64,000 nt of DNA from Polynucleobacter sp. MWH-Braz-FAM2G (GTDB lineage: Bacteria; Pseudomonadota; Gammaproteobacteria; Burkholderiales; Burkholderiaceae), in NCBI RefSeq assembly GCF_018687635.1, contig NZ_CP061300.1, forward strand, positions 744,001 through 808,000, in the 5' to 3' direction. Shown here piece by piece: positions 1-64,000 of this stretch. Under the pieces are notes generated by a model. It was not told where the DNA came from and did not search any database. It saw only the letters and a program-made list of their open reading frames with translations. Numbering within the stretch: the first letter of the stretch is position 1; each line of letters begins with the position of its first letter. Made by a program: the position numbers and the translations under genes.

Positions 1-282
1 TTTGCGTTGCCATCCGCCTCTTATTTTGGTGTGATTGCAAATGCCTATATGACAACCTCTTTGCTACCTCCTTCTGGATATTTTGGGTTGGCAGACTTAG
101 TCACTTCAATAGGTTTATTTACGATCACCTTATGTGTGATTGCCTCATTAATATCGGTGTATTGTTTCCTGCAAAAAAATGAAAAAGAGTTTTCTCGTCA
201 GGTTGACAAGGTTTCTCGCAGATACATTACAGTCGGATTTATAGCGGTAAATATTCTTTTGCCAGTTTGTGCTTTTTATTAG
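1..282 (+). CDS. C-terminal part of a probable pentameric ligand-gated ion channel (partial)
   Basis: The reading frame is open from the first base of the window, so the gene begins upstream and only the last 93 codons are visible. The fragment holds two hydrophobic helices in its first half joined by a short loop with LPPSGYF, then a charged stretch (KNEKEFSRQVDKVSRR) and a last hydrophobic helix that ends at the C-terminus. This order, a pore helix, a proline loop, a third helix, a short cytoplasmic linker and a terminal fourth helix, fits the M2-M3-M4 part of bacterial Cys-loop-like channels such as GLIC. The ligand-binding domain cannot be seen, so the family call is an inference. Another multi-helix membrane protein is possible. 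Confidence 0.5.
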   Translation, partial: FALPSASYFGVIANAYMTTSLLPPSGYFGLADLVTSIGLFTITLCVIASLISVYCFLQKNEKEFSRQVDKVSRRYITVGFIAVNILLPVCAFY

Positions 283-313
283 GAGCACTTAATCACTTTG
301 CATCTTCGGTGGG

Positions 314-350
314 GGCTCTATTTTCAAGATAGAGTCCTACAGATATCTGT
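314..350. other. Imperfect hairpin and adjacent 12-bp palindrome between the channel gene and tal
   Basis: GGGCTCTAT and ATAGAGTCC form a 9-bp stem (one G-T pair) over a six-base loop. Two bases further on comes the perfect palindrome ACAGATATCTGT (339-350). The stretch lies between two convergent genes. There is no T run on either side, so a classical intrinsic terminator is not supported; it may still end transcription or be structural. Confidence 0.3.
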
Positions 351-384
351 CCTGAAAAGAAAAAATATCTGTAATGAGTCTAAA

Positions 385-1362
385 TTACTGAGCTAGCAGC
401 ACTTCCAATTTCTCGGTATCAATACAGAAATTGCGGATGCCTTCCGCCAATTTTTCTGTAGCCATTGCATCATTATTAAGTTGTAAGCGGAAACTAGATT
501 CATCTAACTTCAGCGGCGTAATGCCTTCTGTCTGCAGAGCTGCTTGAGCATTTGCTGCACTGAGTTTTTTCTCTACTACAGTATTATTTTGTTGAAGTTC
601 GGCCAATAACTCGGGACTAATGGTGAGTAAATCTACGCCAGCAAGCTCCAGAATTTGGCTGGTGTTTCTGAAGCTGGCACCCATGATTTCTGTTGGAATG
701 CCAAAGTGTTTGTAGTAGTGAAAAATTCTTTTTACTGAAGTGACGCCAGGATCATTTGCGCCGCCATTATTCATATCGCTCCAATTCGAGCCAAGTTTCG
801 CTTTATACCAATCGGTAATACGTCCGACAAAAGGTGAGATGAGTTTGGCATTCGCAGCACCACAAGCGGCAGCTTGGACCAGCGAAAAGAGTAAAGTCAT
901 ATTGCAATGAATGCCTTCCGCCTCTAATTGCTTGGCGGCAGCAATGCCCTCCCATGTGCCGGCTAACTTAATCAAAATGCGATTGCGGTTTATTCCATGG
1001 GATTCATATAAGGCGATTAAGTGTTTTGCTTTGGCTACAGTTCCCTTGGTGTCAAAGGAAAGTCTGGCATCTACTTCGGTTGAAACGCGTCCAGGAACAA
1101 TTTTGAGAATTTCAAGGCCGAAAGCTACCAAGATATAGTCAACCAAATCGGTTGGGCTCATGCCAGGATGCGCTTCCTTCACAGAGCGTACTAAATCTTG
1201 ATAGTTACTTTGCTGAGCAGCCTTCAGAATTAATGAAGGGTTGGTAGTGGCATCTTGAGGCTGAAAGACTTGCATGCGCTCAAAATCGCCAGTATCGGCT
1301 ACAACCGTGGTGAGTTTCTTGAGTTGCTCGAGTTGGCTTATTGCTGAAGAGGTGCTATTCAT
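385..1362 (-). CDS. tal: Transaldolase
   Basis: Transfers a dihydroxyacetone unit between sedoheptulose-7-phosphate and glyceraldehyde-3-phosphate in the non-oxidative pentose phosphate pathway, in the cytosol. The 325-residue product has the usual length of the TalB class. The N-terminal DATTNPSL motif is present, and the Schiff-base lysine is Lys132 in IKLAGTWEG, the same number as in E. coli TalB, which supports the chosen ATG start. It is divergent from rpiA, another enzyme of the same pathway, with a gap of less than 100 bp that holds a 12-bp palindrome. No sign of truncation or transfer. Confidence 0.96.
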
Positions 1363-1399
1363 GGGCTTGCTTGATGCTTTAAAGTAAATTTTTCGTCAA

Positions 1400-1411
1400 T
1401 ATCATATGATA
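1400..1411. promoter_or_regulatory. Perfect 12-bp palindrome between tal and rpiA
   Basis: TATCATATGATA is self-complementary and lies about midway between the start codons of the divergent tal and rpiA genes. A shared regulator of the two pentose-phosphate genes is possible, but several 12-bp palindromes are expected by chance in 64 kb. Confidence 0.25.
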
Positions 1412-1455
1412 GATGGAATAATTACTACCTTCCAGTAAAGGTGTTTAATAGGTAT

Positions 1456-2166
1456 ATGAATCAAGATCAGTTAAAGCAGATGGTGGGTGAGGCAGCTAGA
1501 GATGAGGTGCTAAAGCTGTCTGCTGGCCAGATTTTGGGTATTGGTACTGGATCTACAGCGAACTGCTTTATTGATGCTCTGGCGCCCAATAAAGATCATT
1601 TTGCTGGAACTGTTTCTAGTTCGAATGCAACTACTGAGCGCTTACTCAAGCATGGCTTCAAGGTTCTCAATCCCAATGATGTTCAAGAGCTTCCTGCCTA
1701 TGTAGATGGCGCTGACGAAATTGATCCAGCAGGTCACATGATTAAGGGCGGTGGTGGGGCGCTTACCAGAGAAAAGATTATTGCCTCCATGGCAAAGCAA
1801 TTTATATGTATTTGCGACTCTTCTAAGCAAGTTCCCGTGCTGGGCAATTTTGCCTTGCCAGTGGAAATCATTCCGCTTGCGCAGGGTGTGGTTACTCGAG
1901 AGTTGGAAAAGTTTGGTGGCAAAGTCAGTTTGCGTTTAGCAAAAAATACGCGCGCTGATTTAAATCAAACCCCTAGCGAACCTTTTGTCACCGATAACGG
2001 CGGTTGGATCTTGGATATAGCTGGCCTGCAGATTGTCGACCCAGTAAGCATGGAAGCCCGGATTAATCAAATTGCTGGCGTAATTACTGTTGGTCTCTTT
2101 GCCAAAGAGAAGGCTAATATTTTGTTGGTTAGCAATGCCGCCGGCGTTGAGCGTATCGCCTTCTAA
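1456..2166 (+). CDS. rpiA: Ribose-5-phosphate isomerase A
   Basis: Interconverts ribose-5-phosphate and ribulose-5-phosphate in the pentose phosphate pathway. The product has the RpiA landmarks GIGTGSTANCFI near residue 30, YVDGADEID near residue 80 and the KGGGGALTREKI loop near residue 95. The frame stays open upstream to a GTG at 1441, but the ATG at 1456 gives MNQDQLKQMVGEAA, which lines up with the start of E. coli RpiA (MTQDELKKAVGWAA), so I chose it. A hairpin terminator follows the stop codon. Divergent partner: tal. Confidence 0.95.
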   Translation: MNQDQLKQMVGEAARDEVLKLSAGQILGIGTGSTANCFIDALAPNKDHFAGTVSSSNATTERLLKHGFKVLNPNDVQELPAYVDGADEIDPAGHMIKGGGGALTREKIIASMAKQFICICDSSKQVPVLGNFALPVEIIPLAQGVVTRELEKFGGKVSLRLAKNTRADLNQTPSEPFVTDNGGWILDIAGLQIVDPVSMEARINQIAGVITVGLFAKEKANILLVSNAAGVERIAF

Positions 2167-2196
2167 ATTATCCCAAGCTGAATTTAGGTATTAAAA

Positions 2197-2223
2197 AACC
2201 CGACGGGGCATCCCCATCGGGTT
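2197..2223. terminator. Intrinsic terminator after rpiA
   Basis: AACCCGACGGGG and CCCCATCGGGTT form a 12-bp GC-rich stem (one G-T or A-C pair at the centre) with a very short CAT loop. The + strand has only a weak T run after it (GTTGTTT), while the run of A before it gives a T run on the minus strand, so it could also end leftward transcription that passes yggX. Confidence 0.75.
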
Positions 2224-2409
2224 GTTTGCCATGGTATGCATGGCACAGGCACTCGGAATAACTAGATCCCTTAGCCTATAAGCGCATAGATGCACTCATT
2301 TTTAGTGGCTTTCGCCAATGTGGTGGAACACCATTACTGTCTCACCACGACTTCATCCTATGCCTGTGTTTTCTGCTTGTCAACAAGCAAAATCAATATT
2401 GAAAAATAT
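2224..2409. other. Intergenic stretch of about 190 bp without a supported gene
   Basis: Lies between convergent rpiA and yggX. The only structure I see is a small hairpin, TGCTTG-TCAA-CAAGCA at 2374-2389, just beyond the yggX stop codon; it lacks a T run. The open frame on the + strand here overlaps yggX and has no ribosome site or recognisable protein. Confidence 0.4.
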
Positions 2410-2685
2410 TTATTCGGCTGAAGGAGGTACAAAGCCTTGGGCTGTATCAGCGCCACCTTCAAAGAAGTACTTTTCCACCTGCTTTAAGAGGTATTGGCGA
2501 GCACGCGGATCTGCCATATTGAGGCGATTTTCATTGATGAGCATGGTTTGTTGCTTCAACCATCCAGCCCAAGCCTCTTTAGAAACTTGATTCCAAATCT
2601 TTTTACCTAGCTCGCCAGGCAATGGTGCGAAATCCATGCCTTCAGCTTCTTTATTTAATTTGATGCATTGAACCATGCGTGCCAT
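2410..2685 (-). CDS. yggX: Probable Fe(2+)-trafficking protein YggX
   Basis: A 91-residue member of the YggX family, linked in enterobacteria to protection of iron-sulfur clusters from oxidants and to handling of the labile iron pool. The sequence matches the family along its length: [16 protein letters not shown] at the N-terminus with the single conserved cysteine (Cys7), the [11 protein letters not shown] segment, and [18 protein letters not shown] in the second half. The gene follows argA on the same strand with about 30 bp between them, so the two may be co-transcribed. A small extra C-terminal tail (VPPSAE) is ordinary for betaproteobacteria. Confidence 0.93.
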
Positions 2686-2716
2686 CTGTAATGCCTTTCG
2701 TATATTGCGATGTATC

Positions 2717-4081
2717 TTATAAATCTTTAGTTAAAACCATGGACTTGCGGTCCCAGTTGTAAATTTGTTTTCTTTCTTCTGGCAGGTCATCCACTGTTGC
2801 TCTTTTAAAACCACGCTTCAGAAACCAATGCTCCGTTCTGGTGGTCAGAACAAATAATTTTTTAATACCTTCTTGTTTAGCGCGCATCTCAATCCGCTTC
2901 AGAAGGCGTTCACCATCACCTGAGCCTTGAACATCAGGATCAACTGCCAGACAAGCGAGTTCACCAACCCCATTAGGGAATGGAAAGAGGGCTGCGCATC
3001 CGAAAAGGACGCGGTCATGTTCAATTACTGAGAAGCGCGCAATATCGCGCTCAATGACATCTTGACCACGCGCTGCCAAAATACCTTCTTCTTCGAGAGG
3101 CATTGTTAATTGCAAAATTCCACCTACGTCATCCTGATTGGCTTCGCGTAAGTTCTCGATATCCGATGAAGCCAGCATCATGCCAATGCCATCATGGGTA
3201 AAGAGCTCCTCCAAGAGCGCGCCATCTTGATTGCACGGCAGGAAGTGAACGCGACTCACACCTGCACGAATGGCTCTACCGGAGATATTCAGTAGGCTCT
3301 TCATGCCAATGTCCATGTCTTTGTTCTGCGTTACGTATTCTTGTAGCTGTGGCATGGACAATTCGGTGATGAAGTCACCTTCAGCGTCCTTCAGACCATC
3401 GTAAGGACTTAAAAAAATCAACTTATCAGCCTTAAGGGCAGCAGCGGTGGATGCGGCCACATCCTCATACGCCAAATTAAATGCTTGACCTGTTGGTGAA
3501 AAACCTAAAGGGGAGAGCAACACAATTTTGTTGCTATCTAAAGATTGCCTAATAGACCCGGAGTCTACTTTGCGCACCAGTCCAGTATGAATATAGTCAA
3601 TGCCTTCAACCACGCCGACTGGCATGGCGGTGATAAAGTTTCCAGAAATCACAGAAATACGTGAGCCTGCCATCGGGGTATTTGGAAGCCCACGGCTAAA
3701 TGCTGCTTCAATATCGAGGCGAAGTTCACCAGCAGCCTCTTTGACGCACTCTAGTGCTGCTGCATCTGTAATTCGATAAGAGTGCATGGCACTTTTGCCA
3801 AACTTGCTCTTAATTTTGCGGAGCATTAGCTGTTCTTCAATTTGCGGCCGAATACCGTGAACCAGCACAATACGCATACCCATAGCATGTAGCATGGCAA
3901 TATCTTCAATGAGATTTTCCAGGCCAGATTCTTGAACAAGTTCACCTGCGAAGGCGATCACAAAAGTCTTTTCGCGGAAGCTGTGGATGTAGGGCGCAAC
4001 ATCGCGTAACCACCCTACGAAAGGGAAGTTGGAGGTAGATTCTTCGGCGCTTGTGGCAGGATTCGGTGCATTTGTTGGCAT
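2717..4081 (-). CDS. argA: Amino-acid N-acetyltransferase (N-acetylglutamate synthase)
   Basis: Makes N-acetylglutamate from glutamate and acetyl-CoA, the first step of arginine synthesis. The first about 290 residues are an amino acid kinase-like domain (FAGELVQ near the start, [25 protein letters not shown]), normally the arginine-binding feedback domain. The C-terminal about 140 residues form a GNAT acetyltransferase domain with the acetyl-CoA loop [12 protein letters not shown]. The frame extends upstream to 4135, but the first 18 residues would be a hydrophobic stretch overlapping hrpA. ATG at 4081 (MPTNAPNP) gives the usual length of about 454 residues. Its start codon is only 17 bp from that of divergent hrpA. 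Confidence 0.92.
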
Positions 4082-4098
4082 AGTGAGAAAATTATAGG

Positions 4099-7000
4099 GT
4101 GCAAGAGCCCATAAACCAACAAAAACCCAAAGCAAGGCCTCAGCCTGTGTCTGCTTCCAACACCGCGCGTAGGCTAGAAATTCTGTTTCCAGAGGAATTG
4201 CCGGTCTCGGGTCAGCGTCAACTGATCAAGGATGCCTTACAGAGTCATCAGGTGGTGATTGTTTGTGGGGAGACGGGTTCAGGCAAGACTACGCAATTGC
4301 CCAAAATTTGCTTAGATCTTGGTCGGGGCACTATCAATGGCGGCAAGTTGATTGGCCATACACAACCACGCCGAATTGCGGCAACTGCCACTGCTAAAAG
4401 AATTGCCCAAGAGCTCGGATCACCCATTGGTCAAGATGTCGGTTACCAAGTTCGCTTTGCCGATAAAACCAGTAAGACAGCCTCTATTAAGTTAATGACC
4501 GATGGCATCTTATTAGCTGAGACGCAGCGCGACCCACAGTTAAAGGCTTATGACACCCTCATTATTGATGAGGCTCATGAGCGTAGCCTGAATATCGATT
4601 TTCTATTGGGCTACCTACGTCAGCTACTTCCTAAGCGTCCAGATCTAAAACTGATTATCACTTCAGCAACGATCGATGCACAACGTTTTGCAGAGCACTT
4701 TGCGGTGAACGGCAAAGTAGCTCCCGTTATTGAGGTGAGTGGTCGATTGTTTCCAGTCGAGCAGCGATATGCACCACTAGAGCCAGACGCGAAGTCTGAT
4801 GGGAAGAAAGAGTCCAAGGCTGCCAAAGAAATTCCGGATGCGGTAGCTGAGGAGATTGCCAATTTGTGGCGCGAGGGTGCCGCAGGTGCCGGTGATGTAT
4901 TGGTTTTTCTGCCTGGTGAGCGCGAGATACGCGATTGTGCAGAAGTATTGCGCAAGGATCATGTTTTGCAACAGCGTTTTCACCCAGAGATTTTGAGTCT
5001 CTTTGCTCGGCAATCTGTTGCAGAACAAGAGAGAGTATTTAATCCTGGTAATGGCCGTCGAATTATTTTGACGACTAACGTAGCGGAAACCTCATTGACC
5101 GTTCCCAATATTCGCTATGTGATAGACAGCGGCTTGGCGCGCGTCAAGCGCTACTCATATCGTAATAAGGTGGAACAGCTTCAAATTGAACCTATCTCAC
5201 AAGCGGCTGCCAATCAACGGGCTGGTCGTTGTGGACGGGTATCTGATGGTATTTGTGTACGCCTCTACAGTGAGCAAGATTATCAAGGGCGTCCTAAATT
5301 TACCGATCCAGAGATATTGCGTAGCTCACTGGCGGCGGTGCTTTTGCGAATGAGCTCATTGCGCCTGCCAAAAATTCAGCATTTCCCATTTATTGATAAA
5401 CCCTTAGGTAGAGCCATTGCCGACGGGGTGCAACTTCTCGATGAATTAGGTGCAATAGAGTTTGATGAGCCAGAGACAGTTAATGACAAAGACATTAACA
5501 ATAGCTTTAGGCTCACCGCAATTGGTAAGCAATTGGCTGATTTGCCTCTAGATCCACGCATAGGCAGAATGCTGTTGGCTGCAAAAGAGCAGAACGCTCT
5601 GAAGGAAGTCACCATCATCGCTTCAGCATTAGCCACCCAAGATCCGCGAGATCGACCAATGGATCAAGCTGCTGCGGCAGATCAAGCGCACTTGCAATTT
5701 GCGGATGAGCGTTCTGAATTTTTGAGTTTTGTCAAACTCTGGAATTGGTATCAAGATGCTTTGCAACATAAGCATAGCAACCGACAATTTGAGAATCTTT
5801 GTAAAAGTAAATTTCTTTCACCGCGTCGCTTGCGTGAGTGGCGTGATGTCCATGGTCAACTGCATACGATGTTGGGCGAAAAGGGTTGGAAAGAAAATGG
5901 TTTGGCTGCTAATTATGAGCAAATACATCTCTCTTTATTAACGGGTCTTTTGGGTTATGTGGCCAAAAAAGAAGAGGATGAAAAATCTCTCGACCGTAAT
6001 AGTAAAACTGGTGGATATGTTGGTGCACGCGGTATTCGCCCATTTATCTGGCCTGGTTCAACGATTGGTAAAAAAGCGGGTGCGTGGATTTTGGCTGGAG
6101 AGTTGCAAGAAACCAATCGTATGTATGCGCGTACCATTGCCAAAATCGAACCACAGTGGGTAGAGCGGGTCGCAGCACACCGCCTGATTAAATCATTGAG
6201 TGATCCGTTTTGGGATAACCGCCAAGGTGAAGTGATGGCGTTTGAGAGGGGCACTCTATATGGTTTGCCGATTTATCACGGGCGCAGGGTGCGATACGAG
6301 CCACATCATCCTGATGAAGCAAGAGAGTTATTTATTCGGCAAGCATTAGTGCAAGGGGAGATGTTCGGACGCATGGATACTCCCGCTCTCCAACGCGAGA
6401 CCGAAGCAGATGCAAGGAAGAAATACCCCAATCTTTTTGGTTTTTTCTGGCACAACCGACGCCTAATTAAAGAAATTGAAGCCTTAGAGCATCGGTCTCG
6501 TCGACCAGATGTGCTGGTTGATGATGAACTGCTGTTTGCTTTTTATGACTCGCGCATTCCTAAGGGGGTATGCAGTCGCGAGGGTCTAAAGGCTTGGCTA
6601 TCAAAGGAAAAAGACAAAGATGCCGAACTCGATAGTCAACTCCGTCTAGCAAAAGCGGATTTGATGCGCCATGAAGCTGCTGGCATCACTGTTGACCGTT
6701 ACCCTAAAACAATGCTCGTGGGAGGCGCTCAGCTCAGCCTGACTTATCACTTTGAACCTGGCAGCCCAAAGGATGGTGTAACACTCGTTGTTCCTTTAAC
6801 CCAACTCAATCAAGTAGATGGTCGTCGCTGCGATTGGCTCGTTCCTGGTATGTGCGAGGAGAAGGTGTTGCTACTTTTAAAGTCGCTACCGCAGAAATTA
6901 CGTCGCCATTGTGTACCTTTGCCTGAATATGCGAAGTCTTATCTAGAACGACAGCTTGATGCAAAACAGTTCGGCGTAGGTGATTTTTTGGATAGTCTCA

Positions 7001-8151
7001 TTAGCGACATTCGTAAAGAGCGAGGATTGGAAATAAAGCGTACGGACTTTAGGCCAGAGTCTTTACCATTGCACTCATCGATGAATTTTCGTTTGATTGA
7101 CGAACATGGGCGTCAGCTGGAGGTAGAGCGAAATCTAGCGCGCTTGCGTTCAGAATATGGCGAAACCGCTCGCAATGCTTTCCAAGCGATTGCTCAAGAA
7201 ACCGCACAGGCTGAATTGGGGGTGGAAATTGCTCCTAAATCGAGCGATGACCAACAATCCAAAGGAAGTGCCCGCATGGTAGAGCAGGGCGGTTATCGCA
7301 CTTGGGAATTTGGCGAACTACCTGAAACTTTAGAAATTCAGAAGGGCAATAAAACTTTACTTGGCTACCCAGCATTAGTAGATCGAGTTGATTACTGTGA
7401 CTTAGAGGTTTTTGATGACTTGTTGGAAGCTCGAAAGCAGCATGCCCTTGGACTGCGACGACTATTTGCTTTAAGCAACAAAGACACACTTAAAGCATTG
7501 CAAAAGCAGTTGCCTGGCATTCGAGAATTGGGATTGTTATTTATTAATGTCGGGTCAGTGGATGGTTTGATAGAACAGATTCTGAATTTGGCATTAGAAC
7601 GGGCTTTTATGTCCGAGCCACTCCCTGTAAATACAGATCAATTTGCGGAACGCTTGCAAGCAGGTAAGCCAAGATTGGCGCTGATTGCGCAAGAAATCTC
7701 GCGTCACACCTTAAATGCATTACAGGCTCATGCAGATTTGCAGAAAAAGATCGTGAGTGCAAAAGCGGTATCGCCAAGTGCTTATGCGGATATTCAAACC
7801 CAAATACAAGGTCTCATCTTCCCCAAGTTTGTTGCAGACATTCCATATTCTCAGTTAGTCCATGTGCCACGCTATTTGAAGGCGATTGCAATGCGGATTG
7901 ATAAATTGCGGTCGAATCCGAGTCGCGATGCGCAATGTCAAAAGGACTGGGAATCTGTTGCTCGTCCTTGGCACAAGCTATTACAAGGAAAGAAAGGTTC
8001 TACTTCATATACGCTGAACGAAGATCCTGCTTTAAACGATTTTCGTTGGCAACTCGAAGAGTTAAGGGTGGCATTATTTGCCCAAGAGCTGAAAACTCCC
8101 ACCCCAATGTCCTTAAAAAGACTAGAAAAGGTTTTAGCCAGCTTGCGCTAA
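4099..8151 (+). CDS. hrpA: ATP-dependent RNA helicase HrpA (DEAH box)
   Basis: A large helicase of the DEAH/RHA family. In E. coli HrpA acts on RNA and is linked to fimbrial mRNA processing and rescue of stalled ribosomes. Motifs in order: Walker A GETGSGKT at 57-64, TQPRRIAA, DEAH at 157-160 followed by ERS, the SAT motif in ITSATIDA, and QRAGRCGR of motif VI. The remaining C-terminal half carries the helicase-associated and OB-fold regions and the long HrpA-specific C-terminal domain. At 1350 residues it is close to the 1300 of E. coli. The start is a GTG (4099) preceded by a possible -10 (TATAGG); no better start is visible, so its promoter must lie largely inside argA. Confidence 0.93.
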   Translation: MQEPINQQKPKARPQPVSASNTARRLEILFPEELPVSGQRQLIKDALQSHQVVIVCGETGSGKTTQLPKICLDLGRGTINGGKLIGHTQPRRIAATATAKRIAQELGSPIGQDVGYQVRFADKTSKTASIKLMTDGILLAETQRDPQLKAYDTLIIDEAHERSLNIDFLLGYLRQLLPKRPDLKLIITSATIDAQRFAEHFAVNGKVAPVIEVSGRLFPVEQRYAPLEPDAKSDGKKESKAAKEIPDAVAEEIANLWREGAAGAGDVLVFLPGEREIRDCAEVLRKDHVLQQRFHPEILSLFARQSVAEQERVFNPGNGRRIILTTNVAETSLTVPNIRYVIDSGLARVKRYSYRNKVEQLQIEPISQAAANQRAGRCGRVSDGICVRLYSEQDYQGRPKFTDPEILRSSLAAVLLRMSSLRLPKIQHFPFIDKPLGRAIADGVQLLDELGAIEFDEPETVNDKDINNSFRLTAIGKQLADLPLDPRIGRMLLAAKEQNALKEVTIIASALATQDPRDRPMDQAAAADQAHLQFADERSEFLSFVKLWNWYQDALQHKHSNRQFENLCKSKFLSPRRLREWRDVHGQLHTMLGEKGWKENGLAANYEQIHLSLLTGLLGYVAKKEEDEKSLDRNSKTGGYVGARGIRPFIWPGSTIGKKAGAWILAGELQETNRMYARTIAKIEPQWVERVAAHRLIKSLSDPFWDNRQGEVMAFERGTLYGLPIYHGRRVRYEPHHPDEARELFIRQALVQGEMFGRMDTPALQRETEADARKKYPNLFGFFWHNRRLIKEIEALEHRSRRPDVLVDDELLFAFYDSRIPKGVCSREGLKAWLSKEKDKDAELDSQLRLAKADLMRHEAAGITVDRYPKTMLVGGAQLSLTYHFEPGSPKDGVTLVVPLTQLNQVDGRRCDWLVPGMCEEKVLLLLKSLPQKLRRHCVPLPEYAKSYLERQLDAKQFGVGDFLDSLISDIRKERGLEIKRTDFRPESLPLHSSMNFRLIDEHGRQLEVERNLARLRSEYGETARNAFQAIAQETAQAELGVEIAPKSSDDQQSKGSARMVEQGGYRTWEFGELPETLEIQKGNKTLLGYPALVDRVDYCDLEVFDDLLEARKQHALGLRRLFALSNKDTLKALQKQLPGIRELGLLFINVGSVDGLIEQILNLALERAFMSEPLPVNTDQFAERLQAGKPRLALIAQEISRHTLNALQAHADLQKKIVSAKAVSPSAYADIQTQIQGLIFPKFVADIPYSQLVHVPRYLKAIAMRIDKLRSNPSRDAQCQKDWESVARPWHKLLQGKKGSTSYTLNEDPALNDFRWQLEELRVALFAQELKTPTPMSLKRLEKVLASLR

Positions 8152-8209
8152 GTCAAATCCACGGGCGATTAGAGGGTATTTATTCTCCCCGATTGCTTAC
8201 AATGTGGGT

Positions 8210-9256
8210 ATGTATACATTTATTAAAAATAGAGGTTTTCACGCCTTAGCAGCCTATACAGTATTGGCGCTTTTGATGGTGAACCACAATGCTTTTGCTC
8301 AGACGGGTAATTCGGCAACGCCTTCCTCATCCACTAGTTCAATCAATCAGCCGAAGTTGGCGGTCATTCTGAATTCTGGCGAAGCTTCTGTTAGCTTAAT
8401 AGACATGACCACTCGTCAAGTCGTAAAGACTGTGCCAGTTGGAAAAGAGCCGCATCACTTGATGATGACTCCTGACCAAAAAACCTTATTGATTGCAAAT
8501 GCCGCTGGTAATGATGTCGTTCTCATGAACCCGACTACTGGTGAGTTGACTGGCAAGATTCCAAACATCATCGATCCATATCAAATTGGTTACTCACCAA
8601 ATCACAAATGGTTTGTGGCTAATGGTAATCGTTTAGATCGTGTAGATATTTATGCCGCTGATGGCGCAAATCTAAAATTAGCCAAGACAGTGAAGTTGGC
8701 GAAAACTCCGAGTCACATTGCCTTTACTTCCGATAGCAAAATTGCATTCATTACCTTGCAAGATTCCAGTGAGTTAGCTGCGATTGATCTTGAGACGCAA
8801 AACGTTTTGTGGGTGATGCCAACAGGAAAAGTACCGGCTGGATTGTGGATGACCCCAGGTGATCAATATCTCCTAGTCGGAATCACTGGAGATGACTATG
8901 TGCAGGTAATAGATTGGAAGACTCGTAAAGAAGTTAAACGTATTCCTACTGGCAAAGGCGCCCATAATTTCCGTCCATTGGGTGATAAGAAGCATGTCTT
9001 CGTCAGTAACCGCATAGCTTCCACTATTAGCTTGATTAATATGCAAACCTTAGAAAAGGTTGGCGATATTACTGGTCTTCCAGCTGGACCAGATGATATG
9101 GAAATCACTCCAGATGGCAAAACGATGTGGGTGACCTTTCGTTTCTCCAAAAAAGTTGGCGTGATTGATATCTCAACAATGAAACTTGTAACCGTCATCC
9201 CAGTGGGCAAATCACCTCATGGTGTCTTCTTTACTCCAAGGGCTGCATGGGAATAA
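8210..9256 (+). CDS. Secreted YVTN-type beta-propeller repeat protein
   Basis: The product has a signal peptide ending in AFA-QTG near residue 31, then repeating blades with phrases such as VPVGKEPHHLMMTPDQKTLLIAN, VMPTGKVPAGLWMTPGDQYLLV and IPVGKSPHGVFFTP, typical of seven-bladed YVTN beta-propellers that act in the periplasm. The partner or substrate cannot be read from the sequence. ATG 8210 is chosen; an in-frame GTG lies two codons upstream. No clear ribosome site precedes it, and a -10-like TACAAT at 8198-8203 lies so close that a leaderless message is conceivable. The next gene starts just 8 bp beyond its stop codon, so the two are probably translated from one message. Confidence 0.85.
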   Translation: MYTFIKNRGFHALAAYTVLALLMVNHNAFAQTGNSATPSSSTSSINQPKLAVILNSGEASVSLIDMTTRQVVKTVPVGKEPHHLMMTPDQKTLLIANAAGNDVVLMNPTTGELTGKIPNIIDPYQIGYSPNHKWFVANGNRLDRVDIYAADGANLKLAKTVKLAKTPSHIAFTSDSKIAFITLQDSSELAAIDLETQNVLWVMPTGKVPAGLWMTPGDQYLLVGITGDDYVQVIDWKTRKEVKRIPTGKGAHNFRPLGDKKHVFVSNRIASTISLINMQTLEKVGDITGLPAGPDDMEITPDGKTMWVTFRFSKKVGVIDISTMKLVTVIPVGKSPHGVFFTPRAAWE

Positions 9257-9264
9257 AGGCCGCA

Positions 9265-10044
9265 ATGAGTTATTCCGTGTTTACACGTCTTGCAGCCGCG
9301 CTTTTGCTCGGCTGTTTTTCATTGGGATGCATTGCTCAGGTTGCAGAGTGTAAAAAGAAGGTTTACTTGACTTTTGATACAGGCAATATGTCGGTCGCGG
9401 AGAAAGTAGCGGAGATTTTGAAGCGACAAAATGTAAAAGCTACCTTTTTCTTGGCTAATGAGAAAACCTTCCGTGGTGATTTTTCGTTAGATGATTCCTG
9501 GAAAGCTTATTGGCAAGAACGCGTTAAAGAAGGCCATCATTTTGGAAGCCATACTTATGACCACACTTACTTTGTCAAAGATGGTCCGAAGGGGGAGGTT
9601 TTTGAAAAGCCTCAGTTTGGGCCTAAAGCTGGGATGACGCTCTTGTATAACGAAGCGGCTATGTGCAAAGAAATCCGTAGAGTAGATCAGCGTTTCCAAG
9701 AGTTAACTGATCAACCATTGCAGAGAATATGGCGTGCTCCTGGTGGTAAAACTTCTCCAACCTTAATTCGGATGGGGGATATGTGTGGGTATCAACATAT
9801 TGGCTGGGCTTCCGCTGGTTTTTTAGGGGATGAGCTGAATTCCGATAAACATCCGAATAGCCAACTTTTGGATAAAGCCAGTCGTACTATTGCTGATGGC
9901 GATATCACAATGGCCCATTTAGGTATCTGGTCCAGAAAAGATCCATGGGCACCTGCTGTTCTCGAGCAACTTATCATGAACCTAAAGGGTCGCGGGTTTT
10001 GCTTTGGTCTTCTACCCAAAGATTTGGCAAATGCGTCAAAATAA
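9265..10044 (+). CDS. Polysaccharide deacetylase-like (NodB/CE4 fold) exported protein
   Basis: Starts with a hydrophobic signal sequence (FTRLAAALLLGCFSLGCIAQ), then a NodB-type barrel. Motif 1 reads TFDTGN (Asp38, Thr39) where metal-dependent CE4 enzymes have TFDDGP. Motif 2, HTYDH, and motif 3, WRAPGGKTSP, are intact, and a late histidine sits in MAHLGIWSR. The loss of the second Asp, normally a metal ligand, makes activity uncertain, although I recall the same TFDTG form in related Burkholderiales proteins. The frame is open from 9247, overlapping the previous gene, but AAGG six bases before ATG 9265 favours the shorter form. The substrate (peptidoglycan or another acetylated glycan) is not known. 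Confidence 0.8.
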   Translation: MSYSVFTRLAAALLLGCFSLGCIAQVAECKKKVYLTFDTGNMSVAEKVAEILKRQNVKATFFLANEKTFRGDFSLDDSWKAYWQERVKEGHHFGSHTYDHTYFVKDGPKGEVFEKPQFGPKAGMTLLYNEAAMCKEIRRVDQRFQELTDQPLQRIWRAPGGKTSPTLIRMGDMCGYQHIGWASAGFLGDELNSDKHPNSQLLDKASRTIADGDITMAHLGIWSRKDPWAPAVLEQLIMNLKGRGFCFGLLPKDLANASK

Positions 10045-10047
10045 AGC

Positions 10048-11019
10048 ATGGATTTCTCAGTCATTACCGCATCGATTTCAAGTGTCTACGGCAGTCTTCA
10101 GGAGTTTCTGTTCTCTGAGGTTGCTGGACCCATCCTCTACCAATTTGATTTAATGTCTTGGGCTGAAGATGTGTTTGATGGGATTGACTGGTTCTTGTTT
10201 GGTTGTGTGCAAATTTTCTTAATCTTTTTTGTTTTAAGAACTTGGGAGCGAATAGTTCCAGCAGAAAAGCAAGAGCGCTTTGCAAAATCAAGTAGGGCGG
10301 ATGTAATCTATACATTGTTTCATCGCCTTGGAATTTTCCATGGACTCATCTTTATCCTTTTATCAGGATTCTTTTTTGAGCTCGATTCCATACTGCATGA
10401 CTTTCGTTTTGGCAGATTGAATGTGGAGTCATGGTGGCCAGGGGTGACTTCAATCCCAGCAGTTAGCTTTTTGATCTACCTTATTCTCTTAGACTTTGTA
10501 GATTATCTTTATCATCGCGCTTCGCATACGTTTAATTGGTGGTGGCAATTACATGCTTTGCATCACAGTCAAACGGTAATGACGGCTTGGTCAGATAACC
10601 GTAATCATATTTTGGACGATATTATGCGTGCCGTTTTGATGGCTTTCTTCGCGCTGTTGTTTGGAGTATCGCCAGGTCAATTTATCGCCCTAGTTGCCTT
10701 AAGTCAATTTATCCAAAGTTGGCAACATGCCAATATCAAAATTGACCTTGGTCCAGCGCGCTATTTGCTGATTTCACCGATGTACCATCGCATGCATCAT
10801 GCTGTGGGATATGGGCATGAAGCTAAAGGTAAGCCAGGCGTTTTAGGCGGTTGCAATTTTGGAATTTTATTTCCATGGTGGGACATGCTGTTTAACACAG
10901 CCATCTTCCCAAAAGAGGTCTATCCTACGGGGGTAAGAAATTTGTCAGTTTCGCAAAATATTCTTACCCAGCAATGGCAGGGCTTAGTGCACGCTATTAA
11001 AGAATTAAAGCCTAAATAG
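10048..11019 (+). CDS. Sterol desaturase / fatty acid hydroxylase family membrane protein
   Basis: An integral membrane protein of the FA_hydroxylase superfamily, whose members use a di-iron centre held by histidine clusters to oxidise lipids. Hydrophobic helices occur near residues 45-65, 90-110 and 135-155. The histidine motifs are visible: HRASH and ALHHSQ near residues 155-177, DNRNH a little further on, and HRMHH near residue 250. It follows the deacetylase-like gene after 3 bp, so the two are surely co-transcribed. The lipid substrate is not known; hopanoid or ornithine-lipid modification are known roles of relatives, but nothing here decides. Confidence 0.85.
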   Translation: MDFSVITASISSVYGSLQEFLFSEVAGPILYQFDLMSWAEDVFDGIDWFLFGCVQIFLIFFVLRTWERIVPAEKQERFAKSSRADVIYTLFHRLGIFHGLIFILLSGFFFELDSILHDFRFGRLNVESWWPGVTSIPAVSFLIYLILLDFVDYLYHRASHTFNWWWQLHALHHSQTVMTAWSDNRNHILDDIMRAVLMAFFALLFGVSPGQFIALVALSQFIQSWQHANIKIDLGPARYLLISPMYHRMHHAVGYGHEAKGKPGVLGGCNFGILFPWWDMLFNTAIFPKEVYPTGVRNLSVSQNILTQQWQGLVHAIKELKPK

Positions 11020-11048
11020 ATTTCAATCTAGAGGCAATGGGGGGTGGT

Positions 11049-11918
11049 ATGGTCGGATTGCAACAAGTATTTAAATCATTTGGTATGGCCTTAGTTGGGA
11101 CCATGCATCCTCGTATGTTGTGGCTGAGTTTGCGACCATTTTTGATTGTATCGATTTTGTGGGGTTGTCTGATTTGGTTGATTTGGACCCCGGCACTGGA
11201 AGCCCTAAGCGTTTTTTTAACGACATCTATCTTTACTAGTTGGATACAAGAGGGACTCATTTGGGCTGGTTTTGAAAATGCCAGAGCATGGATTGCACCA
11301 CTTTTCTTTGTGATGCTCATCATTCCACTGATTACGATTAGCTTATTAGTCTTTATCGCTTTCTCAACTGTTCCTGCGATTGTGAAGATCGCTTGTAAGC
11401 AATCGCAATACCAAGATCTAGAGTGCAAGCGTGGGGGCGGAATCTTTGGAAGCATAATTTACAGCTTGTGGTCTGCATTGCTATGCCTCGTTTTAGTAAT
11501 GCTCACCCTGCCAGTTTGGTGGGTTCCTCCATTAGTAGCGGTCTTGCCACCATTGCTATGGGGTTGGTTAACAATGCGTCTTATGTCTTACGATGTTCTC
11601 GCCAAACATGCGAGCTCTGAAGAGCGGGATCAGCTCCTTGAAAAATATCGTTGGCCATTGCTTTGTATGGGAATTGCCTCCGGAATGCTTGGTGCAGTGC
11701 CAACTTTCTTTTGGGCCACATCCGCATTAGCCTTGGTGCTGTTTCCAGTCGTCAGCTTTGTGGCGTTGTGGATTTATTCCCTCATATTTGTATTTGCAGC
11801 GCTTTGGTTTAGCTACTTCTTGTTAGATGCTCTGAAGCAATTAAGAGATGAAGAGTTAGATAAGGCGCTGACAGTGCAATCGCGTGTAGTTGATATGGAA
11901 CTTCCTTACCATGGTTGA
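11049..11918 (+). CDS. EI24 domain-containing integral membrane protein
   Basis: A protein of about 290 residues with five to six hydrophobic segments and the pattern of the EI24/CysZ-like family (FKSFGMALVGTMHPRMLWLSLRPF at the N-terminus, a central PVWWVPPLVAVLPPLLWGWLTMRLMSYDVLAKHA). In E. coli CysZ is a sulfate permease, but the betaproteobacterial EI24 branch has no established function, and no cysteine genes lie nearby. ATG 11037 is also possible; 11049 has a G-rich sequence at a better distance. The stop codon overlaps the start of the next gene by 8 bp, which indicates translational coupling. Confidence 0.8.
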   Translation: MVGLQQVFKSFGMALVGTMHPRMLWLSLRPFLIVSILWGCLIWLIWTPALEALSVFLTTSIFTSWIQEGLIWAGFENARAWIAPLFFVMLIIPLITISLLVFIAFSTVPAIVKIACKQSQYQDLECKRGGGIFGSIIYSLWSALLCLVLVMLTLPVWWVPPLVAVLPPLLWGWLTMRLMSYDVLAKHASSEERDQLLEKYRWPLLCMGIASGMLGAVPTFFWATSALALVLFPVVSFVALWIYSLIFVFAALWFSYFLLDALKQLRDEELDKALTVQSRVVDMELPYHG

Positions 11919-12765
11919 TGCAATTAAAAAAGTAGAAGTCGAAGAGGTAAAAAAAGAACAGCGTCGTTTTGGTTTAATTGTGATTGGCGATGAAATTTTG
12001 TCCGGTCGCCGTCAAGATAAGCACATGAGTAAGCTGATTGAATTGCTCAATGAACGAGGTCTTAGTCTCGCATGGGCAAAATATGTTGCCGATGATCCTA
12101 AGCAAATTACTGCCACTCTAAAAGAAAGCTTTGCGAGTGGGGATGTGGTGTTTAGTACAGGCGGTATTGGCGCTACGCCAGATGATCACACTCGTCAATG
12201 CGCGGCTCTTGCGTTGGGAACAAAAACAGAACTTCATCCTTCTGCTCAAGAATTGATTGCGGGACGTATTCAGTCAATGGCCGAGGGTGATCCCATTAAG
12301 TCAGACTTAAGCACTCCTGAAAATCAGCAGCGCTTCAAGATGGGCGAGTTTCCGATTGGTAGTGAGATCATTCCGAACCCTTATAACCAAATCCCAGGCT
12401 TTCGGATACGTGAGCATCACTTTGTCCCTGGCTTCCCAGTAATGGCTGCGCCGATGATGGCTTGGTGTTTAGATACCCATTACAAAGATTTATTTCATCA
12501 AGAGAATTGGGCAGAGCGGAGTTTTATTGTGCCCAAAGGAATTGAGTCCACTTTGACGCCACTGATGGAGCATATTGAGGCTAACTATCCTGGGGTGAAG
12601 GTGTTTAGCCTGCCATCGGTAGGGGACGCTAGCAAGGGCGGTGTTTACGCCCAGCGACATATCGAATTGGGCATCAAAGGCAACGCAAACCTTCTTGAAA
12701 GTGCTTGGATTGCCTTAAGAACGGGCGCACAAGAGTTGGGTTATGAAATTCACGATATCAGTTAA
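11911..12765 (+). CDS. CinA-type molybdopterin-binding-fold protein (competence/damage-inducible protein A homologue)
   Basis: Contains the MoCF_biosynth fold of the N-terminal domain of CinA: GLIVIGDEILSGRRQDKH near residue 22, FSTGGIGATPDDHTRQCAA near residue 85, and the later FVPGFPVMAAPMMAW. It lacks the C-terminal nicotinamide-nucleotide amidohydrolase domain of full CinA, and its 284 residues are the length of the short family members. The role of these stand-alone proteins is not established. The frame extends to 11890, but ATG 11911 overlapping the EI24 stop is the natural start. It ends 8 bp before the first NtrC-type box upstream of glnA. Confidence 0.82.
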   Translation: MVDAIKKVEVEEVKKEQRRFGLIVIGDEILSGRRQDKHMSKLIELLNERGLSLAWAKYVADDPKQITATLKESFASGDVVFSTGGIGATPDDHTRQCAALALGTKTELHPSAQELIAGRIQSMAEGDPIKSDLSTPENQQRFKMGEFPIGSEIIPNPYNQIPGFRIREHHFVPGFPVMAAPMMAWCLDTHYKDLFHQENWAERSFIVPKGIESTLTPLMEHIEANYPGVKVFSLPSVGDASKGGVYAQRHIELGIKGNANLLESAWIALRTGAQELGYEIHDIS

Positions 12766-12772
12766 GCCTAAA

Positions 12773-12789
12773 CGCACTAAAAAGGTGCA
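12773..12789. promoter_or_regulatory. NtrC-type binding site 1 upstream of glnA
   Basis: CGCACTAAAAAGGTGCA matches the known NtrC consensus TGCACY-N5-RGTGCA at all core positions (GCACT-N5-GGTGC). Its centre is at 12781, 136 bp before the start site implied by the -24/-12-like element and 190 bp before the glnA ATG. Confidence 0.7.
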
Positions 12790-12824
12790 AATAGTCTTTT
12801 ATTAGGCTTTAAGACTGATAATTG

Positions 12825-12841
12825 GGCACTTTAATAGTGCA
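12825..12841. promoter_or_regulatory. NtrC-type binding site 2 upstream of glnA
   Basis: GGCACTTTAATAGTGCA holds a perfect 5-bp inverted repeat GCACT-N5-AGTGC and fits the NtrC consensus. Its centre (12833) is 52 bp from that of site 1, about five helical turns, so two dimers would sit on the same face of the DNA as at E. coli glnAp2. Confidence 0.72.
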
Positions 12842-12888
12842 ATAATAAGGGTTCCCATTTGTTTGCTTCAGTAAATTACATACATCCA

Positions 12889-12906
12889 TTAGGCATGTTT
12901 GGTGCC
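12889..12906 (+). promoter_or_regulatory. Sigma-54-like -24/-12 element of glnA
   Basis: TTAGGCATGTTTGGTGCC has GG (12892-12893) and GC (12904-12905) at the required distance of ten bases, plus CA and G after the GG and T before the GC. It deviates from TTGGCACG-N4-TTGCW at four positions. The predicted start would be near 12917, with the two NtrC-type boxes at about -84 and -136. The same bases also form an inverted repeat, AGGCA-N7-TGCCT. The NtrC encoded downstream has lost key sigma-54 contact residues, so this element may be decayed or accidental. Confidence 0.4.
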
Positions 12907-12970
12907 TGGAATAAACAAGGGTGTATGCCTTAAGTTTTGATTCCGAATTTAGTTAACAGAGGAGATTTGC

Positions 12971-14386
12971 ATGACGAAGACCGTCGCTGATGTGATGAAG
13001 TTGGTTAAAGAGAAAGAGTGTACTTTTGTTGATTTTCGCTTTGTAGATACAAAGGGTAAAGAGCAGCACACAACAGTACCTATCTCTGCATTTGACGAAG
13101 ACAAATTTGAGAGTGGTCATGCATTTGACGGCTCTTCTATTGCTGGCTGGAAGGGTATTGAAGCTTCAGATATGTTGCTTAAACCAGATCCAACAGCTGC
13201 ATACATTGATCCATTCTATGAAGAGCCAACATTGGTTCTCACATGTGACGTTATCGAGCCAGCAGATGGCAAAGGTTACGATCGCGATCCACGCTCTATT
13301 GCAAAACGTGCTGAAGCGTATTTGAAGAGCACTGGTATTGGCGATGCTGCTTACTTTGGTCCAGAGCCAGAATTCTTTATTTTTGACGGCGTTCGTTGGG
13401 GTGCCGATATGCAAGGTTGCTTCGTAAAGATTGATTCTGAAGAAGCGCCATGGTCATCATCTAAAGAAATCGAAGGCGGCAATACTGGTCATCGTCCAGG
13501 TAAAAAAGGCGGCTACTTCCCAGTTGCTCCAGTAGATACATTCCAAGATATGCGTTCCGAAATGTGCTTGATTCTCGAATCATTGGGCATTCCAGTTGAA
13601 GTTCATCACCATGAAGTTGCTGGTCAAGGCCAAAACGAATTGGGAACCAAGTTCAGCACATTGGTACAGCGTGCTGACTGGACTATCTGGCAGAAGTACG
13701 TTATTCAAAACGTTGCGCATGCTTATGGCAAGACAGCAACATTTATGCCTAAGCCAGTAGTTGGCGATAACGGTTCTGGTATGCACGTTCACCAATCTGT
13801 TTGGAAAAACGGTGAGAACTTGTTTGCTGGTAATGGTTACGCAGGTTTGTCAGAGTTTGCTCTGTTCTACATCGGCGGCATCATCAAGCACGCGAAGGCA
13901 TTAAACGCAATTACTAACCCAGGTACAAACTCATACAAGCGTTTGGTTCCAGGTTTTGAGGCGCCAGTGAAGTTGGCATACTCAGCACGTAATCGTTCTG
14001 CTTCTATCCGTATTCCACACGTTGCTAATCCAAAGGGTCGTCGTATTGAGACTCGCTTCCCAGATCCATTGGCTAACCCATACTTGGCATTCTCTGCCTT
14101 GTTGATGGCTGGTTTGGATGGTGTTCAGAACAAGATTCATCCAGGCGAAGCTGCTGACAAGAACTTGTATGACTTGCCACCAGAAGAAGATGCAAAGATC
14201 CCAACCGTTTGCGCGAGCTTGGAAGAAGCATTGGATGCATTGAGGAAAGATCACGAGTTCTTGACTCGCGGTGGAGTATTCACTGAATCAATGATTGATG
14301 CATATATCAATTTGAAGATGGAAGATGTCACACGTTTCCGTATGACAACTCATCCAATCGAATTTGATATGTACTACTCCCTGTAA
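12971..14386 (+). CDS. glnA: Glutamine synthetase, type I
   Basis: Condenses ammonium and glutamate to glutamine with ATP; the central enzyme of ammonium assimilation, a cytosolic dodecamer. The 471 residues match bacterial GSI-beta: [12 protein letters not shown] near residue 50, the ATP and metal site [11 protein letters not shown] near 130, [12 protein letters not shown] near 265, NRSASIRIP near 340 and the adenylylation tyrosine Tyr400 in NLYDLPPEE, so activity should be controlled by GlnE. AGAGGAG lies six bases before the ATG. Two NtrC-type boxes and a -24/-12-like element lie upstream, and ntrB-ntrC follow directly, separated by a terminator hairpin. Confidence 0.98.
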
Positions 14387-14400
14387 GCGAAGGAGAGAAC

Positions 14401-15534
14401 TTGAGCGCAGGTCTGTTGCGCAATTCGTTCAAGGGAGCAGCTTCGGCTGCTCCTTTTTTTCCGACATTGCTTGATCAGATGCCGAATGCCATCGTGGTAT
14501 TTACGGCTGAGAACCAACAATTGGTATATGTGAATCCCGCTGCTGAGTCAGCCCTCGATCTTTCACGTAAATCACTTGAAGGTCAATCTGTGCACAATTT
14601 ATTTGGCGATAACGAAGCATTAAATTCCATGATTTCCGAAGTGAGGCTAGGGCATGTATCAGCTCAACGTCAAGAAATGATGTTGCACTCGATGCCTAGC
14701 AGCATTCATCAAGAAATCATTCCGGCGCATGTGGTTGTCGCTGCGTTGGAAGACCCCACGCTGATCATGATGGAGTGGTTTCCAATCGATCAACAGCTGC
14801 GTAGCGAGCGCGATGAACGCGTGACTCAGCAAGTTGAGGCAAATAAACAGTTGATGCGCAACTTAGCGCATGAGATTAAAAATCCATTAGGCGGTATACG
14901 TGGAGCGGCGCAATTACTCGAATTTGAGTTGCCCGAAAAAGGTTTGCGTGAATATACGCAAGTCATTATTAAAGAATCTGATCGTTTACAAACGTTGGTG
15001 GATCGTCTCTTGGCGCCACATCGTAAAGCCCATGTGATGGAATCTTTTAATGTGCATGAGGCCTTAGAGCGTGTTCGCAGCTTGGTGCTGGCCGAGTTTC
15101 CAAAAGGTCTGCGCATTATTCGAAATTACGACACGAGCTTGCCAGATTTATTGGGTGATCGTGAGCAACTGATTCAGGCAACTCTGAATATTGTTCACAA
15201 CGCCGCCCAAGCGCTGAGCGAAGAAATTCGCACTGGAGTAGCGCAAATAGAATTAAAAACTCGAGTAGCACGTTCGGTTACTATCGCAAAGCATCGCTAT
15301 AAATTAGCCTTGGATTTGCATGTGATTGATAACGGCCCAGGCATACCACAAGAGATTATCGAGCGCATTTTCTTTCCCTTGGTGTCGGGTCGAGAGGGTG
15401 GTAGCGGACTTGGTCTGACGTTAGCGCAAACCTTTGTTCAGCAGCATCAGGGCTTTATCACTTGTAATAGCCGTCCTGGGCGCACTGATTTTCATATTCA
15501 AATTCCATATCGTAGGCAGGAGAAAGCATCATGA
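14401..15534 (+). CDS. glnL: Nitrogen regulation sensor histidine kinase NtrB
   Basis: Cytosolic sensor kinase and phosphatase of NtrC, controlled through PII. No membrane segment. A PAS domain spans about residues 20-125 (PNAIVVFTAENQQLVYVNPAAESAL), followed by the phosphoacceptor helix NLAHEIKNPLGGIRGAAQLL with His157, the N box NIVHNAAQAL, the G1 box DNGPGIP and GSGLGLTLAQ. The start is a TTG at 14401 with AAGGAG five bases before it. Bases 14434-14460 inside this frame form a strong terminator, so an alternative start at TTG 14467 or ATG 14479, both after the hairpin, must be considered; the latter would cut the first residues before the PAS core. The stop overlaps ntrC by 4 bp. Confidence 0.93.
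   Translation: MSAGLLRNSFKGAASAAPFFPTLLDQMPNAIVVFTAENQQLVYVNPAAESALDLSRKSLEGQSVHNLFGDNEALNSMISEVRLGHVSAQRQEMMLHSMPSSIHQEIIPAHVVVAALEDPTLIMMEWFPIDQQLRSERDERVTQQVEANKQLMRNLAHEIKNPLGGIRGAAQLLEFELPEKGLREYTQVIIKESDRLQTLVDRLLAPHRKAHVMESFNVHEALERVRSLVLAEFPKGLRIIRNYDTSLPDLLGDREQLIQATLNIVHNAAQALSEEIRTGVAQIELKTRVARSVTIAKHRYKLALDLHVIDNGPGIPQEIIERIFFPLVSGREGGSGLGLTLAQTFVQQHQGFITCNSRPGRTDFHIQIPYRRQEKAS
14434..14460 (+). terminator. Intrinsic terminator inside the 5' end of ntrB
   Basis: GGAGCAGC-TTCG-GCTGCTCC is a perfect 8-bp stem with a stable UUCG tetraloop followed by seven T. It starts 47 bp after the glnA stop and lies in codons 12-20 of ntrB if TTG 14401 is the start. It probably ends most glnA transcripts and lets a fraction continue into ntrBC. 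Confidence 0.88.
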
Positions 15535-16982
15535 AACCAGTTTGGATCGTAGATGACGATCAATCTATTCGTTGGGTCCTTGAAAAAGCTCTATCGCGTG
15601 AAAATATTCCGCATAAGAGTTTTTCTAATCCCAACGATGTGCTCAATGCCCTAGAAAAAGAGACGCCTCAGGTGTTGATCTCCGATATTCGCATGCCACG
15701 CGGTAATGGCTTGGATTTATTGCAACATGTGAAGGCTAGTCATCCGCATTTACCAGTCATCATCATGACTGCCTATTCGGATTTAGATTCTGCTGTTTCC
15801 TCGTTTCAAGGTGGCGCTTTTGAATATCTTACAAAACCATTTGATGTAGAAAAGGCGGTTGAGCTGATTCATCGCGCTGTGGAGCAGGGCACCCGAGATA
15901 ATTCTGGTGCCAAGGAATTAACTGCTTGGAGACAAGATGCGACCGAGATTATTGGTCAAGCGCCAGCGATGCAAGAAATTTTCCGTGCAATAGGACGTTT
16001 GGCTCAATCTAATGCCACCGTCTTGATCACTGGTGAATCCGGTACCGGAAAAGAGTTGGTTGCTCACGCATTACATAAACATAGCCCTAGCGCCAAGGGT
16101 CCATTTGTATCGCTGAGTACTTCCGCAGTACCTAAAGATTTATTGGAATCCGAGTTGTTTGGTCATGAGCGGGGCGCCTTCCCTGGTGCTCAGACTCTAC
16201 GCCGTGGTCGTCTAGAACAAGCTGATGGCGGTACTTTATTTTTGGGTGAGGTTGGAGACCTGCCATTTGACCTTCAAACTCGCTTATTGCGCGTATTGTC
16301 TGATGGGCATTTTTATCGCATTGGCGGTCAAGATCCTATTAAGGCAAATGTTCGCATCATTGCATCAACTCATCAAAATTTAGAGGCAAGAGTAGTGGCT
16401 GGGCTTTTCCGTGAAGACTTATTGCATCGCCTAAATGTGATTCGTTTGCGTATGCCTTCTTTGCGCGAACGTACAGAAGACATTCCGATGTTGGCAAGGC
16501 ACTTTATGCTGAGCTGTGCTAAATCCCTGGGCGTACAACCTAAAAAACTCTCAGATGAAGTGCTGAAAGAAATTAGTGCGATGCCATTTCCAGGAAACGT
16601 ACGTCAACTAGAAAACTTATGTCATTGGCTAACAGTAATGACATCAGCAAATGTGATTGGAGTGAGCGATCTTCCTGCTGATATCGTAGCCCAGGCTAAT
16701 GAGCAGCCAATTGCACTTCAAAGTGAGTCCGCGCCCAGTAATCCTAATCTTGCAAAAGCAGCCTCAGGTGACTGGGAGAGTGGTTTAGGGCGCCTCGCTG
16801 TGAAGATGCTGCAGGATGGCGAAAAGGAAGTATTTGATGCTCTTACTGCTCGCTTTGAAAAAGCGGTATTGCAAGCTGCTTTAGAGGTGACTCGTGGTAG
16901 GAGAGTTGAAGCTGCGCAGCGATTAGGTATTGGCCGCAATACGATCACGAGAAAGTTGCAAGAATTGGGAATCGATGACTGA
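15531..16982 (+). CDS. glnG: Nitrogen regulation response regulator NtrC with altered sigma-54 contact and Walker B motifs
   Basis: Three-part NtrC: a receiver domain (residues 1-120; acidic pocket Asp8-10, phosphoacceptor Asp52, Lys102), an AAA+ domain (about 140-380; Walker A GESGTGKE at 168-175) and a Fis-type C-terminal helix-turn-helix (EAAQRLGIGRNTITRKLQELGI). Two hallmark motifs are changed. The sigma-54 contact loop GAFTGA reads GAFPGA (215-220), and the Walker B Asp-Glu pair reads Gly239-Glu240 (LFLGEVGD). In the family the Thr is needed to engage sigma-54 and the Asp for ATP hydrolysis. R. capsulatus NtrC, which works with sigma-70, also lacks GAFTGA. The rest of the AAA+ domain is well kept, so this is not a decaying pseudogene. 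Overlaps ntrB by 4 bp. Confidence 0.93.
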   Translation: MKPVWIVDDDQSIRWVLEKALSRENIPHKSFSNPNDVLNALEKETPQVLISDIRMPRGNGLDLLQHVKASHPHLPVIIMTAYSDLDSAVSSFQGGAFEYLTKPFDVEKAVELIHRAVEQGTRDNSGAKELTAWRQDATEIIGQAPAMQEIFRAIGRLAQSNATVLITGESGTGKELVAHALHKHSPSAKGPFVSLSTSAVPKDLLESELFGHERGAFPGAQTLRRGRLEQADGGTLFLGEVGDLPFDLQTRLLRVLSDGHFYRIGGQDPIKANVRIIASTHQNLEARVVAGLFREDLLHRLNVIRLRMPSLRERTEDIPMLARHFMLSCAKSLGVQPKKLSDEVLKEISAMPFPGNVRQLENLCHWLTVMTSANVIGVSDLPADIVAQANEQPIALQSESAPSNPNLAKAASGDWESGLGRLAVKMLQDGEKEVFDALTARFEKAVLQAALEVTRGRRVEAAQRLGIGRNTITRKLQELGIDD

Positions 16983-17823
16983 TTCAGTTCGAATAGCAGC
17001 GTGGAATGTGAACTCCCTGAAGGTTCGCCTTCCACAAGTATTGCGTTGGTTGCAGGATCAAGAAAAAAAGCAGCAAGCTATTGATGCGCTTTGTTTGCAA
17101 GAGCTGAAGCTGACCGATGACAAGTATCCCCACAAAGAGCTGGAGGATGCTGGTTATTTGAGTCTGGCTGCAGGGCAAAAAACCTATAACGGTGTTGCAA
17201 TTATTCTGCGTAAAGCTGCATTGGCGCCCATTTCATCGGACATTGAGACTGCTTTCCTGAAGCCAGTCAGAAATATTCCGGATCATGCTGATGAGCAGCA
17301 GCGTATCCTTGCGGCTACAGTCTGTTTTGCTGGTACTCAACCCATGAGATTAGTATCTGCTTATTTCCCTAATGGGCAGTCGCCTGAGAGCGAGAAATTC
17401 ACTTACAAGCTCAATTGGCTGCAAGCCTTGCAAACCTGGCTGAGCGAAGAGCTTCAGCAAAACTCACGTCTAGCTTTGCTTGGTGATTTCAATATTGCGC
17501 CTGCCGATGAAGATGTTCATGACCCTAAGGCTTGGGAAGGTCAGAATCTAGTGTCACCACCAGAGCGTGCCGCATTTCAGGATTTACTTAAACTTGGATT
17601 GCATGATTCATTCAGAATGTTTGAACAGTCACCCAAAACCTTCAGTTGGTGGGATTACCGCATGATGGGCTTTAGAAGGAATGCCGGTTTGCGCATCGAT
17701 CACATATTGTTGAGTGAAGCGCTTAAAGCGAAATGCGAAGCTAGTATCGTTGATAAAGAACCAAGAGCTTGGGAGCAGCCGTCAGACCATGCCCCCGTAA
17801 TAGCAACCATTAAAAAAACCTAA
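16975..17823 (+). CDS. xth: Exodeoxyribonuclease III
   Basis: AP endonuclease and 3'-5' exonuclease of base excision repair. Family landmarks: RIAAWNVNSLKVRLPQVL at the N-terminus, the metal-binding Glu in LCLQELKL near residue 40, the active-site Tyr in VSAYFPNGQ, the LLGDFNIAP box near residue 160 (catalytic Asp and Asn) and the terminal SDHAPVIATI with the catalytic His. The open frame begins at 16930, but ATG 16975, which overlaps the ntrC stop by 8 bp, gives the expected N-terminus. It reads from the glnA-ntrBC unit by overlap and converges with prlC, the two stop codons overlapping by 4 bp. Confidence 0.93.
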   Translation: MTDSVRIAAWNVNSLKVRLPQVLRWLQDQEKKQQAIDALCLQELKLTDDKYPHKELEDAGYLSLAAGQKTYNGVAIILRKAALAPISSDIETAFLKPVRNIPDHADEQQRILAATVCFAGTQPMRLVSAYFPNGQSPESEKFTYKLNWLQALQTWLSEELQQNSRLALLGDFNIAPADEDVHDPKAWEGQNLVSPPERAAFQDLLKLGLHDSFRMFEQSPKTFSWWDYRMMGFRRNAGLRIDHILLSEALKAKCEASIVDKEPRAWEQPSDHAPVIATIKKT

Positions 17824-19955
17824 GCCTGCTGCGCTAAGCCCCCATGCCTTAGCAAGGCATCGATACTCGGTTCTCTACCTCTAAACGCTTTAAAAGATTC
17901 AGCAGCAGGGCGACTGCCGCCCACTTCCAGAATTTCTTGTCGATAACGAGCGCCCGTTTTTTCATCCAGAACACTGCCAGTAAGTTTGGCGGCCTCTTCA
18001 AAGGCAGAGTAAACGTCAGCTGACAGTACTTCCGCCCATTTATAACTGTAATATCCCGCTGCATAGCCGCCGGCAAATATATGGCTAAATGTATTGATCC
18101 AACGGGAAATCTCTGGTTGAGAGATTACGTTAAATTGGTTGGCAATCTCTCTAGAGAGTTCTAGCACTGCTCGGCTTTCTGTACTTTGCGCATCAAATGT
18201 AGAGTGCAAACGCCAATCGGTTAATGACATCACAATTTGACGCAGGGTCATGTAGCCATTTTGGAAATTCTTGGCGGCTAACATTTTTTCAAAAAGTTCG
18301 CGGGGTAAAGGTTTACCTGTCTCGGCATGAGAGGTCATTTTTTCTAAAACCTCCCACTCCCAACAGAAGTTTTCCATAAATTGACTTGGTAGCTCAACTG
18401 CATCCCACTCAACACCATTGATGCCAGAGACTCCTAGGGCGCTAACTTGAGTTAAGAGATGATGCAGACCATGACCGCTCTCATGGAAAAGGGTAATCAC
18501 ATCATCATGGGTAATGGTGGGTTGACGCAATACACCGTCCACCTTTACAGGGGGTGCAAAGTTGCAGACTAAGTAAGCTACCGGTATTTGGATCTCTCCA
18601 TTGGGCAATATCCTGCGTCCACGTGCATCATCCATCCATGCGCCACCTCGTTTACCAGGTCGAGCGTAGGGGTCTAAATAAAAATACGCCACGATATTGC
18701 CTTGAGTATTCTTGACTGAGAACGATTGCACATCCGTATGCCAAGTAGGGAGATCAGCAGCTTCAATCTTGACGCCAAACAGGGTTTGGATTACTTGAAA
18801 AAGTCCATCTAATGCTTTGGGCAGAGGAAAATATTGCTTAAGCTCGTTCTCTGAAAATGAATAACGTTCTTGCTTTAATCTTTCTGAGGCAAAGGCAATA
18901 TCCCAGGGTTCCAGCCCATCGGAAATACCGAGCTTCGTTTTTGCAAAATCACTCAATTCTTGCCAATCTTTGAGTGCAAATGGTTTTGCCTTCTGTGCAA
19001 AGTTGGTTAAGAATGAGTCCACCTCCTCAACGCTATTTGCCATCTTTGGCGCCAAACTTAGTGCGGCATAATTTTTGAAGCCGAGCATACGAGCCTCTTC
19101 ATCTCGTAATCTTAATTGCTCAAGCATATTGAGAGTGTTATCCCACTCTAACTTACCATTGGCGTATTGAGGTGCTAGTTCTGAAGCTCGTGTAACGTAT
19201 GCTTCATACATGAGACGTCTTAGCGCACGATTTTCAGAGTACTGCATGACTGGGTAGTAGGAGGGGAAGTGTAGCGTGAATGCCCAGCCCTGCAGGTTCT
19301 TTTGCGCAGCGGTGTCAGCAGCTGCAGTAATTGCATCTTCAGGCAATCCAACTAATTCAGCCTTGTTTGTAATAAGGTGCACAAAACTATCGGTGGCATC
19401 TAAGACATGATCGGAAAACGCTTTACCTAATATCGCTTGTTCGTCTTGAATTTGAGCAAAGCGGGGCTTATCAGCATCGCTAAGTTCGGCGCCACCCAAA
19501 CGAAAATCTCGCAAAGAATTTTCAATCACTTTTTTCTGTGCTGGACTTAGTTTCTCAAAGACAGGTGCTTTACTTAATTCTTTGAATTTTTTGTAAAGAT
19601 CTAAATTCTGTCCAAGACTAGAGAAGAAGGCGGTAACTTTGGGCAACATTTCTCCATAAGCTGCACGTAGTTCTGGCGTATCGGCAACACTATTGAGATG
19701 GGAGATCACTCCCCAAGATCTTCCCAATGCCTCGGTAGCATCTTCAAGAGGTTCTGCTAAAGCATTCCAGGTTGGCGCAGTATCCGAATTTACTGCCACA
19801 TCAACAGCTTCTTGTGCGCGTTTGAGTAAATACTCAATTGCAGGGGCAATGTGTTCGGGCTTAACTTTTGAATAGCTGGCAATGCCTCGACCAAAAGTTA
19901 GTAGAGGATTATTTTGTAAATCAGAAGGAAGGGTATTGGAAGAGGATGTAGTCAT
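17820..19955 (-). CDS. prlC: Oligopeptidase A (M3 family zinc metallopeptidase)
   Basis: Cytosolic peptidase that degrades short peptides, including cleaved signal peptides. The 711-residue product carries the zinc motif HESGH within TLFHESGHGLHHLLT near residue 490, with the third ligand Glu in the downstream VEWDAVELPSQFMENF segment, and the C-terminal GYYSYKWAEVLSADVYSAFEE characteristic of M3A enzymes. The first half is the helical lid. Length agrees with E. coli PrlC (680). It follows folD on the minus strand after a gap of about 50 bp. In that gap CTGGGA and TCCCAG could pair over a long loop, but no terminator is convincing. Confidence 0.95.
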   Translation of the reverse strand: MTTSSSNTLPSDLQNNPLLTFGRGIASYSKVKPEHIAPAIEYLLKRAQEAVDVAVNSDTAPTWNALAEPLEDATEALGRSWGVISHLNSVADTPELRAAYGEMLPKVTAFFSSLGQNLDLYKKFKELSKAPVFEKLSPAQKKVIENSLRDFRLGGAELSDADKPRFAQIQDEQAILGKAFSDHVLDATDSFVHLITNKAELVGLPEDAITAAADTAAQKNLQGWAFTLHFPSYYPVMQYSENRALRRLMYEAYVTRASELAPQYANGKLEWDNTLNMLEQLRLRDEEARMLGFKNYAALSLAPKMANSVEEVDSFLTNFAQKAKPFALKDWQELSDFAKTKLGISDGLEPWDIAFASERLKQERYSFSENELKQYFPLPKALDGLFQVIQTLFGVKIEAADLPTWHTDVQSFSVKNTQGNIVAYFYLDPYARPGKRGGAWMDDARGRRILPNGEIQIPVAYLVCNFAPPVKVDGVLRQPTITHDDVITLFHESGHGLHHLLTQVSALGVSGINGVEWDAVELPSQFMENFCWEWEVLEKMTSHAETGKPLPRELFEKMLAAKNFQNGYMTLRQIVMSLTDWRLHSTFDAQSTESRAVLELSREIANQFNVISQPEISRWINTFSHIFAGGYAAGYYSYKWAEVLSADVYSAFEEAAKLTGSVLDEKTGARYRQEILEVGGSRPAAESFKAFRGREPSIDALLRHGGLAQQA

Positions 19956-20008
19956 CCCTCTAGCTTAACGGACTGGGAACTATTTTGCTAAAAGTCCCAG
20001 CCAATCCC

Positions 20009-20863
20009 TTAGAGCTTGACCGCTTTTTCAGCTGCTTCCAAGGTGTTCATGAGGAGCATAGTGATAGTCATCGGGCCAACTCCACCTGGAACTGGGGTGA
20101 TCCAGCCTGCAACATATTTGGCCGTATCGAAGTCGACATCTCCGCAAAGCTTGCCATCGGGTAGGCGATTGATGCCTACGTCAATTACTACAGCGCCATT
20201 CTTGACCATATCGCCGGAAATCATCTTTGGTTTGCCTGTAGCTACCACCAAAATATCGGCATCTTTAGTATGGTGAGCTAAGTCACGGGTTTTGCTATTA
20301 CAAATAGTCACGGTTGCACCAGCTTGCAATAAAAGCATTGCCATTGGCTTACCTACGATATTAGAGGCGCCCACAATGACAGCGCGAGCCCCGCGAATGG
20401 GGTAGTCAATGCTTTCGAGGATTTTCATGCAACCATAAGGCGTGCAAGGTTTGAACTCGGGTTGCCCAACCATGAGCGCGCCAGCATTGGCAACATGAAA
20501 GCCATCAACATCTTTTTCTGGAGCAATTGCCTCGAGAACACGCTCTGAAGCAATGTGTTCTGGTAGCGGAAGTTGTACCAAGATTCCGTGTATAGCTGGG
20601 TCCGCATTAAGGGTGGCGATGCGAGCAAGCAACTCTTCTTCGCCAAGTTCAGCAGAGTAACGCTCTAAGACAGAATGAAAGCCAACGTCTTCGCAAGCCT
20701 TCACTTTATTGCGCACATAGACTTGGCTGGCTGGATTATCTCCGACCACAATGACTGCCAATCCTGGTCTAGTGCCTTTAGCGGTAACAATGGCCCCGCG
20801 TGCGGCAATCTCAGTGCGTAGTTTTTTAGAAAGGGCGTTTCCGTCTAATAATTGAGCAGGCAT
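20009..20863 (-). CDS. folD: Bifunctional methylenetetrahydrofolate dehydrogenase / methenyltetrahydrofolate cyclohydrolase
   Basis: Interconverts 5,10-methylene-THF, methenyl-THF and formyl-THF with NADP, feeding purine and formyl-Met synthesis. The 284 residues have the FolD signatures: the catalytic [14 protein letters not shown] segment near residue 50 (Tyr and Lys), [16 protein letters not shown] and the NADP-binding [24 protein letters not shown], ending with [19 protein letters not shown]. It is read from the minus strand, 15 bp after the response regulator gene, so it may belong to the same transcript as the two-component genes upstream. The order folD, LuxR regulator, PAS kinase next to aceE is one I recall from other Burkholderiales. 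Confidence 0.97.
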
Positions 20864-20878
20864 TGATCAACCCAGTGA

Positions 20879-21526
20879 TTAATTAGGCTGTGGGTCAGAC
20901 AAAGCTAGGCGAAGCAGATCGGCAACTGTATTGACATTGAGCTTCTCCATGATATTGGCACGATGTGCTTCAACAGTCTTAATAGAGATACCGAGGTCAT
21001 CGGCAATTTGTTTGTTTAAGCGACCAGCAACAATGCGCTCCAATACTTGGCGTTCGCGTCCTGTTAGCTTGCTCAGTAAACCTTGGGTAATTTTTCGTTG
21101 GCTAGCTTGAGAGTAAACAACACGAGCTTTGGCAAGCATGCGATCAACCAAGCCGCAAAGATCATTCTCTTTAAAGGGTTTCTCAATAAAATCGATTGCG
21201 CCACGCTTCATTGTGGAGACTGCCATGGAGACGTCACCATGACCGGTGATAAAGGCAACAGGCATTGGCAGATTTTCACTGGTGAGGCGCTCTTGTAGCT
21301 CAAGGCCAGACATGCCAGGCATCCGAACATCCAAAATAGCGCAAGAGATGGTGGATTTATCTGTGCTTTGTAGAGATTGTAAAAAACGTTCAGCGCTTGC
21401 ATGGCAACGCACTACATAGCCATTGCTCTCAAGGAGCCAGGTAAGCGAATCTCTTACCGCTTCATCGTCATCCACAACATAGACAACTTCGGCTTGATTT
21501 GGTTTTGTAGTAGCACTTAAGTTCAT
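20879..21526 (-). CDS. FixJ/NarL-type two-component response regulator
   Basis: Two domains: a receiver (residues about 13-130; phosphoacceptor Asp66 in CAILDVRMPG, conserved Lys in FIEKPFKEND) and a LuxR-type helix-turn-helix (LTGRERQVLERIVAGRLNKQIADDLGISIKTVEAHRANIMEKL). The arrangement is that of FixJ, TtrR and DctR partners of PAS-containing kinases. Its kinase is the gene just upstream (gap of 35 bp). The pair lies divergent from the pyruvate dehydrogenase operon, so control of aceE is a reasonable inference, not shown by the sequence alone. Signal not known. Confidence 0.88.
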   Translation of the reverse strand: MNLSATTKPNQAEVVYVVDDDEAVRDSLTWLLESNGYVVRCHASAERFLQSLQSTDKSTISCAILDVRMPGMSGLELQERLTSENLPMPVAFITGHGDVSMAVSTMKRGAIDFIEKPFKENDLCGLVDRMLAKARVVYSQASQRKITQGLLSKLTGRERQVLERIVAGRLNKQIADDLGISIKTVEAHRANIMEKLNVNTVADLLRLALSDPQPN

Positions 21527-21561
21527 ATCGGTTCTCGCGAGGTCAAACTATCAATTCGGTG

Positions 21562-24084
21562 TTAAACATTATCCTTAGATTCTGGGGATTCTAAGGGTAG
21601 GAGTATTGTAAAGGTGCAGCCTGCCAGCTTGGTCTGTTCTGAGTCCGTGACGTTTGTGGCCCAAAGTCTGCCATGGTGGGACTCAATAATAGAACGGCAA
21701 ATATTGAGTCCCATGCCCATACCATCGGATTTTGTACTAAAAAACGGCTCAAACATGTGTTCCAGCACGTTTTCAGGGATGCCACCACCGGCATCAGTAA
21801 CCTGGATTCTGAGCATCGCTGGGAAGATACTGGTTTCTAAATCCGCGCTAATTTTTACAGCGGGAGCTGACCAGCGGGAGGAAAGGGGGTACGCCTCGCG
21901 AACGCTATCAAGAGCATTCTTCAGGAGATTCACTACCACCTGCAGGATTAGAACCGGATCTAGATTGACTACTGGTAGATTTTCCGCAATCTGAGAAGTG
22001 ATGCTTAAGCGATGCCGATGTGCCTCAATTTCAACCAAGCCAACTGCGTCGTTAATGATTTCTGAAATGCAAGATGCCTTACGTTGTGGCTCGCTGCGTT
22101 TCACAAAACCCCGTATACGTTGAATGATGGTGCCAGCTCGATGAGCCTGTTCAGAGGCTTTTTCTAGTGCGGGCAAAATTTCTTTAGTTAGTGTTGGATC
22201 TAGATTGCCGTCTAAACGCTTAGCAACACCCATGCAGTAATTGGATATGGCGGAGAGTGGTTGATTTAATTCGTGAGCTAGTGAAGATGCCATTTCACCC
22301 ATGGTGGTAAGGCGACTAGTAAACTGCATGCGCTCTTGTTGCTGCTGCGCTAATTCATCTGCTTCTTTGCGGGTGGTGATATCCGTAGCAATTAAAAGCT
22401 GCGCGAGATGTCCATCTACCCATGGAATAAAGCGACGTCTTACTTCAAACCATTGATTGCTGCCGTCACTCAGTTGCACTTCTTCAGACTCAGATTCTTG
22501 ATACAAAAAGTGTGTTGGAATTCCAGGGGGAGAATCTTCTAGGTCCTCTGCAATATCTCGCATCGTGGTATTACTTGCATCGTTACCAGCCAATTGGAAG
22601 TGACCTTTTGAGTCATCACCAAAGCGCTCACGATAGAAACGATTAGCAAACAACAGAGCATTTGTTTCCAAAGAGACAACCGATACTGCTGCGTCTAGAC
22701 TTTCTAAAACGGTTGTAAAGCGTTCTTGAGATGCTGCCAACTCTTCACGAATCTTTTTTGGCTCAGAAATATCAATTAATGAAGTAACCCAGCCAGTCTG
22801 CTTTCCTTTTTCATTGATGAGTGGGGCAATAAAGGTGCGGGTTTGGATTAGAGTGCCATCTCTTTTGACGATCACGCCTTCAATACCGACCTTCATGCTG
22901 CCTGAGATATCAGCTCGTAGCGCACGATTCATTTTTTCAACGAGCTCATCCCTTCTGCTATCAGGCCAGAATGGGAATGGCGGCGTGAGACCCATTAACT
23001 CGTCAGCGGTCCAGCCCGTCATTTCGCAAAATGCGCGGTTGACATAGGTAATGCGTTTTTGCATGTCATGAGCTCGAATACCCACAGGAGTGGAATTCTC
23101 CATCGCCTTACGGAAGCTAGTTTCGGTACGTAAACTTGCCTCTGCTTCTTGTCGTACTTGCATTTGTTTTAAAACAGACCAAAGGCTCCAAATCACGAAG
23201 ACGCATAAGCCCATTACAACCCCGATCAACATTCGGAAAGTTAGATTGGTGGGTGGTGGATATGTATCGATACGTAAATTAATATTCGGACTTAAAACAC
23301 CGATATCCAAACTCGTTTGATTGCTAAATGCTCTCTTAGGGATACCCTTATCAGAGGAAATAGCCAATACTTTTTCGTTATCTGTCAGTAAGGTGAAGCG
23401 ATAGTGGGACTTAAGCTCACCAGGAATCACATCCAAAATTCCTTGAGTGGTATAGAGCGCAGCTAAGTAACCAATGATTTCACCGCCAACAATATTTGGC
23501 ACCACTTGCCAAAAAACGATTTTTCTCTCAGCGGAAATGGGTTCGTCAGTTGGTAAATCCAAAAAGATGAACTGACTAAATGCAGCTCGACTCGTTACCC
23601 GACTGAGTTCAATGGCCGATAAAAGATTTGCATGAATAAGTTGATTGTTTTGAGATTTACTAACCCAGTCCGTTTTCTCGCTCTCAGCTGGTGCTATCCA
23701 CTGTCTCCGGTGTTGTGCATCTAGCCAAATGATTCTGACAATCTCATGATTATTGACAACAATATCTTCTGCTTGCTCGCGAGCAATCTGTCTTAGTTTG
23801 ACCTGATCTTCACTAGCAGCGAGTTCTCGATTAATGGTGGTTAAAGCTTCAAGGTTGTTGAGAAAGCGCGATTGAATGCGTTGCTTGGCAAAAGAGAGTT
23901 CTCTAAACAATGCAGCTTCTTGCTGATTTTTTTCTTGAAGATGAAGTGTGCCCAAAATAATGCCCATGACTGCAGTAAATAAAACAATCGCAAGTAATGG
24001 GGTGTAAACCAGTCTAAATCCGCGAATTTTGCGGAGCCATCTGAATGGGCTGAGGACTAAGCTAGCAAAAGGCGTGAATTTCAT
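21562..24084 (-). CDS. Membrane-bound PAS sensor histidine kinase
   Basis: An 840-residue sensor. Membrane helix near residues 25-48, a periplasmic part of about 240 residues rich in charged helices, and a second helix near 288-308 (MLIGVVMGLCVFVIWSLW). Then two PAS domains (STPVGIRAHDMQKRITYVNRAF; LDAAVSVVSLETNALLFANRF), each followed by PAC-like segments. The HisKA helix MASSLAHELNQPLSAISNY holds His604, and the ATPase domain has NLLKNALDSV, DAGGGIP and GMGMGLNICRSIIESHHG. This layout is like DctB/FixL/TtrS kinases. The ligand sensed by the periplasmic domain is unknown. Divergent from aceE across 200 bp. Confidence 0.87.
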   Translation of the reverse strand: MKFTPFASLVLSPFRWLRKIRGFRLVYTPLLAIVLFTAVMGIILGTLHLQEKNQQEAALFRELSFAKQRIQSRFLNNLEALTTINRELAASEDQVKLRQIAREQAEDIVVNNHEIVRIIWLDAQHRRQWIAPAESEKTDWVSKSQNNQLIHANLLSAIELSRVTSRAAFSQFIFLDLPTDEPISAERKIVFWQVVPNIVGGEIIGYLAALYTTQGILDVIPGELKSHYRFTLLTDNEKVLAISSDKGIPKRAFSNQTSLDIGVLSPNINLRIDTYPPPTNLTFRMLIGVVMGLCVFVIWSLWSVLKQMQVRQEAEASLRTETSFRKAMENSTPVGIRAHDMQKRITYVNRAFCEMTGWTADELMGLTPPFPFWPDSRRDELVEKMNRALRADISGSMKVGIEGVIVKRDGTLIQTRTFIAPLINEKGKQTGWVTSLIDISEPKKIREELAASQERFTTVLESLDAAVSVVSLETNALLFANRFYRERFGDDSKGHFQLAGNDASNTTMRDIAEDLEDSPPGIPTHFLYQESESEEVQLSDGSNQWFEVRRRFIPWVDGHLAQLLIATDITTRKEADELAQQQQERMQFTSRLTTMGEMASSLAHELNQPLSAISNYCMGVAKRLDGNLDPTLTKEILPALEKASEQAHRAGTIIQRIRGFVKRSEPQRKASCISEIINDAVGLVEIEAHRHRLSITSQIAENLPVVNLDPVLILQVVVNLLKNALDSVREAYPLSSRWSAPAVKISADLETSIFPAMLRIQVTDAGGGIPENVLEHMFEPFFSTKSDGMGMGLNICRSIIESHHGRLWATNVTDSEQTKLAGCTFTILLPLESPESKDNV

Positions 24085-24170
24085 GAATATGATGCATTTT
24101 GCCCTATTTGTTTTATTTGAAATCGATTTTGAGGGGGTTTTCTACTTCTTATTTGCAGTGCAATAAAATA

Positions 24171-24201
24171 CCACATTATGAGAAATATTATCATTATGTG
24201 G
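24171..24201. promoter_or_regulatory. Inverted repeat upstream of the aceE promoter
   Basis: CCACATTATGA and TCATTATGTGG are inverted repeats matching at 10 of 11 positions over a 9-bp spacer. The centre is about 59 bp before the predicted aceE start site, directly upstream of the -35 box, a usual place for an activator. It lies in the gap between the kinase gene and aceE and could bind the FixJ-type regulator encoded next door; this is inference. Confidence 0.45.
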
Positions 24202-24209
24202 AAAATTGC

Positions 24210-24238
24210 TTGTTTACACCCATATACCTTCCTAGAAT
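24210..24238 (+). promoter_or_regulatory. Predicted sigma-70 promoter of aceE
   Basis: TTGTTT (24210-24215), a 17-bp spacer and TAGAAT (24233-24238), with the start expected near 24245 and a leader of about 40 bases before the aceE ribosome site GGAGA. Confidence 0.5.
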
Positions 24239-24286
24239 ATTGCCTATAGAGTTAATGACAAATTACGCACTATTAATTGGAGACAA

Positions 24287-26986
24287 ATGATGGCAGCAGT
24301 TCCAGATCAAATATTAGGCAAACAAAATGCTCAGGATGCCGATCCAGGCGAGACTCAGGAATGGTTACAAGCGCTTGATGGCGTGATTCGTAATGAAGGT
24401 CCTGAAAGAGCTGCCTACCTCATCGACCAACAAATTTCTCATGCGCGCGTAAACGGAGTAGTGCAACCGTTCCATGCTGAGACACCTTATATCAATACGA
24501 TTCCCGTAGAGAATCAAGCGCGACTCCCAGGTGATCAGAATGTTGAACATCGCATTCGTTCATACACTCGCTGGAATGCAATGGCAATGGTGCTTCGTGC
24601 CAATAAAGATACCAACGTTGGTGGACACATTTCATCTTTCCAGTCCGCTGCAACTTTATACGATGTTGGCTTCAATCATTTCTGGCATGCACCTTCGCCT
24701 GAACATGGTGGCGATTTAATTTTTGTTCAGGGCCATTCAGCACCAGGTGTTTATGCGCGTGCATATATGTTGGGACGTCTTGAAGAGGACCAACTAAATA
24801 ATTTCCGTCAAGAAGTTGGCGGCAAAGGCATTTCAAGTTATCCACATCCATGGTTGATGCCTGATTTCTGGCAATTCCCTACAGTATCGATGGGTCTTGG
24901 CCCGATCATGGCGATCTACCAAGCGCGCTTTATGAAATATTTAACTGACCGTGGCTTTATTCAAGAGCAAGGTCGGAAGGTTTGGGCATTCTTGGGTGAC
25001 GGTGAAACTGATGAGCCAGAGTCATTGGGCGCGATTGGTATGGCTGGCCGTGAAAAGTTAGATAACTTAATTTTTGTTATCAACTGTAACTTACAGCGCT
25101 TGGATGGACCAGTACGCGGTAATGGAAAAATTATTCAAGAATTAGAAAGCGAGTTCCGTGGCGCCGGTTGGAATGTGATCAAAGTTGTTTGGGGTGGTCA
25201 GTGGGATGCATTATTTGCTCGAGATAAAAAAGGTATCTTGATGCAGCGCCTAGGGGAAATCGTTGACGGTCAGTATCAGACCATGAAATCTAAGAACGGC
25301 GCTTATGTTCGTGAGATTGTTTTCAACACTCCAGAATTAAAAGCCCTAGTGAGTGACTGGAGCGATGATGAAATTTGGCAATTAAACCGTGGCGGTCATG
25401 ATCCGCATAAGGTGTTTGCTGCATTCCATGCCGCCGTAAATCATAAAGATCAACCAACAGTTATCTTGGCTCACACAATTAAGGGCTACGGTATGGGTGG
25501 TTCAGGTGAGGCGATGAATATTGCTCACCAAGCCAAGAAGATGAATGCGGATGACGTTCGTCGATTCCGTGATCGCTTTGAGATTCCTGTAAAAGACGAG
25601 CAACTAGATGAAATGCCTTTAGTGAAGTTTGCTGATGGTAGTCCTGAGCTTGAGTATATGAAAGCGCGTCGTAATGAATTAGGTGGCTACTTACCGCAAC
25701 GTCGCATGAAATCCGAGAGCTTGCCTGTTCCAGCACTGGATGTTTTTGCCCCTTTGCTTGAGGCAACTACAGAAGGTCGTGAGATCTCTACAACCATGGC
25801 ATTTGTACGCATGCTCAATACAGTAGTGCGTGATAAGGTCATTGGTAAGCGCGTAGTTCCTATTGTTCCTGATGAGTCTCGCACCTTTGGTATGGAAGGT
25901 ATGTTCCGTCAATTAGGAATCTGGAATCAACTCGGTCAGTTATACACGCCAGAAGATCATGATCAATTGATGTTCTATAAAGAGGACAAGACTGGTCAAA
26001 TCCTGCAAGAGGGCATTAATGAAGCAGGGGGCATGTGTGATTGGATTGCAGCTGCAACTTCTTACTCTACTCATGGAGTGCCGATGTTGCCTTTCTATAT
26101 CTTCTATTCCATGTTTGGTTTCCAGCGTATTGGCGACTTAGCTTGGGCAGCAGGAGATATGCGTAGTCGCGGCTTCTTGCTCGGTGGTACGGCAGGAAGA
26201 ACGACTCTAAATGGCGAAGGTTTGCAACATGAAGATGGACATAGCCATCTTTGGAGCGGCGCAGTTCCTAACTGCATCAGCTACGACCCAACATTCGCCT
26301 TTGAATTAGCGGTTGTTGTTCAAGATGGTATGCGTCGCATGTTAGAAGTTCAGGAAGATGTTTATTACTACATCACTTTAATGAATGAAAACTATGCACA
26401 CCCTGCAATGCCTAAGGGTGCGGAGCAAGACATTATTAAAGGGATGTACAAGCTTAAGTCCGTTGGCGACGATAAGGCAAAACTCCGCGTACAACTATTA
26501 GGTTCTGGCACCATCTTCCGCGAAGTGATTGAAGCTGCCGATATTCTCCATAAAGACTGGGGTATTGCTTCTGATTTATGGGGTTGCCCAAGTTTCACTG
26601 AGCTTGGTCGTGATTGGACTGCAGTACACCGCAGTAATCTTTTGAACCCAACTGCTACACCGACTCTTTCTCACGTTGAGAAGTGCCTGAAGGACACATC
26701 TGGTCCTGTGATTGCTGCAACCGATTACGTGCGTTTATTTGCTGAACAAATTCGTCCGGCTATTCAACATATGGGTCGTCGTTATGAAGTCTTGGGTACC
26801 GATGGATTTGGACGCTCCGACACTCGTGAAAAACTCCGCGACTTCTTTGAAGTTGATCGTCGTTGGGTGGTGCTCACAGCATTGAGATCCTTGGTTGATG
26901 CCGGTCAGCTTGATCGATCTAAATTGGCTGAAGCAATTCAGAAATACGGGATTGATGCTGCTAAACCAAATCCAATGACGGTTTGA
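24287..26986 (+). CDS. aceE: Pyruvate dehydrogenase E1 component (homodimeric type)
   Basis: Thiamine-diphosphate-dependent decarboxylation of pyruvate and acetyl transfer to the lipoyl groups of E2; entry of pyruvate into the citric acid cycle. At 899 residues it is the large alpha2 type of proteobacteria. Visible signatures: VGGHISSFQSAATLYDVGFNHFW near residue 120, the ThDP motif WAFLGDGETDEPES to NCNLQRLDGPVRGN (about residues 230-280) and GQHEDGHSH-like sequence EGLQHEDGHSHLW near 650. GGAGA lies 3 and 6 bases before two tandem ATG codons (24287 and 24290); either can be the start. First gene of aceE-aceF-lpdA. Confidence 0.97.
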   Translation: MMAAVPDQILGKQNAQDADPGETQEWLQALDGVIRNEGPERAAYLIDQQISHARVNGVVQPFHAETPYINTIPVENQARLPGDQNVEHRIRSYTRWNAMAMVLRANKDTNVGGHISSFQSAATLYDVGFNHFWHAPSPEHGGDLIFVQGHSAPGVYARAYMLGRLEEDQLNNFRQEVGGKGISSYPHPWLMPDFWQFPTVSMGLGPIMAIYQARFMKYLTDRGFIQEQGRKVWAFLGDGETDEPESLGAIGMAGREKLDNLIFVINCNLQRLDGPVRGNGKIIQELESEFRGAGWNVIKVVWGGQWDALFARDKKGILMQRLGEIVDGQYQTMKSKNGAYVREIVFNTPELKALVSDWSDDEIWQLNRGGHDPHKVFAAFHAAVNHKDQPTVILAHTIKGYGMGGSGEAMNIAHQAKKMNADDVRRFRDRFEIPVKDEQLDEMPLVKFADGSPELEYMKARRNELGGYLPQRRMKSESLPVPALDVFAPLLEATTEGREISTTMAFVRMLNTVVRDKVIGKRVVPIVPDESRTFGMEGMFRQLGIWNQLGQLYTPEDHDQLMFYKEDKTGQILQEGINEAGGMCDWIAAATSYSTHGVPMLPFYIFYSMFGFQRIGDLAWAAGDMRSRGFLLGGTAGRTTLNGEGLQHEDGHSHLWSGAVPNCISYDPTFAFELAVVVQDGMRRMLEVQEDVYYYITLMNENYAHPAMPKGAEQDIIKGMYKLKSVGDDKAKLRVQLLGSGTIFREVIEAADILHKDWGIASDLWGCPSFTELGRDWTAVHRSNLLNPTATPTLSHVEKCLKDTSGPVIAATDYVRLFAEQIRPAIQHMGRRYEVLGTDGFGRSDTREKLRDFFEVDRRWVVLTALRSLVDAGQLDRSKLAEAIQKYGIDAAKPNPMTV

Positions 26987-27001
26987 TAAGAGAAAAATAA
27001 T

Positions 27002-28627
27002 ATGAGTCAAATAATAGAAATCAAAGTTCCGGATATTGGTGATTACAAAGACGTTCCAGTCATTGAAGTCTTGGTAAAAGCAGGTGATACCGTTGAAAAA
27101 GAGCAATCACTGGTTGTACTTGAATCTGATAAAGCCACAATGGACGTTCCTTCCTCACACTCTGGTGTGGTGAAAGAAGTCAAAGTAAAGGTTGGCGACA
27201 ATCTCTCTGAGGGATCGGTAGTAATTACTTTAGAAGAGGGGGCGGCAACGGCAGCGCCGGTAGCTAGTTCTTCGCCAGCGCCACCTCAAGCCCAGACCCA
27301 AGCTTCTGCACCTGTGGCAGCATCTGCTGGCGGCGCTCCAATAGAAATCAAAGTTCCGGATATTGGTGATTACAAAGACGTCCCTGTCATTGAAGTCTTG
27401 GTAAAAGCAGGCGATACCGTAGAAAAAGAGCAATCACTGGTTGTGCTTGAATCTGATAAAGCCACAATGGACGTTCCTTCCTCACACTCTGGTGTGGTGA
27501 AAGAAGTCAAAGTAAAGGTTGGCGACAATCTCTCTGAGGGGTCAGTTGTTGTTATTTTGGAAGGTGGCTCTGCTGCAGTAGCAGCCCCTGCGCCCGCTAC
27601 TGCCCCTGCAACATCAGCAGCTCCAGCAATAAAAACAGTTGAGCCTCCGATTCCTAGGGCGCCAGCACCGCCTCCAATCAGCAATACACCACCTGTAGTA
27701 GATGCAGCCGTTAGCCACGCAAGTCCATCGGTGCGAAAGTTCGCGCGTGAACTGGGTGTGACGATTTCTCAAGTCAAGGGCTCTGGACCGAAGGGACGTA
27801 TTACTCAGGAAGACGTGCAAGCATTTGTGAAAGCAGCAATGAGCGGTGGCGCAGGTAGTCCTGCTGCTGCCCCTAGCGGTGGCAGCTTGGGTGGTCTAAA
27901 TCTAATTCCATGGCCAAAAGTGGATTTCACAAAGTTTGGTGAAATTGAACGTCAGCCATTAAATCGAATTAAGAAACTCACTGCCGCCAATTTAGGTCGC
28001 AACTGGGTCATGATCCCAGCGGTGACCTATCACGAAGATGCTGATATTACTGATCTAGAAGCTTTCCGCGTTCTCACCAATAAAGAGAATGAGAAGAAGG
28101 GCATCAAGATTACGATGCTTGCTTTCTTGATGAAAGCCGCAGTAGCTGCGCTGAAGAAGTATCCAGAATTTAATAGCTCCTTAGATGGCGATGATTTGAT
28201 TTTGAAGAAGTACTTCAATATTGGATTTGCTGCTGATACTCCAACTGGATTAGTGGTGCCAGTTATTAAGGATGCGGATAAGAAGGGCATCTTCGAGTTG
28301 GCAAAAGAAACATCTGAACTCGCGGCTCTTGCGCGTGATGGCAAATTAAAGCCCGATCAAATGCAAGGTGCTAGCTTTACGATTTCTTCATTAGGTGGCA
28401 TCGGTGGAACATATTTTTCACCAATCGTGAATGCGCCTGAAGTTGCGATTTTGGGCGTAAGCAAGGCTGCCATGAAACCTGTTTGGGACGGCAAACAATT
28501 CGCGCCTCGCTTGATTTGTCCACTATCCCTCTCTGCGGATCATCGTGTGATTGATGGTGCCTTGGCGACACGATTCAACGTGTATATTGCTCAGCTTTTA
28601 GCCGACTTCCGTCGCGCTAGTCTGTAA
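27002..28627 (+). CDS. aceF: Dihydrolipoamide acetyltransferase (pyruvate dehydrogenase E2) with two lipoyl domains
   Basis: Core of the pyruvate dehydrogenase complex. Domain order: lipoyl domain 1 (residues about 4-80, lysine in the ESDKATMDVP loop), an Ala/Pro linker, lipoyl domain 2 (about 113-190) with the same protein sequence, a second Ala/Pro linker, the E3-binding domain (SPSVRKFARELGV to GRITQEDVQAFV, about 240-275) and the catalytic domain ending with His514 and Asp518 in DHRVIDG. E. coli has three lipoyl domains; two is common in betaproteobacteria. The two lipoyl domains are almost identical at the DNA level, which points to recent duplication or gene conversion. It starts 15 bp after aceE. 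Confidence 0.97.
   Translation: MSQIIEIKVPDIGDYKDVPVIEVLVKAGDTVEKEQSLVVLESDKATMDVPSSHSGVVKEVKVKVGDNLSEGSVVITLEEGAATAAPVASSSPAPPQAQTQASAPVAASAGGAPIEIKVPDIGDYKDVPVIEVLVKAGDTVEKEQSLVVLESDKATMDVPSSHSGVVKEVKVKVGDNLSEGSVVVILEGGSAAVAAPAPATAPATSAAPAIKTVEPPIPRAPAPPPISNTPPVVDAAVSHASPSVRKFARELGVTISQVKGSGPKGRITQEDVQAFVKAAMSGGAGSPAAAPSGGSLGGLNLIPWPKVDFTKFGEIERQPLNRIKKLTAANLGRNWVMIPAVTYHEDADITDLEAFRVLTNKENEKKGIKITMLAFLMKAAVAALKKYPEFNSSLDGDDLILKKYFNIGFAADTPTGLVVPVIKDADKKGIFELAKETSELAALARDGKLKPDQMQGASFTISSLGGIGGTYFSPIVNAPEVAILGVSKAAMKPVWDGKQFAPRLICPLSLSADHRVIDGALATRFNVYIAQLLADFRRASL
27014..27213 (+). repeat. Direct repeat copy 1: lipoyl domain 1 of aceF
   Basis: A 200-bp stretch that recurs at 27341-27540. 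By eye only about five bases differ, all silent, so the two encoded lipoyl domains are the same over some 66 residues. Confidence 0.9.
27341..27540 (+). repeat. Direct repeat copy 2: lipoyl domain 2 of aceF
   Basis: Second copy of the 200-bp lipoyl repeat, offset by 327 bp, that is 109 codons. The linker between the copies shows no such likeness to the linker after copy 2. Confidence 0.9.
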
Positions 28628-28636
28628 GGGGGGTCT

Positions 28637-30424
28637 ATGGCTAAGCAAACGATCCTCGTGCCAGATATTGGCGACTACTCTGATGTGCCAGTGATAGAAG
28701 TGCTGGTCAAAGTTGGCGATGTAATTGAAAAAGAGCAGCCTTTGTTGGTGCTTGAATCCGATAAAGCAACTATGGAGGTGCCTGCAGATGCTGCTGGTAC
28801 GGTGACCAATATTGCTATCAAGTTGGGCGATAAAGTGAGTAAAGGCTCTTTGATTCTGGAGATTGAAGCAAGTGCTTCTGCGCCAGCCGCAAAGCCTGCT
28901 GCCACTGCTGCACCAGTGGCTGCAGCTCCAACAACCCCCGCTAAGTCATCTCCTGCTCCAGTAGTGGGGCAGTACAGCGGTAAGGTGGATCATGAGTGCG
29001 AGATGTTGGTGTTAGGTGCTGGACCTGGTGGATATAGCGCAGCTTTTCGCAGTGCAGATTTGGGAATGAATACCGTTTTAGTGGAACGCTATCCAACCTT
29101 AGGTGGCGTTTGCTTAAACGTAGGTTGTATTCCATCAAAGGCGCTTCTGCACACAACTGCAGTTATGGATGAAGTCAAAACGATGGCTAAGCATGGCATC
29201 ACTTTTGGCGAACCTAAGATTGAGATTGATCAGCTGCGAGGTTATAAAGAATCAGTAATCGCCAAATTAACAGGTGGTCTCGCTGGTATGGCCAAAGCGC
29301 GCAAAGTGAAAGTGGTGCGCGGTCTTGGTAAGTTCTTGGATGCGAACCATGTCGAAGTTGAACTCACTAACGGCGCAGGACAGGATCTGACTGGTCAAAA
29401 AGAAGTGGTACGTTTTCAGAAGGCCATTATTGCTGCAGGTAGTCAGCCAGTGAAGTTGCCATTCTTGCCAGAAGATCCACGAATTGTGGATAGCACAGGA
29501 GCGTTATTGCTCAAGAGTATTCCAAAGCGCATGTTAGTGATTGGTGGCGGCATTATTGGTTTGGAGATGGCTACTGTTTACAGCACACTTGGATCAAGAA
29601 TTGATATCGCTGAAATGATGGATGGCCTGATGGCTGGTGCTGATCGTGACTTAGAGAAAGTCTGGGAGAAGTTCAATGCCGGACGTTTTGAAAAAGTGAT
29701 GCTCAAGACTCGAGCTGCCAAGGCAGAAGTAAAGCCAGATGGTATTCAAGTGACCTTTGAAGGTGAGAATGCACCTGCTGAGCCGCAGACTTATGATTTG
29801 GTATTGGTGGCGGTAGGCCGCACTCCCAATGGCAAGAAGATAGATGCAGATAAGGCGGGTGTGCAGGTCGATGAGCGCGGCTTCATTCCAGTTGATAAGC
29901 AAATGCGCACTAATGTTCCTAATATTTTTGCCATTGGCGATTTGGTGGGGCAACCGATGTTAGCGCACAAAGCGGTTCATGAAGGTCATGTGGCTGCTGA
30001 AGCCGCTGCTGGTGAGAAATCCTACTTCGATGCGAAACAAATTCCTTCCGTTGCCTATACTGACCCAGAGGTAGCGTGGGCTGGTTTGACTGAAGAGCAG
30101 TGCAAAGCTCAAGGAATCGCATATGAAAAAGGCCTATTCCCATGGGCAGCTAGTGGGCGTGCAATTGCTAATGGTCGTGATGAAGGTTTTACAAAACTGA
30201 TTTTTGATGCAACTACCCACCGCATTATCGGTGGCGGTATTGTAGGTACTCATGCCGGTGATTTAATTGGTGAAGTGTGCCTTGCAATTGAAATGGGTGC
30301 TGATGCAGTAGATATCGGTAAAACGATTCATCCTCATCCAACACTTGGTGAGTCGGTTGGACTAGCAGCGGAAGCGGCACATGGCCACTGCACTGATTTA
30401 CCACCAGTGAAGAAAAAATCATAA
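28637..30424 (+). CDS. lpdA: Dihydrolipoamide dehydrogenase (E3) with an N-terminal lipoyl domain
   Basis: FAD enzyme that reoxidises the dihydrolipoyl groups of E2 with NAD. Residues 1-75 form a lipoyl domain (ILVPDIGDYSDVPVIEV and the lysine loop ESDKATMEVP) much like those of AceF. An Ala/Pro linker follows, then the E3 body: FAD loop LGAGPGGYSAAF, redox pair Cys159/Cys164 in GGVCLNVGCIPSK, NAD loop IGGGIIGLEMA, and the active-site His in HPHPTLGES. The fused form of 595 residues is known from Neisseria and Ralstonia-type complexes. It lies 9 bp after aceF and ends the operon at a strong terminator. Confidence 0.97.
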   Translation: MAKQTILVPDIGDYSDVPVIEVLVKVGDVIEKEQPLLVLESDKATMEVPADAAGTVTNIAIKLGDKVSKGSLILEIEASASAPAAKPAATAAPVAAAPTTPAKSSPAPVVGQYSGKVDHECEMLVLGAGPGGYSAAFRSADLGMNTVLVERYPTLGGVCLNVGCIPSKALLHTTAVMDEVKTMAKHGITFGEPKIEIDQLRGYKESVIAKLTGGLAGMAKARKVKVVRGLGKFLDANHVEVELTNGAGQDLTGQKEVVRFQKAIIAAGSQPVKLPFLPEDPRIVDSTGALLLKSIPKRMLVIGGGIIGLEMATVYSTLGSRIDIAEMMDGLMAGADRDLEKVWEKFNAGRFEKVMLKTRAAKAEVKPDGIQVTFEGENAPAEPQTYDLVLVAVGRTPNGKKIDADKAGVQVDERGFIPVDKQMRTNVPNIFAIGDLVGQPMLAHKAVHEGHVAAEAAAGEKSYFDAKQIPSVAYTDPEVAWAGLTEEQCKAQGIAYEKGLFPWAASGRAIANGRDEGFTKLIFDATTHRIIGGGIVGTHAGDLIGEVCLAIEMGADAVDIGKTIHPHPTLGESVGLAAEAAHGHCTDLPPVKKKS

Positions 30425-30490
30425 AGAGGGAAGAGAGTAGAGATGCTCTCTGAAATTGGAGTGAAAAGTAAGCGTAAAGAGTAATTAAAA

Positions 30491-30514
30491 AGCCCCGATA
30501 ATTCGGGGCTTTTT
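30491..30514. terminator. Bidirectional intrinsic terminator between lpdA and the phasin gene
   Basis: AGCCCCGA-TAAT-TCGGGGCT is a perfect 8-bp stem with four bases in the loop, preceded by AAAA and followed by TTTT. It serves the convergent lpdA and phasin transcripts from both sides. Confidence 0.9.
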
Positions 30515-30550
30515 ATTAAGAAGAGCGCGAATGAAATCTAATGCTTCGAA

Positions 30551-31105
30551 TTACTTCTTCTTCGTGGTTTTAGCGACAGTATCAGCAGTCTTTAAAACAG
30601 TTTCAGTTGCGCTATTGAGATTGTTTTGTGCAACTTCAACTGCATGCTTAACTGCTTTTTGACTGGTTTCAAATACATTGTTAGCAGAAGCGATTGCTTG
30701 TTTCATCGCTTGTACTGCAGCGTCAGATCCTGCGGGCGCATTCTTAGTCCACTCTTCAACCAATGAATTGATTTTCTTTTGACCAGCCTGAAATTCTTTT
30801 TCAGCTGATTTAGTAAAGTTATTTTGAGTCTCATGCGCCAACTCATAAAGATGACGGCTGTAAGCCATAATCTTTTCTGCCATCGGCTGAACAGTTTCAG
30901 CTTGGTGGGCGAGCAATTGCTGAATATCCTTCACTTCTAGGGCTTTTTTGGCGCTGTTCATGCTGTCACTTAAGCTTTGCTTAGCAATGTGCATATTGAG
31001 CTCAACCAATTTTTCAATGCTTTGTAACGCTTGATTAGTTAAACCACTCAAGGTCTCTAGGTTTGCTTTTTGTGCTGCTGCGAGTTGTTCAGGAGTTAAG
31101 TTCAT
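30551..31105 (-). CDS. phaP: Phasin family protein (polyhydroxyalkanoate granule-associated)
   Basis: Coats the surface of polyhydroxyalkanoate granules. The product has the phasin pattern MNLTPEQLAAAQKANLETLSGLTNQALQSIEKLVELN at its N-terminus, followed by long amphipathic helices with few aromatic residues and a Lys/Thr-rich tail ending in TKKK. No signal peptide. The frame extends upstream to 31144, but ATG 31105, with AGAG in GGAAAGAGATTGAA before it, gives the family start. Its promoter region holds a TATAAT box and a 16-bp inverted repeat, a likely PhaR-type operator. The nearby PHA genes phaC, phaA and phaB are not in the window. Confidence 0.9.
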   Translation of the reverse strand: MNLTPEQLAAAQKANLETLSGLTNQALQSIEKLVELNMHIAKQSLSDSMNSAKKALEVKDIQQLLAHQAETVQPMAEKIMAYSRHLYELAHETQNNFTKSAEKEFQAGQKKINSLVEEWTKNAPAGSDAAVQAMKQAIASANNVFETSQKAVKHAVEVAQNNLNSATETVLKTADTVAKTTKKK

Positions 31106-31177
31106 TTCAATCTCTTTCCGTTTAGTTTGTCTCGAGTCTGTCATTGGGCATACGTCTAATGTACTACCTTTAGCTTG

Positions 31178-31205
31178 ATTATAGAGTAATTATGTTGCGT
31201 TGCAA
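31178..31205 (-). promoter_or_regulatory. Predicted sigma-70 promoter of the phasin gene
   Basis: Read on the minus strand: TTGCAA (31205-31200), a 16-bp spacer and a perfect TATAAT (31183-31178), about 70 bp upstream of the phasin start codon. The -35 box and the spacer lie inside the large inverted repeat, so a bound protein would block RNA polymerase. Confidence 0.65.
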
Positions 31206-31217
31206 CATAATTACTCT
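31183..31217. promoter_or_regulatory. 16-bp perfect inverted repeat, candidate operator of phasin and EamA genes
   Basis: AGAGTAATTATGTTGC and GCAACATAATTACTCT are exact inverted copies around a GTT centre. The core TGTTGC-GTT-GCAACA is TGC-rich, as described for sites of the PHA regulator PhaR. It lies in the divergent gap and overlaps the phasin -35 box. There is no T run, so it is not a terminator. Confidence 0.75.
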
Positions 31218-31302
31218 GGTTTCAAGAAACTGGGAGTTCTTTAAAAAGAGCCTAAAATCAGACGTTAAGTTAAAAAATCTCAAGAATTTCAGTAAGTTAC
31301 CA

Positions 31303-32190
31303 ATGAAGTTAACGCTTGATAAAGCAATCGCGCCCATTTTTGTCCTTATTTGGAGTACAGGTTTTGTGATCGCTCGTTTGGCAATGCCCTATGTAGAGCC
31401 AGCCACCTTCTTATTTTGGCGTTTTTCAGGTGTTTTAGTAGCAATGACAGCCCTAAGTCTAGTGTGGAAGATCACTTGGCCTAGCTGGTCTCAAATCAAG
31501 CATATCGCCATTGCAGGGATGATGCTCCAGTTTGGCTACTTACTGGGAGTTTGGTTTGCCGTTAGGTTGGGGATGGGAGCTGGCTTGGCAGCCATCATCG
31601 TGGGATTACAGCCGATCGTGACTGCTTGGTTTGCTGCTTGGATTTCTGAAAAGGTGACGACACGTCAGTGGATTGGGTTGGGGTTTGGATTTGCAGGGGT
31701 TGCCTTGGTAGTAGCTGAAAAGATTGGCTTTGACCATATTCCTGTCGTCAGTTACGTTTTGGCGTTTATTGCGCTACTTTCAATTACGTTTGGCACGCTC
31801 TATCAAAAGAAATACTGTCCTGTATTTGATTTAAGAGCTGGTTCCTCTATTCAATTTGGCGTTTCCTCAGTGCTCTGTTTTATTTGCATGTATCTATTTG
31901 AGTCGGGTGAAATGGTTTGGAATGCTTCAGTAGTTGGCGCATTGCTATGGGCGATCTTTCCATTATCAATTGGATCAATCAGCTTGTTATTTATGATGAT
32001 TCGTAAGGGAGCTGCTACTAAAGTGACGAGCTTGCTCTATTTAACACCACCAACGACCGCTTTAATGGCTTGGTTGCTGTTTGATGAGCCATTCACGCTC
32101 CTAATGGCGATTGGTCTCTGTTTGACGATGACTGGTGTGATTTTGGTAAATGCGCGTCAAACGAATACGGTTCCAACAATTGCAGAGTAG
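31303..32190 (+). CDS. EamA/DMT family transporter
   Basis: An inner-membrane protein of about 295 residues with some ten hydrophobic helices in two EamA repeats: the first from APIFVLIWSTGFVIARLAMPYVEPATFLFWRF, the second from AGSSIQFGVSSVLCFICMY to the end, with MTGVILVNARQ as the last helix. Family members export amino acids, nucleosides or other small metabolites; the substrate cannot be told. The open frame begins at 31192 within the inverted repeat, but ATG 31303 (MKLTLDKAIAPIFV) starts right before the first helix and is much more likely. Divergent from the phasin gene. Confidence 0.85.
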   Translation: MKLTLDKAIAPIFVLIWSTGFVIARLAMPYVEPATFLFWRFSGVLVAMTALSLVWKITWPSWSQIKHIAIAGMMLQFGYLLGVWFAVRLGMGAGLAAIIVGLQPIVTAWFAAWISEKVTTRQWIGLGFGFAGVALVVAEKIGFDHIPVVSYVLAFIALLSITFGTLYQKKYCPVFDLRAGSSIQFGVSSVLCFICMYLFESGEMVWNASVVGALLWAIFPLSIGSISLLFMMIRKGAATKVTSLLYLTPPTTALMAWLLFDEPFTLLMAIGLCLTMTGVILVNARQTNTVPTIAE

Positions 32191-32312
32191 TTGAGCGTTT
32201 TAGTGGCGTTAATTTAGCGGGATGGATTTTCATGCTGGTGCGAATAAATCGCTGATGCTTCTGGAAATTAATTATCATTCCGTATGTTGAATGTTTTGGA
32301 AGGTTTTCTGGG

Positions 32313-33329
32313 ATGCGTTTGAATCGAATTTGGCTTTCTGCCTTGGTATTATTTTTTGCTGTTGGCGTCTCTGTGAATACATCCGCTATCGCTGCCAGCA
32401 AAGATAAGCAGACAGCCAAATCTCCTGCCAAAGTAGTTGCCAAAACAAATTCTAAGGCAGCCAAGAAACCCAAATCCGTACGCGTGACTGTAACGCGCTC
32501 AACTGAACCTGTTGTGCCTACAAGACCATCTCTTGCTACTGCATTGGGTTTGCGTGGTCAGCACGATGAACTCAGTTTGAAATCCAGCGTGGCGATGGTC
32601 GTCAATCAAGATACCAAAGAAGTGTATTTTGAAAAGAATCCTTCTGTCAGTTTGCCAATCGCTTCTATTACCAAGCTCATGACTGCCATGGTCTTATTGG
32701 ACTCTAAATTGCCTCTTGATGAAGCTATTGTGATTAATTCTGACGATGCGCACATTTATCGGCATTCTCGATTGGCTGAGGGTACCGTACTTACTAGAGA
32801 AGAGGCTTTGTTATTAGCGCTGATGTCCTCTGAGAATCGTGCTGCATATACCCTTGGAAGAAACTACCCAGGTGGAATCCCGGCGTTTGTGGATGCAATG
32901 AATCGCAAGGCAAAAGAGCTTGGCATGGACCACTCTCATTTTGCCGATCCTACTGGTTTGATGAGTGAAAACGTGGCTAGCGCTGAAGATTTGACTCGTA
33001 TGTTAAACGCAGCGTATCAATACAAAATGATTCGTGAGTTTTCTACCTGGCCAGACTTAACTATGGTGATTGCCAATCGTCCACAAAAGTTCCTCAATAC
33101 CAACCGCTTAGTGCGCTCTGGTGATATGAATATCGGCCTGCAAAAAACTGGCTATATTAATGCCGCTGGTAAATGTCTGGTGATGCAAGCACGAGTTAAT
33201 AACACACCATTGCTATTGGTCTTCCTCGATTCAGTGGGAACGCAATCCCGTTTTGCGGATGCTGTACGTGTGCGCGATTGGTATGAGCGTATGCCTTCTG
33301 GAGCACAGCCAATACGTCGCTTAATGTGA
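32313..33329 (+). CDS. pbpG: D-alanyl-D-alanine endopeptidase (PBP7-like, S11 family)
   Basis: Periplasmic low-molecular-weight penicillin-binding protein acting on peptidoglycan cross-links. N-terminal signal peptide (LNRIWLSALVLFFAVGVSVNTSAIAA), a Lys/Ala-rich linker of about 60 residues, then the catalytic domain with Ser118-Ile-Thr-Lys121, Ser173-Glu-Asn175 and Lys278-Thr-Gly280. There is no C-terminal amphipathic anchor like that of PBP5. The extended basic linker before the catalytic domain (KSPAKVVAKTNSKAAKKPK) is longer than in E. coli PBP7 and may bind the wall or membrane. The gene stands alone on the + strand and converges with the IclR regulator gene. Confidence 0.9.
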   Translation: MRLNRIWLSALVLFFAVGVSVNTSAIAASKDKQTAKSPAKVVAKTNSKAAKKPKSVRVTVTRSTEPVVPTRPSLATALGLRGQHDELSLKSSVAMVVNQDTKEVYFEKNPSVSLPIASITKLMTAMVLLDSKLPLDEAIVINSDDAHIYRHSRLAEGTVLTREEALLLALMSSENRAAYTLGRNYPGGIPAFVDAMNRKAKELGMDHSHFADPTGLMSENVASAEDLTRMLNAAYQYKMIREFSTWPDLTMVIANRPQKFLNTNRLVRSGDMNIGLQKTGYINAAGKCLVMQARVNNTPLLLVFLDSVGTQSRFADAVRVRDWYERMPSGAQPIRRLM

Positions 33330-33344
33330 GTTAGCCGTTTGGAG

Positions 33345-34169
33345 TTAAGCGAGTGTGCTTGGCTCTGAAGACTTGGGTTTAAAGCCCATCCCTTTGGAGA
33401 TCTGCAGGGCAGTTTCTTGAAGGGCGCGTAGCCAGTCTGCCTGAATGCGATCGGTTGGGGCGCTCAAAGAAAGACCTGCAACTAACTTTCCTGTGTCATC
33501 CAAGATGGCGGCAGCAAGGCAACTAACACCAAGTTCTAGCTCTTCGTCATCGCGCGCGCTTCCCACTTTGCGAACTTGATTGAGTTCGGCTTCTAGCTTT
33601 CCTAAATCGGTAATACTATTGCGAGTATGTCCAGATAAACCAGTGCGTGTTACATAAGCGCGCACTTGGCTTGGATCATCACTTGCCAAGAAAAGCTTAC
33701 CAACTGAGGTGAGATGTAAAGGCGCACGACCACCGATAGCGCGCACAACCTGCATGCCGGAACGTTCGCTATACGCACGATCTACATAGACAATTTCATC
33801 ACCCTGACGAACCGAGAGGTTTACTGTTTCACCAGTTAATTTATGCAGAGTGCGCATAGGTAGTTGAGCGGCTTCACGCACAGATAAGCGCGCTTTTACG
33901 AGATTACCAAGTTCTAACAGTTTTAAGCCAAGACGATAAGTGCCGCCATCACCACGTTCAACGAGTCTGCAGGCAACCATGTCATTCAAAATGCGATGAG
34001 CGGTAGAAGGGTGAAGTCCAGTCATTTCTGCTAGATTTTTGAGGCTACTGGATTCTTCTTGATCTGCGAGTGCGTCTAGCAAATTCATCATCCGATCGAC
34101 TACCTGAATGGCTGTTTTGCCAACCTCGCCTGCGGATTTGGGTGTCTTGATAGCTTTGTCGGTGCTCAT
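33345..34169 (-). CDS. IclR family transcriptional regulator
   Basis: N-terminal winged helix-turn-helix (about residues 20-85: DRMMNLLDALADQEESSSLKNLAEMTGLHPSTAHRILNDMVACRLVERGDGGTYRLG, quoted in parts) and a C-terminal effector domain (VNLSVRQGDEIVYVDRAYS, LHLTSVGKLFLA, ELGVSCLAAAILDDTGKLVAGLSLSAP). The effector is not known, and no clear catabolic operon lies next to it. ATG 34169 has GGA a few bases upstream; ATG 34178 is equally open. A set of GATTTC half-sites lies in front of the gene, which suggests autoregulation. pyrD lies upstream on the same strand. Confidence 0.9.
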   Translation of the reverse strand: MSTDKAIKTPKSAGEVGKTAIQVVDRMMNLLDALADQEESSSLKNLAEMTGLHPSTAHRILNDMVACRLVERGDGGTYRLGLKLLELGNLVKARLSVREAAQLPMRTLHKLTGETVNLSVRQGDEIVYVDRAYSERSGMQVVRAIGGRAPLHLTSVGKLFLASDDPSQVRAYVTRTGLSGHTRNSITDLGKLEAELNQVRKVGSARDDEELELGVSCLAAAILDDTGKLVAGLSLSAPTDRIQADWLRALQETALQISKGMGFKPKSSEPSTLA

Positions 34170-34184
34170 GAGTTCCATTGTAGC

Positions 34185-34230
34185 GATTTCATGAGGAATT
34201 GCATATTATGAAATCTGATTTTACGAAATC
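34185..34230. promoter_or_regulatory. Cluster of GATTTC/GAAATC inverted half-sites upstream of the IclR gene
   Basis: GATTTCAT (34185-34192) and ATGAAATC (34208-34215) are perfect inverted arms 15 bp apart. AAATC-T-GATTT (34211-34221) and GATTT-TACG-AAATC (34217-34230) follow and share arms. Such alternating arms in front of an IclR-family gene fit an autoregulatory operator. Confidence 0.5.
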
Positions 34231-34275
34231 CGCAACAAAACAGAATCACCAGCCTCTCAAAAAGCGAATTTAGGC

Positions 34276-35304
34276 TTATCTAAGGGCGCGGGCGCATTCA
34301 TTTATAAGCTCAGGACCACGGTAAATTAAGCCGCTATAAAGTTGCACTAAGCTAGCGCCGTCCATAATCTTTTCTCTAGCATCATTGCCCGTCAGAATGC
34401 CTCCCACACCAATGATGGGTAACTGATCTCCTACTCTGGCTTTTAGGGCCTTAATCACTCTATTAGAAGCCTCTCGAACGGGAGCGCCCGATAAACCCCC
34501 AGCTTCATTGGCATGCTCCATGCCTTGAACCGCTTCTCGAGAGACGGTGGTATTGGTTGCTATAACAGCGTCAATACCAAACTCAAGCATGAGATCTGCA
34601 ATCAAATGAATATCGTCATGATCTAGGTCTGGCGCAATTTTCAGAAAGAGTGGCTTACGCACACCATGACGATCGGATAATGATTTTCTTTCTTCGTCTA
34701 AGCTACCAAGTAATTCACGGAGCATTTCTTCCCCATGCAAGTCACGGAGATTTTTAGTGTTCGGCGATGAAATATTAACGGTGATGTAGCTCGCAATTTC
34801 ATAGACCGCTTCCATCGCGAAGATGTAATCTTTAGAGGCTTCCTCAATAGGGGTGCTGGCATTTTTTCCAATATTTAAACCAAGCACACCGCCACTTTGC
34901 CAAAATTGTGATTGACGAACTCTCTTTACACAGGCTTCAACACCATCATTGTTAAAGCCCATACGATTGATCAGAGCTTGTGCCTGAGGGAGACGAAACA
35001 TGCGAGGTTTTGGATTGCCAGGCTGAGGGCGAGGTGTAACAGTGCCAATTTCTAAAAAGCCAAAACCCAAAGCAGCAAGCGCATCGATGTGTTTGCCATC
35101 TTTATCTAATCCAGCAGCTAGACCAACAGGATTTGGAAACTCAATTCCACAAAGTGTTTGTGGATCTTGAATGGGTTTGCTAACCATGCGCTCCAGCAAT
35201 CCCCAGCGCTGGGCGCGATCTAAATTAGTGAGGGTGAGGTGATGCGCTTTTTCTGGGTCTATACAAAAGAGCCAAGGGCGTAAAAGGGAGTAGCTATCGA
35301 TCAT
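34276..35304 (-). CDS. pyrD: Dihydroorotate dehydrogenase (quinone), class 2
   Basis: Oxidises dihydroorotate to orotate with membrane quinone in pyrimidine synthesis. The 342 residues have the class 2 layout: an N-terminal helical membrane-contact part ([18 protein letters not shown]), FMN-binding [43 protein letters not shown], the substrate loop [23 protein letters not shown] with the catalytic Ser, and [33 protein letters not shown] near the C-terminus. It lies 9 bp downstream of bpt on the minus strand, likely in one transcript with aat and bpt. Confidence 0.97.
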
Positions 35305-35313
35305 AGATAGACA

Positions 35314-36060
35314 TTATGACTCAGAGAGCGTTTGCCAATGATCGTCGATTAAGCCTTCCATGGGCTGGTATTTCACTTTGTACGACATCTTCTCGCTTTC
35401 CTTGATGTAATAGCCAAGGTAAAGGTAGGGTAGGCCTAATATACGAGCTTGTTCGATTTGCCAAAGAATGCTGTAGTTGCCGTACCCTGCGCTCGGATTA
35501 GAAGTGTCGTAGAAGGTGTAAACCGATGAGATGCCTTGCTCCAAAATATCTATCATGCTGACCATGCGTAGTCGACCAGGATGAGGGTCGTGCGGTCCAT
35601 CCCGAAACTCCACAATGCGGGAGTTCACTCGACTTTGAAGTAAGAACTGCATGTACTGATCTTGATCATCGCTGTCCATGTCTCCACCTGCGTGTCGCTC
35701 TGTTTGATAGCGTTGATAGAGTTGGTAATGCTCTTCTTGATAGCCTAGGTGTAGTACAGACGCTTCTAGTCCAGCATGCTTCTTTTGCGCACGACGCTGA
35801 CTGCGAGTCGGCGTAAATTGATTAACTAGTATTCGTGTAGCAATGCAGGCCCTGCATTCGTCACAATAGGGGCGATAGGTATATAAGCCGCTTCGTCTGA
35901 AACCGGCGTTTAATAAATCGCTATATACATCCGCATGAATGAGGTGAGATGGTGTAGCTACCTGTGAGCGGGCGGTTTTATTGGGTAAATAGCTACAAGC
36001 ATAAGGAGCTGTTGCATAAAACTGTAGCGCAGTCAGCGGAAGTTCTTTAAGTTGAGTCAT
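35314..36060 (-). CDS. bpt: Aspartate/glutamate leucyltransferase (bacterial ATE1-like)
   Basis: Adds leucine from Leu-tRNA to proteins that start with Asp or Glu, marking them for ClpS/ClpAP. The 248-residue product has the family features [26 protein letters not shown] at its N-terminus, the cysteine cluster [15 protein letters not shown] near residue 70, FTPTRSQRR, and the later [38 protein letters not shown]. Its start overlaps the stop of aat by 4 bp (ATGA type), so the two N-end rule transferases are translationally coupled. Confidence 0.95.
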
Positions 36061-36794
36061 AACCAGTATTGCAGGATTGATTTATCAAAAGCCCAAGATG
36101 GCTCAATCTTAGTTTGATTTAAAGATATTTGCAGTTGCTCTAAAAAAGTTTGGCGTGATATTGGGGCGGCGCCTAATGAACGCAGGTGCGCTGTTTCTTG
36201 CTGGCAGTCGATCATTTCTATCTTATTTTGCAGACACCAAGCGCTCAGAGAAGCTAGGGCAATTTTAGAAGCATTCGTTTTGCGGCTGAACATAGACTCA
36301 CCAAAGACCATTCCCCCAAAAGCAACACAATATAAGCCCCCAGTTAACTGACCATCTTCCATGATGGCAATGCTATGAGCATTACCTTGCTCATGAAGGT
36401 CGGTGTAGGCATCCATAATTTCATGGGTAATCCAGGTACCATCCTGATCCCTACGGCTGGTAGTGGCGCAAGAGCGAATCACTGCGCCAAAATCAGCATC
36501 CACCAAAATTTGAGAGTTGGTGTTTTGACAAAAGAGACGAATATCTTTTCTTAGAGATTCACTACATTTAAATTCAGTAGGTTTTAATACCATTCTAGGG
36601 TCTGGTGACCACCAAAGAACTGGTTGATTTTCTGAATACCAAGGAAAGATTCCTAATTGATATGCGCGGGAAAGTTGTCCAGGATAAATGCGTTCACTGA
36701 CGGCAATTAAGCCGGGCACGCTAGGATCAGGGTCTGCCTCAAAGAAAGGATTTGGAAAAGGGTCTTGAGGCCCTAGCCAAGCAATCTGACCCAT
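36057..36794 (-). CDS. aat: Leucyl/phenylalanyl-tRNA--protein transferase
   Basis: Transfers Leu or Phe from tRNA to N-terminal Arg or Lys, the partner branch of the N-end rule pathway. Family landmarks: [40 protein letters not shown] at the N-terminus, [56 protein letters not shown] and the C-terminal [22 protein letters not shown]. Length of 245 is normal. The gene follows the Nudix gene by 9 bp and overlaps bpt by 4 bp. Confidence 0.96.
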
Positions 36795-36803
36795 GTCGAA
36801 CCT

Positions 36804-37364
36804 TTAAATCTTTTCTGAAGGCAAGATGTCGCGACTGCGTACATGAAACTCTGTATTCGCATCTAATAAACCTGCGGCGCGATCGGCAAAGAACCACTCC
36901 AGAGTTTGCTTTACAGTTGGGAAAGCTAAATCATTCCAAGGAATTTCATGTTCATGAAAGAGGGCAACTTCTAGACTTTCTTCGCCCGCAGAAAAGTCTG
37001 GTGTTTTCATGGTTGCCAAATAAAAAAGATGCACTTGCTCTGCATGTGGAACATTAAGCAAAGAATAGAGTGGGCCAATTTCAACAATTGCCCCAGCTTC
37101 CTCAAGAGTTTCTCGTGCGGCACCATGACTGGTGCTTTCACCTAGCTCCATAAAACCAGCAGGCAAAGTCCAAAAACCATGACGTGGTTCAATGGCTCGG
37201 CGACACAATAGAACTTGATTGCCAAATACGGGGATGCTGCCAACCACGTTACGTGGATTTTGGTAATGAATGCTGCCACAGGCTTCGCAAACGTGGCGCT
37301 CACGAGAATCATCCACAGGAATTTTGATCGTGAGTGGAGACGCGCAGTTAGGGCAATACTTCAT
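36804..37364 (-). CDS. Nudix hydrolase with N-terminal zinc ribbon
   Basis: Hydrolyses a nucleoside diphosphate linked to another group; the true substrate is not known. Residues 1-35 contain a four-cysteine ribbon (CPNC and CEAC), as in NudC-like and Nudix_N_2 proteins. The Nudix box is complete: GFMELGESTSHGAARETLEEAGA, with the metal-binding REXXEE core as RETLEE. At 186 residues it is shorter than NADH pyrophosphatase NudC, and it lacks the SQPWPFP signature, so NudC is not supported. It sits between pabB and aat in a tight minus-strand run. Confidence 0.88.
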   Translation of the reverse strand: MKYCPNCASPLTIKIPVDDSRERHVCEACGSIHYQNPRNVVGSIPVFGNQVLLCRRAIEPRHGFWTLPAGFMELGESTSHGAARETLEEAGAIVEIGPLYSLLNVPHAEQVHLFYLATMKTPDFSAGEESLEVALFHEHEIPWNDLAFPTVKQTLEWFFADRAAGLLDANTEFHVRSRDILPSEKI

Positions 37365-37373
37365 GCTGACTTT

Positions 37374-39200
37374 CTAAAAGTAGGCTTTAATTGCCCCACG
37401 TAGGGCATTACTAAGGATAATCTCATCTGCCGATGAAACGTCATCAATACTCAGGTTGGCTTCACGGGCATTCAGTTGCGGGTCATTTAGCAAGGCTGCG
37501 CGCATGACACCAGGTAAAAGACCGGCAGAAACGGGGGGTGTTAGCCAATCAGTACTGCCTTGCGGTTTAATGAAGATGCTCGTTCTACCACCCTCAGTAA
37601 CGAGACCTTTTTCATTGGTAAATATCGCATCAAAGCCGCCCAGTTGCGCCGCTTTTTGCCATGCCTGATCATAAAGCTGTCGATTGCTAATTTTATGCTG
37701 CAGTAAAACGTTGCCAGAGTACATGGTGACATTCCCTGCAAGGATATCTTTGGCCCAAAATATTTTTACAGGTTCGTTTATTGGCTCTAGTATTCCTATT
37801 GAAACTGAGATACCCCCATTGGGTGAGAGATCTAGTCGCAATCGATAATTTAGTTGGCGATCAAGAGGTCGACATGCATTTTTAATTTCTTCTTCAGCAG
37901 CTATTGGATCAAATTTGATATTGAAGGCTTTGGCTGAGGCTTTAATTCGATGTAGATGGTCATTGAGTCGCTTCGGCACACCTTTATCAATAGCTATCGT
38001 CTCAAACAGTCTAGTACTGCTGGGAAGATTTGTGAGAAAGTCTGACTTAATGCGGCACTCTTGCCATTCTTGGTTAGGGTCTGAATCATGGGTAATTCCA
38101 GCGCCAACACCCAATGCAAAGTGCGTTGCATGTGATTTACTGTCGCAAGTAATTTCAAGGGTTCTGATAGGCACACTAAATGCAAAATTGCCATTTGGAT
38201 CAAGCCAGCCCAATGCGCCACAGTAATATCCTCTATTCTCTGGTTCGAGTTCCTGAATAATCTCCATGCTGCGTTTTTTGGGCGCACCTGTAACCGACCC
38301 GCAGGGAAATACGGCATTAAAAATATCAAAAAGGGTGGTGTCAGGCTTAATTTGACCTTCTACTGTTGATGTCATTTGCAAAACATCCCCATGTCTTGCG
38401 ACTTCAAATAAATGGGGAACGGATACGGAGCCTGGCAGAGAGATGCGACTGAGATCATTGCGCAGTAAGTCAACAATCATGACATTCTCCGCTTGATTTT
38501 TAGGATCGTCAGAGAGGGTAGTGGCGATAGTTGATAAGGCACTAGCTGTGCCCTTCATCGGCATTGCTTTTAATGTATTGCCTTCGCGTGCTATGAAAAG
38601 TTCTGGAGATTGCGATAGGAGGAAATGATCTACATGCTCTATGTAAGCACCAAATCTGCCAGGTTGACGCTCACGCAAACGAGAATATAGGGCCAGAGGA
38701 TGACCATAACTTCTTCCTTTAATCCGATACGTATGATTAATTTGGTAGCTATCGCCGTTGCGAATGTATTCTTGTATGGCTTTGATATCTTCCGAAAATT
38801 GTTCTTCGGTAATGGATTGATTAATATCCATCACACCAGCAATTGTCTCGCCACTATCTAGTTGAGAAATTTTCTGTTCAATACAGTGATCTGTTTCTGC
38901 TTTAGAAAGTTTTTTGAATTCTGAGAAGGACCAAGCTTCAATCAGGGGGTGATGATCATTCGCATCGTGTGTGCGAGGGGTCAAATTATGAATCTGCATA
39001 CCGAGTTCATAAGCTAAGGCAATAACAACAAATTCACCTCTGGCTACTGAGCTCGATATTTCATCAAAACAATTTCTTGCTGCTGTTAAATCTTTTTCTC
39101 TATTGCCGCTTGGGAGAATGCGCCAATAGTGCAGGGGATTTTCGTAAAGACGACTAGTGGGTGAGGCTGCGGTGCTTTGTGCATCGTCGAGCAAAATCAT
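37374..39200 (-). CDS. pabB: Aminodeoxychorismate synthase component I fused to a class IV aminotransferase-like (PabC) domain
   Basis: Makes aminodeoxychorismate from chorismate and, by the fused lyase-like part, probably p-aminobenzoate for folate. Residues about 1-380 are the chorismate-binding enzyme, with MPMKGTAS, VDLLRNDLSRI, VEGQIKPDTTLFDIFNAVFPCGSVTGAPKKRSMEII (in parts) and the ALGWLDPNGNFAFSVPIRT end. Residues about 400-608 resemble aminodeoxychorismate lyase: RLFETIAIDKG, a candidate PLP lysine in LLQHKISNR, and DAIFTNEKGLVTEGGRTSIFI. This fusion is common in betaproteobacteria. The glutaminase subunit PabA is not encoded in this window. Confidence 0.92.
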   Translation of the reverse strand: MILLDDAQSTAASPTSRLYENPLHYWRILPSGNREKDLTAARNCFDEISSSVARGEFVVIALAYELGMQIHNLTPRTHDANDHHPLIEAWSFSEFKKLSKAETDHCIEQKISQLDSGETIAGVMDINQSITEEQFSEDIKAIQEYIRNGDSYQINHTYRIKGRSYGHPLALYSRLRERQPGRFGAYIEHVDHFLLSQSPELFIAREGNTLKAMPMKGTASALSTIATTLSDDPKNQAENVMIVDLLRNDLSRISLPGSVSVPHLFEVARHGDVLQMTSTVEGQIKPDTTLFDIFNAVFPCGSVTGAPKKRSMEIIQELEPENRGYYCGALGWLDPNGNFAFSVPIRTLEITCDSKSHATHFALGVGAGITHDSDPNQEWQECRIKSDFLTNLPSSTRLFETIAIDKGVPKRLNDHLHRIKASAKAFNIKFDPIAAEEEIKNACRPLDRQLNYRLRLDLSPNGGISVSIGILEPINEPVKIFWAKDILAGNVTMYSGNVLLQHKISNRQLYDQAWQKAAQLGGFDAIFTNEKGLVTEGGRTSIFIKPQGSTDWLTPPVSAGLLPGVMRAALLNDPQLNAREANLSIDDVSSADEIILSNALRGAIKAYF

Positions 39201-39224
39201 CGCAGCTTACCTAGTAATTTCAAA

Positions 39225-39800
39225 TTACTTCAGGATGGTGACTGACTCAATAGTGACGGTCTTGGAAGGGACGTCAGCCAGTCTGCCCATGCGCGGTGCA
39301 GGAGCAACCATCGTCGGTACTTTACGAATGGCGTCAATCGTTTGTGTTCCAGAAATCACCTTTCCAAATACGGTATAGCCATTACCCATTGAATTTGGAT
39401 AATCCAGAGCGGTATTGTCATTTACGTTGATAAAAAACTGAGAGGTAGCAGAGTCTGGGTCGGATGTGCGAGCCATCGCAATGGTGTAGCGATTATTTTT
39501 TAAGCCATTTTGCGCCTCAGAAACTACCGGTGGGTCTGTTGGTTTTTGGTTGAGATCTGGCGTGAAACCACCACCTTGAATCATGAAGCCATCAATGACT
39601 CGATGAAAAATAGTGCCGTTATAAAAACCACTCTTTACATAATTTAAAAAGTTAGCAGTAGTCTTCGGAGCCTTGACATCATCAAGTTCGACTACAAAAT
39701 TTCCCATCGTTGTTTTAAATTCAACTTTAGGTCCTGCCATTGCAGATTGACTTGCTAAAAAACCGAATACTAAAAGAAGGCCGGCAAAAAACTGACGCAT
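39225..39800 (-). CDS. ppiA: Periplasmic cyclophilin-type peptidyl-prolyl isomerase
   Basis: Speeds cis-trans isomerisation of proline bonds in exported proteins. Signal peptide MRQFFAGLLLVFGFLASQSAMA with cleavage before GPKVEF, then a compact cyclophilin domain: FHRVIDGFMIQGGGF (active-site Arg and Phe), the Gln in ATSQFFINVND and the NGYTVFGKVISG strand. The length of 191 fits PpiA. It is 24 bp upstream of pabB start-to-stop on the same strand, and a ribosome site (AAGGAGTT) precedes the start. Confidence 0.93.
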   Translation of the reverse strand: MRQFFAGLLLVFGFLASQSAMAGPKVEFKTTMGNFVVELDDVKAPKTTANFLNYVKSGFYNGTIFHRVIDGFMIQGGGFTPDLNQKPTDPPVVSEAQNGLKNNRYTIAMARTSDPDSATSQFFINVNDNTALDYPNSMGNGYTVFGKVISGTQTIDAIRKVPTMVAPAPRMGRLADVPSKTVTIESVTILK

Positions 39801-39849
39801 AAGAACTCCTTAATGGATTAAAAACGTGATCGTTGAATGATTGTATTGC

Positions 39850-40476
39850 TCAGATAAGACCATTAGGAACATTAGCGGCATATGCATAGGAAGCCTCTTC
39901 AAACATATGAGGTCTTGCTAGATAGTCTAGGGTCCAATCTATGGTGTCAACTCCCCAAAAGAAATGCTGGTTGACAATTAGTGCTGGTACTCCAAATGCG
40001 CCATCCTCTCTGGCTTGCTTGGTATTTGCGATAAGCTGAGCTTTGATTTCGGGGTGATCTGGTTTGAGGGTATCCGCCGGCAACCCCAAGTAGGCGCAAA
40101 AATCTGGCCAAGAAAGATTGGGATCCTTGCCTTCCATCCAAACATAATCAAAGGCACGCTCAACCATAGCCCAATCTGCATTTTGCTGAACCAGTAGGCG
40201 TTGTGGAGCAACCGTCATAAATGGATGGTGTTCGGGGAAGCGAATCGGAATACCTAACTTCTCAGCTTGCCAAACGCAAAATTGATATGTGTGTGGGCGT
40301 TTAGCGACCACTTCTCCTGGGCCAATATTTTCTGAAGCTCTCAGAAGTCCACCCAATAACACGGGTACGGGATTGATATTGAGTTTTCCTTCAAGTCGAT
40401 GTCTTTGTTTCACGTAAATGTAGGCAAATGGCGAAACAATGTCGTAATAAAAGGTGGCTGCAATCTTAGGGTTCAT
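39850..40476 (-). CDS. 2-hydroxychromene-2-carboxylate isomerase family protein (DsbA/GST-kappa fold)
   Basis: Thioredoxin-like fold with a helical insertion. The N-terminal YYDIVSPFAYIYVKQ has the Ser that replaces the DsbA cysteine in HCCA isomerases, followed by PVLLGGLLRASEN and the glutathione-contact stretch GVPALIVNQHFFWGVDTIDWTLDYL. The family acts on naphthalene-type ring cleavage products with glutathione, but no such pathway is encoded nearby, so the true substrate is unknown. Length of 208 is normal. Lies alone between rarA and ppiA on the minus strand. Confidence 0.87.
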   Translation of the reverse strand: MNPKIAATFYYDIVSPFAYIYVKQRHRLEGKLNINPVPVLLGGLLRASENIGPGEVVAKRPHTYQFCVWQAEKLGIPIRFPEHHPFMTVAPQRLLVQQNADWAMVERAFDYVWMEGKDPNLSWPDFCAYLGLPADTLKPDHPEIKAQLIANTKQAREDGAFGVPALIVNQHFFWGVDTIDWTLDYLARPHMFEEASYAYAANVPNGLI

Positions 40477-40501
40477 GTCTCTCGTCCGTTATTGGCGCTT
40501 G

Positions 40502-41815
40502 TTATTTCTTTTTGTACTCTGCATCTAGCTGGCGTAAAAAAGCCATCTTTTCTTTAATCTGTGACTCAAGACCGCGCTCAACTGGCTCATACCAATGTGG
40601 GTCTTTCATGCCTTCAGGAAGATAGGTTTCACCAGCAGCATAACCATGTGGTTCGTCATGAGCATAGCGATATTCTTTGCCATGACCTAACTCTTGCATG
40701 AGTTTGGTGGGGGCGTTGCGTAAATGATTTGGGACGGGTTTAGATTGATCTTTGGCGACATAAGCTCTAGCAGCATTAAAGGCGTTGTAGCCAGCATTGC
40801 TTTTGGAGGCAACAGCCAAATAAACCAGCGCTTGACCAAGAGCGAGTTCACCTTCGGGTGAGCCTAATCTCTCATAAGTCTGGGCTGCATCATTCGCTAA
40901 CTGCATTGCCCTTGGGTCAGCTAGTCCGATATCTTCCCATGCCATACGAATAATACGTCGCGCAAGATAGCGGGGGTCAGCGCCACCATCAAGCATGCGA
41001 CAAAACCAATATAAGGCTGCGTCAGGGTTGGATCCTCTGACGGATTTATGTAATGCAGAAATTTGATCGTAAAAATGATCACCGCCCTTATCGAAACGCC
41101 TGGATTGTGCGCTTAGCGCATTTTCGATAAATTTCTGGTCCACTAATTTCACTTCAGCATTTGGTGTGAGTGCCGCATTACGTACTTGTTCTACAAGATT
41201 TAATAGGCGACGCGCATCACCATCCGCGTTAGTGATGAGTGTATTGATAGCTGCCGTTTCAAATTGCACGTCAGGCATTGCATATTGATGAGCACGGTCA
41301 AATAATTTGCGCAGTTCATCCGAAGAAAGAGACTTTAGTACGTAGACTTGCGCACGTGATAGGAGAGCAGAGTTCACCTCAAACGATGGATTCTCCGTAG
41401 TGGCGCCGATAAAAGTGAATAAGCCTGATTCCACATGAGGTAGTAAGGCATCCTGCTGGCTTTTGTTAAAGCGATGAATTTCATCGACAAACAAAATGGT
41501 TTGCTTGCCATATTGAGCCATGCTTTGCTGCGCCTGTTCAATCGCCTCCCGAATTTCTTTTACACCTGCTAATACAGCTGAGATAGCAATAAATTCTCGC
41601 TCAAATGCTTTTGCAGAAAGGCGTGCCAATGTGGTCTTACCAACCCCAGGCGGCCCCCACAAAATCATGGAGTGCGGTTTACCAGAGGCAAATGCAAGGT
41701 TTAGTGGTTTACCGCTAGCGAGTAGATGTGTTTGTCCAATGACTTCATCAATTGTCTTTGGACGCAGCGCTTCCGCTAAAGGTGGCGGTGGAGTGCTGTC
41801 AAATAGGCTGGTCAT
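40502..41815 (-). CDS. rarA: Replication-associated recombination protein A (MgsA/RarA AAA+ ATPase)
   Basis: Acts at stalled or collapsed forks with the clamp-loader-like AAA+ fold. Features: [21 protein letters not shown] at the N-terminus, Walker [14 protein letters not shown] near residue 55, Walker [24 protein letters not shown], sensor 1 [12 protein letters not shown], and the C-terminal tetramerisation region with [18 protein letters not shown] and [17 protein letters not shown]. The 437 residues match E. coli RarA (447). The gene ends a run that begins with the DUF3429 gene 4 bp downstream of its start, read in the same direction. Confidence 0.96.
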
Positions 41816-41819
41816 TGCA

Positions 41820-42299
41820 TCATGCTTGAATAAATAATATAACTAAGGATGCCCAAGCTAAACATCCGGCAGCTATATAGGTCAAACGATTGCGCATGGT
41901 CATGAATGCAGAACGGGCGGCATCATCTGCAAAATAATATTGGTAGGTATTTTGATCAATATTGCGTTGAATAATTAGAGTAGAGGCTAATATCAAGAGG
42001 CCTACTGGTATGTAAATATGCAATGCTATCCAAGCGACTAATGCCGGAATAACACCCCATATCCAGGCATTTCGATCTTCCCAGCGATCCCCAGCAGGCG
42101 CCTTTCCTAATAGATGTAAATTCGCACCCCAATGCAATGCACCCATAAACGAAGTAATAACCGCACCGTACCCCGCTAAAGATTCGGCGCTTAAATAGTT
42201 GATAGGAGTTGGTGCCAACTGCACCATTAATGCTAGTCCCACAAAAGGAATCAGTCCGGCATATCCCAGTTTGCGGACTAAGGGTGGAATAGGGTTCAC
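41820..42299 (-). CDS. DUF3429 family membrane protein
   Basis: A 159-residue protein with four to five hydrophobic helices: LGYAGLIPFVGLALMVQLA, AGYGAVITSFMGALHWG, the middle IWGVIPALVAWIALHIYIPVGLLILAS, and the C-terminal YIAAGCLAWASLVILFIQA. The histidine and tryptophan in FMGALHWG are typical of DUF3429. No function is established. It lies directly upstream of rarA (gap of 4 bp), so the two are likely co-transcribed. Confidence 0.85.
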   Translation of the reverse strand: MNPIPPLVRKLGYAGLIPFVGLALMVQLAPTPINYLSAESLAGYGAVITSFMGALHWGANLHLLGKAPAGDRWEDRNAWIWGVIPALVAWIALHIYIPVGLLILASTLIIQRNIDQNTYQYYFADDAARSAFMTMRNRLTYIAAGCLAWASLVILFIQA

Positions 42300-42331
42300 G
42301 TTAGTTGCTCTCTAATTAATTGGTATTCCGT

Positions 42332-43186
42332 TTATTTGTCATAGCTATAGACACCACGTCCGGTTTTGCGTCCAAGATAGCCGGCGGCAACCATTTCCCG
42401 CAGCAGTGGGCAAGGACGATATTTAGAGTCACTAAAGTTCTCAAAATATACCTCCATTACAGCTAGACATGTATCGAGTCCGATTAAGTCTGCTAAAGCT
42501 AGAGGGCCAATAGGTTGGTTGCATCCTAGCTTCATGCCTGCATCAATATCCTCTGGACTCGCAAGTCCTTCAGATAAAACAAAGAAAGCCTCATTAATCA
42601 TCGGCAGCAATATGCGGTTCACTACAAATCCAGGAGAGTTCTTTACTGTGATGGGCTCTTTACCAACGCGCTTAGCCATTTCAATAATGGCAGCATGCGT
42701 AGCATCACTAGTTTGCAAGCCGCGAATCACTTCCACTAAAGCCATTAGAGGTGGTGGGTTGAAAAAGTGCATGCCAATAAAGCGGGCAGGATTTGAATCG
42801 AGTGCAGCCAGTTTGGTAATAGAAAGGGAGGAGGTGTTAGTGGCAATAATGGTGTCTTTGCTGACGATCTCATCGACCTGCTTCAAAATCTTTTCTTTGA
42901 TTGCTTGATTTTCAGTAGCAGCTTCAATTACCAATCCAAGACCTTTGAAGTCGGAGTAAGAAGTGCTGCCTTTAATACGCTTGAGTGCCGCATCTTTTTC
43001 TTCAGGTGTCAGTGTTTCTTTTTTAACGAGGCGATCCAGGCTTTTGCTAATCTGCTCAAGACCACGTTGGACAGCTGCTTCATTAATATCAACCATTACT
43101 ACATCTAAGCCAGCTACCGCACAGACTTGTGCAATTCCATTACCCATAGTGCCTGCGCCGATAACACCTACTGATTGAATGCTCAT
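42332..43186 (-). CDS. 3-hydroxybutyryl-CoA dehydrogenase
   Basis: NAD(P)-dependent oxidation of 3-hydroxyacyl-CoA, in fatty acid or butyrate metabolism and possibly in PHA turnover. Rossmann loop VGVIGAGTMGNGIAQVCA at residues 6-23, the NTSSLSITKLA and GMHFFNPPPLMALVEVI segments (catalytic His), the NSPGFVVNRILLPMINEAFF signature near residue 185 and a C-terminal GRKTGRGVYSYDK end. The frame is open to 43246, but ATG 43186 has AGAGGAAA just before it and begins at MSIQSVGVIG. It follows the GST gene with 1 bp between them. Confidence 0.93.
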   Translation of the reverse strand: MSIQSVGVIGAGTMGNGIAQVCAVAGLDVVMVDINEAAVQRGLEQISKSLDRLVKKETLTPEEKDAALKRIKGSTSYSDFKGLGLVIEAATENQAIKEKILKQVDEIVSKDTIIATNTSSLSITKLAALDSNPARFIGMHFFNPPPLMALVEVIRGLQTSDATHAAIIEMAKRVGKEPITVKNSPGFVVNRILLPMINEAFFVLSEGLASPEDIDAGMKLGCNQPIGPLALADLIGLDTCLAVMEVYFENFSDSKYRPCPLLREMVAAGYLGRKTGRGVYSYDK

Positions 43187-43187
43187 C

Positions 43188-43919
43188 TTATTTCCTCTTT
43201 TGATACTGTGTTGAACCAAATAACTGCTCTCTCGCCTTGTCATCATGCAAGGGCTTACGTAATGCTGTTAAAACCTCACAACCCCGTTGAACTGCAGGTC
43301 GCGCGCCAATCTTTTCAAACCATTGCTTAAAGTGCGGATACTCATTGATATCAATTCCTTGATTTTTCCAGTTGCGAGTCCATGGATAAATCGCAATATC
43401 TGCAATGGAGTAGGACTTGCCAGCAATATAGGGATTATCTTTCAGTTGTCCGTCTAGGACGCCATAGAGGCGTTTGGCTTCATTGGTGTAGCGATTAACG
43501 GCATATTCAATTTTCTCAGGGGCATAGAGACGAAAGTGGTGATTTTGCCCAAGCATGGGTCCTAAGCCCCCCATTTGGAACATGAGCCATTGCAGCACTT
43601 CGTACTTGCCACGTGTACTTTTTGGTAGAAACTTACCAGTTTTACTGGCCAAGTAGAGCAGAATTGCCCCTGACTCAAAAAGGCTGATCGGCTTTCCATC
43701 TGGTCCGTTTGGATCGACGATGGCAGGAATTTTATTGTTGGGACTGATCTTGAGGAAGTCTGGTGCAAATTGATCACCCGCACCAATATCAATTGGGTGC
43801 GCAATCCAATCGTGATTTAGGCGATAGCCACATTCTTCCAGCATGATGTGCACTTTATGTCCATTCGGGGTTGGCCAACTGTAGACATCAATTACTGAAT
43901 TCGATTTTTTCTTGGTCAT
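43188..43919 (-). CDS. Glutathione S-transferase family protein (YfcG/Ure2p-like)
   Basis: N-terminal thioredoxin domain with VYSWPTPNGHKVHIMLEECG (the TPNG loop of nu-class GSTs), KIPAIVD with the cis-proline and the glutathione-binding LFESGAILLYLA. The C-terminal helical domain has YSIADIAIYPWTRNW. E. coli YfcG is a disulfide-bond reductase; that role can only be suggested here. The length of 243 is a little above YfcG (215), with an extended C-terminus. Part of a minus-strand run with the aminotransferase upstream and the dehydrogenase downstream. Confidence 0.9.
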   Translation of the reverse strand: MTKKKSNSVIDVYSWPTPNGHKVHIMLEECGYRLNHDWIAHPIDIGAGDQFAPDFLKISPNNKIPAIVDPNGPDGKPISLFESGAILLYLASKTGKFLPKSTRGKYEVLQWLMFQMGGLGPMLGQNHHFRLYAPEKIEYAVNRYTNEAKRLYGVLDGQLKDNPYIAGKSYSIADIAIYPWTRNWKNQGIDINEYPHFKQWFEKIGARPAVQRGCEVLTALRKPLHDDKAREQLFGSTQYQKRK

Positions 43920-43932
43920 ATTGATCTTTGCC

Positions 43933-45129
43933 TTAAATGGTTTGCAAACGTTGTAATGCTCTAGTCAAAGTTTCTTCTTGTTTTGCGAAACAAAAACGAA
44001 TCACGCCTGACTCGGTAGAATTCTCATAAAAAGCCGAGACTGGAATTGCGGCAACCCCAACTTCCGATGTAAGCCATTTGCAAAAATCAGCTTCATTCAA
44101 TTTGGCCTGAGGAATATTGAGGGAAGAGTAATCGACACATTGAAAATAGGTGCCAGGGGTAGGGAGTAATTTAAATTTTGTTTTGCTTAAGCCCGCTTTG
44201 AAAAAATCTCGTTTAGCTTGATAAAAAGCGGGAAGATTTAAATAATGCTCAGCATTTGAAAGATAGCTTGCTAGTCCATACTGCATAGGTGTGTTGACGG
44301 TAAATACATTGAACTGATGTACCTTGCGAAATTCTTTTGTGAGTGCCGTAGGAGCGGCAACATAGCCCACTTTCCAGCCAGTAACGTGATAGGTCTTACC
44401 AAAGCTAGAAATCAGAAAGCTTCTAGCGGCTAATTCAGGGTGTGAAGCCACGCTGTGATGTTGGGCGCCGTCATACACCATATGCTCGTACACCTCATCA
44501 CTGAGAACCAAAATAGCAGTATTGCGTAGGAGATCTGCGAGACGATCTAAATCTGCCTTCTCCCAAACCATGCCGGTAGGGTTGTGTGGACTATTAATAA
44601 TAATCAGTCGAGTTTTTTCGCTGATTGCCTTCGCTAATGCATCCCAAGGAATTTCGTATGAGGTCACTTGACCGGCAGCATCACGTTTTACATCTAATGA
44701 AATTCCAATTGTTTTTCCGACAGCTAAATCAATCGCAGGACGATAGCTATCGTAAGCCGGTTCAATAATGATGACTTCATCACCAGGACTAACGCAAGCC
44801 AAGATGCTGGTGAGGATGCCTTGCGTGCCACCAGCGGTAATCGTGATTTCCGCATCTGCATCATAGTGATGCCCATATAAGTTTTGAATCTTTTGGCTGA
44901 TTCCATGGCGAAGTTCTGTAACTCCAATCATCGGTGGGTACTGATTGCGATCTGCCAGCATGGCTTCATTAACATTGTTGATTAATGTTCGATCGCAGGG
45001 AAAATCCGGAAACCCTTGCCCTAGATTGATGGCGCTGTGCTCTGTTGCTAGTGCCGACATTACCGTAAATATCGTTGTTCCTACTTTTGGCAAGCGACTT
45101 GGAAAGGATGGCGTTACTGGAGTGGTCAT
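43933..45129 (-). CDS. PLP-dependent aminotransferase, methionine aminotransferase-like (YbdL family)
   Basis: Class I fold aminotransferase. Features: INLGQGFPDFPCDR near residue 36, ITAGGTQGILTSILACVSPGDEVIIIEPAYDSY around residue 95-125, NSPHNPTGMVW, SDEVYEHMVYDG and the PLP lysine in SSFGKTYHVTGWKVGY near residue 240. Its closest known relative by these motifs is YbdL, a methionine:2-oxo acid aminotransferase. Kynurenine aminotransferase-type members are an alternative. First gene of the run to the GST and dehydrogenase genes, divergent from yaaA over 84 bp. Confidence 0.9.
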   Translation of the reverse strand: MTTPVTPSFPSRLPKVGTTIFTVMSALATEHSAINLGQGFPDFPCDRTLINNVNEAMLADRNQYPPMIGVTELRHGISQKIQNLYGHHYDADAEITITAGGTQGILTSILACVSPGDEVIIIEPAYDSYRPAIDLAVGKTIGISLDVKRDAAGQVTSYEIPWDALAKAISEKTRLIIINSPHNPTGMVWEKADLDRLADLLRNTAILVLSDEVYEHMVYDGAQHHSVASHPELAARSFLISSFGKTYHVTGWKVGYVAAPTALTKEFRKVHQFNVFTVNTPMQYGLASYLSNAEHYLNLPAFYQAKRDFFKAGLSKTKFKLLPTPGTYFQCVDYSSLNIPQAKLNEADFCKWLTSEVGVAAIPVSAFYENSTESGVIRFCFAKQEETLTRALQRLQTI

Positions 45130-45213
45130 AAGAAAAGGCGGTGGCAGGGGTCTTTTAAAGCGTAGATATCCGGTAGTCGCTAGAATGGTAAAAATACATA
45201 AACAAATTGTGCC

Positions 45214-45990
45214 ATGCTGATAGTTCTTTCACCTGCTAAATCCCTGGATTACAAGACCCCCGTTAAGGTTAAGACCACAACCTTGCCCGAGTTTGTCTCA
45301 GAATCCGCTAAGTTGATTGCGGATCTAAAGAAATTGGCTCCACAAGATATTGCCAAGCTGATGGGTTTATCTGATCAACTGGCCGCGCTAAATGTGGGTC
45401 GCTATCGGGATTGGTCCAAGAAATTTACCGAAGAAAACAGCAAGCCAGCCATTTACGCCTTTGACGGGGACGTCTATGACGGTTTTGACGTCAAGACGCT
45501 CAACGCTAAATCCTTGGAATTTGCCCAAAACCATATTCGTATTTTGTCGGGTCTTTACGGCGCTCTTAGACCCTTAGATTTGATGCAAGCTTATCGCCTG
45601 GAGATGGGTACTTCTTTTCAGAATGCTAGAGGGAAAGATCTCTATGCTTTTTGGGGCAATCGCGTGACCAAGTCAATAAAAGAAGTTTTGGACAAGCAGA
45701 AGAAGCCCGTTCTCCTGAACTTGGCCTCTGAAGAGTATTTCAAAGTGCTTCAGCCTAAAGACTTGGGTTGCCCAGTGATTTCGCCTGTATTTCAGGATGC
45801 GAAGGATGGCAAGTACAAGATCATTTCTTTTTATGCGAAACGCGCACGTGGCTTGATGGCTCGTTATGTGGTTGAGAATCGTATTACTGACCCAGCAGAT
45901 TTAAAAGGCTTTAATTTAGATGGCTACAAGTACTGTGCTGCAGAATCCAAAGAGGATAAGCCCGTATTTAGAAGAGCAGAAAGAAAATAA
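45214..45990 (+). CDS. yaaA: Peroxide stress protein YaaA (DUF328)
   Basis: In E. coli YaaA limits free iron and DNA damage during hydrogen peroxide stress and binds DNA. The 258 residues carry the family signatures [13 protein letters not shown] at the start, [22 protein letters not shown] near residue 90, [25 protein letters not shown] near 115, and [16 protein letters not shown] near the end. The stop codon shares one base with the start of the DUF2863 gene (TAATG), so the two are coupled. Confidence 0.95.
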
Positions 45991-47201
45991 TGGCTGTGCA
46001 TCGCACTAAAACTTCTCAACGTAATTCTCCTGAAGTGGAAAAGTTAGTTGCGGACGCAATTTCTCTTGCCGCCTCTGGTAGTCAAATTGAAGACCGGTTT
46101 TGGGAAGAGCGCCTCAACGCACGTCTGATGCGCTTACTCAAAAGTCAAAATCAAAATGTGATTGATGCCGCCTTAGATCAAACCTTTCGAATAAATACGG
46201 TTGCATTTGAAGTCCTCGCCGACTCCGCTGAAACTCTAGCTGAGTCATTGAAGGTTGAGCACGAAGGGCAGGAGTGGGATGTGTTGCTGTTGGCAATGCC
46301 CATCGTTGCTCATACACGGTATCAGATTCCCTCTGGTCCATTGCCAGCAAATATGATTGAAGCGACAGCGCAGGCTTTGCATAGTGCAATCGCCTCTACC
46401 GATACACGCTTAGCGATTGTTCCTTGGCTTTACAGCATTGATCAAATGCCACAATCCCATTGCCAAACTCGCATACTGACAGAGGCTTTAGCAAGCGCTG
46501 CGATATCGGGCAAAGACGTTAAGCTTGAGTTGCGTGATATGTCTGAAACCATTGCAGTCCTAGCGGATCCCCGTTTCATTATTGCCGCCTTAAGCGCTCC
46601 AAGTGGTGCGCCTATCTTCCGGTGGCAAGCTGAACCGCCTGCTCGCCAAGAGCGTGGTGTCAGTTTGATTGGTTGGCAAAATGCAATGCAAGAACCAATT
46701 GCCGCTATGTTGCCTGGTTGTGAGTTCGAGCTGTTGTTGCCCGAAGCGTATTTCACAAATTGTCGTTTGGCTGATAAGCATGTGCGGCCTTTGAGTATTC
46801 GTGCCGCGGTCAATTTTCTAGAGAGTACTTTGGGCATACTGCCTGCTGGTTTATCTTGTGTGGTCGGAGCCTTTGGGGAAGAGCAGGCAGACGAGTATCG
46901 GATTTCATTTAGCGCAAAAGGATCATCAGAGGTAATGTATGGCGTGATCTGGCCTTTATATGATCGCGAGAGTGTTGCGAGTGATGCTTTAAATGATTTA
47001 TCTGATGATGAGAGTCCGATTAAAAAGATTTGCGATGCCTTGCATGATGCGGGTGTAGAGGATGTGTTCCGACATGCAATGTTGTTTGATCCAGAGTTGT
47101 GTGATGATTGTGGGGCTCCTTTATTTCCGGATCGCTCAGGTGAAGCGGTGCATGCAGAAATGCCTGAGGATGCGCCTTCACAGCAACCTTTGTTTCATTA
47201 A
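45990..47201 (+). CDS. DUF2863 family protein
   Basis: A cytosolic protein of 403 residues of a family I know only from betaproteobacteria and without assigned function. It begins RTKTSQRNSPEVEKLVADAISLA and has no signal peptide or membrane helix. Near the C-terminus is a CDDCGAPLFPDRSGE motif, with the pair of cysteines in DDCGAP plus one preceding Cys that could bind a metal, and an acidic tail. Coupled to yaaA by a 1-bp overlap and followed by a strong terminator. Confidence 0.85.
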   Translation: MAVHRTKTSQRNSPEVEKLVADAISLAASGSQIEDRFWEERLNARLMRLLKSQNQNVIDAALDQTFRINTVAFEVLADSAETLAESLKVEHEGQEWDVLLLAMPIVAHTRYQIPSGPLPANMIEATAQALHSAIASTDTRLAIVPWLYSIDQMPQSHCQTRILTEALASAAISGKDVKLELRDMSETIAVLADPRFIIAALSAPSGAPIFRWQAEPPARQERGVSLIGWQNAMQEPIAAMLPGCEFELLLPEAYFTNCRLADKHVRPLSIRAAVNFLESTLGILPAGLSCVVGAFGEEQADEYRISFSAKGSSEVMYGVIWPLYDRESVASDALNDLSDDESPIKKICDALHDAGVEDVFRHAMLFDPELCDDCGAPLFPDRSGEAVHAEMPEDAPSQQPLFH

Positions 47202-47257
47202 AGAGTTAATTGCTTATTAAGCAAACAATCTCTGAAATTAAAAGTGGATAACAAAAA

Positions 47258-47281
47258 AGCCGAGAATCTCTCGGCTTTTTT
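47258..47281. terminator. Bidirectional intrinsic terminator after the DUF2863 gene
   Basis: AGCCGAGA-ATC-TCTCGGCT, a perfect 8-bp stem with a three-base loop, preceded by six A and followed by five to six T. It serves the DUF2863 transcript and the converging MliC-like gene. Confidence 0.9.
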
Positions 47282-47301
47282 GATTGATGCAATCAGAAAA
47301 T

Positions 47302-47673
47302 TTAGTTTTGCACAAACGGCTCTGCACCAGCAAACAAATGAGGCAACTTACCAGATCTCATTTCCGCTGTTTGGCAGAAATCGGCAAGACGCACACCCGC
47401 TTTGATGTTAAACAGCATTGCTTTATTACCTAACACCACAAGGTCATAGCCAGAATTAGAATTTTTATAGCGCAAGCTTCCTGGTAGAGAGGTTTGGCGA
47501 TCCAAATCGTAAGTTCTAGATTCCCAAGTTAAGCGAATTTTTTCAGTGGTGCCCGAAGTTTTGAACTGTTTGCTTTCGCTACAGCTCCAAGTGAACTCTT
47601 CATTAGCACTCACGTTTGCTGCGCCAATCAGGCCGGCAAGTAAAACGCTTACGGTGAGAAGATTTTTTTTCAT
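47302..47673 (-). CDS. Small secreted protein, possibly MliC-like (lysozyme inhibitor fold)
   Basis: Signal peptide MKKNLLTVSVLLAGLIGAANVSA followed by a domain of about 100 residues with WSCSES at its start and ADFCQ at its end, so two cysteines can form a disulfide as in MliC/PliC. Between them are the short strands of an eight-stranded barrel (KIRLTWESRTYDLDRQ, SLRYKNSNSGYDLVVLGNKAMLF), which resemble the TYxLxR, ARY and GLVFWxKG phrases of MliC. The match is by eye and remote. There is no lipobox. ATG 47673 is chosen over the TTG two codons before. Lies directly downstream of mdh. Confidence 0.6.
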   Translation of the reverse strand: MKKNLLTVSVLLAGLIGAANVSANEEFTWSCSESKQFKTSGTTEKIRLTWESRTYDLDRQTSLPGSLRYKNSNSGYDLVVLGNKAMLFNIKAGVRLADFCQTAEMRSGKLPHLFAGAEPFVQN

Positions 47674-47694
47674 GTGCAAATTTTCCTAGAAGGA

Positions 47695-48684
47695 TTAAGA
47701 GAGCAAGTGCTTAACGCCAGCTTGTTCTTCAAGTAATTCATTCAAAGTATGAGTCATGCGCTCACGGGAGAATTCGTCGATCTCTAAACCTTCGATCATT
47801 TTGTATTCACCGTTTTCGCATACTACTGGGAATCCATAGATTACCTCAGCAGGGATACCGTATTCACCTTTGGATGGAATACCCATAGTGACCCATTTAC
47901 CATTGGTACCAAGAACCCAATCGTGAATGTGATCAATTGCAGCATTCGCTGCAGAAGCTGCTGAAGACAAGCCGCGCGCTTCGATAATTGCGGCACCACG
48001 CTTACCAACAGTAGGAATGAAAACATCTTTGTTCCATGCTGCATCATTGATAGCGTCTTTAACAGACTTGCCGTCAATCGTTGCGAAACGATAGTCAGGG
48101 TACATAGTAGGACTATGGTTACCCCAAACAACTAACTTCTCAATATCAGCAACAGGCTTATTCAACTTGTTAGCCAATTGTGAGAGGGCGCGGTTGTGAT
48201 CAAGGCGCAACATTGCTGTGAAGTTTTTCGCAGGAATATCTGGTGCAGATTTCATTGCAATGTATGCGTTGGTGTTTGCTGGGTTACCAACAACTAATAC
48301 TTTTACAGTTTTCTTAGCAACTGCATTCAAGGCTTTACCTTGTGCTGTGAAAATTTGTGCATTTGCGGAGAGCAAATCTTTACGCTCCATGCCAGGTCCA
48401 CGTGGACGTGCGCCAACTAATAGAGCGACATCAATATCCTTGAACGCTGTCATTGGGTCAGAGTGAGCGGTCATGCCGGCTAAGAGTGGGAAAGCACAGT
48501 CTTCGAGCTCCATCATTACGCCAGTTAATGCTTTTTGAGCCTTTTCATCAGGAATCTCAAGCAATTGCAAGATTACGGGCTGATCTTTGCCCAAAAGGTC
48601 GCCATTGGCGATACGGAATAAAAGGGAATATCCGATTTGACCGGCTGCACCGGTTACAGCGACACGCATTGGGGCTTTTGCCAT
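47695..48684 (-). CDS. mdh: Malate dehydrogenase
   Basis: NAD-dependent oxidation of malate to oxaloacetate in the citric acid cycle. The 329-residue product is of the type 2 (cytosolic eukaryote-like) group: [20 protein letters not shown] near the N-terminus, the mobile loop [15 protein letters not shown] with two arginines, [22 protein letters not shown] (Asp of the relay pair) and the catalytic His in [12 protein letters not shown]. It stands divergent from a GntR regulator, with a well-formed promoter and a 14-bp palindrome between them, and close to sdh and gltA, so the cycle enzymes are grouped here. Confidence 0.97.
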
Positions 48685-48749
48685 TACTAATCACTCCAAA
48701 AGAAGGTTGAGAGGGTTAAATTAACGAAAACTTTTCTATTATCCATTCA

Positions 48750-48779
48750 AGTGTAGGGACTTTAGCTTTACACTGTCAA
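48750..48779 (-). promoter_or_regulatory. Predicted sigma-70 promoter of mdh
   Basis: On the minus strand: a perfect TTGACA (48779-48774), an 18-bp spacer and TACACT (48755-48750). Start expected near 48743, giving a leader of about 60 bases. The 14-bp palindrome lies just upstream of this -35 box. Confidence 0.6.
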
Positions 48780-48795
48780 TGATGTCTTATATAAG
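48767..48795 (+). promoter_or_regulatory. Predicted sigma-70 promoter of the GntR regulator gene
   Basis: TTTACA (48767-48772), a 17-bp spacer and TATAAG (48790-48795). The -10 box lies inside the palindrome GTCTTATATAAGAC, and the -35 box nearly touches that of mdh on the other strand. Confidence 0.55.
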
Positions 48796-48797
48796 AC
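48784..48797. promoter_or_regulatory. 14-bp perfect palindrome between mdh and gntR, candidate GntR operator
   Basis: GTCTTATATAAGAC covers the -10 box of the GntR gene and ends 4-5 bp from the mdh -35 box. A GntR dimer bound here would repress its own gene and could affect mdh. Confidence 0.65.
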
Positions 48798-48843
48798 TAG
48801 AATTACCTTGAATTTTATCCAATTGACACGGTCTGGAGATAAT

Positions 48844-49581
48844 TTGTCAAATGTGACTTTGCCTGTTGCCTCATTTAGCCCTCTGTATGAGCAGATCAAG
48901 GCGATGATTTTGGCTAGTTTGCAAGCCTCTGAATGGCTTCCGGGTGAGGCCATTCCTAGTGAAATGGAGCTTGCGGCTCGTTATGCAGTCAGTCAGGGAA
49001 CTGTTCGCAAAGCCATTGATGAGTTAGCGGCTCAGAACCTTTTGGTTCGTCGTCAGGGTAAGGGGACTTTTGTTGCCACCCATCAAGAGGATGACTGGCA
49101 GTACCGTTTTTTACGTTTGGCGCCTGACACTGGCGAAAAGTTCCATCTAGTCAATCAATTTTTGTCTTGCGAAAAAACCAAAGCGACAGCCTACGCAGCC
49201 AATTTGCTCAAATTAAAGGCAGGAGACCCACTGATTCATATTGATCGTGTGCAGAGTTTTGCCGGCAAACCGATTGTTTATGAAGAGATTTTCTTGCCAG
49301 GCGCTCGCTTCAAAGGCCTCGATCTAGACGCTTTGAACAATTGGCATGGACCTGTATATGCCTTTTATGAAAGCCAGTTTGCAACGCATATGGTGCGCGC
49401 TGAGGAGAAAATTAAGGCAATTTCCGCTGATGAAACTTTGGCTAAGCATTTGCATTTACAGCTAGGGGCGCCACTCCTCTCTGTGGAGCGGGTTGCTTTT
49501 ACCTACGGGAATAAACCAGTAGAAATTCGTCATGCAAGATACGACACTTCAGAGCAGCATTACGAGAACAAATTGAACTGA
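48844..49581 (+). CDS. GntR family transcriptional regulator (HutC/UTRA type)
   Basis: N-terminal winged helix (SPLYEQIKAMILASLQASEWLPGEAIPSEMELAARYAVSQGTVRKAIDELAAQNLLVRRQGKGTFVA, quoted in parts: IPSEMELAARYAVSQGTVRK is the recognition region) and a C-terminal UTRA ligand domain (DPLIHIDRVQSFAGKPIVYEE, EEKIKAISADETLAKHL, GAPLLSVERVAFTYGNKPVEI). The ligand is not known; its place between mdh and sdh suggests a citric-cycle metabolite. The frame is open from TTG 48808, but that is only some six bases after the predicted transcription start. TTG 48844 has GGAG five bases before it and is preferred; GTG 48853 is a third option. Confidence 0.88.
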   Translation: MSNVTLPVASFSPLYEQIKAMILASLQASEWLPGEAIPSEMELAARYAVSQGTVRKAIDELAAQNLLVRRQGKGTFVATHQEDDWQYRFLRLAPDTGEKFHLVNQFLSCEKTKATAYAANLLKLKAGDPLIHIDRVQSFAGKPIVYEEIFLPGARFKGLDLDALNNWHGPVYAFYESQFATHMVRAEEKIKAISADETLAKHLHLQLGAPLLSVERVAFTYGNKPVEIRHARYDTSEQHYENKLN

Positions 49582-49594
49582 ACTTATCCGTTAA

Positions 49595-49614
49595 AACCCC
49601 TATTTAACCCCTAT
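49595..49614. promoter_or_regulatory. Direct repeats AACCCCTAT upstream of sdhC
   Basis: AACCCCTAT occurs at 49595-49603 and again at 49606-49614, 11 bp apart, or one helical turn, followed by AAACCC (49615-49620). The tandem spacing on one face of the helix suggests a regulator site for the sdh operon. Confidence 0.35.
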
Positions 49615-49652
49615 AAACCCGTAAAAATCCCCACCACCTCTAAGGTTTCCAA

Positions 49653-49676
49653 TAGAATATGTTGCGATACAACAAA
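49653..49676. promoter_or_regulatory. Possible -10 box and TGTTGC-type inverted repeat upstream of sdhC
   Basis: TAGAAT (49653-49658) could be a -10 box, though no good -35 is visible. It is followed by TATGTTGCGATACAACAAA (49658-49676), with arms TGTTG and CAACA over five bases. The 19 bases match the centre of the phasin operator at 16 positions, which suggests the same regulator. Confidence 0.45.
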
Positions 49677-49713
49677 ACCACACTGAACCTCCACCTAAAG
49701 ATAGAGATTACCC

Positions 49714-50133
49714 ATGGTTGATTCACAGCAAAACGTTAAAAAAGATAGACCGGTTTATCGAAATATTGGTCTTGCCCAATTGATCAAGTACCGCCTTCCT
49801 TGGGCCGGTAAGGTATCAATCCTTCATCGCATTAGCGGGGCAGTCATGTTCCTCTTATTGCCATTTATCCTTTACCTCTTTGATCAGAGCCTTGCTTCTG
49901 AATTGAGTTACCAACAATTCCAAGTCTTCACAGGAAATATCTTGGTAAAACTGATTTGCCTTGGTCTGATCTGGTGTTTCTTGCACCACTTCTGTGCTGG
50001 TATCCGCTATCTCTTGCTAGATTTAGAAATTGGCGTAGAGAAATCTGAATCGAATCGTTCTGCCATTGTTGTGCTGTTCCTAGGACTAGCTTTAACTGCG
50101 GTAGTAGGTCTCAAAATGTTCGGCTTGTACTAA
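49714..50133 (+). CDS. sdhC: Succinate dehydrogenase cytochrome b556 subunit
   Basis: Membrane anchor and quinone/heme subunit of complex II. The N-terminal part RPVYRNIGLAQLIKYRLPWAGKVSILHRISGAVMFLLLP has the SdhC signature with LHRISG (quinone site), then three membrane helices, the second ending with WCFLHHFCAGIRYLLLD, whose histidines include the likely heme ligand. The length of 139 is normal. First gene of sdhC-D-A-B-E, with the regulatory stretch of about 130 bp in front of it. Confidence 0.95.
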   Translation: MVDSQQNVKKDRPVYRNIGLAQLIKYRLPWAGKVSILHRISGAVMFLLLPFILYLFDQSLASELSYQQFQVFTGNILVKLICLGLIWCFLHHFCAGIRYLLLDLEIGVEKSESNRSAIVVLFLGLALTAVVGLKMFGLY

Positions 50134-50157
50134 GCGCTAACTATTTAAGGAAATTTC

Positions 50158-50523
50158 ATGCCTATTTATCAAATTGGACCAAAGCGCTTAGTTGTAGGCG
50201 CACATTATGGCCTTAAAGAGTGGATCATCCAGCGCGTAACTGCGATTGTGATGGTGGTGTTTACAGTTGTTTTGTTAGTTGACTATTGCGTTACTGGCAG
50301 CGCTAACTACGAAGGTTGGTCAGGACTATTTAGTGGTCAAGTAATGAAGCTTCTCACATTGTTGGCTTTCTTTAGCTTGTTCTATCACGCTTGGATCGGT
50401 GTACGCGACATTTGGATGGATTACATCAAGCCTGTTGGCATTCGTTTGACGCTCCAAGTATTAACTGTCTTGTATCTAGTAGCCTGTGCGGCCTATGCTG
50501 TGCAAATTTTGTGGAAAGTGTAA
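50158..50523 (+). CDS. sdhD: Succinate dehydrogenase hydrophobic membrane anchor subunit
   Basis: Second membrane subunit of complex II. Three helices are visible: RVTAIVMVVFTVVLLVDYCV, VMKLLTLLAFFSLFYHAWIG and LTLQVLTVLYLVACAAYAVQIL. The histidine in FYHAWIGVRDIWMDYIKP is the expected second heme ligand, and the RDIWMDY segment contributes to the quinone site. It begins 24 bp after sdhC and ends 3 bp before sdhA. Confidence 0.95.
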   Translation: MPIYQIGPKRLVVGAHYGLKEWIIQRVTAIVMVVFTVVLLVDYCVTGSANYEGWSGLFSGQVMKLLTLLAFFSLFYHAWIGVRDIWMDYIKPVGIRLTLQVLTVLYLVACAAYAVQILWKV

Positions 50524-50526
50524 TCA

Positions 50527-52305
50527 ATGACTGCAATTAAAAAATCATTGCCACGCCGCCGTTTTGATGCGGTGATTGTTGGTGCGGGTGGTTCCGGAAT
50601 GCGCGCTTCATTGCAATTAGCAGAAGCCGGATTGAATGTTGCGGTACTGACAAAGGTGTTTCCAACACGTTCGCATACAGTTGCTGCGCAAGGCGGGATT
50701 GGCGCTTCTTTGGGCAATATGAGTGAAGACAATTGGCACTATCACTTCTACGACACCATTAAAGGATCTGATTGGTTAGGTGACCAAGACGTGATCGAGT
50801 TTATGTGTCGTGAAGCTCCAAAAGTGGTTTATGAGTTAGAGCATTTTGGTATGCCATTTGACCGCAACCCAGATGGCACGATTTATCAGCGTCCATTCGG
50901 TGGTCACACAGCGAACTATGGCGAGAAGCCAGTACAACGTGCTTGTGCTGCCGCTGACCGTACCGGTCACGCTATGTTGCACACTTTGTATCAACGTAAC
51001 GTACGCGCAAAAACAAACTTCTTTGTTGAGTGGTTGGCGCTTGATTTGATCCGTGATGATGAAGGGGATGTGGTTGGTGTAACCGCGCTCGAAATGGAAA
51101 CCGGACAGGTCTATATCTTGGAAGCCAAGATTGTGATGTTGGCTACTGGTGGTGCTGGTCGTATTTGGGACGCATCAACCAACGCATTTATTAATACCGG
51201 CGACGGTATGGGTCTTGCTGCACGTGCTGGCATTCCATTGGAGGATATGGAATTTTGGCAATTCCACCCAACTGGTGTAGCTGGTGCAGGCGTGTTGTTA
51301 ACAGAGGGTTGTCGTGGTGAAGGCGGAATCTTGCGCAATAAAGATGGCGAGCGCTTCATGGAGCGTTATGCGCCAACCTTGAAAGACTTGGCGCCACGTG
51401 ACTTCGTATCTCGTTCAATGGACCAAGAGATTAAAGAAGGGCGCGGTTGTGGTCCTAATGGTGATTACGTTGTGCTGGATTTGACGCACATCGGTGCCGA
51501 TACCATCATGAAGCGTTTGCCTTCAGTTTATGAAATTGGTATTAACTTTGCTAACGTTGACGTTACCAAAGAACCGATTCCAGTTGTGCCAACAATTCAC
51601 TATCAGATGGGTGGTATTCCGACAAACATCAACGGTCAAGTGGTTGTCCCTGGTAATGGTAAGCACAATGAGGTCATCAATGGCTTATATGCAATTGGTG
51701 AGTGCTCATGCGTTTCAGTTCACGGTGCGAACCGTCTAGGTACCAACTCATTACTCGACCTCTTGGTATTTGGTCGCGCAGCTGGTAACCACATTGTTGG
51801 CTTGAATTTGAAGAATCGCGAATTTAAACCGTTGCCTGCAAATGCTGGTGAGCAAACAATGGAGCGTATTGCGAAGTTGGATAACTCCACTTCTGGTGAA
51901 TATGCACAAGACGTTGCAAACGACATTCGTAAGTGCATGCAGAAATATGCTGGCGTATTCCGCAACCAAGAGTTGATGGATGAAGGCGTTCGTCAAATGG
52001 CTAAATTGACAGAGCGTGCGAAACACCTGTGGGTCAAAGACAAGTCTGAAATTTTCAATACAGCGCGTATTGAAGCTTTAGAGGTGGCTAACTTGGTTGA
52101 GACCGCTAATGCAACCATGACTTCTGCAGCAGCTCGCAAAGAAAGTCGTGGCGCACACTCACATGATGATCACCCGCATCGTGATGATGACAACTGGATG
52201 AAGCACACGCTTTGGTATAGCGAAGGTAATCGCTTGGACTACAAACCAGTCCAATTGAAGCCATTAACTGTTGATTCAGTTCCACCCAAAGAACGTACTT
52301 TCTAA
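50527..52305 (+). CDS. sdhA: Succinate dehydrogenase flavoprotein subunit
   Basis: Covalent-FAD subunit that oxidises succinate to fumarate. Features: FAD loop VIVGAGGSGMRASLQLAEAG near residue 18, the flavin-linking His in TKVFPTRSHTVAAQGG near residue 45, QRPFGGHTANYG, the substrate site HPTGVAGAGVLLTEGCRGEGG near residue 245 and HGANRLGTNSLLDLLVFGR near 400. The C-terminus has the His/Asp-rich HSHDDHPHRDDDNWMKHTLW, a form of the usual proteobacterial ending. Length of 592 is normal. Confidence 0.98.
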   Translation: MTAIKKSLPRRRFDAVIVGAGGSGMRASLQLAEAGLNVAVLTKVFPTRSHTVAAQGGIGASLGNMSEDNWHYHFYDTIKGSDWLGDQDVIEFMCREAPKVVYELEHFGMPFDRNPDGTIYQRPFGGHTANYGEKPVQRACAAADRTGHAMLHTLYQRNVRAKTNFFVEWLALDLIRDDEGDVVGVTALEMETGQVYILEAKIVMLATGGAGRIWDASTNAFINTGDGMGLAARAGIPLEDMEFWQFHPTGVAGAGVLLTEGCRGEGGILRNKDGERFMERYAPTLKDLAPRDFVSRSMDQEIKEGRGCGPNGDYVVLDLTHIGADTIMKRLPSVYEIGINFANVDVTKEPIPVVPTIHYQMGGIPTNINGQVVVPGNGKHNEVINGLYAIGECSCVSVHGANRLGTNSLLDLLVFGRAAGNHIVGLNLKNREFKPLPANAGEQTMERIAKLDNSTSGEYAQDVANDIRKCMQKYAGVFRNQELMDEGVRQMAKLTERAKHLWVKDKSEIFNTARIEALEVANLVETANATMTSAAARKESRGAHSHDDHPHRDDDNWMKHTLWYSEGNRLDYKPVQLKPLTVDSVPPKERTF

Positions 52306-52321
52306 GTAAGAGAGATAGAGA

Positions 52322-53026
52322 ATGAGTGATACCCGTATATTTGAAATTTACCGCTACGATCCAGATGTCGATGCAGCTCCACGCATGCAACGTTATGAGT
52401 TAGAGCTTACTGGTGAGCGTATGTTGTTGGACGCCTTGATCTCTTTGAAGAAGCAAGACGAAACGATTTCCTATCGTCGTTCATGCCGTGAAGGCGTGTG
52501 CGGTTCCGATGCAATGAACATTAACGGTAAAAATGGTTTGGCTTGTTTGACCAATATGTTGACTCTGCCTAAGGTCATCACATTGCGTCCATTGCCTGGC
52601 TTGCCAGTCGTGCGCGATTTGATTGTTGATATGACTTTGTTCTTTAAGCAGTATTTGTCTATCAAACCTTATTTGGTAAATGACAATCCACCTCCTGAAA
52701 AAGAGCGTCTCCAGAGTCCTGAAGAGCGTGAAGAGTTGAATGGTTTATATGAGTGCATCTTGTGTGCCTCTTGCTCAACTTCATGCCCATCTTTCTGGTG
52801 GAATCCTGATAAGTTCGTTGGTCCAGCTGGTTTGTTGCAGGCCTATCGCTTTATTGCTGATAGTCGTGATGAGGAAACCAATTTGCGCTTGGATAACTTA
52901 GAGGACCCATACCGCTTGTTCCGTTGCCATACCATTATGAATTGCGTGGACGTATGTCCAAAGCACTTAAATCCAACCAAGGCAATTGGCAAGATTAAGG
53001 AGCTAATGGTTCGTAGGGCAGTATGA
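52322..53026 (+). CDS. sdhB: Succinate dehydrogenase iron-sulfur subunit
   Basis: Carries electrons from FAD to quinone through three clusters. The [2Fe-2S] site is SCREGVCGSDAMNINGKNGLAC near residues 58-80, the [4Fe-4S] site CILCASCSTSCP near residue 143 and the remaining cysteines CHTIMNCVDVCPKHLNP near residue 200. The 234 residues match the family. Its TGA stop overlaps the start of sdhE (ATGA), so the assembly factor is coupled to the enzyme. Confidence 0.98.
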   Translation: MSDTRIFEIYRYDPDVDAAPRMQRYELELTGERMLLDALISLKKQDETISYRRSCREGVCGSDAMNINGKNGLACLTNMLTLPKVITLRPLPGLPVVRDLIVDMTLFFKQYLSIKPYLVNDNPPPEKERLQSPEEREELNGLYECILCASCSTSCPSFWWNPDKFVGPAGLLQAYRFIADSRDEETNLRLDNLEDPYRLFRCHTIMNCVDVCPKHLNPTKAIGKIKELMVRRAV

Positions 53027-53292
53027 CCCTCGGTAATGCAGAGTTATATCGTTTAAAAAGTGATGCCCGCAGGGGTTTACTAGAGAACGATTTAATTCTG
53101 CAGCGTTTCTTTGAGCGCTACGGCTCTCAGTTAAGCGTAGAAGATGGAAAGGTATTAAGCCAGTTATTGGCCTTGGATGACAATGACCTGATGGATTTGT
53201 TAATCGGTCGTAAAGATTCTGTGGCAAGTCTGGAGAATGAGATGCAAGAGGACTCTTTTAAAGCGGTTTTACAAAAGCTAAGAGAGAAGTAA
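53023..53292 (+). CDS. sdhE: FAD assembly factor SdhE (succinate dehydrogenase maturation)
   Basis: Small protein that promotes covalent flavin attachment to SdhA. The 89 residues have the family signature RLKSDARRGLLENDLILQRFFERYG (the RGLLE / RGxxE motif) in the first half and a five-helix make-up, with LLALDDNDLMDLLIGRKD in the second half. It overlaps sdhB by 4 bp, as is usual for the operon in betaproteobacteria. gltA follows after 82 bp. Confidence 0.94.
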   Translation: MTLGNAELYRLKSDARRGLLENDLILQRFFERYGSQLSVEDGKVLSQLLALDDNDLMDLLIGRKDSVASLENEMQEDSFKAVLQKLREK

Positions 53293-53374
53293 TTCAGCAT
53301 ATTGGTGCAGTGGCTGTAAAAGCATGTGATCGAATAGTGTATTAATCATAATTTTGAATGACTAAGGATTAGAA

Positions 53375-54688
53375 ATGATTGAATCGGACATCAAAGCAAA
53401 ACTCTCGTTTTCGGATGGAACACCAGATATTGATCTGCCAATTTACAAAGGGACAGTCGGTCCTGATGTAATTGACATTCGCAAACTCTATGGTCAGACT
53501 GGTAAGTTCACTTACGATTCAGGCTTCCTTTCTACTGCGTCATGCAATAGCAAAATCACCTATATTGACGGCGATAAAGGTGAATTGCTCTATCGTGGCT
53601 ACCCAATTGAAGATTTAGCAAATAACTGTGACTTCTTGGAAGTTTGCTACCTCTTGATCAATGGCGAGTTGCCAAACGCAGCTGAGAAAAAGGATTTTGA
53701 AAGCATGGTCATGCACCACACCATGGTTCATGAGCAAATGCAATTCTTCTTACGTGGTTTCCGTCGTGACGCGCACCCCATGTCAGTATTGACCGGTTTG
53801 GTTGGCGCGATGGCTGCTTTCTACCACGATGAAATTGATTACAGCGATCCATATGCTCGTGAAGTAGCACAGATTCGCTTGATCGCAAAAATGCCTACAT
53901 TAGTAGCGATGGCCTATAAGTATTCCGTAGGACAACCATTTATCTATCCAGATAACTCATTGTCATACACCGCAAACTTTATGCGCATGATGTTTGCTAC
54001 ACCATGTGAAGAGTACAAAGTAAATCCAGTATTGGTGCGCGCTTTAGATCGCATTTTCACATTGCATGCTGACCATGAGCAAAATGCTTCCACTTCAACA
54101 GTTCGTTTGTGTGGATCCTCTGGTACTAATCCGTTTGCAGCGATCTCTGCTGGTATTGCTTGCCTCTGGGGCCCTGCACACGGTGGCGCTAACGAAGCTT
54201 GCTTGCAGATGTTGAATGAAATTCAAGCTCAAGGCGGCGTAGACAAAATTCATGAATTTATTGCGCAAGTAAAAGACAAGAACTCTAGTGTTCGCTTGAT
54301 GGGCTTTGGCCATCGCGTTTACAAAAACTTTGACCCACGTGCGAAGTTGATGCGTGAAACTTGCTATGAAGTATTGAATGAATTGGGTCTCCAAGATGAT
54401 CCATTGTTCAAGCTTGCAATGACTCTTGAAAAGATTGCGTTGGAAGATGACTACTTTGTAAGTCGCAAGCTTTATCCAAACGTCGACTTCTATTCAGGCA
54501 TCGTTCAGCGTGCCTTGGGTATCCCAACAGAAATGTTTACCTGTATTTTTGCTTTGGCAAGAACAGTGGGTTGGATTGCTCAATGGGAAGAAATGATTAC
54601 TGATCCTGAGTACAAGATTGGACGTCCACGCCAGTTATATGTTGGCGAAACTTCTCGTAAGGTTCCAAACATTACAGTTCGTAAATAA
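53375..54688 (+). CDS. gltA: Citrate synthase, type II
   Basis: Condenses acetyl-CoA and oxaloacetate. The 437 residues are of the hexameric, NADH-sensitive proteobacterial type with the N-terminal small domain ([39 protein letters not shown], in parts) and the catalytic residues in [15 protein letters not shown] (His), [14 protein letters not shown] (His) and VDFYSG (Asp). A possible -10 (TATTAA) lies in the 82-bp gap after sdhE, so gltA may have its own promoter in addition to read-through. Confidence 0.98.
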
Positions 54689-54705
54689 GGTTTTTAAGGT
54701 CACTC

Positions 54706-56115
54706 ATGTCTCGTACGCTTTATGACAAATTGTGGGATGACCACGTTGTTTACTCTGAAGAGGATGGCACAGCCACGATTTACATTGATCGTCAGTTGCT
54801 TCATGAGGTAACCAGTCCTCAGGCATTTGAAGGTTTAAATCTTGCTGGCCGTCCGGTTTGGCGCGTCTCTGCCAATTTGGCGGTATCTGATCACAACGTT
54901 CCCACAACGGATCGTTCTGAAGGTATTACTGATCCAATTTCTAAGTTGCAAGTTGATACCTTGGATCAAAACTGTGATGCGTTTGGTATCACGCAATACA
55001 AAATGAACGATACCCGTCAGGGCATTGTTCACGTCATTGGGCCAGAGCAGGGTGCAACTTTGCCTGGTATGACAGTTGTTTGCGGTGATTCACATACTAG
55101 TACTCACGGTGCATTTGGTGCCTTGGCATTTGGTATTGGCACTTCTGAGGTAGAACATGTTCTAGCAACTCAAACCTTGCTCATGAAAAAGAGTAAGAAC
55201 ATGTTGGTGCGTGTTGATGGTCGTTTGCAACCTGGGTCTACCGCAAAAGATATCGTGCTTGCAATCATTGGCAAGATTGGTACTGCAGGCGGTACTGGCT
55301 ATACCATTGAGTTTGCTGGTGAAGCGATTCGCAATCTTTCCATGGAGGGTCGCATGACTCTCTGCAATATGGCGATTGAAGCTGGCGCACGTTCTGGATT
55401 AGTTGCGGTTGATGAAACCACCATTGAATATATTCAAGGCCGTCCGTATGCGCCGAAAGGTCCAGCGATGTTGCAAGCTCTGCAATATTGGAGAACCTTG
55501 CATTCGGATCCAGATGCAAAATTCGATGCCGTAGTTGAATTACGAGCCGAAGAAATTGCTCCACAAGTAACTTGGGGAACCTCACCAGAAATGGTGCTGG
55601 CGATTAGTGAACGTGTTCCTGATCCAGAAAAAGAGCGTGATCCAAACAAGCGTTCAGCAATGGAACGCGCTTTGGAATACATGAACCTCGTACCTAATAC
55701 ACCATTGAGCAGCATCTCGGTAGATAAAGTATTTATTGGCTCTTGCACTAATAGTCGTATTGAAGATATGCGTGCCGCTGCTAAGGTCGTTGACCGCTTA
55801 GGCAAGAAGGTTGCAGCTAATGTGAAGTTGGCATTGGTCGTTCCTGGCTCTGGTTTGGTAAAAGCCCAAGCAGAACGTGAGGGCTTAGATCGAATCTTTA
55901 AGGCGGCTGGTTTTGAATGGCGTGAGCCTGGTTGCTCTATGTGCTTGGCGATGAATGCCGATCGACTAGAGCCAGGAGAGCGCTGCGCATCAACCTCTAA
56001 CCGTAACTTTGAGGGACGCCAAGGTAATGGAGGTCGTACCCATTTAGTCAGTCCTGCAATGGCAGCTGCGGCTGCTATTGAAGGTCACTTTGTTGACGTG
56101 CGTAAGATTTCATAA
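54706..56115 (+). CDS. leuC: 3-isopropylmalate dehydratase large subunit
   Basis: With LeuD, isomerises 2-isopropylmalate to 3-isopropylmalate in leucine synthesis; an aconitase-type enzyme. Cluster cysteines are Cys347 in FIGSCTNSR and Cys410/Cys413 in [10 protein letters not shown]. Other landmarks: [46 protein letters not shown] and [28 protein letters not shown]. The start lies 17 bp after gltA with no terminator between, so read-through from the citrate synthase gene is likely. Confidence 0.98.
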
Positions 56116-56126
56116 AGGTTATCAGC

Positions 56127-56333
56127 ATGAAATTTACTTCCCTGTCTTTGGTTTCTAGAATTGCAATGATTGGCATCGCTGGCGTGATGATTTCTGCCTG
56201 CAGCAGCACCATGGAAGGCGTTGGTAAGGATTTGCAAAACATGGGAACGTCTATGGGTGGGTCAAGCAATACACAGCAAAACAATCAATCTCAAACTAAG
56301 GGTAAGGATGTCGTCGTTACCCCAGTGAAGTAA
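56127..56333 (+). CDS. Entericidin-like small lipoprotein
   Basis: A 68-residue product with a basic start, the hydrophobic run IAMIGIAGVMI and a lipobox ISAC; Ser after the Cys predicts the outer membrane. The mature part begins CSSTMEGVGKDLQNMG, which resembles the entericidin A/B pattern CNTxxGxGxDxxxxG, then a Gln/Asn/Ser-rich tail. In E. coli entericidins form a toxin-antidote-like pair under stress control; only one such gene is seen here, and no bacteriolytic role should be assumed. It is set between leuC and leuD, 11 bp after leuC. Confidence 0.8.
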   Translation: MKFTSLSLVSRIAMIGIAGVMISACSSTMEGVGKDLQNMGTSMGGSSNTQQNNQSQTKGKDVVVTPVK

Positions 56334-56356
56334 ATCAATAGAATCAACAGCGAATC

Positions 56357-57004
56357 ATGGAAAAATTTACGGTATACAAAGGCTTAGTTGCTCCGCTTAA
56401 TCGCGAGAATGTGGATACCGACGCCATCATCCCAAAGCAATTTTTAAAATCCATCAAGAAAACTGGTTTTGGGCAAAATTTATTTGATGAATGGCGTTAT
56501 CTTGACCATGGCGAACCAGGTCAAGATTGCAGCACTCGTCCGCTGAACCCTGACTTCGTTCTAAATCAGCCGCGTTACAAAGGTGCTGGAATTTTGTTGG
56601 CTCGCAAAAATTTTGGCTGTGGCAGCTCTCGTGAGCATGCTCCTTGGGCTTTGGAACAATATGGCTTCAGAGTTGTGATTGCGTCTAGCTTTGCGGACAT
56701 TTTTTACAACAACTGCTTCAAAAACGGTGTTTTACCCATTGTTTTGACAGAAATGCAGGTTGATCACCTATTTAATGAAACCCAAGCGTTTACTGGTTAT
56801 CAATTAACAATTGATTTAGAGGCTCAGCAGGTTATTACCCCTGATGGCACAGCTTATAGCTTTGAAGTGGCTCCATTTAGAAAATATTGCCTACTTAATG
56901 GCTTAGACGATATTGGCTTAACTCTGCAACATGCAGATAAAATTAAGGCTTATGAAGCCGAGCGCATTTTGAAAATGCCTTGGCTTGCGACACAATTGCC
57001 ATAA
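56357..57004 (+). CDS. leuD: 3-isopropylmalate dehydratase small subunit
   Basis: Partner of LeuC. The N-terminal [21 protein letters not shown], the [15 protein letters not shown] motif near residue 90 that lines the active site, and [23 protein letters not shown] after it identify LeuD. The 215 residues match the E. coli protein (201). It follows the small lipoprotein gene by 23 bp and precedes leuB by 24 bp. Confidence 0.97.
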
Positions 57005-57028
57005 TTTTGTTGATTTAAAGGCCTTTTC

Positions 57029-58099
57029 ATGAAAATTGCAGTTCTACCGGGCGATGGTATCGGCCCGGAAATCGTTGCTCAAGCCGTTCGCGTTCTCCAG
57101 GCGCTTGGTCCTAAGTTTGATTTAGAGGAGGCTCCAGTTGGCGGTGCTGCGTACGATATCGCAGGTCATCCTCTGCCACCTGCAACTCTAGAATTGGCTA
57201 AAAAGGCCGATGCCATTTTATTTGGCTCTGTAGGTGATTGGAAATACGATACGCTTGCACGCGAACTTCGCCCAGAACAAGCGATTTTAGGTCTGCGTAA
57301 ACATCTAGAGTTGTTTGCCAACTTTAGACCAGCGATTTGTTATCCAGAACTCACTGCAGCATCCAGCCTAAAGCCTGAAATTATTGGCGGCTTAGATATT
57401 TTGATTGTGCGTGAACTAAATGGCGATATATATTTTGGCCAGCCACGCGGTACTCGTTCTTCTGAGTTGCCTTCTTTCAAAGGTGCTCGGGAGTGTTTTG
57501 ACACCATGCACTACAGCGAACCAGAAGTTGAGCGTATTGGCCATGTTGCTTTTGAAGCGGCTCGCAAGCGTGGCAAGAAAGTATGCAGCGTGGACAAAGC
57601 CAACGTTCTAGAAACTTCACAGCTTTGGCGTGAAGTGATGATTCGGGTTGCTAAAGACTACCCAGACGTAGAGCTTTCTCATATGTATGTGGATAACGCA
57701 GCAATGCAATTAGTTAAAGCGCCAAAGGCTTTTGATGTTGTCGTAACTGGCAATTTGTTTGGTGACATTTTGTCAGATGAAGCAGCTATGCTCACCGGCT
57801 CTATTGGAATGTTGCCATCAGCCTCTTTGGATAAGAACAATAAAGGCCTGTACGAACCGAGTCATGGCTCGGCACCTGATATTGCAGGTAAGGGCATCGC
57901 TAATCCATTGGCAACTATCTTGTCTGCTGCAATGATGTTACGTTATTCCTTAGGAATGCCTGCGGAAGCGGATCGCATTGAAAAAGCAGTGCAAAAGGTA
58001 TTGGCGCAAGGTCTTCGCACTGCTGATATTTATACCGATGGCACGCAAAAAGTTTCCACGGTGCAAATGGGTGATGCTGTAGTGGCAGCACTTGCGTAA
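57029..58099 (+). CDS. leuB: 3-isopropylmalate dehydrogenase
   Basis: NAD-dependent oxidation and decarboxylation of 3-isopropylmalate, giving the direct precursor of leucine. Features: [20 protein letters not shown] at the start, [24 protein letters not shown], the catalytic Tyr/Lys region and the signature [24 protein letters not shown] near residue 240, then [18 protein letters not shown]. 356 residues, full length. End of the leu run; asd follows after about 65 bp without a visible terminator. Confidence 0.98.
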
Positions 58100-58164
58100 C
58101 TTAAAAAAAGAAGTCCAATATTCATTCTCCTTAAAGAAGTCAAATTAATAAATAGTTGATCATC

Positions 58165-59322
58165 ATGGCAAATACAAAAACACCTTTAGTTGGTTTAGTC
58201 GGTTGGCGCGGTATGGTCGGTAGCGTTCTCATGGAGAGAATGCTTGCTGAGAAAGATTTCGATTTAATCGAACCCGTATTTTTCAGTACTAGTCAGGCTG
58301 GCGGCGAAGTGCCTTTACTCAATGGACAAAAAGTAACCAAGAGCGAATCCACATTGCAAGATGCCAATGACATCAAGGCGCTGTCTCGTTGCGACATTAT
58401 TTTGACTTGCCAGGGCGGGGACTATACAAACGACATATTTCCTAAGCTGCGTGCAGCAGGTTGGAATGGTCATTGGATTGATGCGGCCAGTGCACTGCGC
58501 ATGAAAGATGACGCGGTATTGGTCTTAGATCCAGTTAATCGTCCAGTGATTGATAAAGCACTAGCTGCAGGTGGAAAAAACTGGATCGGCGCCAATTGCA
58601 CTGTGAGCTTGATGATGATGGCTATGGGTGGCTTAGTGAAGGCAGACATGGTTGAGTGGATTAGCGCCATGACTTACCAAGCAGCCTCGGGTGCCGGCGC
58701 TCAGAATATGCGTGAATTGCTTCTCCAGATGGGAGCTTTGCGTGATAGCGTCGCTAGCGAATTGGCAGACCCTTCTTCATGGATTTTGGATATTGATCGT
58801 AAAGTTACTGAAACGCTTCGCTCAGCTGATTTCCCGAAAAAGAATTTCCGCAATACTGCTTTGGCCGGTAGCTTAATTCCATGGATTGATGTTCCTGTTG
58901 AGAGTGGTCAAACAAAAGAAGAGTGGAAGGGTGGCGCTGAGTTCAACAAGATCTTGGGTCGTCCAGCGTTCCGTTCAGCAGGGAGTATCCCAATCGATGG
59001 ATTATGCGTGCGAGTTGGCGCAATGCGCTGTCATTCACAAGGTTTAACAGTGAAGCTCAAAAAAGATATTCCATTAAAAGAGATTGAGGCGATTTTGGCT
59101 GCCGATAATCAATGGGTCAAAGTAGTTCCTAATGACCGTGAGACTACAGAGCGTGATTTATCGCCTGCGGCAATTAGCGGTACATTGACTGTACCTATTG
59201 GACGTCTGCACAAACTGGCGATGGGGCCTGAGTACTTAGGCGCATTTACAGTTGGCGATCAATTGCTGTGGGGTGCTGCTGAGCCCTTGCGGCGTATGCT
59301 GCGCATTCTACTTGAAAAGTAA
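58165..59322 (+). CDS. asd: Aspartate-semialdehyde dehydrogenase
   Basis: Reduces aspartyl phosphate to aspartate semialdehyde for lysine, threonine, methionine and diaminopimelate synthesis. The N-terminal [18 protein letters not shown] is the NADP loop, Cys145 in [12 protein letters not shown] is the active-site thiol, and [20 protein letters not shown] holds the catalytic His. It is of the gamma/beta-proteobacterial asd type, 385 residues. The frame opens at a TTG at 58156; ATG 58165 ([10 protein letters not shown]) is more likely, though its ribosome site is weak. Confidence 0.96.
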
Positions 59323-59332
59323 TTTATCCCTT

Positions 59333-60715
59333 ATGTTTTGTAATTACCGGCTAGGTTTGATAAAGCTGCTTAGCTTTGTTTTGCTTGGCTGGTCAACTTT
59401 TGCTGGCGCACTTACTTTGGGTGCACCACAACTTCAGTCGCGCTCGGGCGAGCCACTGCGTGTGGAGATTCCTATTCGATTAAGTGCGGATGAGCAAGGC
59501 GCCTTATCGAGTCTTACTGTCAAGATCCCAAATAAAGCAAGCTATGAACGCTTGGGTATTTCCTCAAAAATATTGGATCTAAATCCTCAGGCAATGGTGT
59601 ATCGAAACCGCCAAGAAAAGTTAATGGTTTTGGTAGAGACAGTTAATTCTGTTCCGATTACTGATGATCCATTTTTAGATATTTTGGTCAATCTGAATTG
59701 GTCTAGTGGCAGCCTAACGAAAACATTTACCCTTTTGCTGGGCGATGTGCAAAAAGTGACTGTCAAACCAGGTCAAACTTTGTCAGAGATTGCTGCTGTT
59801 ATGGCACCTCAGTTGGATGGAGCCACATTAGATCAAACAATGATGGCTTTATATAAAGCCAATCCTGATGCTTTTGCCAGTGGCAGCATTAATCGTTTAG
59901 CTGCGGGTGCGGAATTAAATAAACCCAGTCAAGCACTCTTACGTTCTATTAGTCCTATAGAGGCAAATCAGTTTGTTGCAGAGGCAAATGAGCAATGGCG
60001 TCAAGAGCATGCTGATGCAGATGTCGGGTCTGGTGGCGCTAAGACGGGCAATGCTAAGTCTGGTGATATCGCAGCAAAGGATCGCCTGAAGATTGGCTCT
60101 AGCGCTGACGGTAATGAGCAGGAGCGTCGTTACACAGAAGAGTTGGTTGCCCAAGAGAAGATGTTGGAGCAAACCAAAGCACGCGTCGCTGAACTAGAAA
60201 AGAATATTGCTGATTTGCAAAGACTCTTGGATAAGTCCAAAGAGAAAAAAGCGGTAGATAGTAACTTTGGTTTGGGTGGCTTTGGCCCGGCAATTTTGGC
60301 AATCGCTCTAATTGCTTTAACAGGCTTGTTATTGTGGGGCTTAGCTCGCAATGCGCGACGCTCAGAAGTTGCCAACTTTGCTACATCAATTCAATCTGAC
60401 TCAAGAGGTCAACACGCTCCTCAAAGTGACAAGCCTGCGGCTGGATCTCATTTTGAAATGCCTGCACGCGCCAAAGCGTTGTTTGAAGGGATTGATCTTG
60501 ATCTTTCAAAACCCGTTAAAGAGCCTGCATCAAATCCGCTAGCTGATACTCTGCGCGTAAAGCTAAATTTAGCACGTGCATATATCACCATTGAAGACTT
60601 TTCTGCAGCTAAAAAGTCAATTGAAGAAGTGCTTCATGTGAGCAATTCTGTTGATCCTGCAATTACGATTGAAGCGCAGAGCTTGTTGGCGGAAATCACG
60701 CATCGCAATACCTAA
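59333..60715 (+). CDS. fimV: FimV-like peptidoglycan-associated membrane protein (short form)
   Basis: In Pseudomonas FimV is a hub protein of type IV pili, polar assembly and twitching. N-terminal signal sequence ([18 protein letters not shown]) and the FimV N-domain [22 protein letters not shown]; a LysM-like part near residues 140-205 ([16 protein letters not shown]); a coiled coil ([23 protein letters not shown]) at about 285-310; a membrane helix at about 320-340; and a C-terminal TPR-like FimV domain ([28 protein letters not shown]). The 460 residues are about half the length of the P. aeruginosa protein (919), the acidic repeat region being absent. ATG 59333 is chosen over the frame start at 59252 inside asd. 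Confidence 0.85.
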
Positions 60716-60719
60716 CTAT

Positions 60720-61574
60720 ATGCGTATAGCCCTTGGTCTCCAGTACGATGGCAGTCCTTATTCAGGCTGGCAAACTCAGGTAAATCACAATACGGTACAG
60801 GATGAATTAGAAAAGGCCATTTCTGCCTTTGTTGGTGAACAGGCCTGTGCCGAACTCCCCATCCATACCATTACTGCAGGCAGAACTGATGCTGGAGTGC
60901 ATGCGTTGGGTCAGGTGATTCACTTTGATACCAATGTGGAGCGTGAAGACTTTTCTTGGGTGAGAGGGGTGAACTCATTTCTGCCTGAGTCTATTGTGGT
61001 CAATTGGGCAAAACCGGTTACTGATGATTTCAGTGCGCGCTTCTCGGCTTACGAACGTGAATATATTTATGCGCTACAGGCAGGTCCTTGTCGTTCGCCA
61101 ATGTCACATTCGCGCGCGGGTTATTTGATGTTGCCGCCAAATCAATGGCTAGATATTGAGGCCATGAAACAATCAGCTGAATGTTTGATTGGAGAGCATG
61201 ATTTCAGCTCATTTCGCTCATCAGAGTGCCAAAGTAAAACTCCAGTAAAAACGATTTACTCCATTGAGATTATTGCTGAGCAACCATGGCTGTATTTCAG
61301 AATCCGAGGCAATGCTTTTTTGCATCACATGATTCGCAATCTTGTTGGATGCTTTTTACAGATCGGTCAGGGTAGACAAAGGCCTGAGTGGATGGCTGAA
61401 GTATTGGCCGCAAAGAATAGGCAAATTGCAGCTCCGACGTTTATGGCTGATGGTCTATATTTAGCCAAAATTCAATATCCTGAAGAATTTGCTATTCCAG
61501 CGCCATGGCTTGAAAACTCTTGGTTACCACCTCAGGTCATTGGGAAGCAAAAGCAAGAACACAAGAAATCCTAG
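60720..61574 (+). CDS. truA: tRNA pseudouridine(38-40) synthase
   Basis: Converts U38-U40 in the anticodon arm of many tRNAs to pseudouridine. The start [20 protein letters not shown], catalytic Asp57 in [16 protein letters not shown], the YEREYIYAL strand, the [20 protein letters not shown] region and [21 protein letters not shown] are as in TruA. The open frame begins at 60651 within fimV, but ATG 60720, four bases after the fimV stop, gives the usual N-terminus. The order fimV-truA-trpF is one I recall from other Burkholderiales. Confidence 0.96.
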
Positions 61575-61597
61575 GCTCAAGGCCTTATTATTCATTT

Positions 61598-62275
61598 ATG
61601 GGCTTACTGACATACTCTCCGGGTCGAACTAGGGTCAAAATCTGCGGTTTGAGGACGTCTGCTGACATCGATTCGGCAGTTTCTGCTGGGGTAGATGCTG
61701 TTGGCTTTGTTTTTTATCCCCCCAGCGTGCGGGCTGTAACCCCCAATATTGCCGCACAGCTTATTTCTAGGCTTCCTGTAGGGGTTGATGCCGTTGGGTT
61801 GGTTGTAAACGCCTCAGATGAGCAATTTGCGGCAATTAGGGGTGCAGCCTCGATTACTTTATGGCAATTTCATGGCGACGAGACTCCAGAGCGCTGTGCC
61901 GAGCTTGCCGCAGGCGATCCTTGGATGAAAGCCGCTAGGGTGGGGGAGGGGTTCGCTTTTGGTGATTTTTCCCTACAATATGGTCATGCAAACGCTTTTC
62001 TGCTTGATGCCCTTGTTGAGGGATATGGCGGCGGAGGCGTTCCTTTTGATTGGCAAGGAATTCCACAGACATGGGTAAGCGAAAACGCGCCTCGGGTCGT
62101 TTTGAGTGGTGGGTTGAACACGCACAACGTGGGCGAGGCGATTGCACGCCTGCATCCTTGCGCGGTTGACGTCAGTAGTGGCGTAGAAAGCAGCAGGGGT
62201 GTCAAAGATCCTGCGCTCATGGCTCAATTTGTTCAGGCGGTGCGCGCAGCAGATGTGAAATCATCATCCCAATAA
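61598..62275 (+). CDS. trpF: Phosphoribosylanthranilate isomerase
   Basis: Amadori rearrangement in tryptophan synthesis. The TIM-barrel starts GRTRVKICGLRTSADIDSAVSAGVDAVGFVFYPPSVRAV, with the catalytic Cys in KICGL; TLWQFHGDETPERCA, LLDALVEGYGGGGVPFDW (catalytic Asp and phosphate loop), RVVLSGGLNTHNV and CAVDVSSGVESSRGVKD follow. The frame opens at 61520 within truA; ATG 61598 is chosen since it lies after the truA stop and shortly before the first barrel strand. trpB follows after 30 bp. Confidence 0.96.
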   Translation: MGLLTYSPGRTRVKICGLRTSADIDSAVSAGVDAVGFVFYPPSVRAVTPNIAAQLISRLPVGVDAVGLVVNASDEQFAAIRGAASITLWQFHGDETPERCAELAAGDPWMKAARVGEGFAFGDFSLQYGHANAFLLDALVEGYGGGGVPFDWQGIPQTWVSENAPRVVLSGGLNTHNVGEAIARLHPCAVDVSSGVESSRGVKDPALMAQFVQAVRAADVKSSSQ

Positions 62276-62305
62276 TTTGCTGTAACTAAATCAAAAGAGG
62301 TAGCC

Positions 62306-63499
62306 ATGTACGACAAGCCAGATGCACGAGGACACTTTGGTCCCTATGGTGGCGTGTTTGTGTCTGAGACATTGATGTATGCGCTTGATGAGCTCAAAGA
62401 AGCCTACGCAAAATATCAACACGACCCAGAATTTATTGAAGAGTTTCATTACGAACTAAAACATTTTGTTGGTAGACCATCGCCTGTCTATCATGCAAAG
62501 CGTTGGAGTGAAACGCTTGGTGGTGCGCAGATTTATCTCAAGCGTGAGGATTTAAATCACACTGGCGCCCACAAGATTAATAACGTCATTGGTCAAGCGA
62601 TGTTGGCTAAGCGTATGGGCAAGCCCCGCATCATTGCTGAAACTGGCGCAGGGCAACACGGTGTTGCCACAGCGACGATCTGCGCTCGTTTTGGTTTGGA
62701 TTGCACTGTGTACCAAGGCTCTGTAGACGTTGCTCGTCAAGCGCAAAACGTATTTCGTATGAAACTGCTTGGCGCAAAAGTAGTTCCTGTTGAGTCTGGT
62801 ACTAAGACTTTAAAAGATGCGCTCAATGAAGCAATGCGCGATTGGGTAACCAACGTAGACAATACTTTCTACATCATTGGTACTGTTGCAGGTCCACATC
62901 CTTACCCAATGATGGTGCGTGATTTTCAAAGCGTAATTGGTGAAGAGTGCAAAGTGCAAATGCCAGAAATGACCGGTCGTCAACCTGATTTTGTACTTGC
63001 TTGTGTTGGTGGTGGATCTAATGCAATGGGTATTTTTTATCCCTATATTGATTTACCTGAAGTTAAGCTTGTTGGTGTAGAGGCCGCAGGCCATGGTTTG
63101 GGAAGTGGTTTGCATTCTGCTGCCTTATGCGTAGGTAGGCCTGGTGTGTTGCACGGTAACCGCACGTACTTGTTACAAGATGAGAATGGTCAGATCTCTG
63201 AGACTCACTCGGTTTCTGCTGGCATGGATTACCCAGGTGTTGGTCCAGAGCATGCTTGGTTAAAAGATTCAGGTCGCGCAGACTACGTCGCCATTACCGA
63301 TGAGGAGGCATTGCAAGCATTTCATGATTGCTGTCGCATTGAGGGTATTATTCCTGCCCTCGAATCTTCACATGCCATTGCCTATGCGTGCAAGCTAGCT
63401 AAGACCTTGCCAAAAGACAAGACGATTTTGGTAAACCTCTCTGGTCGCGGTGACAAAGATATGCATACCGTTGCTCAGGCAACTGGTTCAGAAGGTTAA
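62306..63499 (+). CDS. trpB: Tryptophan synthase beta chain
   Basis: PLP enzyme that joins indole and serine. The start [21 protein letters not shown], Lys90 in HTGAHKINN as the PLP lysine, [20 protein letters not shown], the PLP phosphate loop [13 protein letters not shown], the monovalent cation region and the terminal [11 protein letters not shown] identify TrpB. 397 residues, full length. GAGG lies a few bases before the ATG. The gap to trpA (64 bp) is wider than in most trpBA pairs and unusually A-rich. Confidence 0.98.
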
Positions 63500-63563
63500 T
63501 GAAGGTAGCAATAAAAATAAAACAGAAATAAGAATAAGCAAGAATAGAAAATAAGAATTAGCT
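63500..63563. other. A-rich spacer between trpB and trpA
   Basis: A spacer of 64 bp, nearly all purine plus T on the + strand, built of overlapping phrases such as AATAAGAATA and AAGAATAG. It contains many TAA and TAG triplets. No gene, hairpin or clear GGAGG ribosome site is seen. Confidence 0.6.
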
Positions 63564-64000
63564 ATGTCAAAAATTACCGCTCTATTTAAAGAGTTAAAAG
63601 CCTCTGGTAAAAAAGGATTGATTCCTTTTATTACCGCAGGGGATCCAGATCCAAAACTGACAGTTGAATTGATGCATGCATTGGTGCGTGGTGGTTCTAG
63701 CGTAATCGAATTGGGCGTGCCATTTTCTGATCCGATGGCAGATGGTCCTGTGATTCAACGATCCTCTGAGCGCGCCTTAACTCAGGGTGTGACCTTGCAT
63801 GGCTGTTTAGAGATGGTTAAGGAGTTTCGTAAAAAAGATGCTCATACTCCAGTTGTTCTAATGGGATACGCAAATCCCGTTGAGCAAATGGGGGCAGAGC
63901 GATTTGCTACGGAGGCGAAAGCTGCTGGTGTTGATGGTGTTTTGGTGGTTGACTATCCCCCAGAGGAGTGTGTGGATTTTGCAGCTCGTATGCGTGTTGC
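63564..64000 (+). CDS. trpA: Tryptophan synthase alpha chain (partial, runs off the window)
   Basis: Cleaves indole-3-glycerol phosphate to indole, which passes to TrpB. The visible 145 codons start with [21 protein letters not shown] (in part) and show FITAGDPDP, the catalytic Glu in [20 protein letters not shown] with the second catalytic Asp in the same motif, [14 protein letters not shown] and [17 protein letters not shown] 63564 is the only suitable start. No stop is reached before 64000; roughly half of the expected 265 residues is present. Confidence 0.96.

What the first reader, a model, noticed from the sequence alone, without database searches (positions are those of the whole stretch)
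15531..16982. NtrC with GAFPGA in place of GAFTGA and Gly in place of the Walker B Asp
Seen directly: residues 215-220 read GAFPGA and residues 236-240 read LFLGE, where NtrC proteins have GAFTGA and LFLDE. In the AAA+ activators of sigma-54, the Thr of GAFTGA is required to contact sigma-54 and the Walker B Asp to hydrolyse ATP (established for NtrC and PspF). The receiver domain with Asp52, the Walker A motif and the Fis-type DNA-binding end are intact, and the frame is open over 483 codons. This points to a phosphorylation-controlled NtrC that does not open sigma-54 promoters in the usual way and may act with sigma-70, as R. capsulatus NtrC does, or as a repressor.
Basis: partly seen in the sequence, partly recalled or inferred. 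Interest (0 to 1): 0.8.

Follow-up and report, generated by a model that had tools for sequence, protein, structure and literature searches.

The report
Nitrogen regulator NtrC without sigma-54
In these freshwater bacteria the nitrogen regulator NtrC has lost, step by step, the parts it uses to drive its normal partner sigma-54, the partner gene itself has been deleted, and its target promoters look rebuilt in a fixed layout that suits the everyday sigma-70 polymerase.

Summary
Window 15531-16982 encodes NtrC (TIGR01818, 654 bits) with GAFPGA and LFLGE. It is no error: in 143 genus genomes with readable NtrC, the GAFTGA Thr is absent from 120 and Walker B Asp is Gly in 51; 77 of 77 readable outside-genus loci are intact. 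A third part is gone: N196 (PspF N64) is Ser in 96. Losses are nested (T218, N196, D239). Walker A Lys, R-finger Arg and phosphorylation residues are invariant in the 120; dN/dS is 0.02.
The complete 2.17-Mb genome has no rpoN match; its ancestral place (lptB-[rpoN]-hpf) is a 195-bp gap. Thr218 occurs in 23 of 56 rpoN+ and 0 of 87 rpoN- genomes.
NtrC-like operators persist. At amtB the operator sits 30 bp (29-31) from a -10-like hexamer in 31 of 32 genus loci, and the same at glnA in the crown clade, with no sigma-54 element there; other genera have one at amtB in 20 of 25 loci. This layout already exists in relatives with rpoN and GAFTGA, so promoters seem to have changed first.
Best reading: a phosphorylation-controlled, probably ATP-binding but non-hydrolysing NtrC working with sigma-70 near -51. 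That function is inferred. Kin: R. capsulatus and Caulobacter NtrC. New variant of a known kind.

The parts
15531..16982 (+). ntrC (glnG), 483 aa, variant without the sigma-54 contact Thr and Walker B Asp
16182..16184 (+). codon 218, Pro in place of the GAFTGA Thr (PspF T86)
   Evidence: Thr absent in 120 of 143 genus genomes
16245..16247 (+). codon 239, Gly in place of the Walker B Asp (PspF D107)
   Evidence: Gly in 51 of 143
16116..16118 (+). codon 196, Ser in place of Asn (PspF N64)
   Evidence: equivalence by the offset of 132 that follows from PspF R162 = NtrC R294 in PMC3419264 and from recalled PspF numbering
14401..15534 (+). ntrB (glnL) sensor kinase, PAS-HisKA-HATPase domains present; start codon uncertain
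12971..14386 (+). glnA (named from its sequence), likely operon with ntrBC
   Evidence: glnA found upstream of ntrC in 39 of 39 regions fetched for that purpose
12773..12789 (.). distal NtrC-like operator CGCACTAAAAAGGTGCA
12825..12841 (.). proximal NtrC-like operator GGCACTTTAATAGTGCA, 52 bp (about 5 turns) from the distal one
12872..12877 (+). predicted -10 hexamer TAAATT, 30 bp after the proximal operator

Best explanation
This is the true NtrC of the glnA-ntrB-ntrC operon in a lineage that deleted sigma-54. NtrB still phosphorylates it (inferred from intact kinase domains and receiver residues). It binds palindromes at glnA and amtB, still binds ATP (Walker A invariant) but in this clade probably no longer hydrolyses it at a useful rate (Walker B Asp and the N64-equivalent Asn gone). 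Instead of remodelling sigma-54 it helps sigma-70 polymerase at promoters that lack a recognisable -35, from an operator centred near -51 (30 bp between operator and -10). The layout existed before the losses: in the G026 group of relatives, which have rpoN and GAFTGA, amtB already has it and glnA has both it and a sigma-54-like element; once sigma-54 was not needed, rpoN was excised and the ATP-to-sigma-54 relay decayed in the order T218, N196, D239. Shown: the substitutions, their nesting, no rpoN match, empty locus, purifying selection, operator and spacing conservation. Inferred: activation, sigma-70 contact, ATP binding without hydrolysis, order of events.
For: No RpoN by DNA-binding-domain profile (it rings in 4 of 14 controls) or full-length protein (G000 no match). 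One strong Sigma54_activat match, NtrC, 217 bits; the other 4 matches are 21-28 bits. lptB-hpf gap of 195 bp without rpoN in G000, and no rpoN there in 18 of 18 other degenerate-NtrC genomes fetched; rpoN is there in G026, G031, G062, G115, G084, G138, G008. T218 in 23 of 56 rpoN+ against 0 of 87 rpoN-. dN/dS 0.023 over the gene, AAA+ 0.016, in the D239G clade (34 pairs). D8, D9, D52, T80, K102, K174, R294 in 120 of 120. Operator pattern GCACYN6GTGCA in G000: 10 matches at 7 places against 1 for the reversed pattern. amtB: operator to -10-like hexamer exactly 30 bp in 28 of 32 genus loci, 31 in 2, 29 in 1, no site in 1 (recount), while the spacer differs at 54% of its first 25 sites on average among 18 of them. 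glnA: 30 bp in 25 of 26 crown sequences, 31 in 1. Sigma-54 element (at most 1 mismatch, 700 bp) at amtB in 20 of 25 other-genus loci, within 200 bp in 0 of 32 genus loci.
Against: No transcription start was mapped; -10 calls are consensus matches, and in 7 of 18 crown amtB promoters, G000 among them, another hexamer at 20-21 bp scores higher than the one at 30. In the 3 basal-clade glnA sequences the mean peaks at 30 but in 2 of them another hexamer scores higher. The operator for the 4 G062-clade glnA sequences was picked by eye, and G042 and G099 amtB were found by a pattern that demanded TATAAT 16-46 bp away. Activation is not shown. 33 rpoN+ genomes also lack T218, so absence of rpoN is not a strict correlate; in the 14 of these whose rpoN context was read it lies elsewhere than lptB-hpf. 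Four GAFTGA genomes have only an island-type rpoN by identity class (context read for G068 alone). The operator pattern does not beat its control in every genome (for example G026 6 against 11, G141 6 against 10, G035 5 against 5). Caulobacter NtrC without GAFTGA needs its Walker B Asp (PMC10274813), so loss of D239 is not what that precedent predicts. The palindrome before an ATP-grasp-like gene has no good -10 at 30, and a TATAAT pattern over 151 genomes pointed to no new target.
Confidence: 0.72

Rival explanations
1. NtrC has become a phosphorylation-controlled repressor: bound to the two glnA operators 52 bp apart it loops or blocks sigma-70 transcription, as E. coli NtrC does at glnAp1 (recalled).
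For: Two same-face operators at glnA (52 bp apart, 42 bp in G009); the proximal glnA operator runs into an invariant AATAAT that could itself be a -10, in which case the operator overlaps the promoter.
Against: amtB has a single operator, fully upstream of the predicted -35. In the two genomes with clearly broken ntrC, amtB is broken too, which fits a lost activator better than a lost repressor; but 4 of the 28 other genomes of that call also lack or have split this amtB, and G022 (one stop in ntrC) keeps it, so this is weak. NtrC activates both genes in other bacteria (recalled).
Confidence: 0.16
2. The protein is merely decaying: after sigma-54 loss NtrC is on its way to a pseudogene.
For: Broken ntrC in G105 and G102 and one internal stop in G022; AAA+ change relative to the receiver is raised in degenerate clades (ratio 1.3 and 0.79 against 0.57 and 0.39).
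Against: dN/dS 0.02-0.03, and the HTH is even more conserved relative to the receiver than in GAFTGA clades; no stop inside the NtrC match in the other genomes listed; two operators at glnA in 25 of 26 crown sequences, while in G105 one and in G102 both are damaged.
Confidence: 0.06
3. NtrC still hydrolyses ATP, through the retained Glu240 and R-finger, and uses it at sigma-70 promoters, as proposed for Caulobacter NtrC.
For: E240 in 119 of 120, R294 in 120 of 120; Caulobacter needs K178 and D235.
Against: D107A in PspF lowers Vmax from 39.5 to 0.23 per min and N64Q to 1.5 (PMC3419264 Table 1); both positions are changed here.
Confidence: 0.12

Closest known systems
Rhodobacter capsulatus NtrC (sigma-70, ATP binding not hydrolysis; Bowman and Kranz 1998, not held, seen only as cited in PMC10274813)
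   Same: NtrC without GAFTGA, phosphorylation required, reported to act with sigma-70
   Different: There the L1 loop is deleted; here L1 is full length with point changes, Walker B Asp is also gone, rpoN has no match in the genome, and the operator lies close to the -10 (R. capsulatus sites lie far upstream: recalled)
Caulobacter crescentus NtrC (PMC10274813, abstract and passages seen)
   Same: GAFTGA missing, needed for glnBA expression, said to regulate sigma-70-dependent promoters
   Different: Eight-residue L1 deletion; Walker A Lys and Walker B Asp both needed; that genome keeps other activators with GAFTGA
EBP homologues with defective GAFTGA in Francke et al. 2011 (PMC3162934, passages seen; supplements not seen)
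   Same: About 110 homologues with deviations, with a preference for Pro at position 4, as here; two sigma-54-less organisms noted with Glu at that position
   Different: Polynucleobacter does not occur in the main text, so no link to rpoN deletion, Walker B or promoters is drawn for it there; it may be in the supplement
TyrR, DhaR, HupR, VpsR (named in PMC3162934 and PMC10274813 passages)
   Same: bEBP relatives without GAFTGA that work, or are thought to work, with sigma-70
   Different: Not NtrC orthologues (recalled)

Membership tests
NtrC / NR(I) (TIGR01818 equivalog) | Full-length match over the curated cut-off | tested here: met
   653.6 against 558.6 bits, residues 4-479
NtrC / NR(I) (TIGR01818 equivalog) | Receiver phosphorylation residues and Fis-type HTH | tested here: met
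NtrC / NR(I) (TIGR01818 equivalog) | Linked to ntrB and glnA | tested here: met
sigma-54-dependent enhancer-binding protein | GAFTGA with Thr/Ser at position 4 | tested here: not met
   GAFPGA
sigma-54-dependent enhancer-binding protein | Walker B hhhhDE | tested here: not met
   LFLGE
sigma-54-dependent enhancer-binding protein | RpoN encoded in the genome | tested here: not met
   empty locus
sigma-54-dependent enhancer-binding protein | -24/-12 promoter at its targets | tested here: not met
   none at glnA within 300 bp (2 mismatches) or at amtB within 700 bp (1 mismatch) in G000; other targets not tested
sigma-70-type NtrC (R. capsulatus, Caulobacter) | GAFTGA lost, phospho-Asp and Walker A kept | tested here: met
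sigma-70-type NtrC (R. capsulatus, Caulobacter) | Activates the housekeeping polymerase | not testable with these tools
   Only promoter layout available
sigma-70-type NtrC (R. capsulatus) | ATP bound, hydrolysis not needed | not testable with these tools
   Residues only

The most novel reading that the evidence does not exclude
A natural, ordered series of how an AAA+ sigma-54 activator is converted into a sigma-70 co-activator: the promoters are rebuilt first (operator, 30 bp, -10) while sigma-54 is still present, then rpoN is excised, then the machine loses the sigma-54 contact, then the N64-type Asn of the ATPase centre, then the Walker B Asp, leaving an ATP-binding, phosphorylation-gated scaffold that docks sigma-70 polymerase at a fixed distance. 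The first losses happened at least twice in one genus.
Probability: 0.48. Interest if true: 0.78.

Novelty: new variant of a known kind. Interest (0 to 1): 0.62.

Why it matters
How bEBPs switch sigma factor is known from a few endpoints. Here one genus holds the endpoints and what look like intermediates (dual promoter at glnA, an rpoN remnant, T218 only, T218+N196, all three), in a genus with cultured species (strain names), so the order of events and the need for ATP hydrolysis can be tested directly. It also warns that reading NtrC as sigma-54-dependent is doubtful for 120 of the 143 genus genomes read here.

Tried and rejected
Sequencing error: rejected. Undetected divergent RpoN: profile and protein searches found none. 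Simple rule 'degenerate NtrC equals no rpoN': rejected, 33 rpoN+ genomes also lack T218; in 14 of them the rpoN context was read and is not lptB-hpf (10 in a shared island, G017 and G035 in another setting, G114 and G126 in a third; G095 has a second copy elsewhere). First idea that the invariant AATAAT touching the proximal glnA operator is the -10: kept only as part of a rival after the 30-bp element was seen at amtB. New targets by operator plus TATAAT over 151 genomes: 6 hits, two of them amtB of the basal clade at 30 and 29 bp, the other four at 32, 23, 17 and 45. Structured glnA leader: no Rfam match, no pair with changes on both sides (12 sequences). A second sigma-54-type activator in this genome: none found over 30 bits. 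Structure prediction was not run; it would not decide activity. The glnA sigma-54 pattern TGGCAYN6TGCW was chosen after seeing the sequences. In one search the script took a wrong site for G015; its proximal operator does have TAAATT at 30. The RpoN tree is midpoint-rooted without an outgroup and is not relied on. Literature: 7 searches; the three pairing Polynucleobacter with rpoN, sigma-54 or NtrC gave one paper each, seen as listings only, none about this by title; papers under other licences are not held. After the filing check a recount was run; it corrected the motif around N196 from LNCAA (recalled from PspF) to LNTAA, and confidence was lowered from 0.74 to 0.72, the novel case from 0.5 to 0.48 and the repressor rival raised from 0.15 to 0.16, for the weaker spots now listed.
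Full report
What is there. The frame at 15531-16982 is NtrC: 483 residues, TIGR01818 653.6 bits over a cut-off of 558.6, receiver, AAA+, lid and Fis-type HTH all present. It follows glnA (12971-14386) and a PAS-HisKA-HATPase kinase, ntrB. GAFPGA (215-220) and LFLGE (236-240) are exactly as reported. That the genome is Polynucleobacter is inferred from the names of the nearest hits; the genome itself (G000) is unnamed.

Is it an error or chance? No. Of the best 120 hits in the protein collection (8000 scored), the 111 of exactly 483 aa all lack Thr at 218 and 107 have Gly at 239. I took NtrC from 145 of 151 sampled genomes of the same genus; six (G008, G050, G051, G056, G074, G092) had no match covering these residues. 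At 143 residue 218 can be read (G105 and G102 are broken genes): 23 have Thr, 120 do not (Pro 93, Ala 11, Gln 5, Gly 5, others 6). Gly239 is in 51. Outside the genus, 77 of 77 readable loci of the 78 not titled Polynucleobacter (a capped list) carry the standard residues.

A third change. Using the published equivalence PspF R162 = NtrC R294 (PMC3419264, passages seen), T218 is PspF T86, D239 is D107 and N196 is N64. N196 is Ser in 96 and His in 3 of the 120. In PspF Vmax is 39.5 per min for wild type, 1.5 for N64Q, 0.23 for D107A and not detected for K42A (Table 1). Losses are nested: genomes exist with T218 alone changed, with T218 and N196, and with all three; D239G occurs only with the other two, and N196 is changed in none of the 33 Thr218 sequences. 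K174 (K42) and R294 (R162) are kept in 120 of 120, E240 in 119, R300 (R168) in 117, and D8, D9, D52, T80 and K102 in 120. On the NtrC tree Thr218 was, by parsimony, lost at least twice: in a 12-genome basal clade with GA[FV][AIP]N[AS] loops and in the large crown clade; D239G arose once. Deep support is uneven (0.49 at the deepest split, 0.91-0.97 at the next).

Sigma-54. The genome is one contig of 2,172,647 bases, 99.99% complete. The RpoN DNA-binding profile finds nothing and neither does a full RpoN from a relative. Sigma54_activat gives one strong match, NtrC (217 bits), and four of 21-28 bits inside other frames. In relatives rpoN sits in kdsD-kdsC-lptC-lptA-lptB-rpoN-hpf-ptsN-hprK-rapZ (gene names by recall of this common order; G026, G031, G062, G115; with lptB and hpf also in G084, G138, G008). 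G000 has the same order with a 195-bp gap instead. A gap of 58-205 bp without an rpoN match is in 18 of 18 other genomes with degenerate NtrC that I fetched (16 crown, 2 basal). G068, with GAFTGA, keeps a broken remnant there, and G127 nothing; both have an rpoN elsewhere.

Correlation and its limits. RpoN is found in 60 of 151 genomes. Thr218 is in 23 of 56 rpoN+ and 0 of 87 rpoN- genomes with readable NtrC. The 33 rpoN+ genomes without Thr218 weaken a strict rule. I read the rpoN context in 14 of them: never lptB-hpf, in 10 an island with bactofilin-like, PilZ-like and GGDEF-like proteins (my reading of sequences); the lptB-hpf locus is empty in the 8 of these 33 that I fetched (7 crown and G114). 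So in these the ancestral rpoN was lost and another one is present, and NtrC has not regained Thr. Four GAFTGA genomes (G068, G127, G100, G053) match only the island type by identity (context read for G068), so the ancestral rpoN is not strictly needed for GAFTGA either. Genomes are related, so these counts stand for few independent events.

Is the protein used? For pairs with pS between 0.03 and 0.5, dN/dS over the gene is 0.023 in the D239G clade (34 pairs) and 0.033 in the other crown genomes used (45), against 0.021 (6) and 0.018 (14) in the two GAFTGA clades (pairs are not independent). The AAA+ domain changes faster relative to the receiver than in GAFTGA clades, the HTH slower. So it is constrained, with relaxed demands on the motor. 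Exceptions: G105, G102 and G022 have broken ntrC.

Targets. TGCAC-N7-GTGCA palindromes lie before glnA in this window (12773-12789, 12825-12841, where 4 window matches against 3.1 expected show that the pattern with one mismatch is not by itself significant). The stricter pattern GCACYN6GTGCA has 10 matches at 7 places in the genome against 1 for the reversed pattern: two at glnA, one at amtB, one before an ATP-grasp-like gene, three not at clear promoters. Over the genus the excess over control is usual but not universal (G026 6 against 11, G141 6 against 10, G035 5 against 5). At glnA two operators, 52 bp apart start to start (42 in G009, one turn less), are in 25 of 26 crown sequences (at most 2 mismatches); G049 has one. 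One is damaged in G105 and both in G102, the genomes with broken ntrC. Their amtB is broken too; four of the other 28 genomes in that call also lack or have split this amtB, and G022 keeps it.

Promoter layout. At amtB the operator is followed after exactly 30 bp by a -10-like hexamer in 28 of 32 genus loci, 31 bp in two, 29 in one; G049 has no site (recount). The hexamer is CATAAT in 27, TATAAT in G042 and G099, AATAAT in G068, GATAAT in G031. G042 and G099 were found by a pattern that demanded TATAAT 16-46 bp away; the others were chosen as genomes, not by promoter. Among 18 crown loci the first 25 spacer positions differ at 54% of sites on average, so it is the length that is kept. At glnA the same 30 bp separates the proximal operator from TAAATT in 24 of 26 crown sequences and from TACATT in G009, with 31 bp in G022. 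In seven groups (two genes, four clades) the best mean -10 score over distances 14-49 falls at 30 in six and 31 in one; in the G062 clade I picked the operator by eye. This puts the operator centre near -51 with no -35 consensus seen. Against: in 7 of 18 crown amtB promoters, G000 included, another hexamer at 20-21 scores higher (only the one at 30 is invariant), and in 2 of 3 basal glnA sequences one at 35-36 does.

History of the promoters. In other genera of the family amtB has a -24/-12 element (at most one mismatch, 700 bp) in 20 of 25 loci; 9 of the 25 have an NtrC-like site within 350 bp, none with a -10 at 30 (best 1.2 bits). Genus loci have no such element within 200 bp in 32 of 32 (at 2 mismatches one, in G131; two more distant matches in G022 and G009). 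At glnA a -24/-12-like element, TGGCAYN6TGCW, is in 8 of 8 outside-genus sequences that I chose, in 6 of 6 of the G026 GAFTGA clade and in 0 of the remaining 35 genus sequences, which include 4 of the G062 GAFTGA clade. The G026 clade therefore has the sigma-70-like layout at both genes (30-31 bp) while still carrying rpoN, GAFTGA and a sigma-54-like element at glnA. The promoters seem to have changed before the protein.

Known background. Caulobacter NtrC lacks GAFTGA and is said to work at sigma-70 promoters but needs both Walker motifs; R. capsulatus NtrC is reported to need ATP binding, not hydrolysis (both from PMC10274813). Francke et al. 2011 note about 110 activator homologues with defective GAFTGA and a preference for Pro (PMC3162934). 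So the kind is known. The ordered series, the Walker B loss in a constrained protein, the tie to rpoN excision and the fixed promoter geometry are what I did not find described in the searches made.

Noticed in passing
L261-L263, L265-L268, L271-L273: A second, island-borne rpoN in many genomes, with the same neighbours (bactofilin-like, PilZ-like, GGDEF-like by my reading); G095 has two rpoN genes.
   Followed up: partly
window 12878-12970 and relatives: The glnA 5' leader is strongly conserved in the crown clade and can form hairpins; no Rfam match and no covariation.
   Followed up: partly
G000:C1:573779-573795 (L327): Perfect NtrC-like palindrome about 65 bp before a gene resembling circularly permuted ATP-grasp proteins (by recall); possible further NtrC target.
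   Followed up: partly
L258, G062/G103/G109/G120/G124: RpoN (at the ancestral locus in G062, the one context read) is shortened (442-aa frame) and diverged (44-46% to G026) although NtrC there keeps GAFTGA.
   Followed up: no
G068:C1:1765947-1766228 (L354): Remnant of rpoN with stops between lptB and hpf: a loss apparently caught in progress.
   Followed up: partly
L288, L289, L382, L383 (G105, G102): ntrC and amtB both broken in the same two genomes.
   Followed up: partly
window 20879-24084: A PAS histidine kinase and a FixJ-like response regulator on the minus strand (by eye).
   Followed up: no
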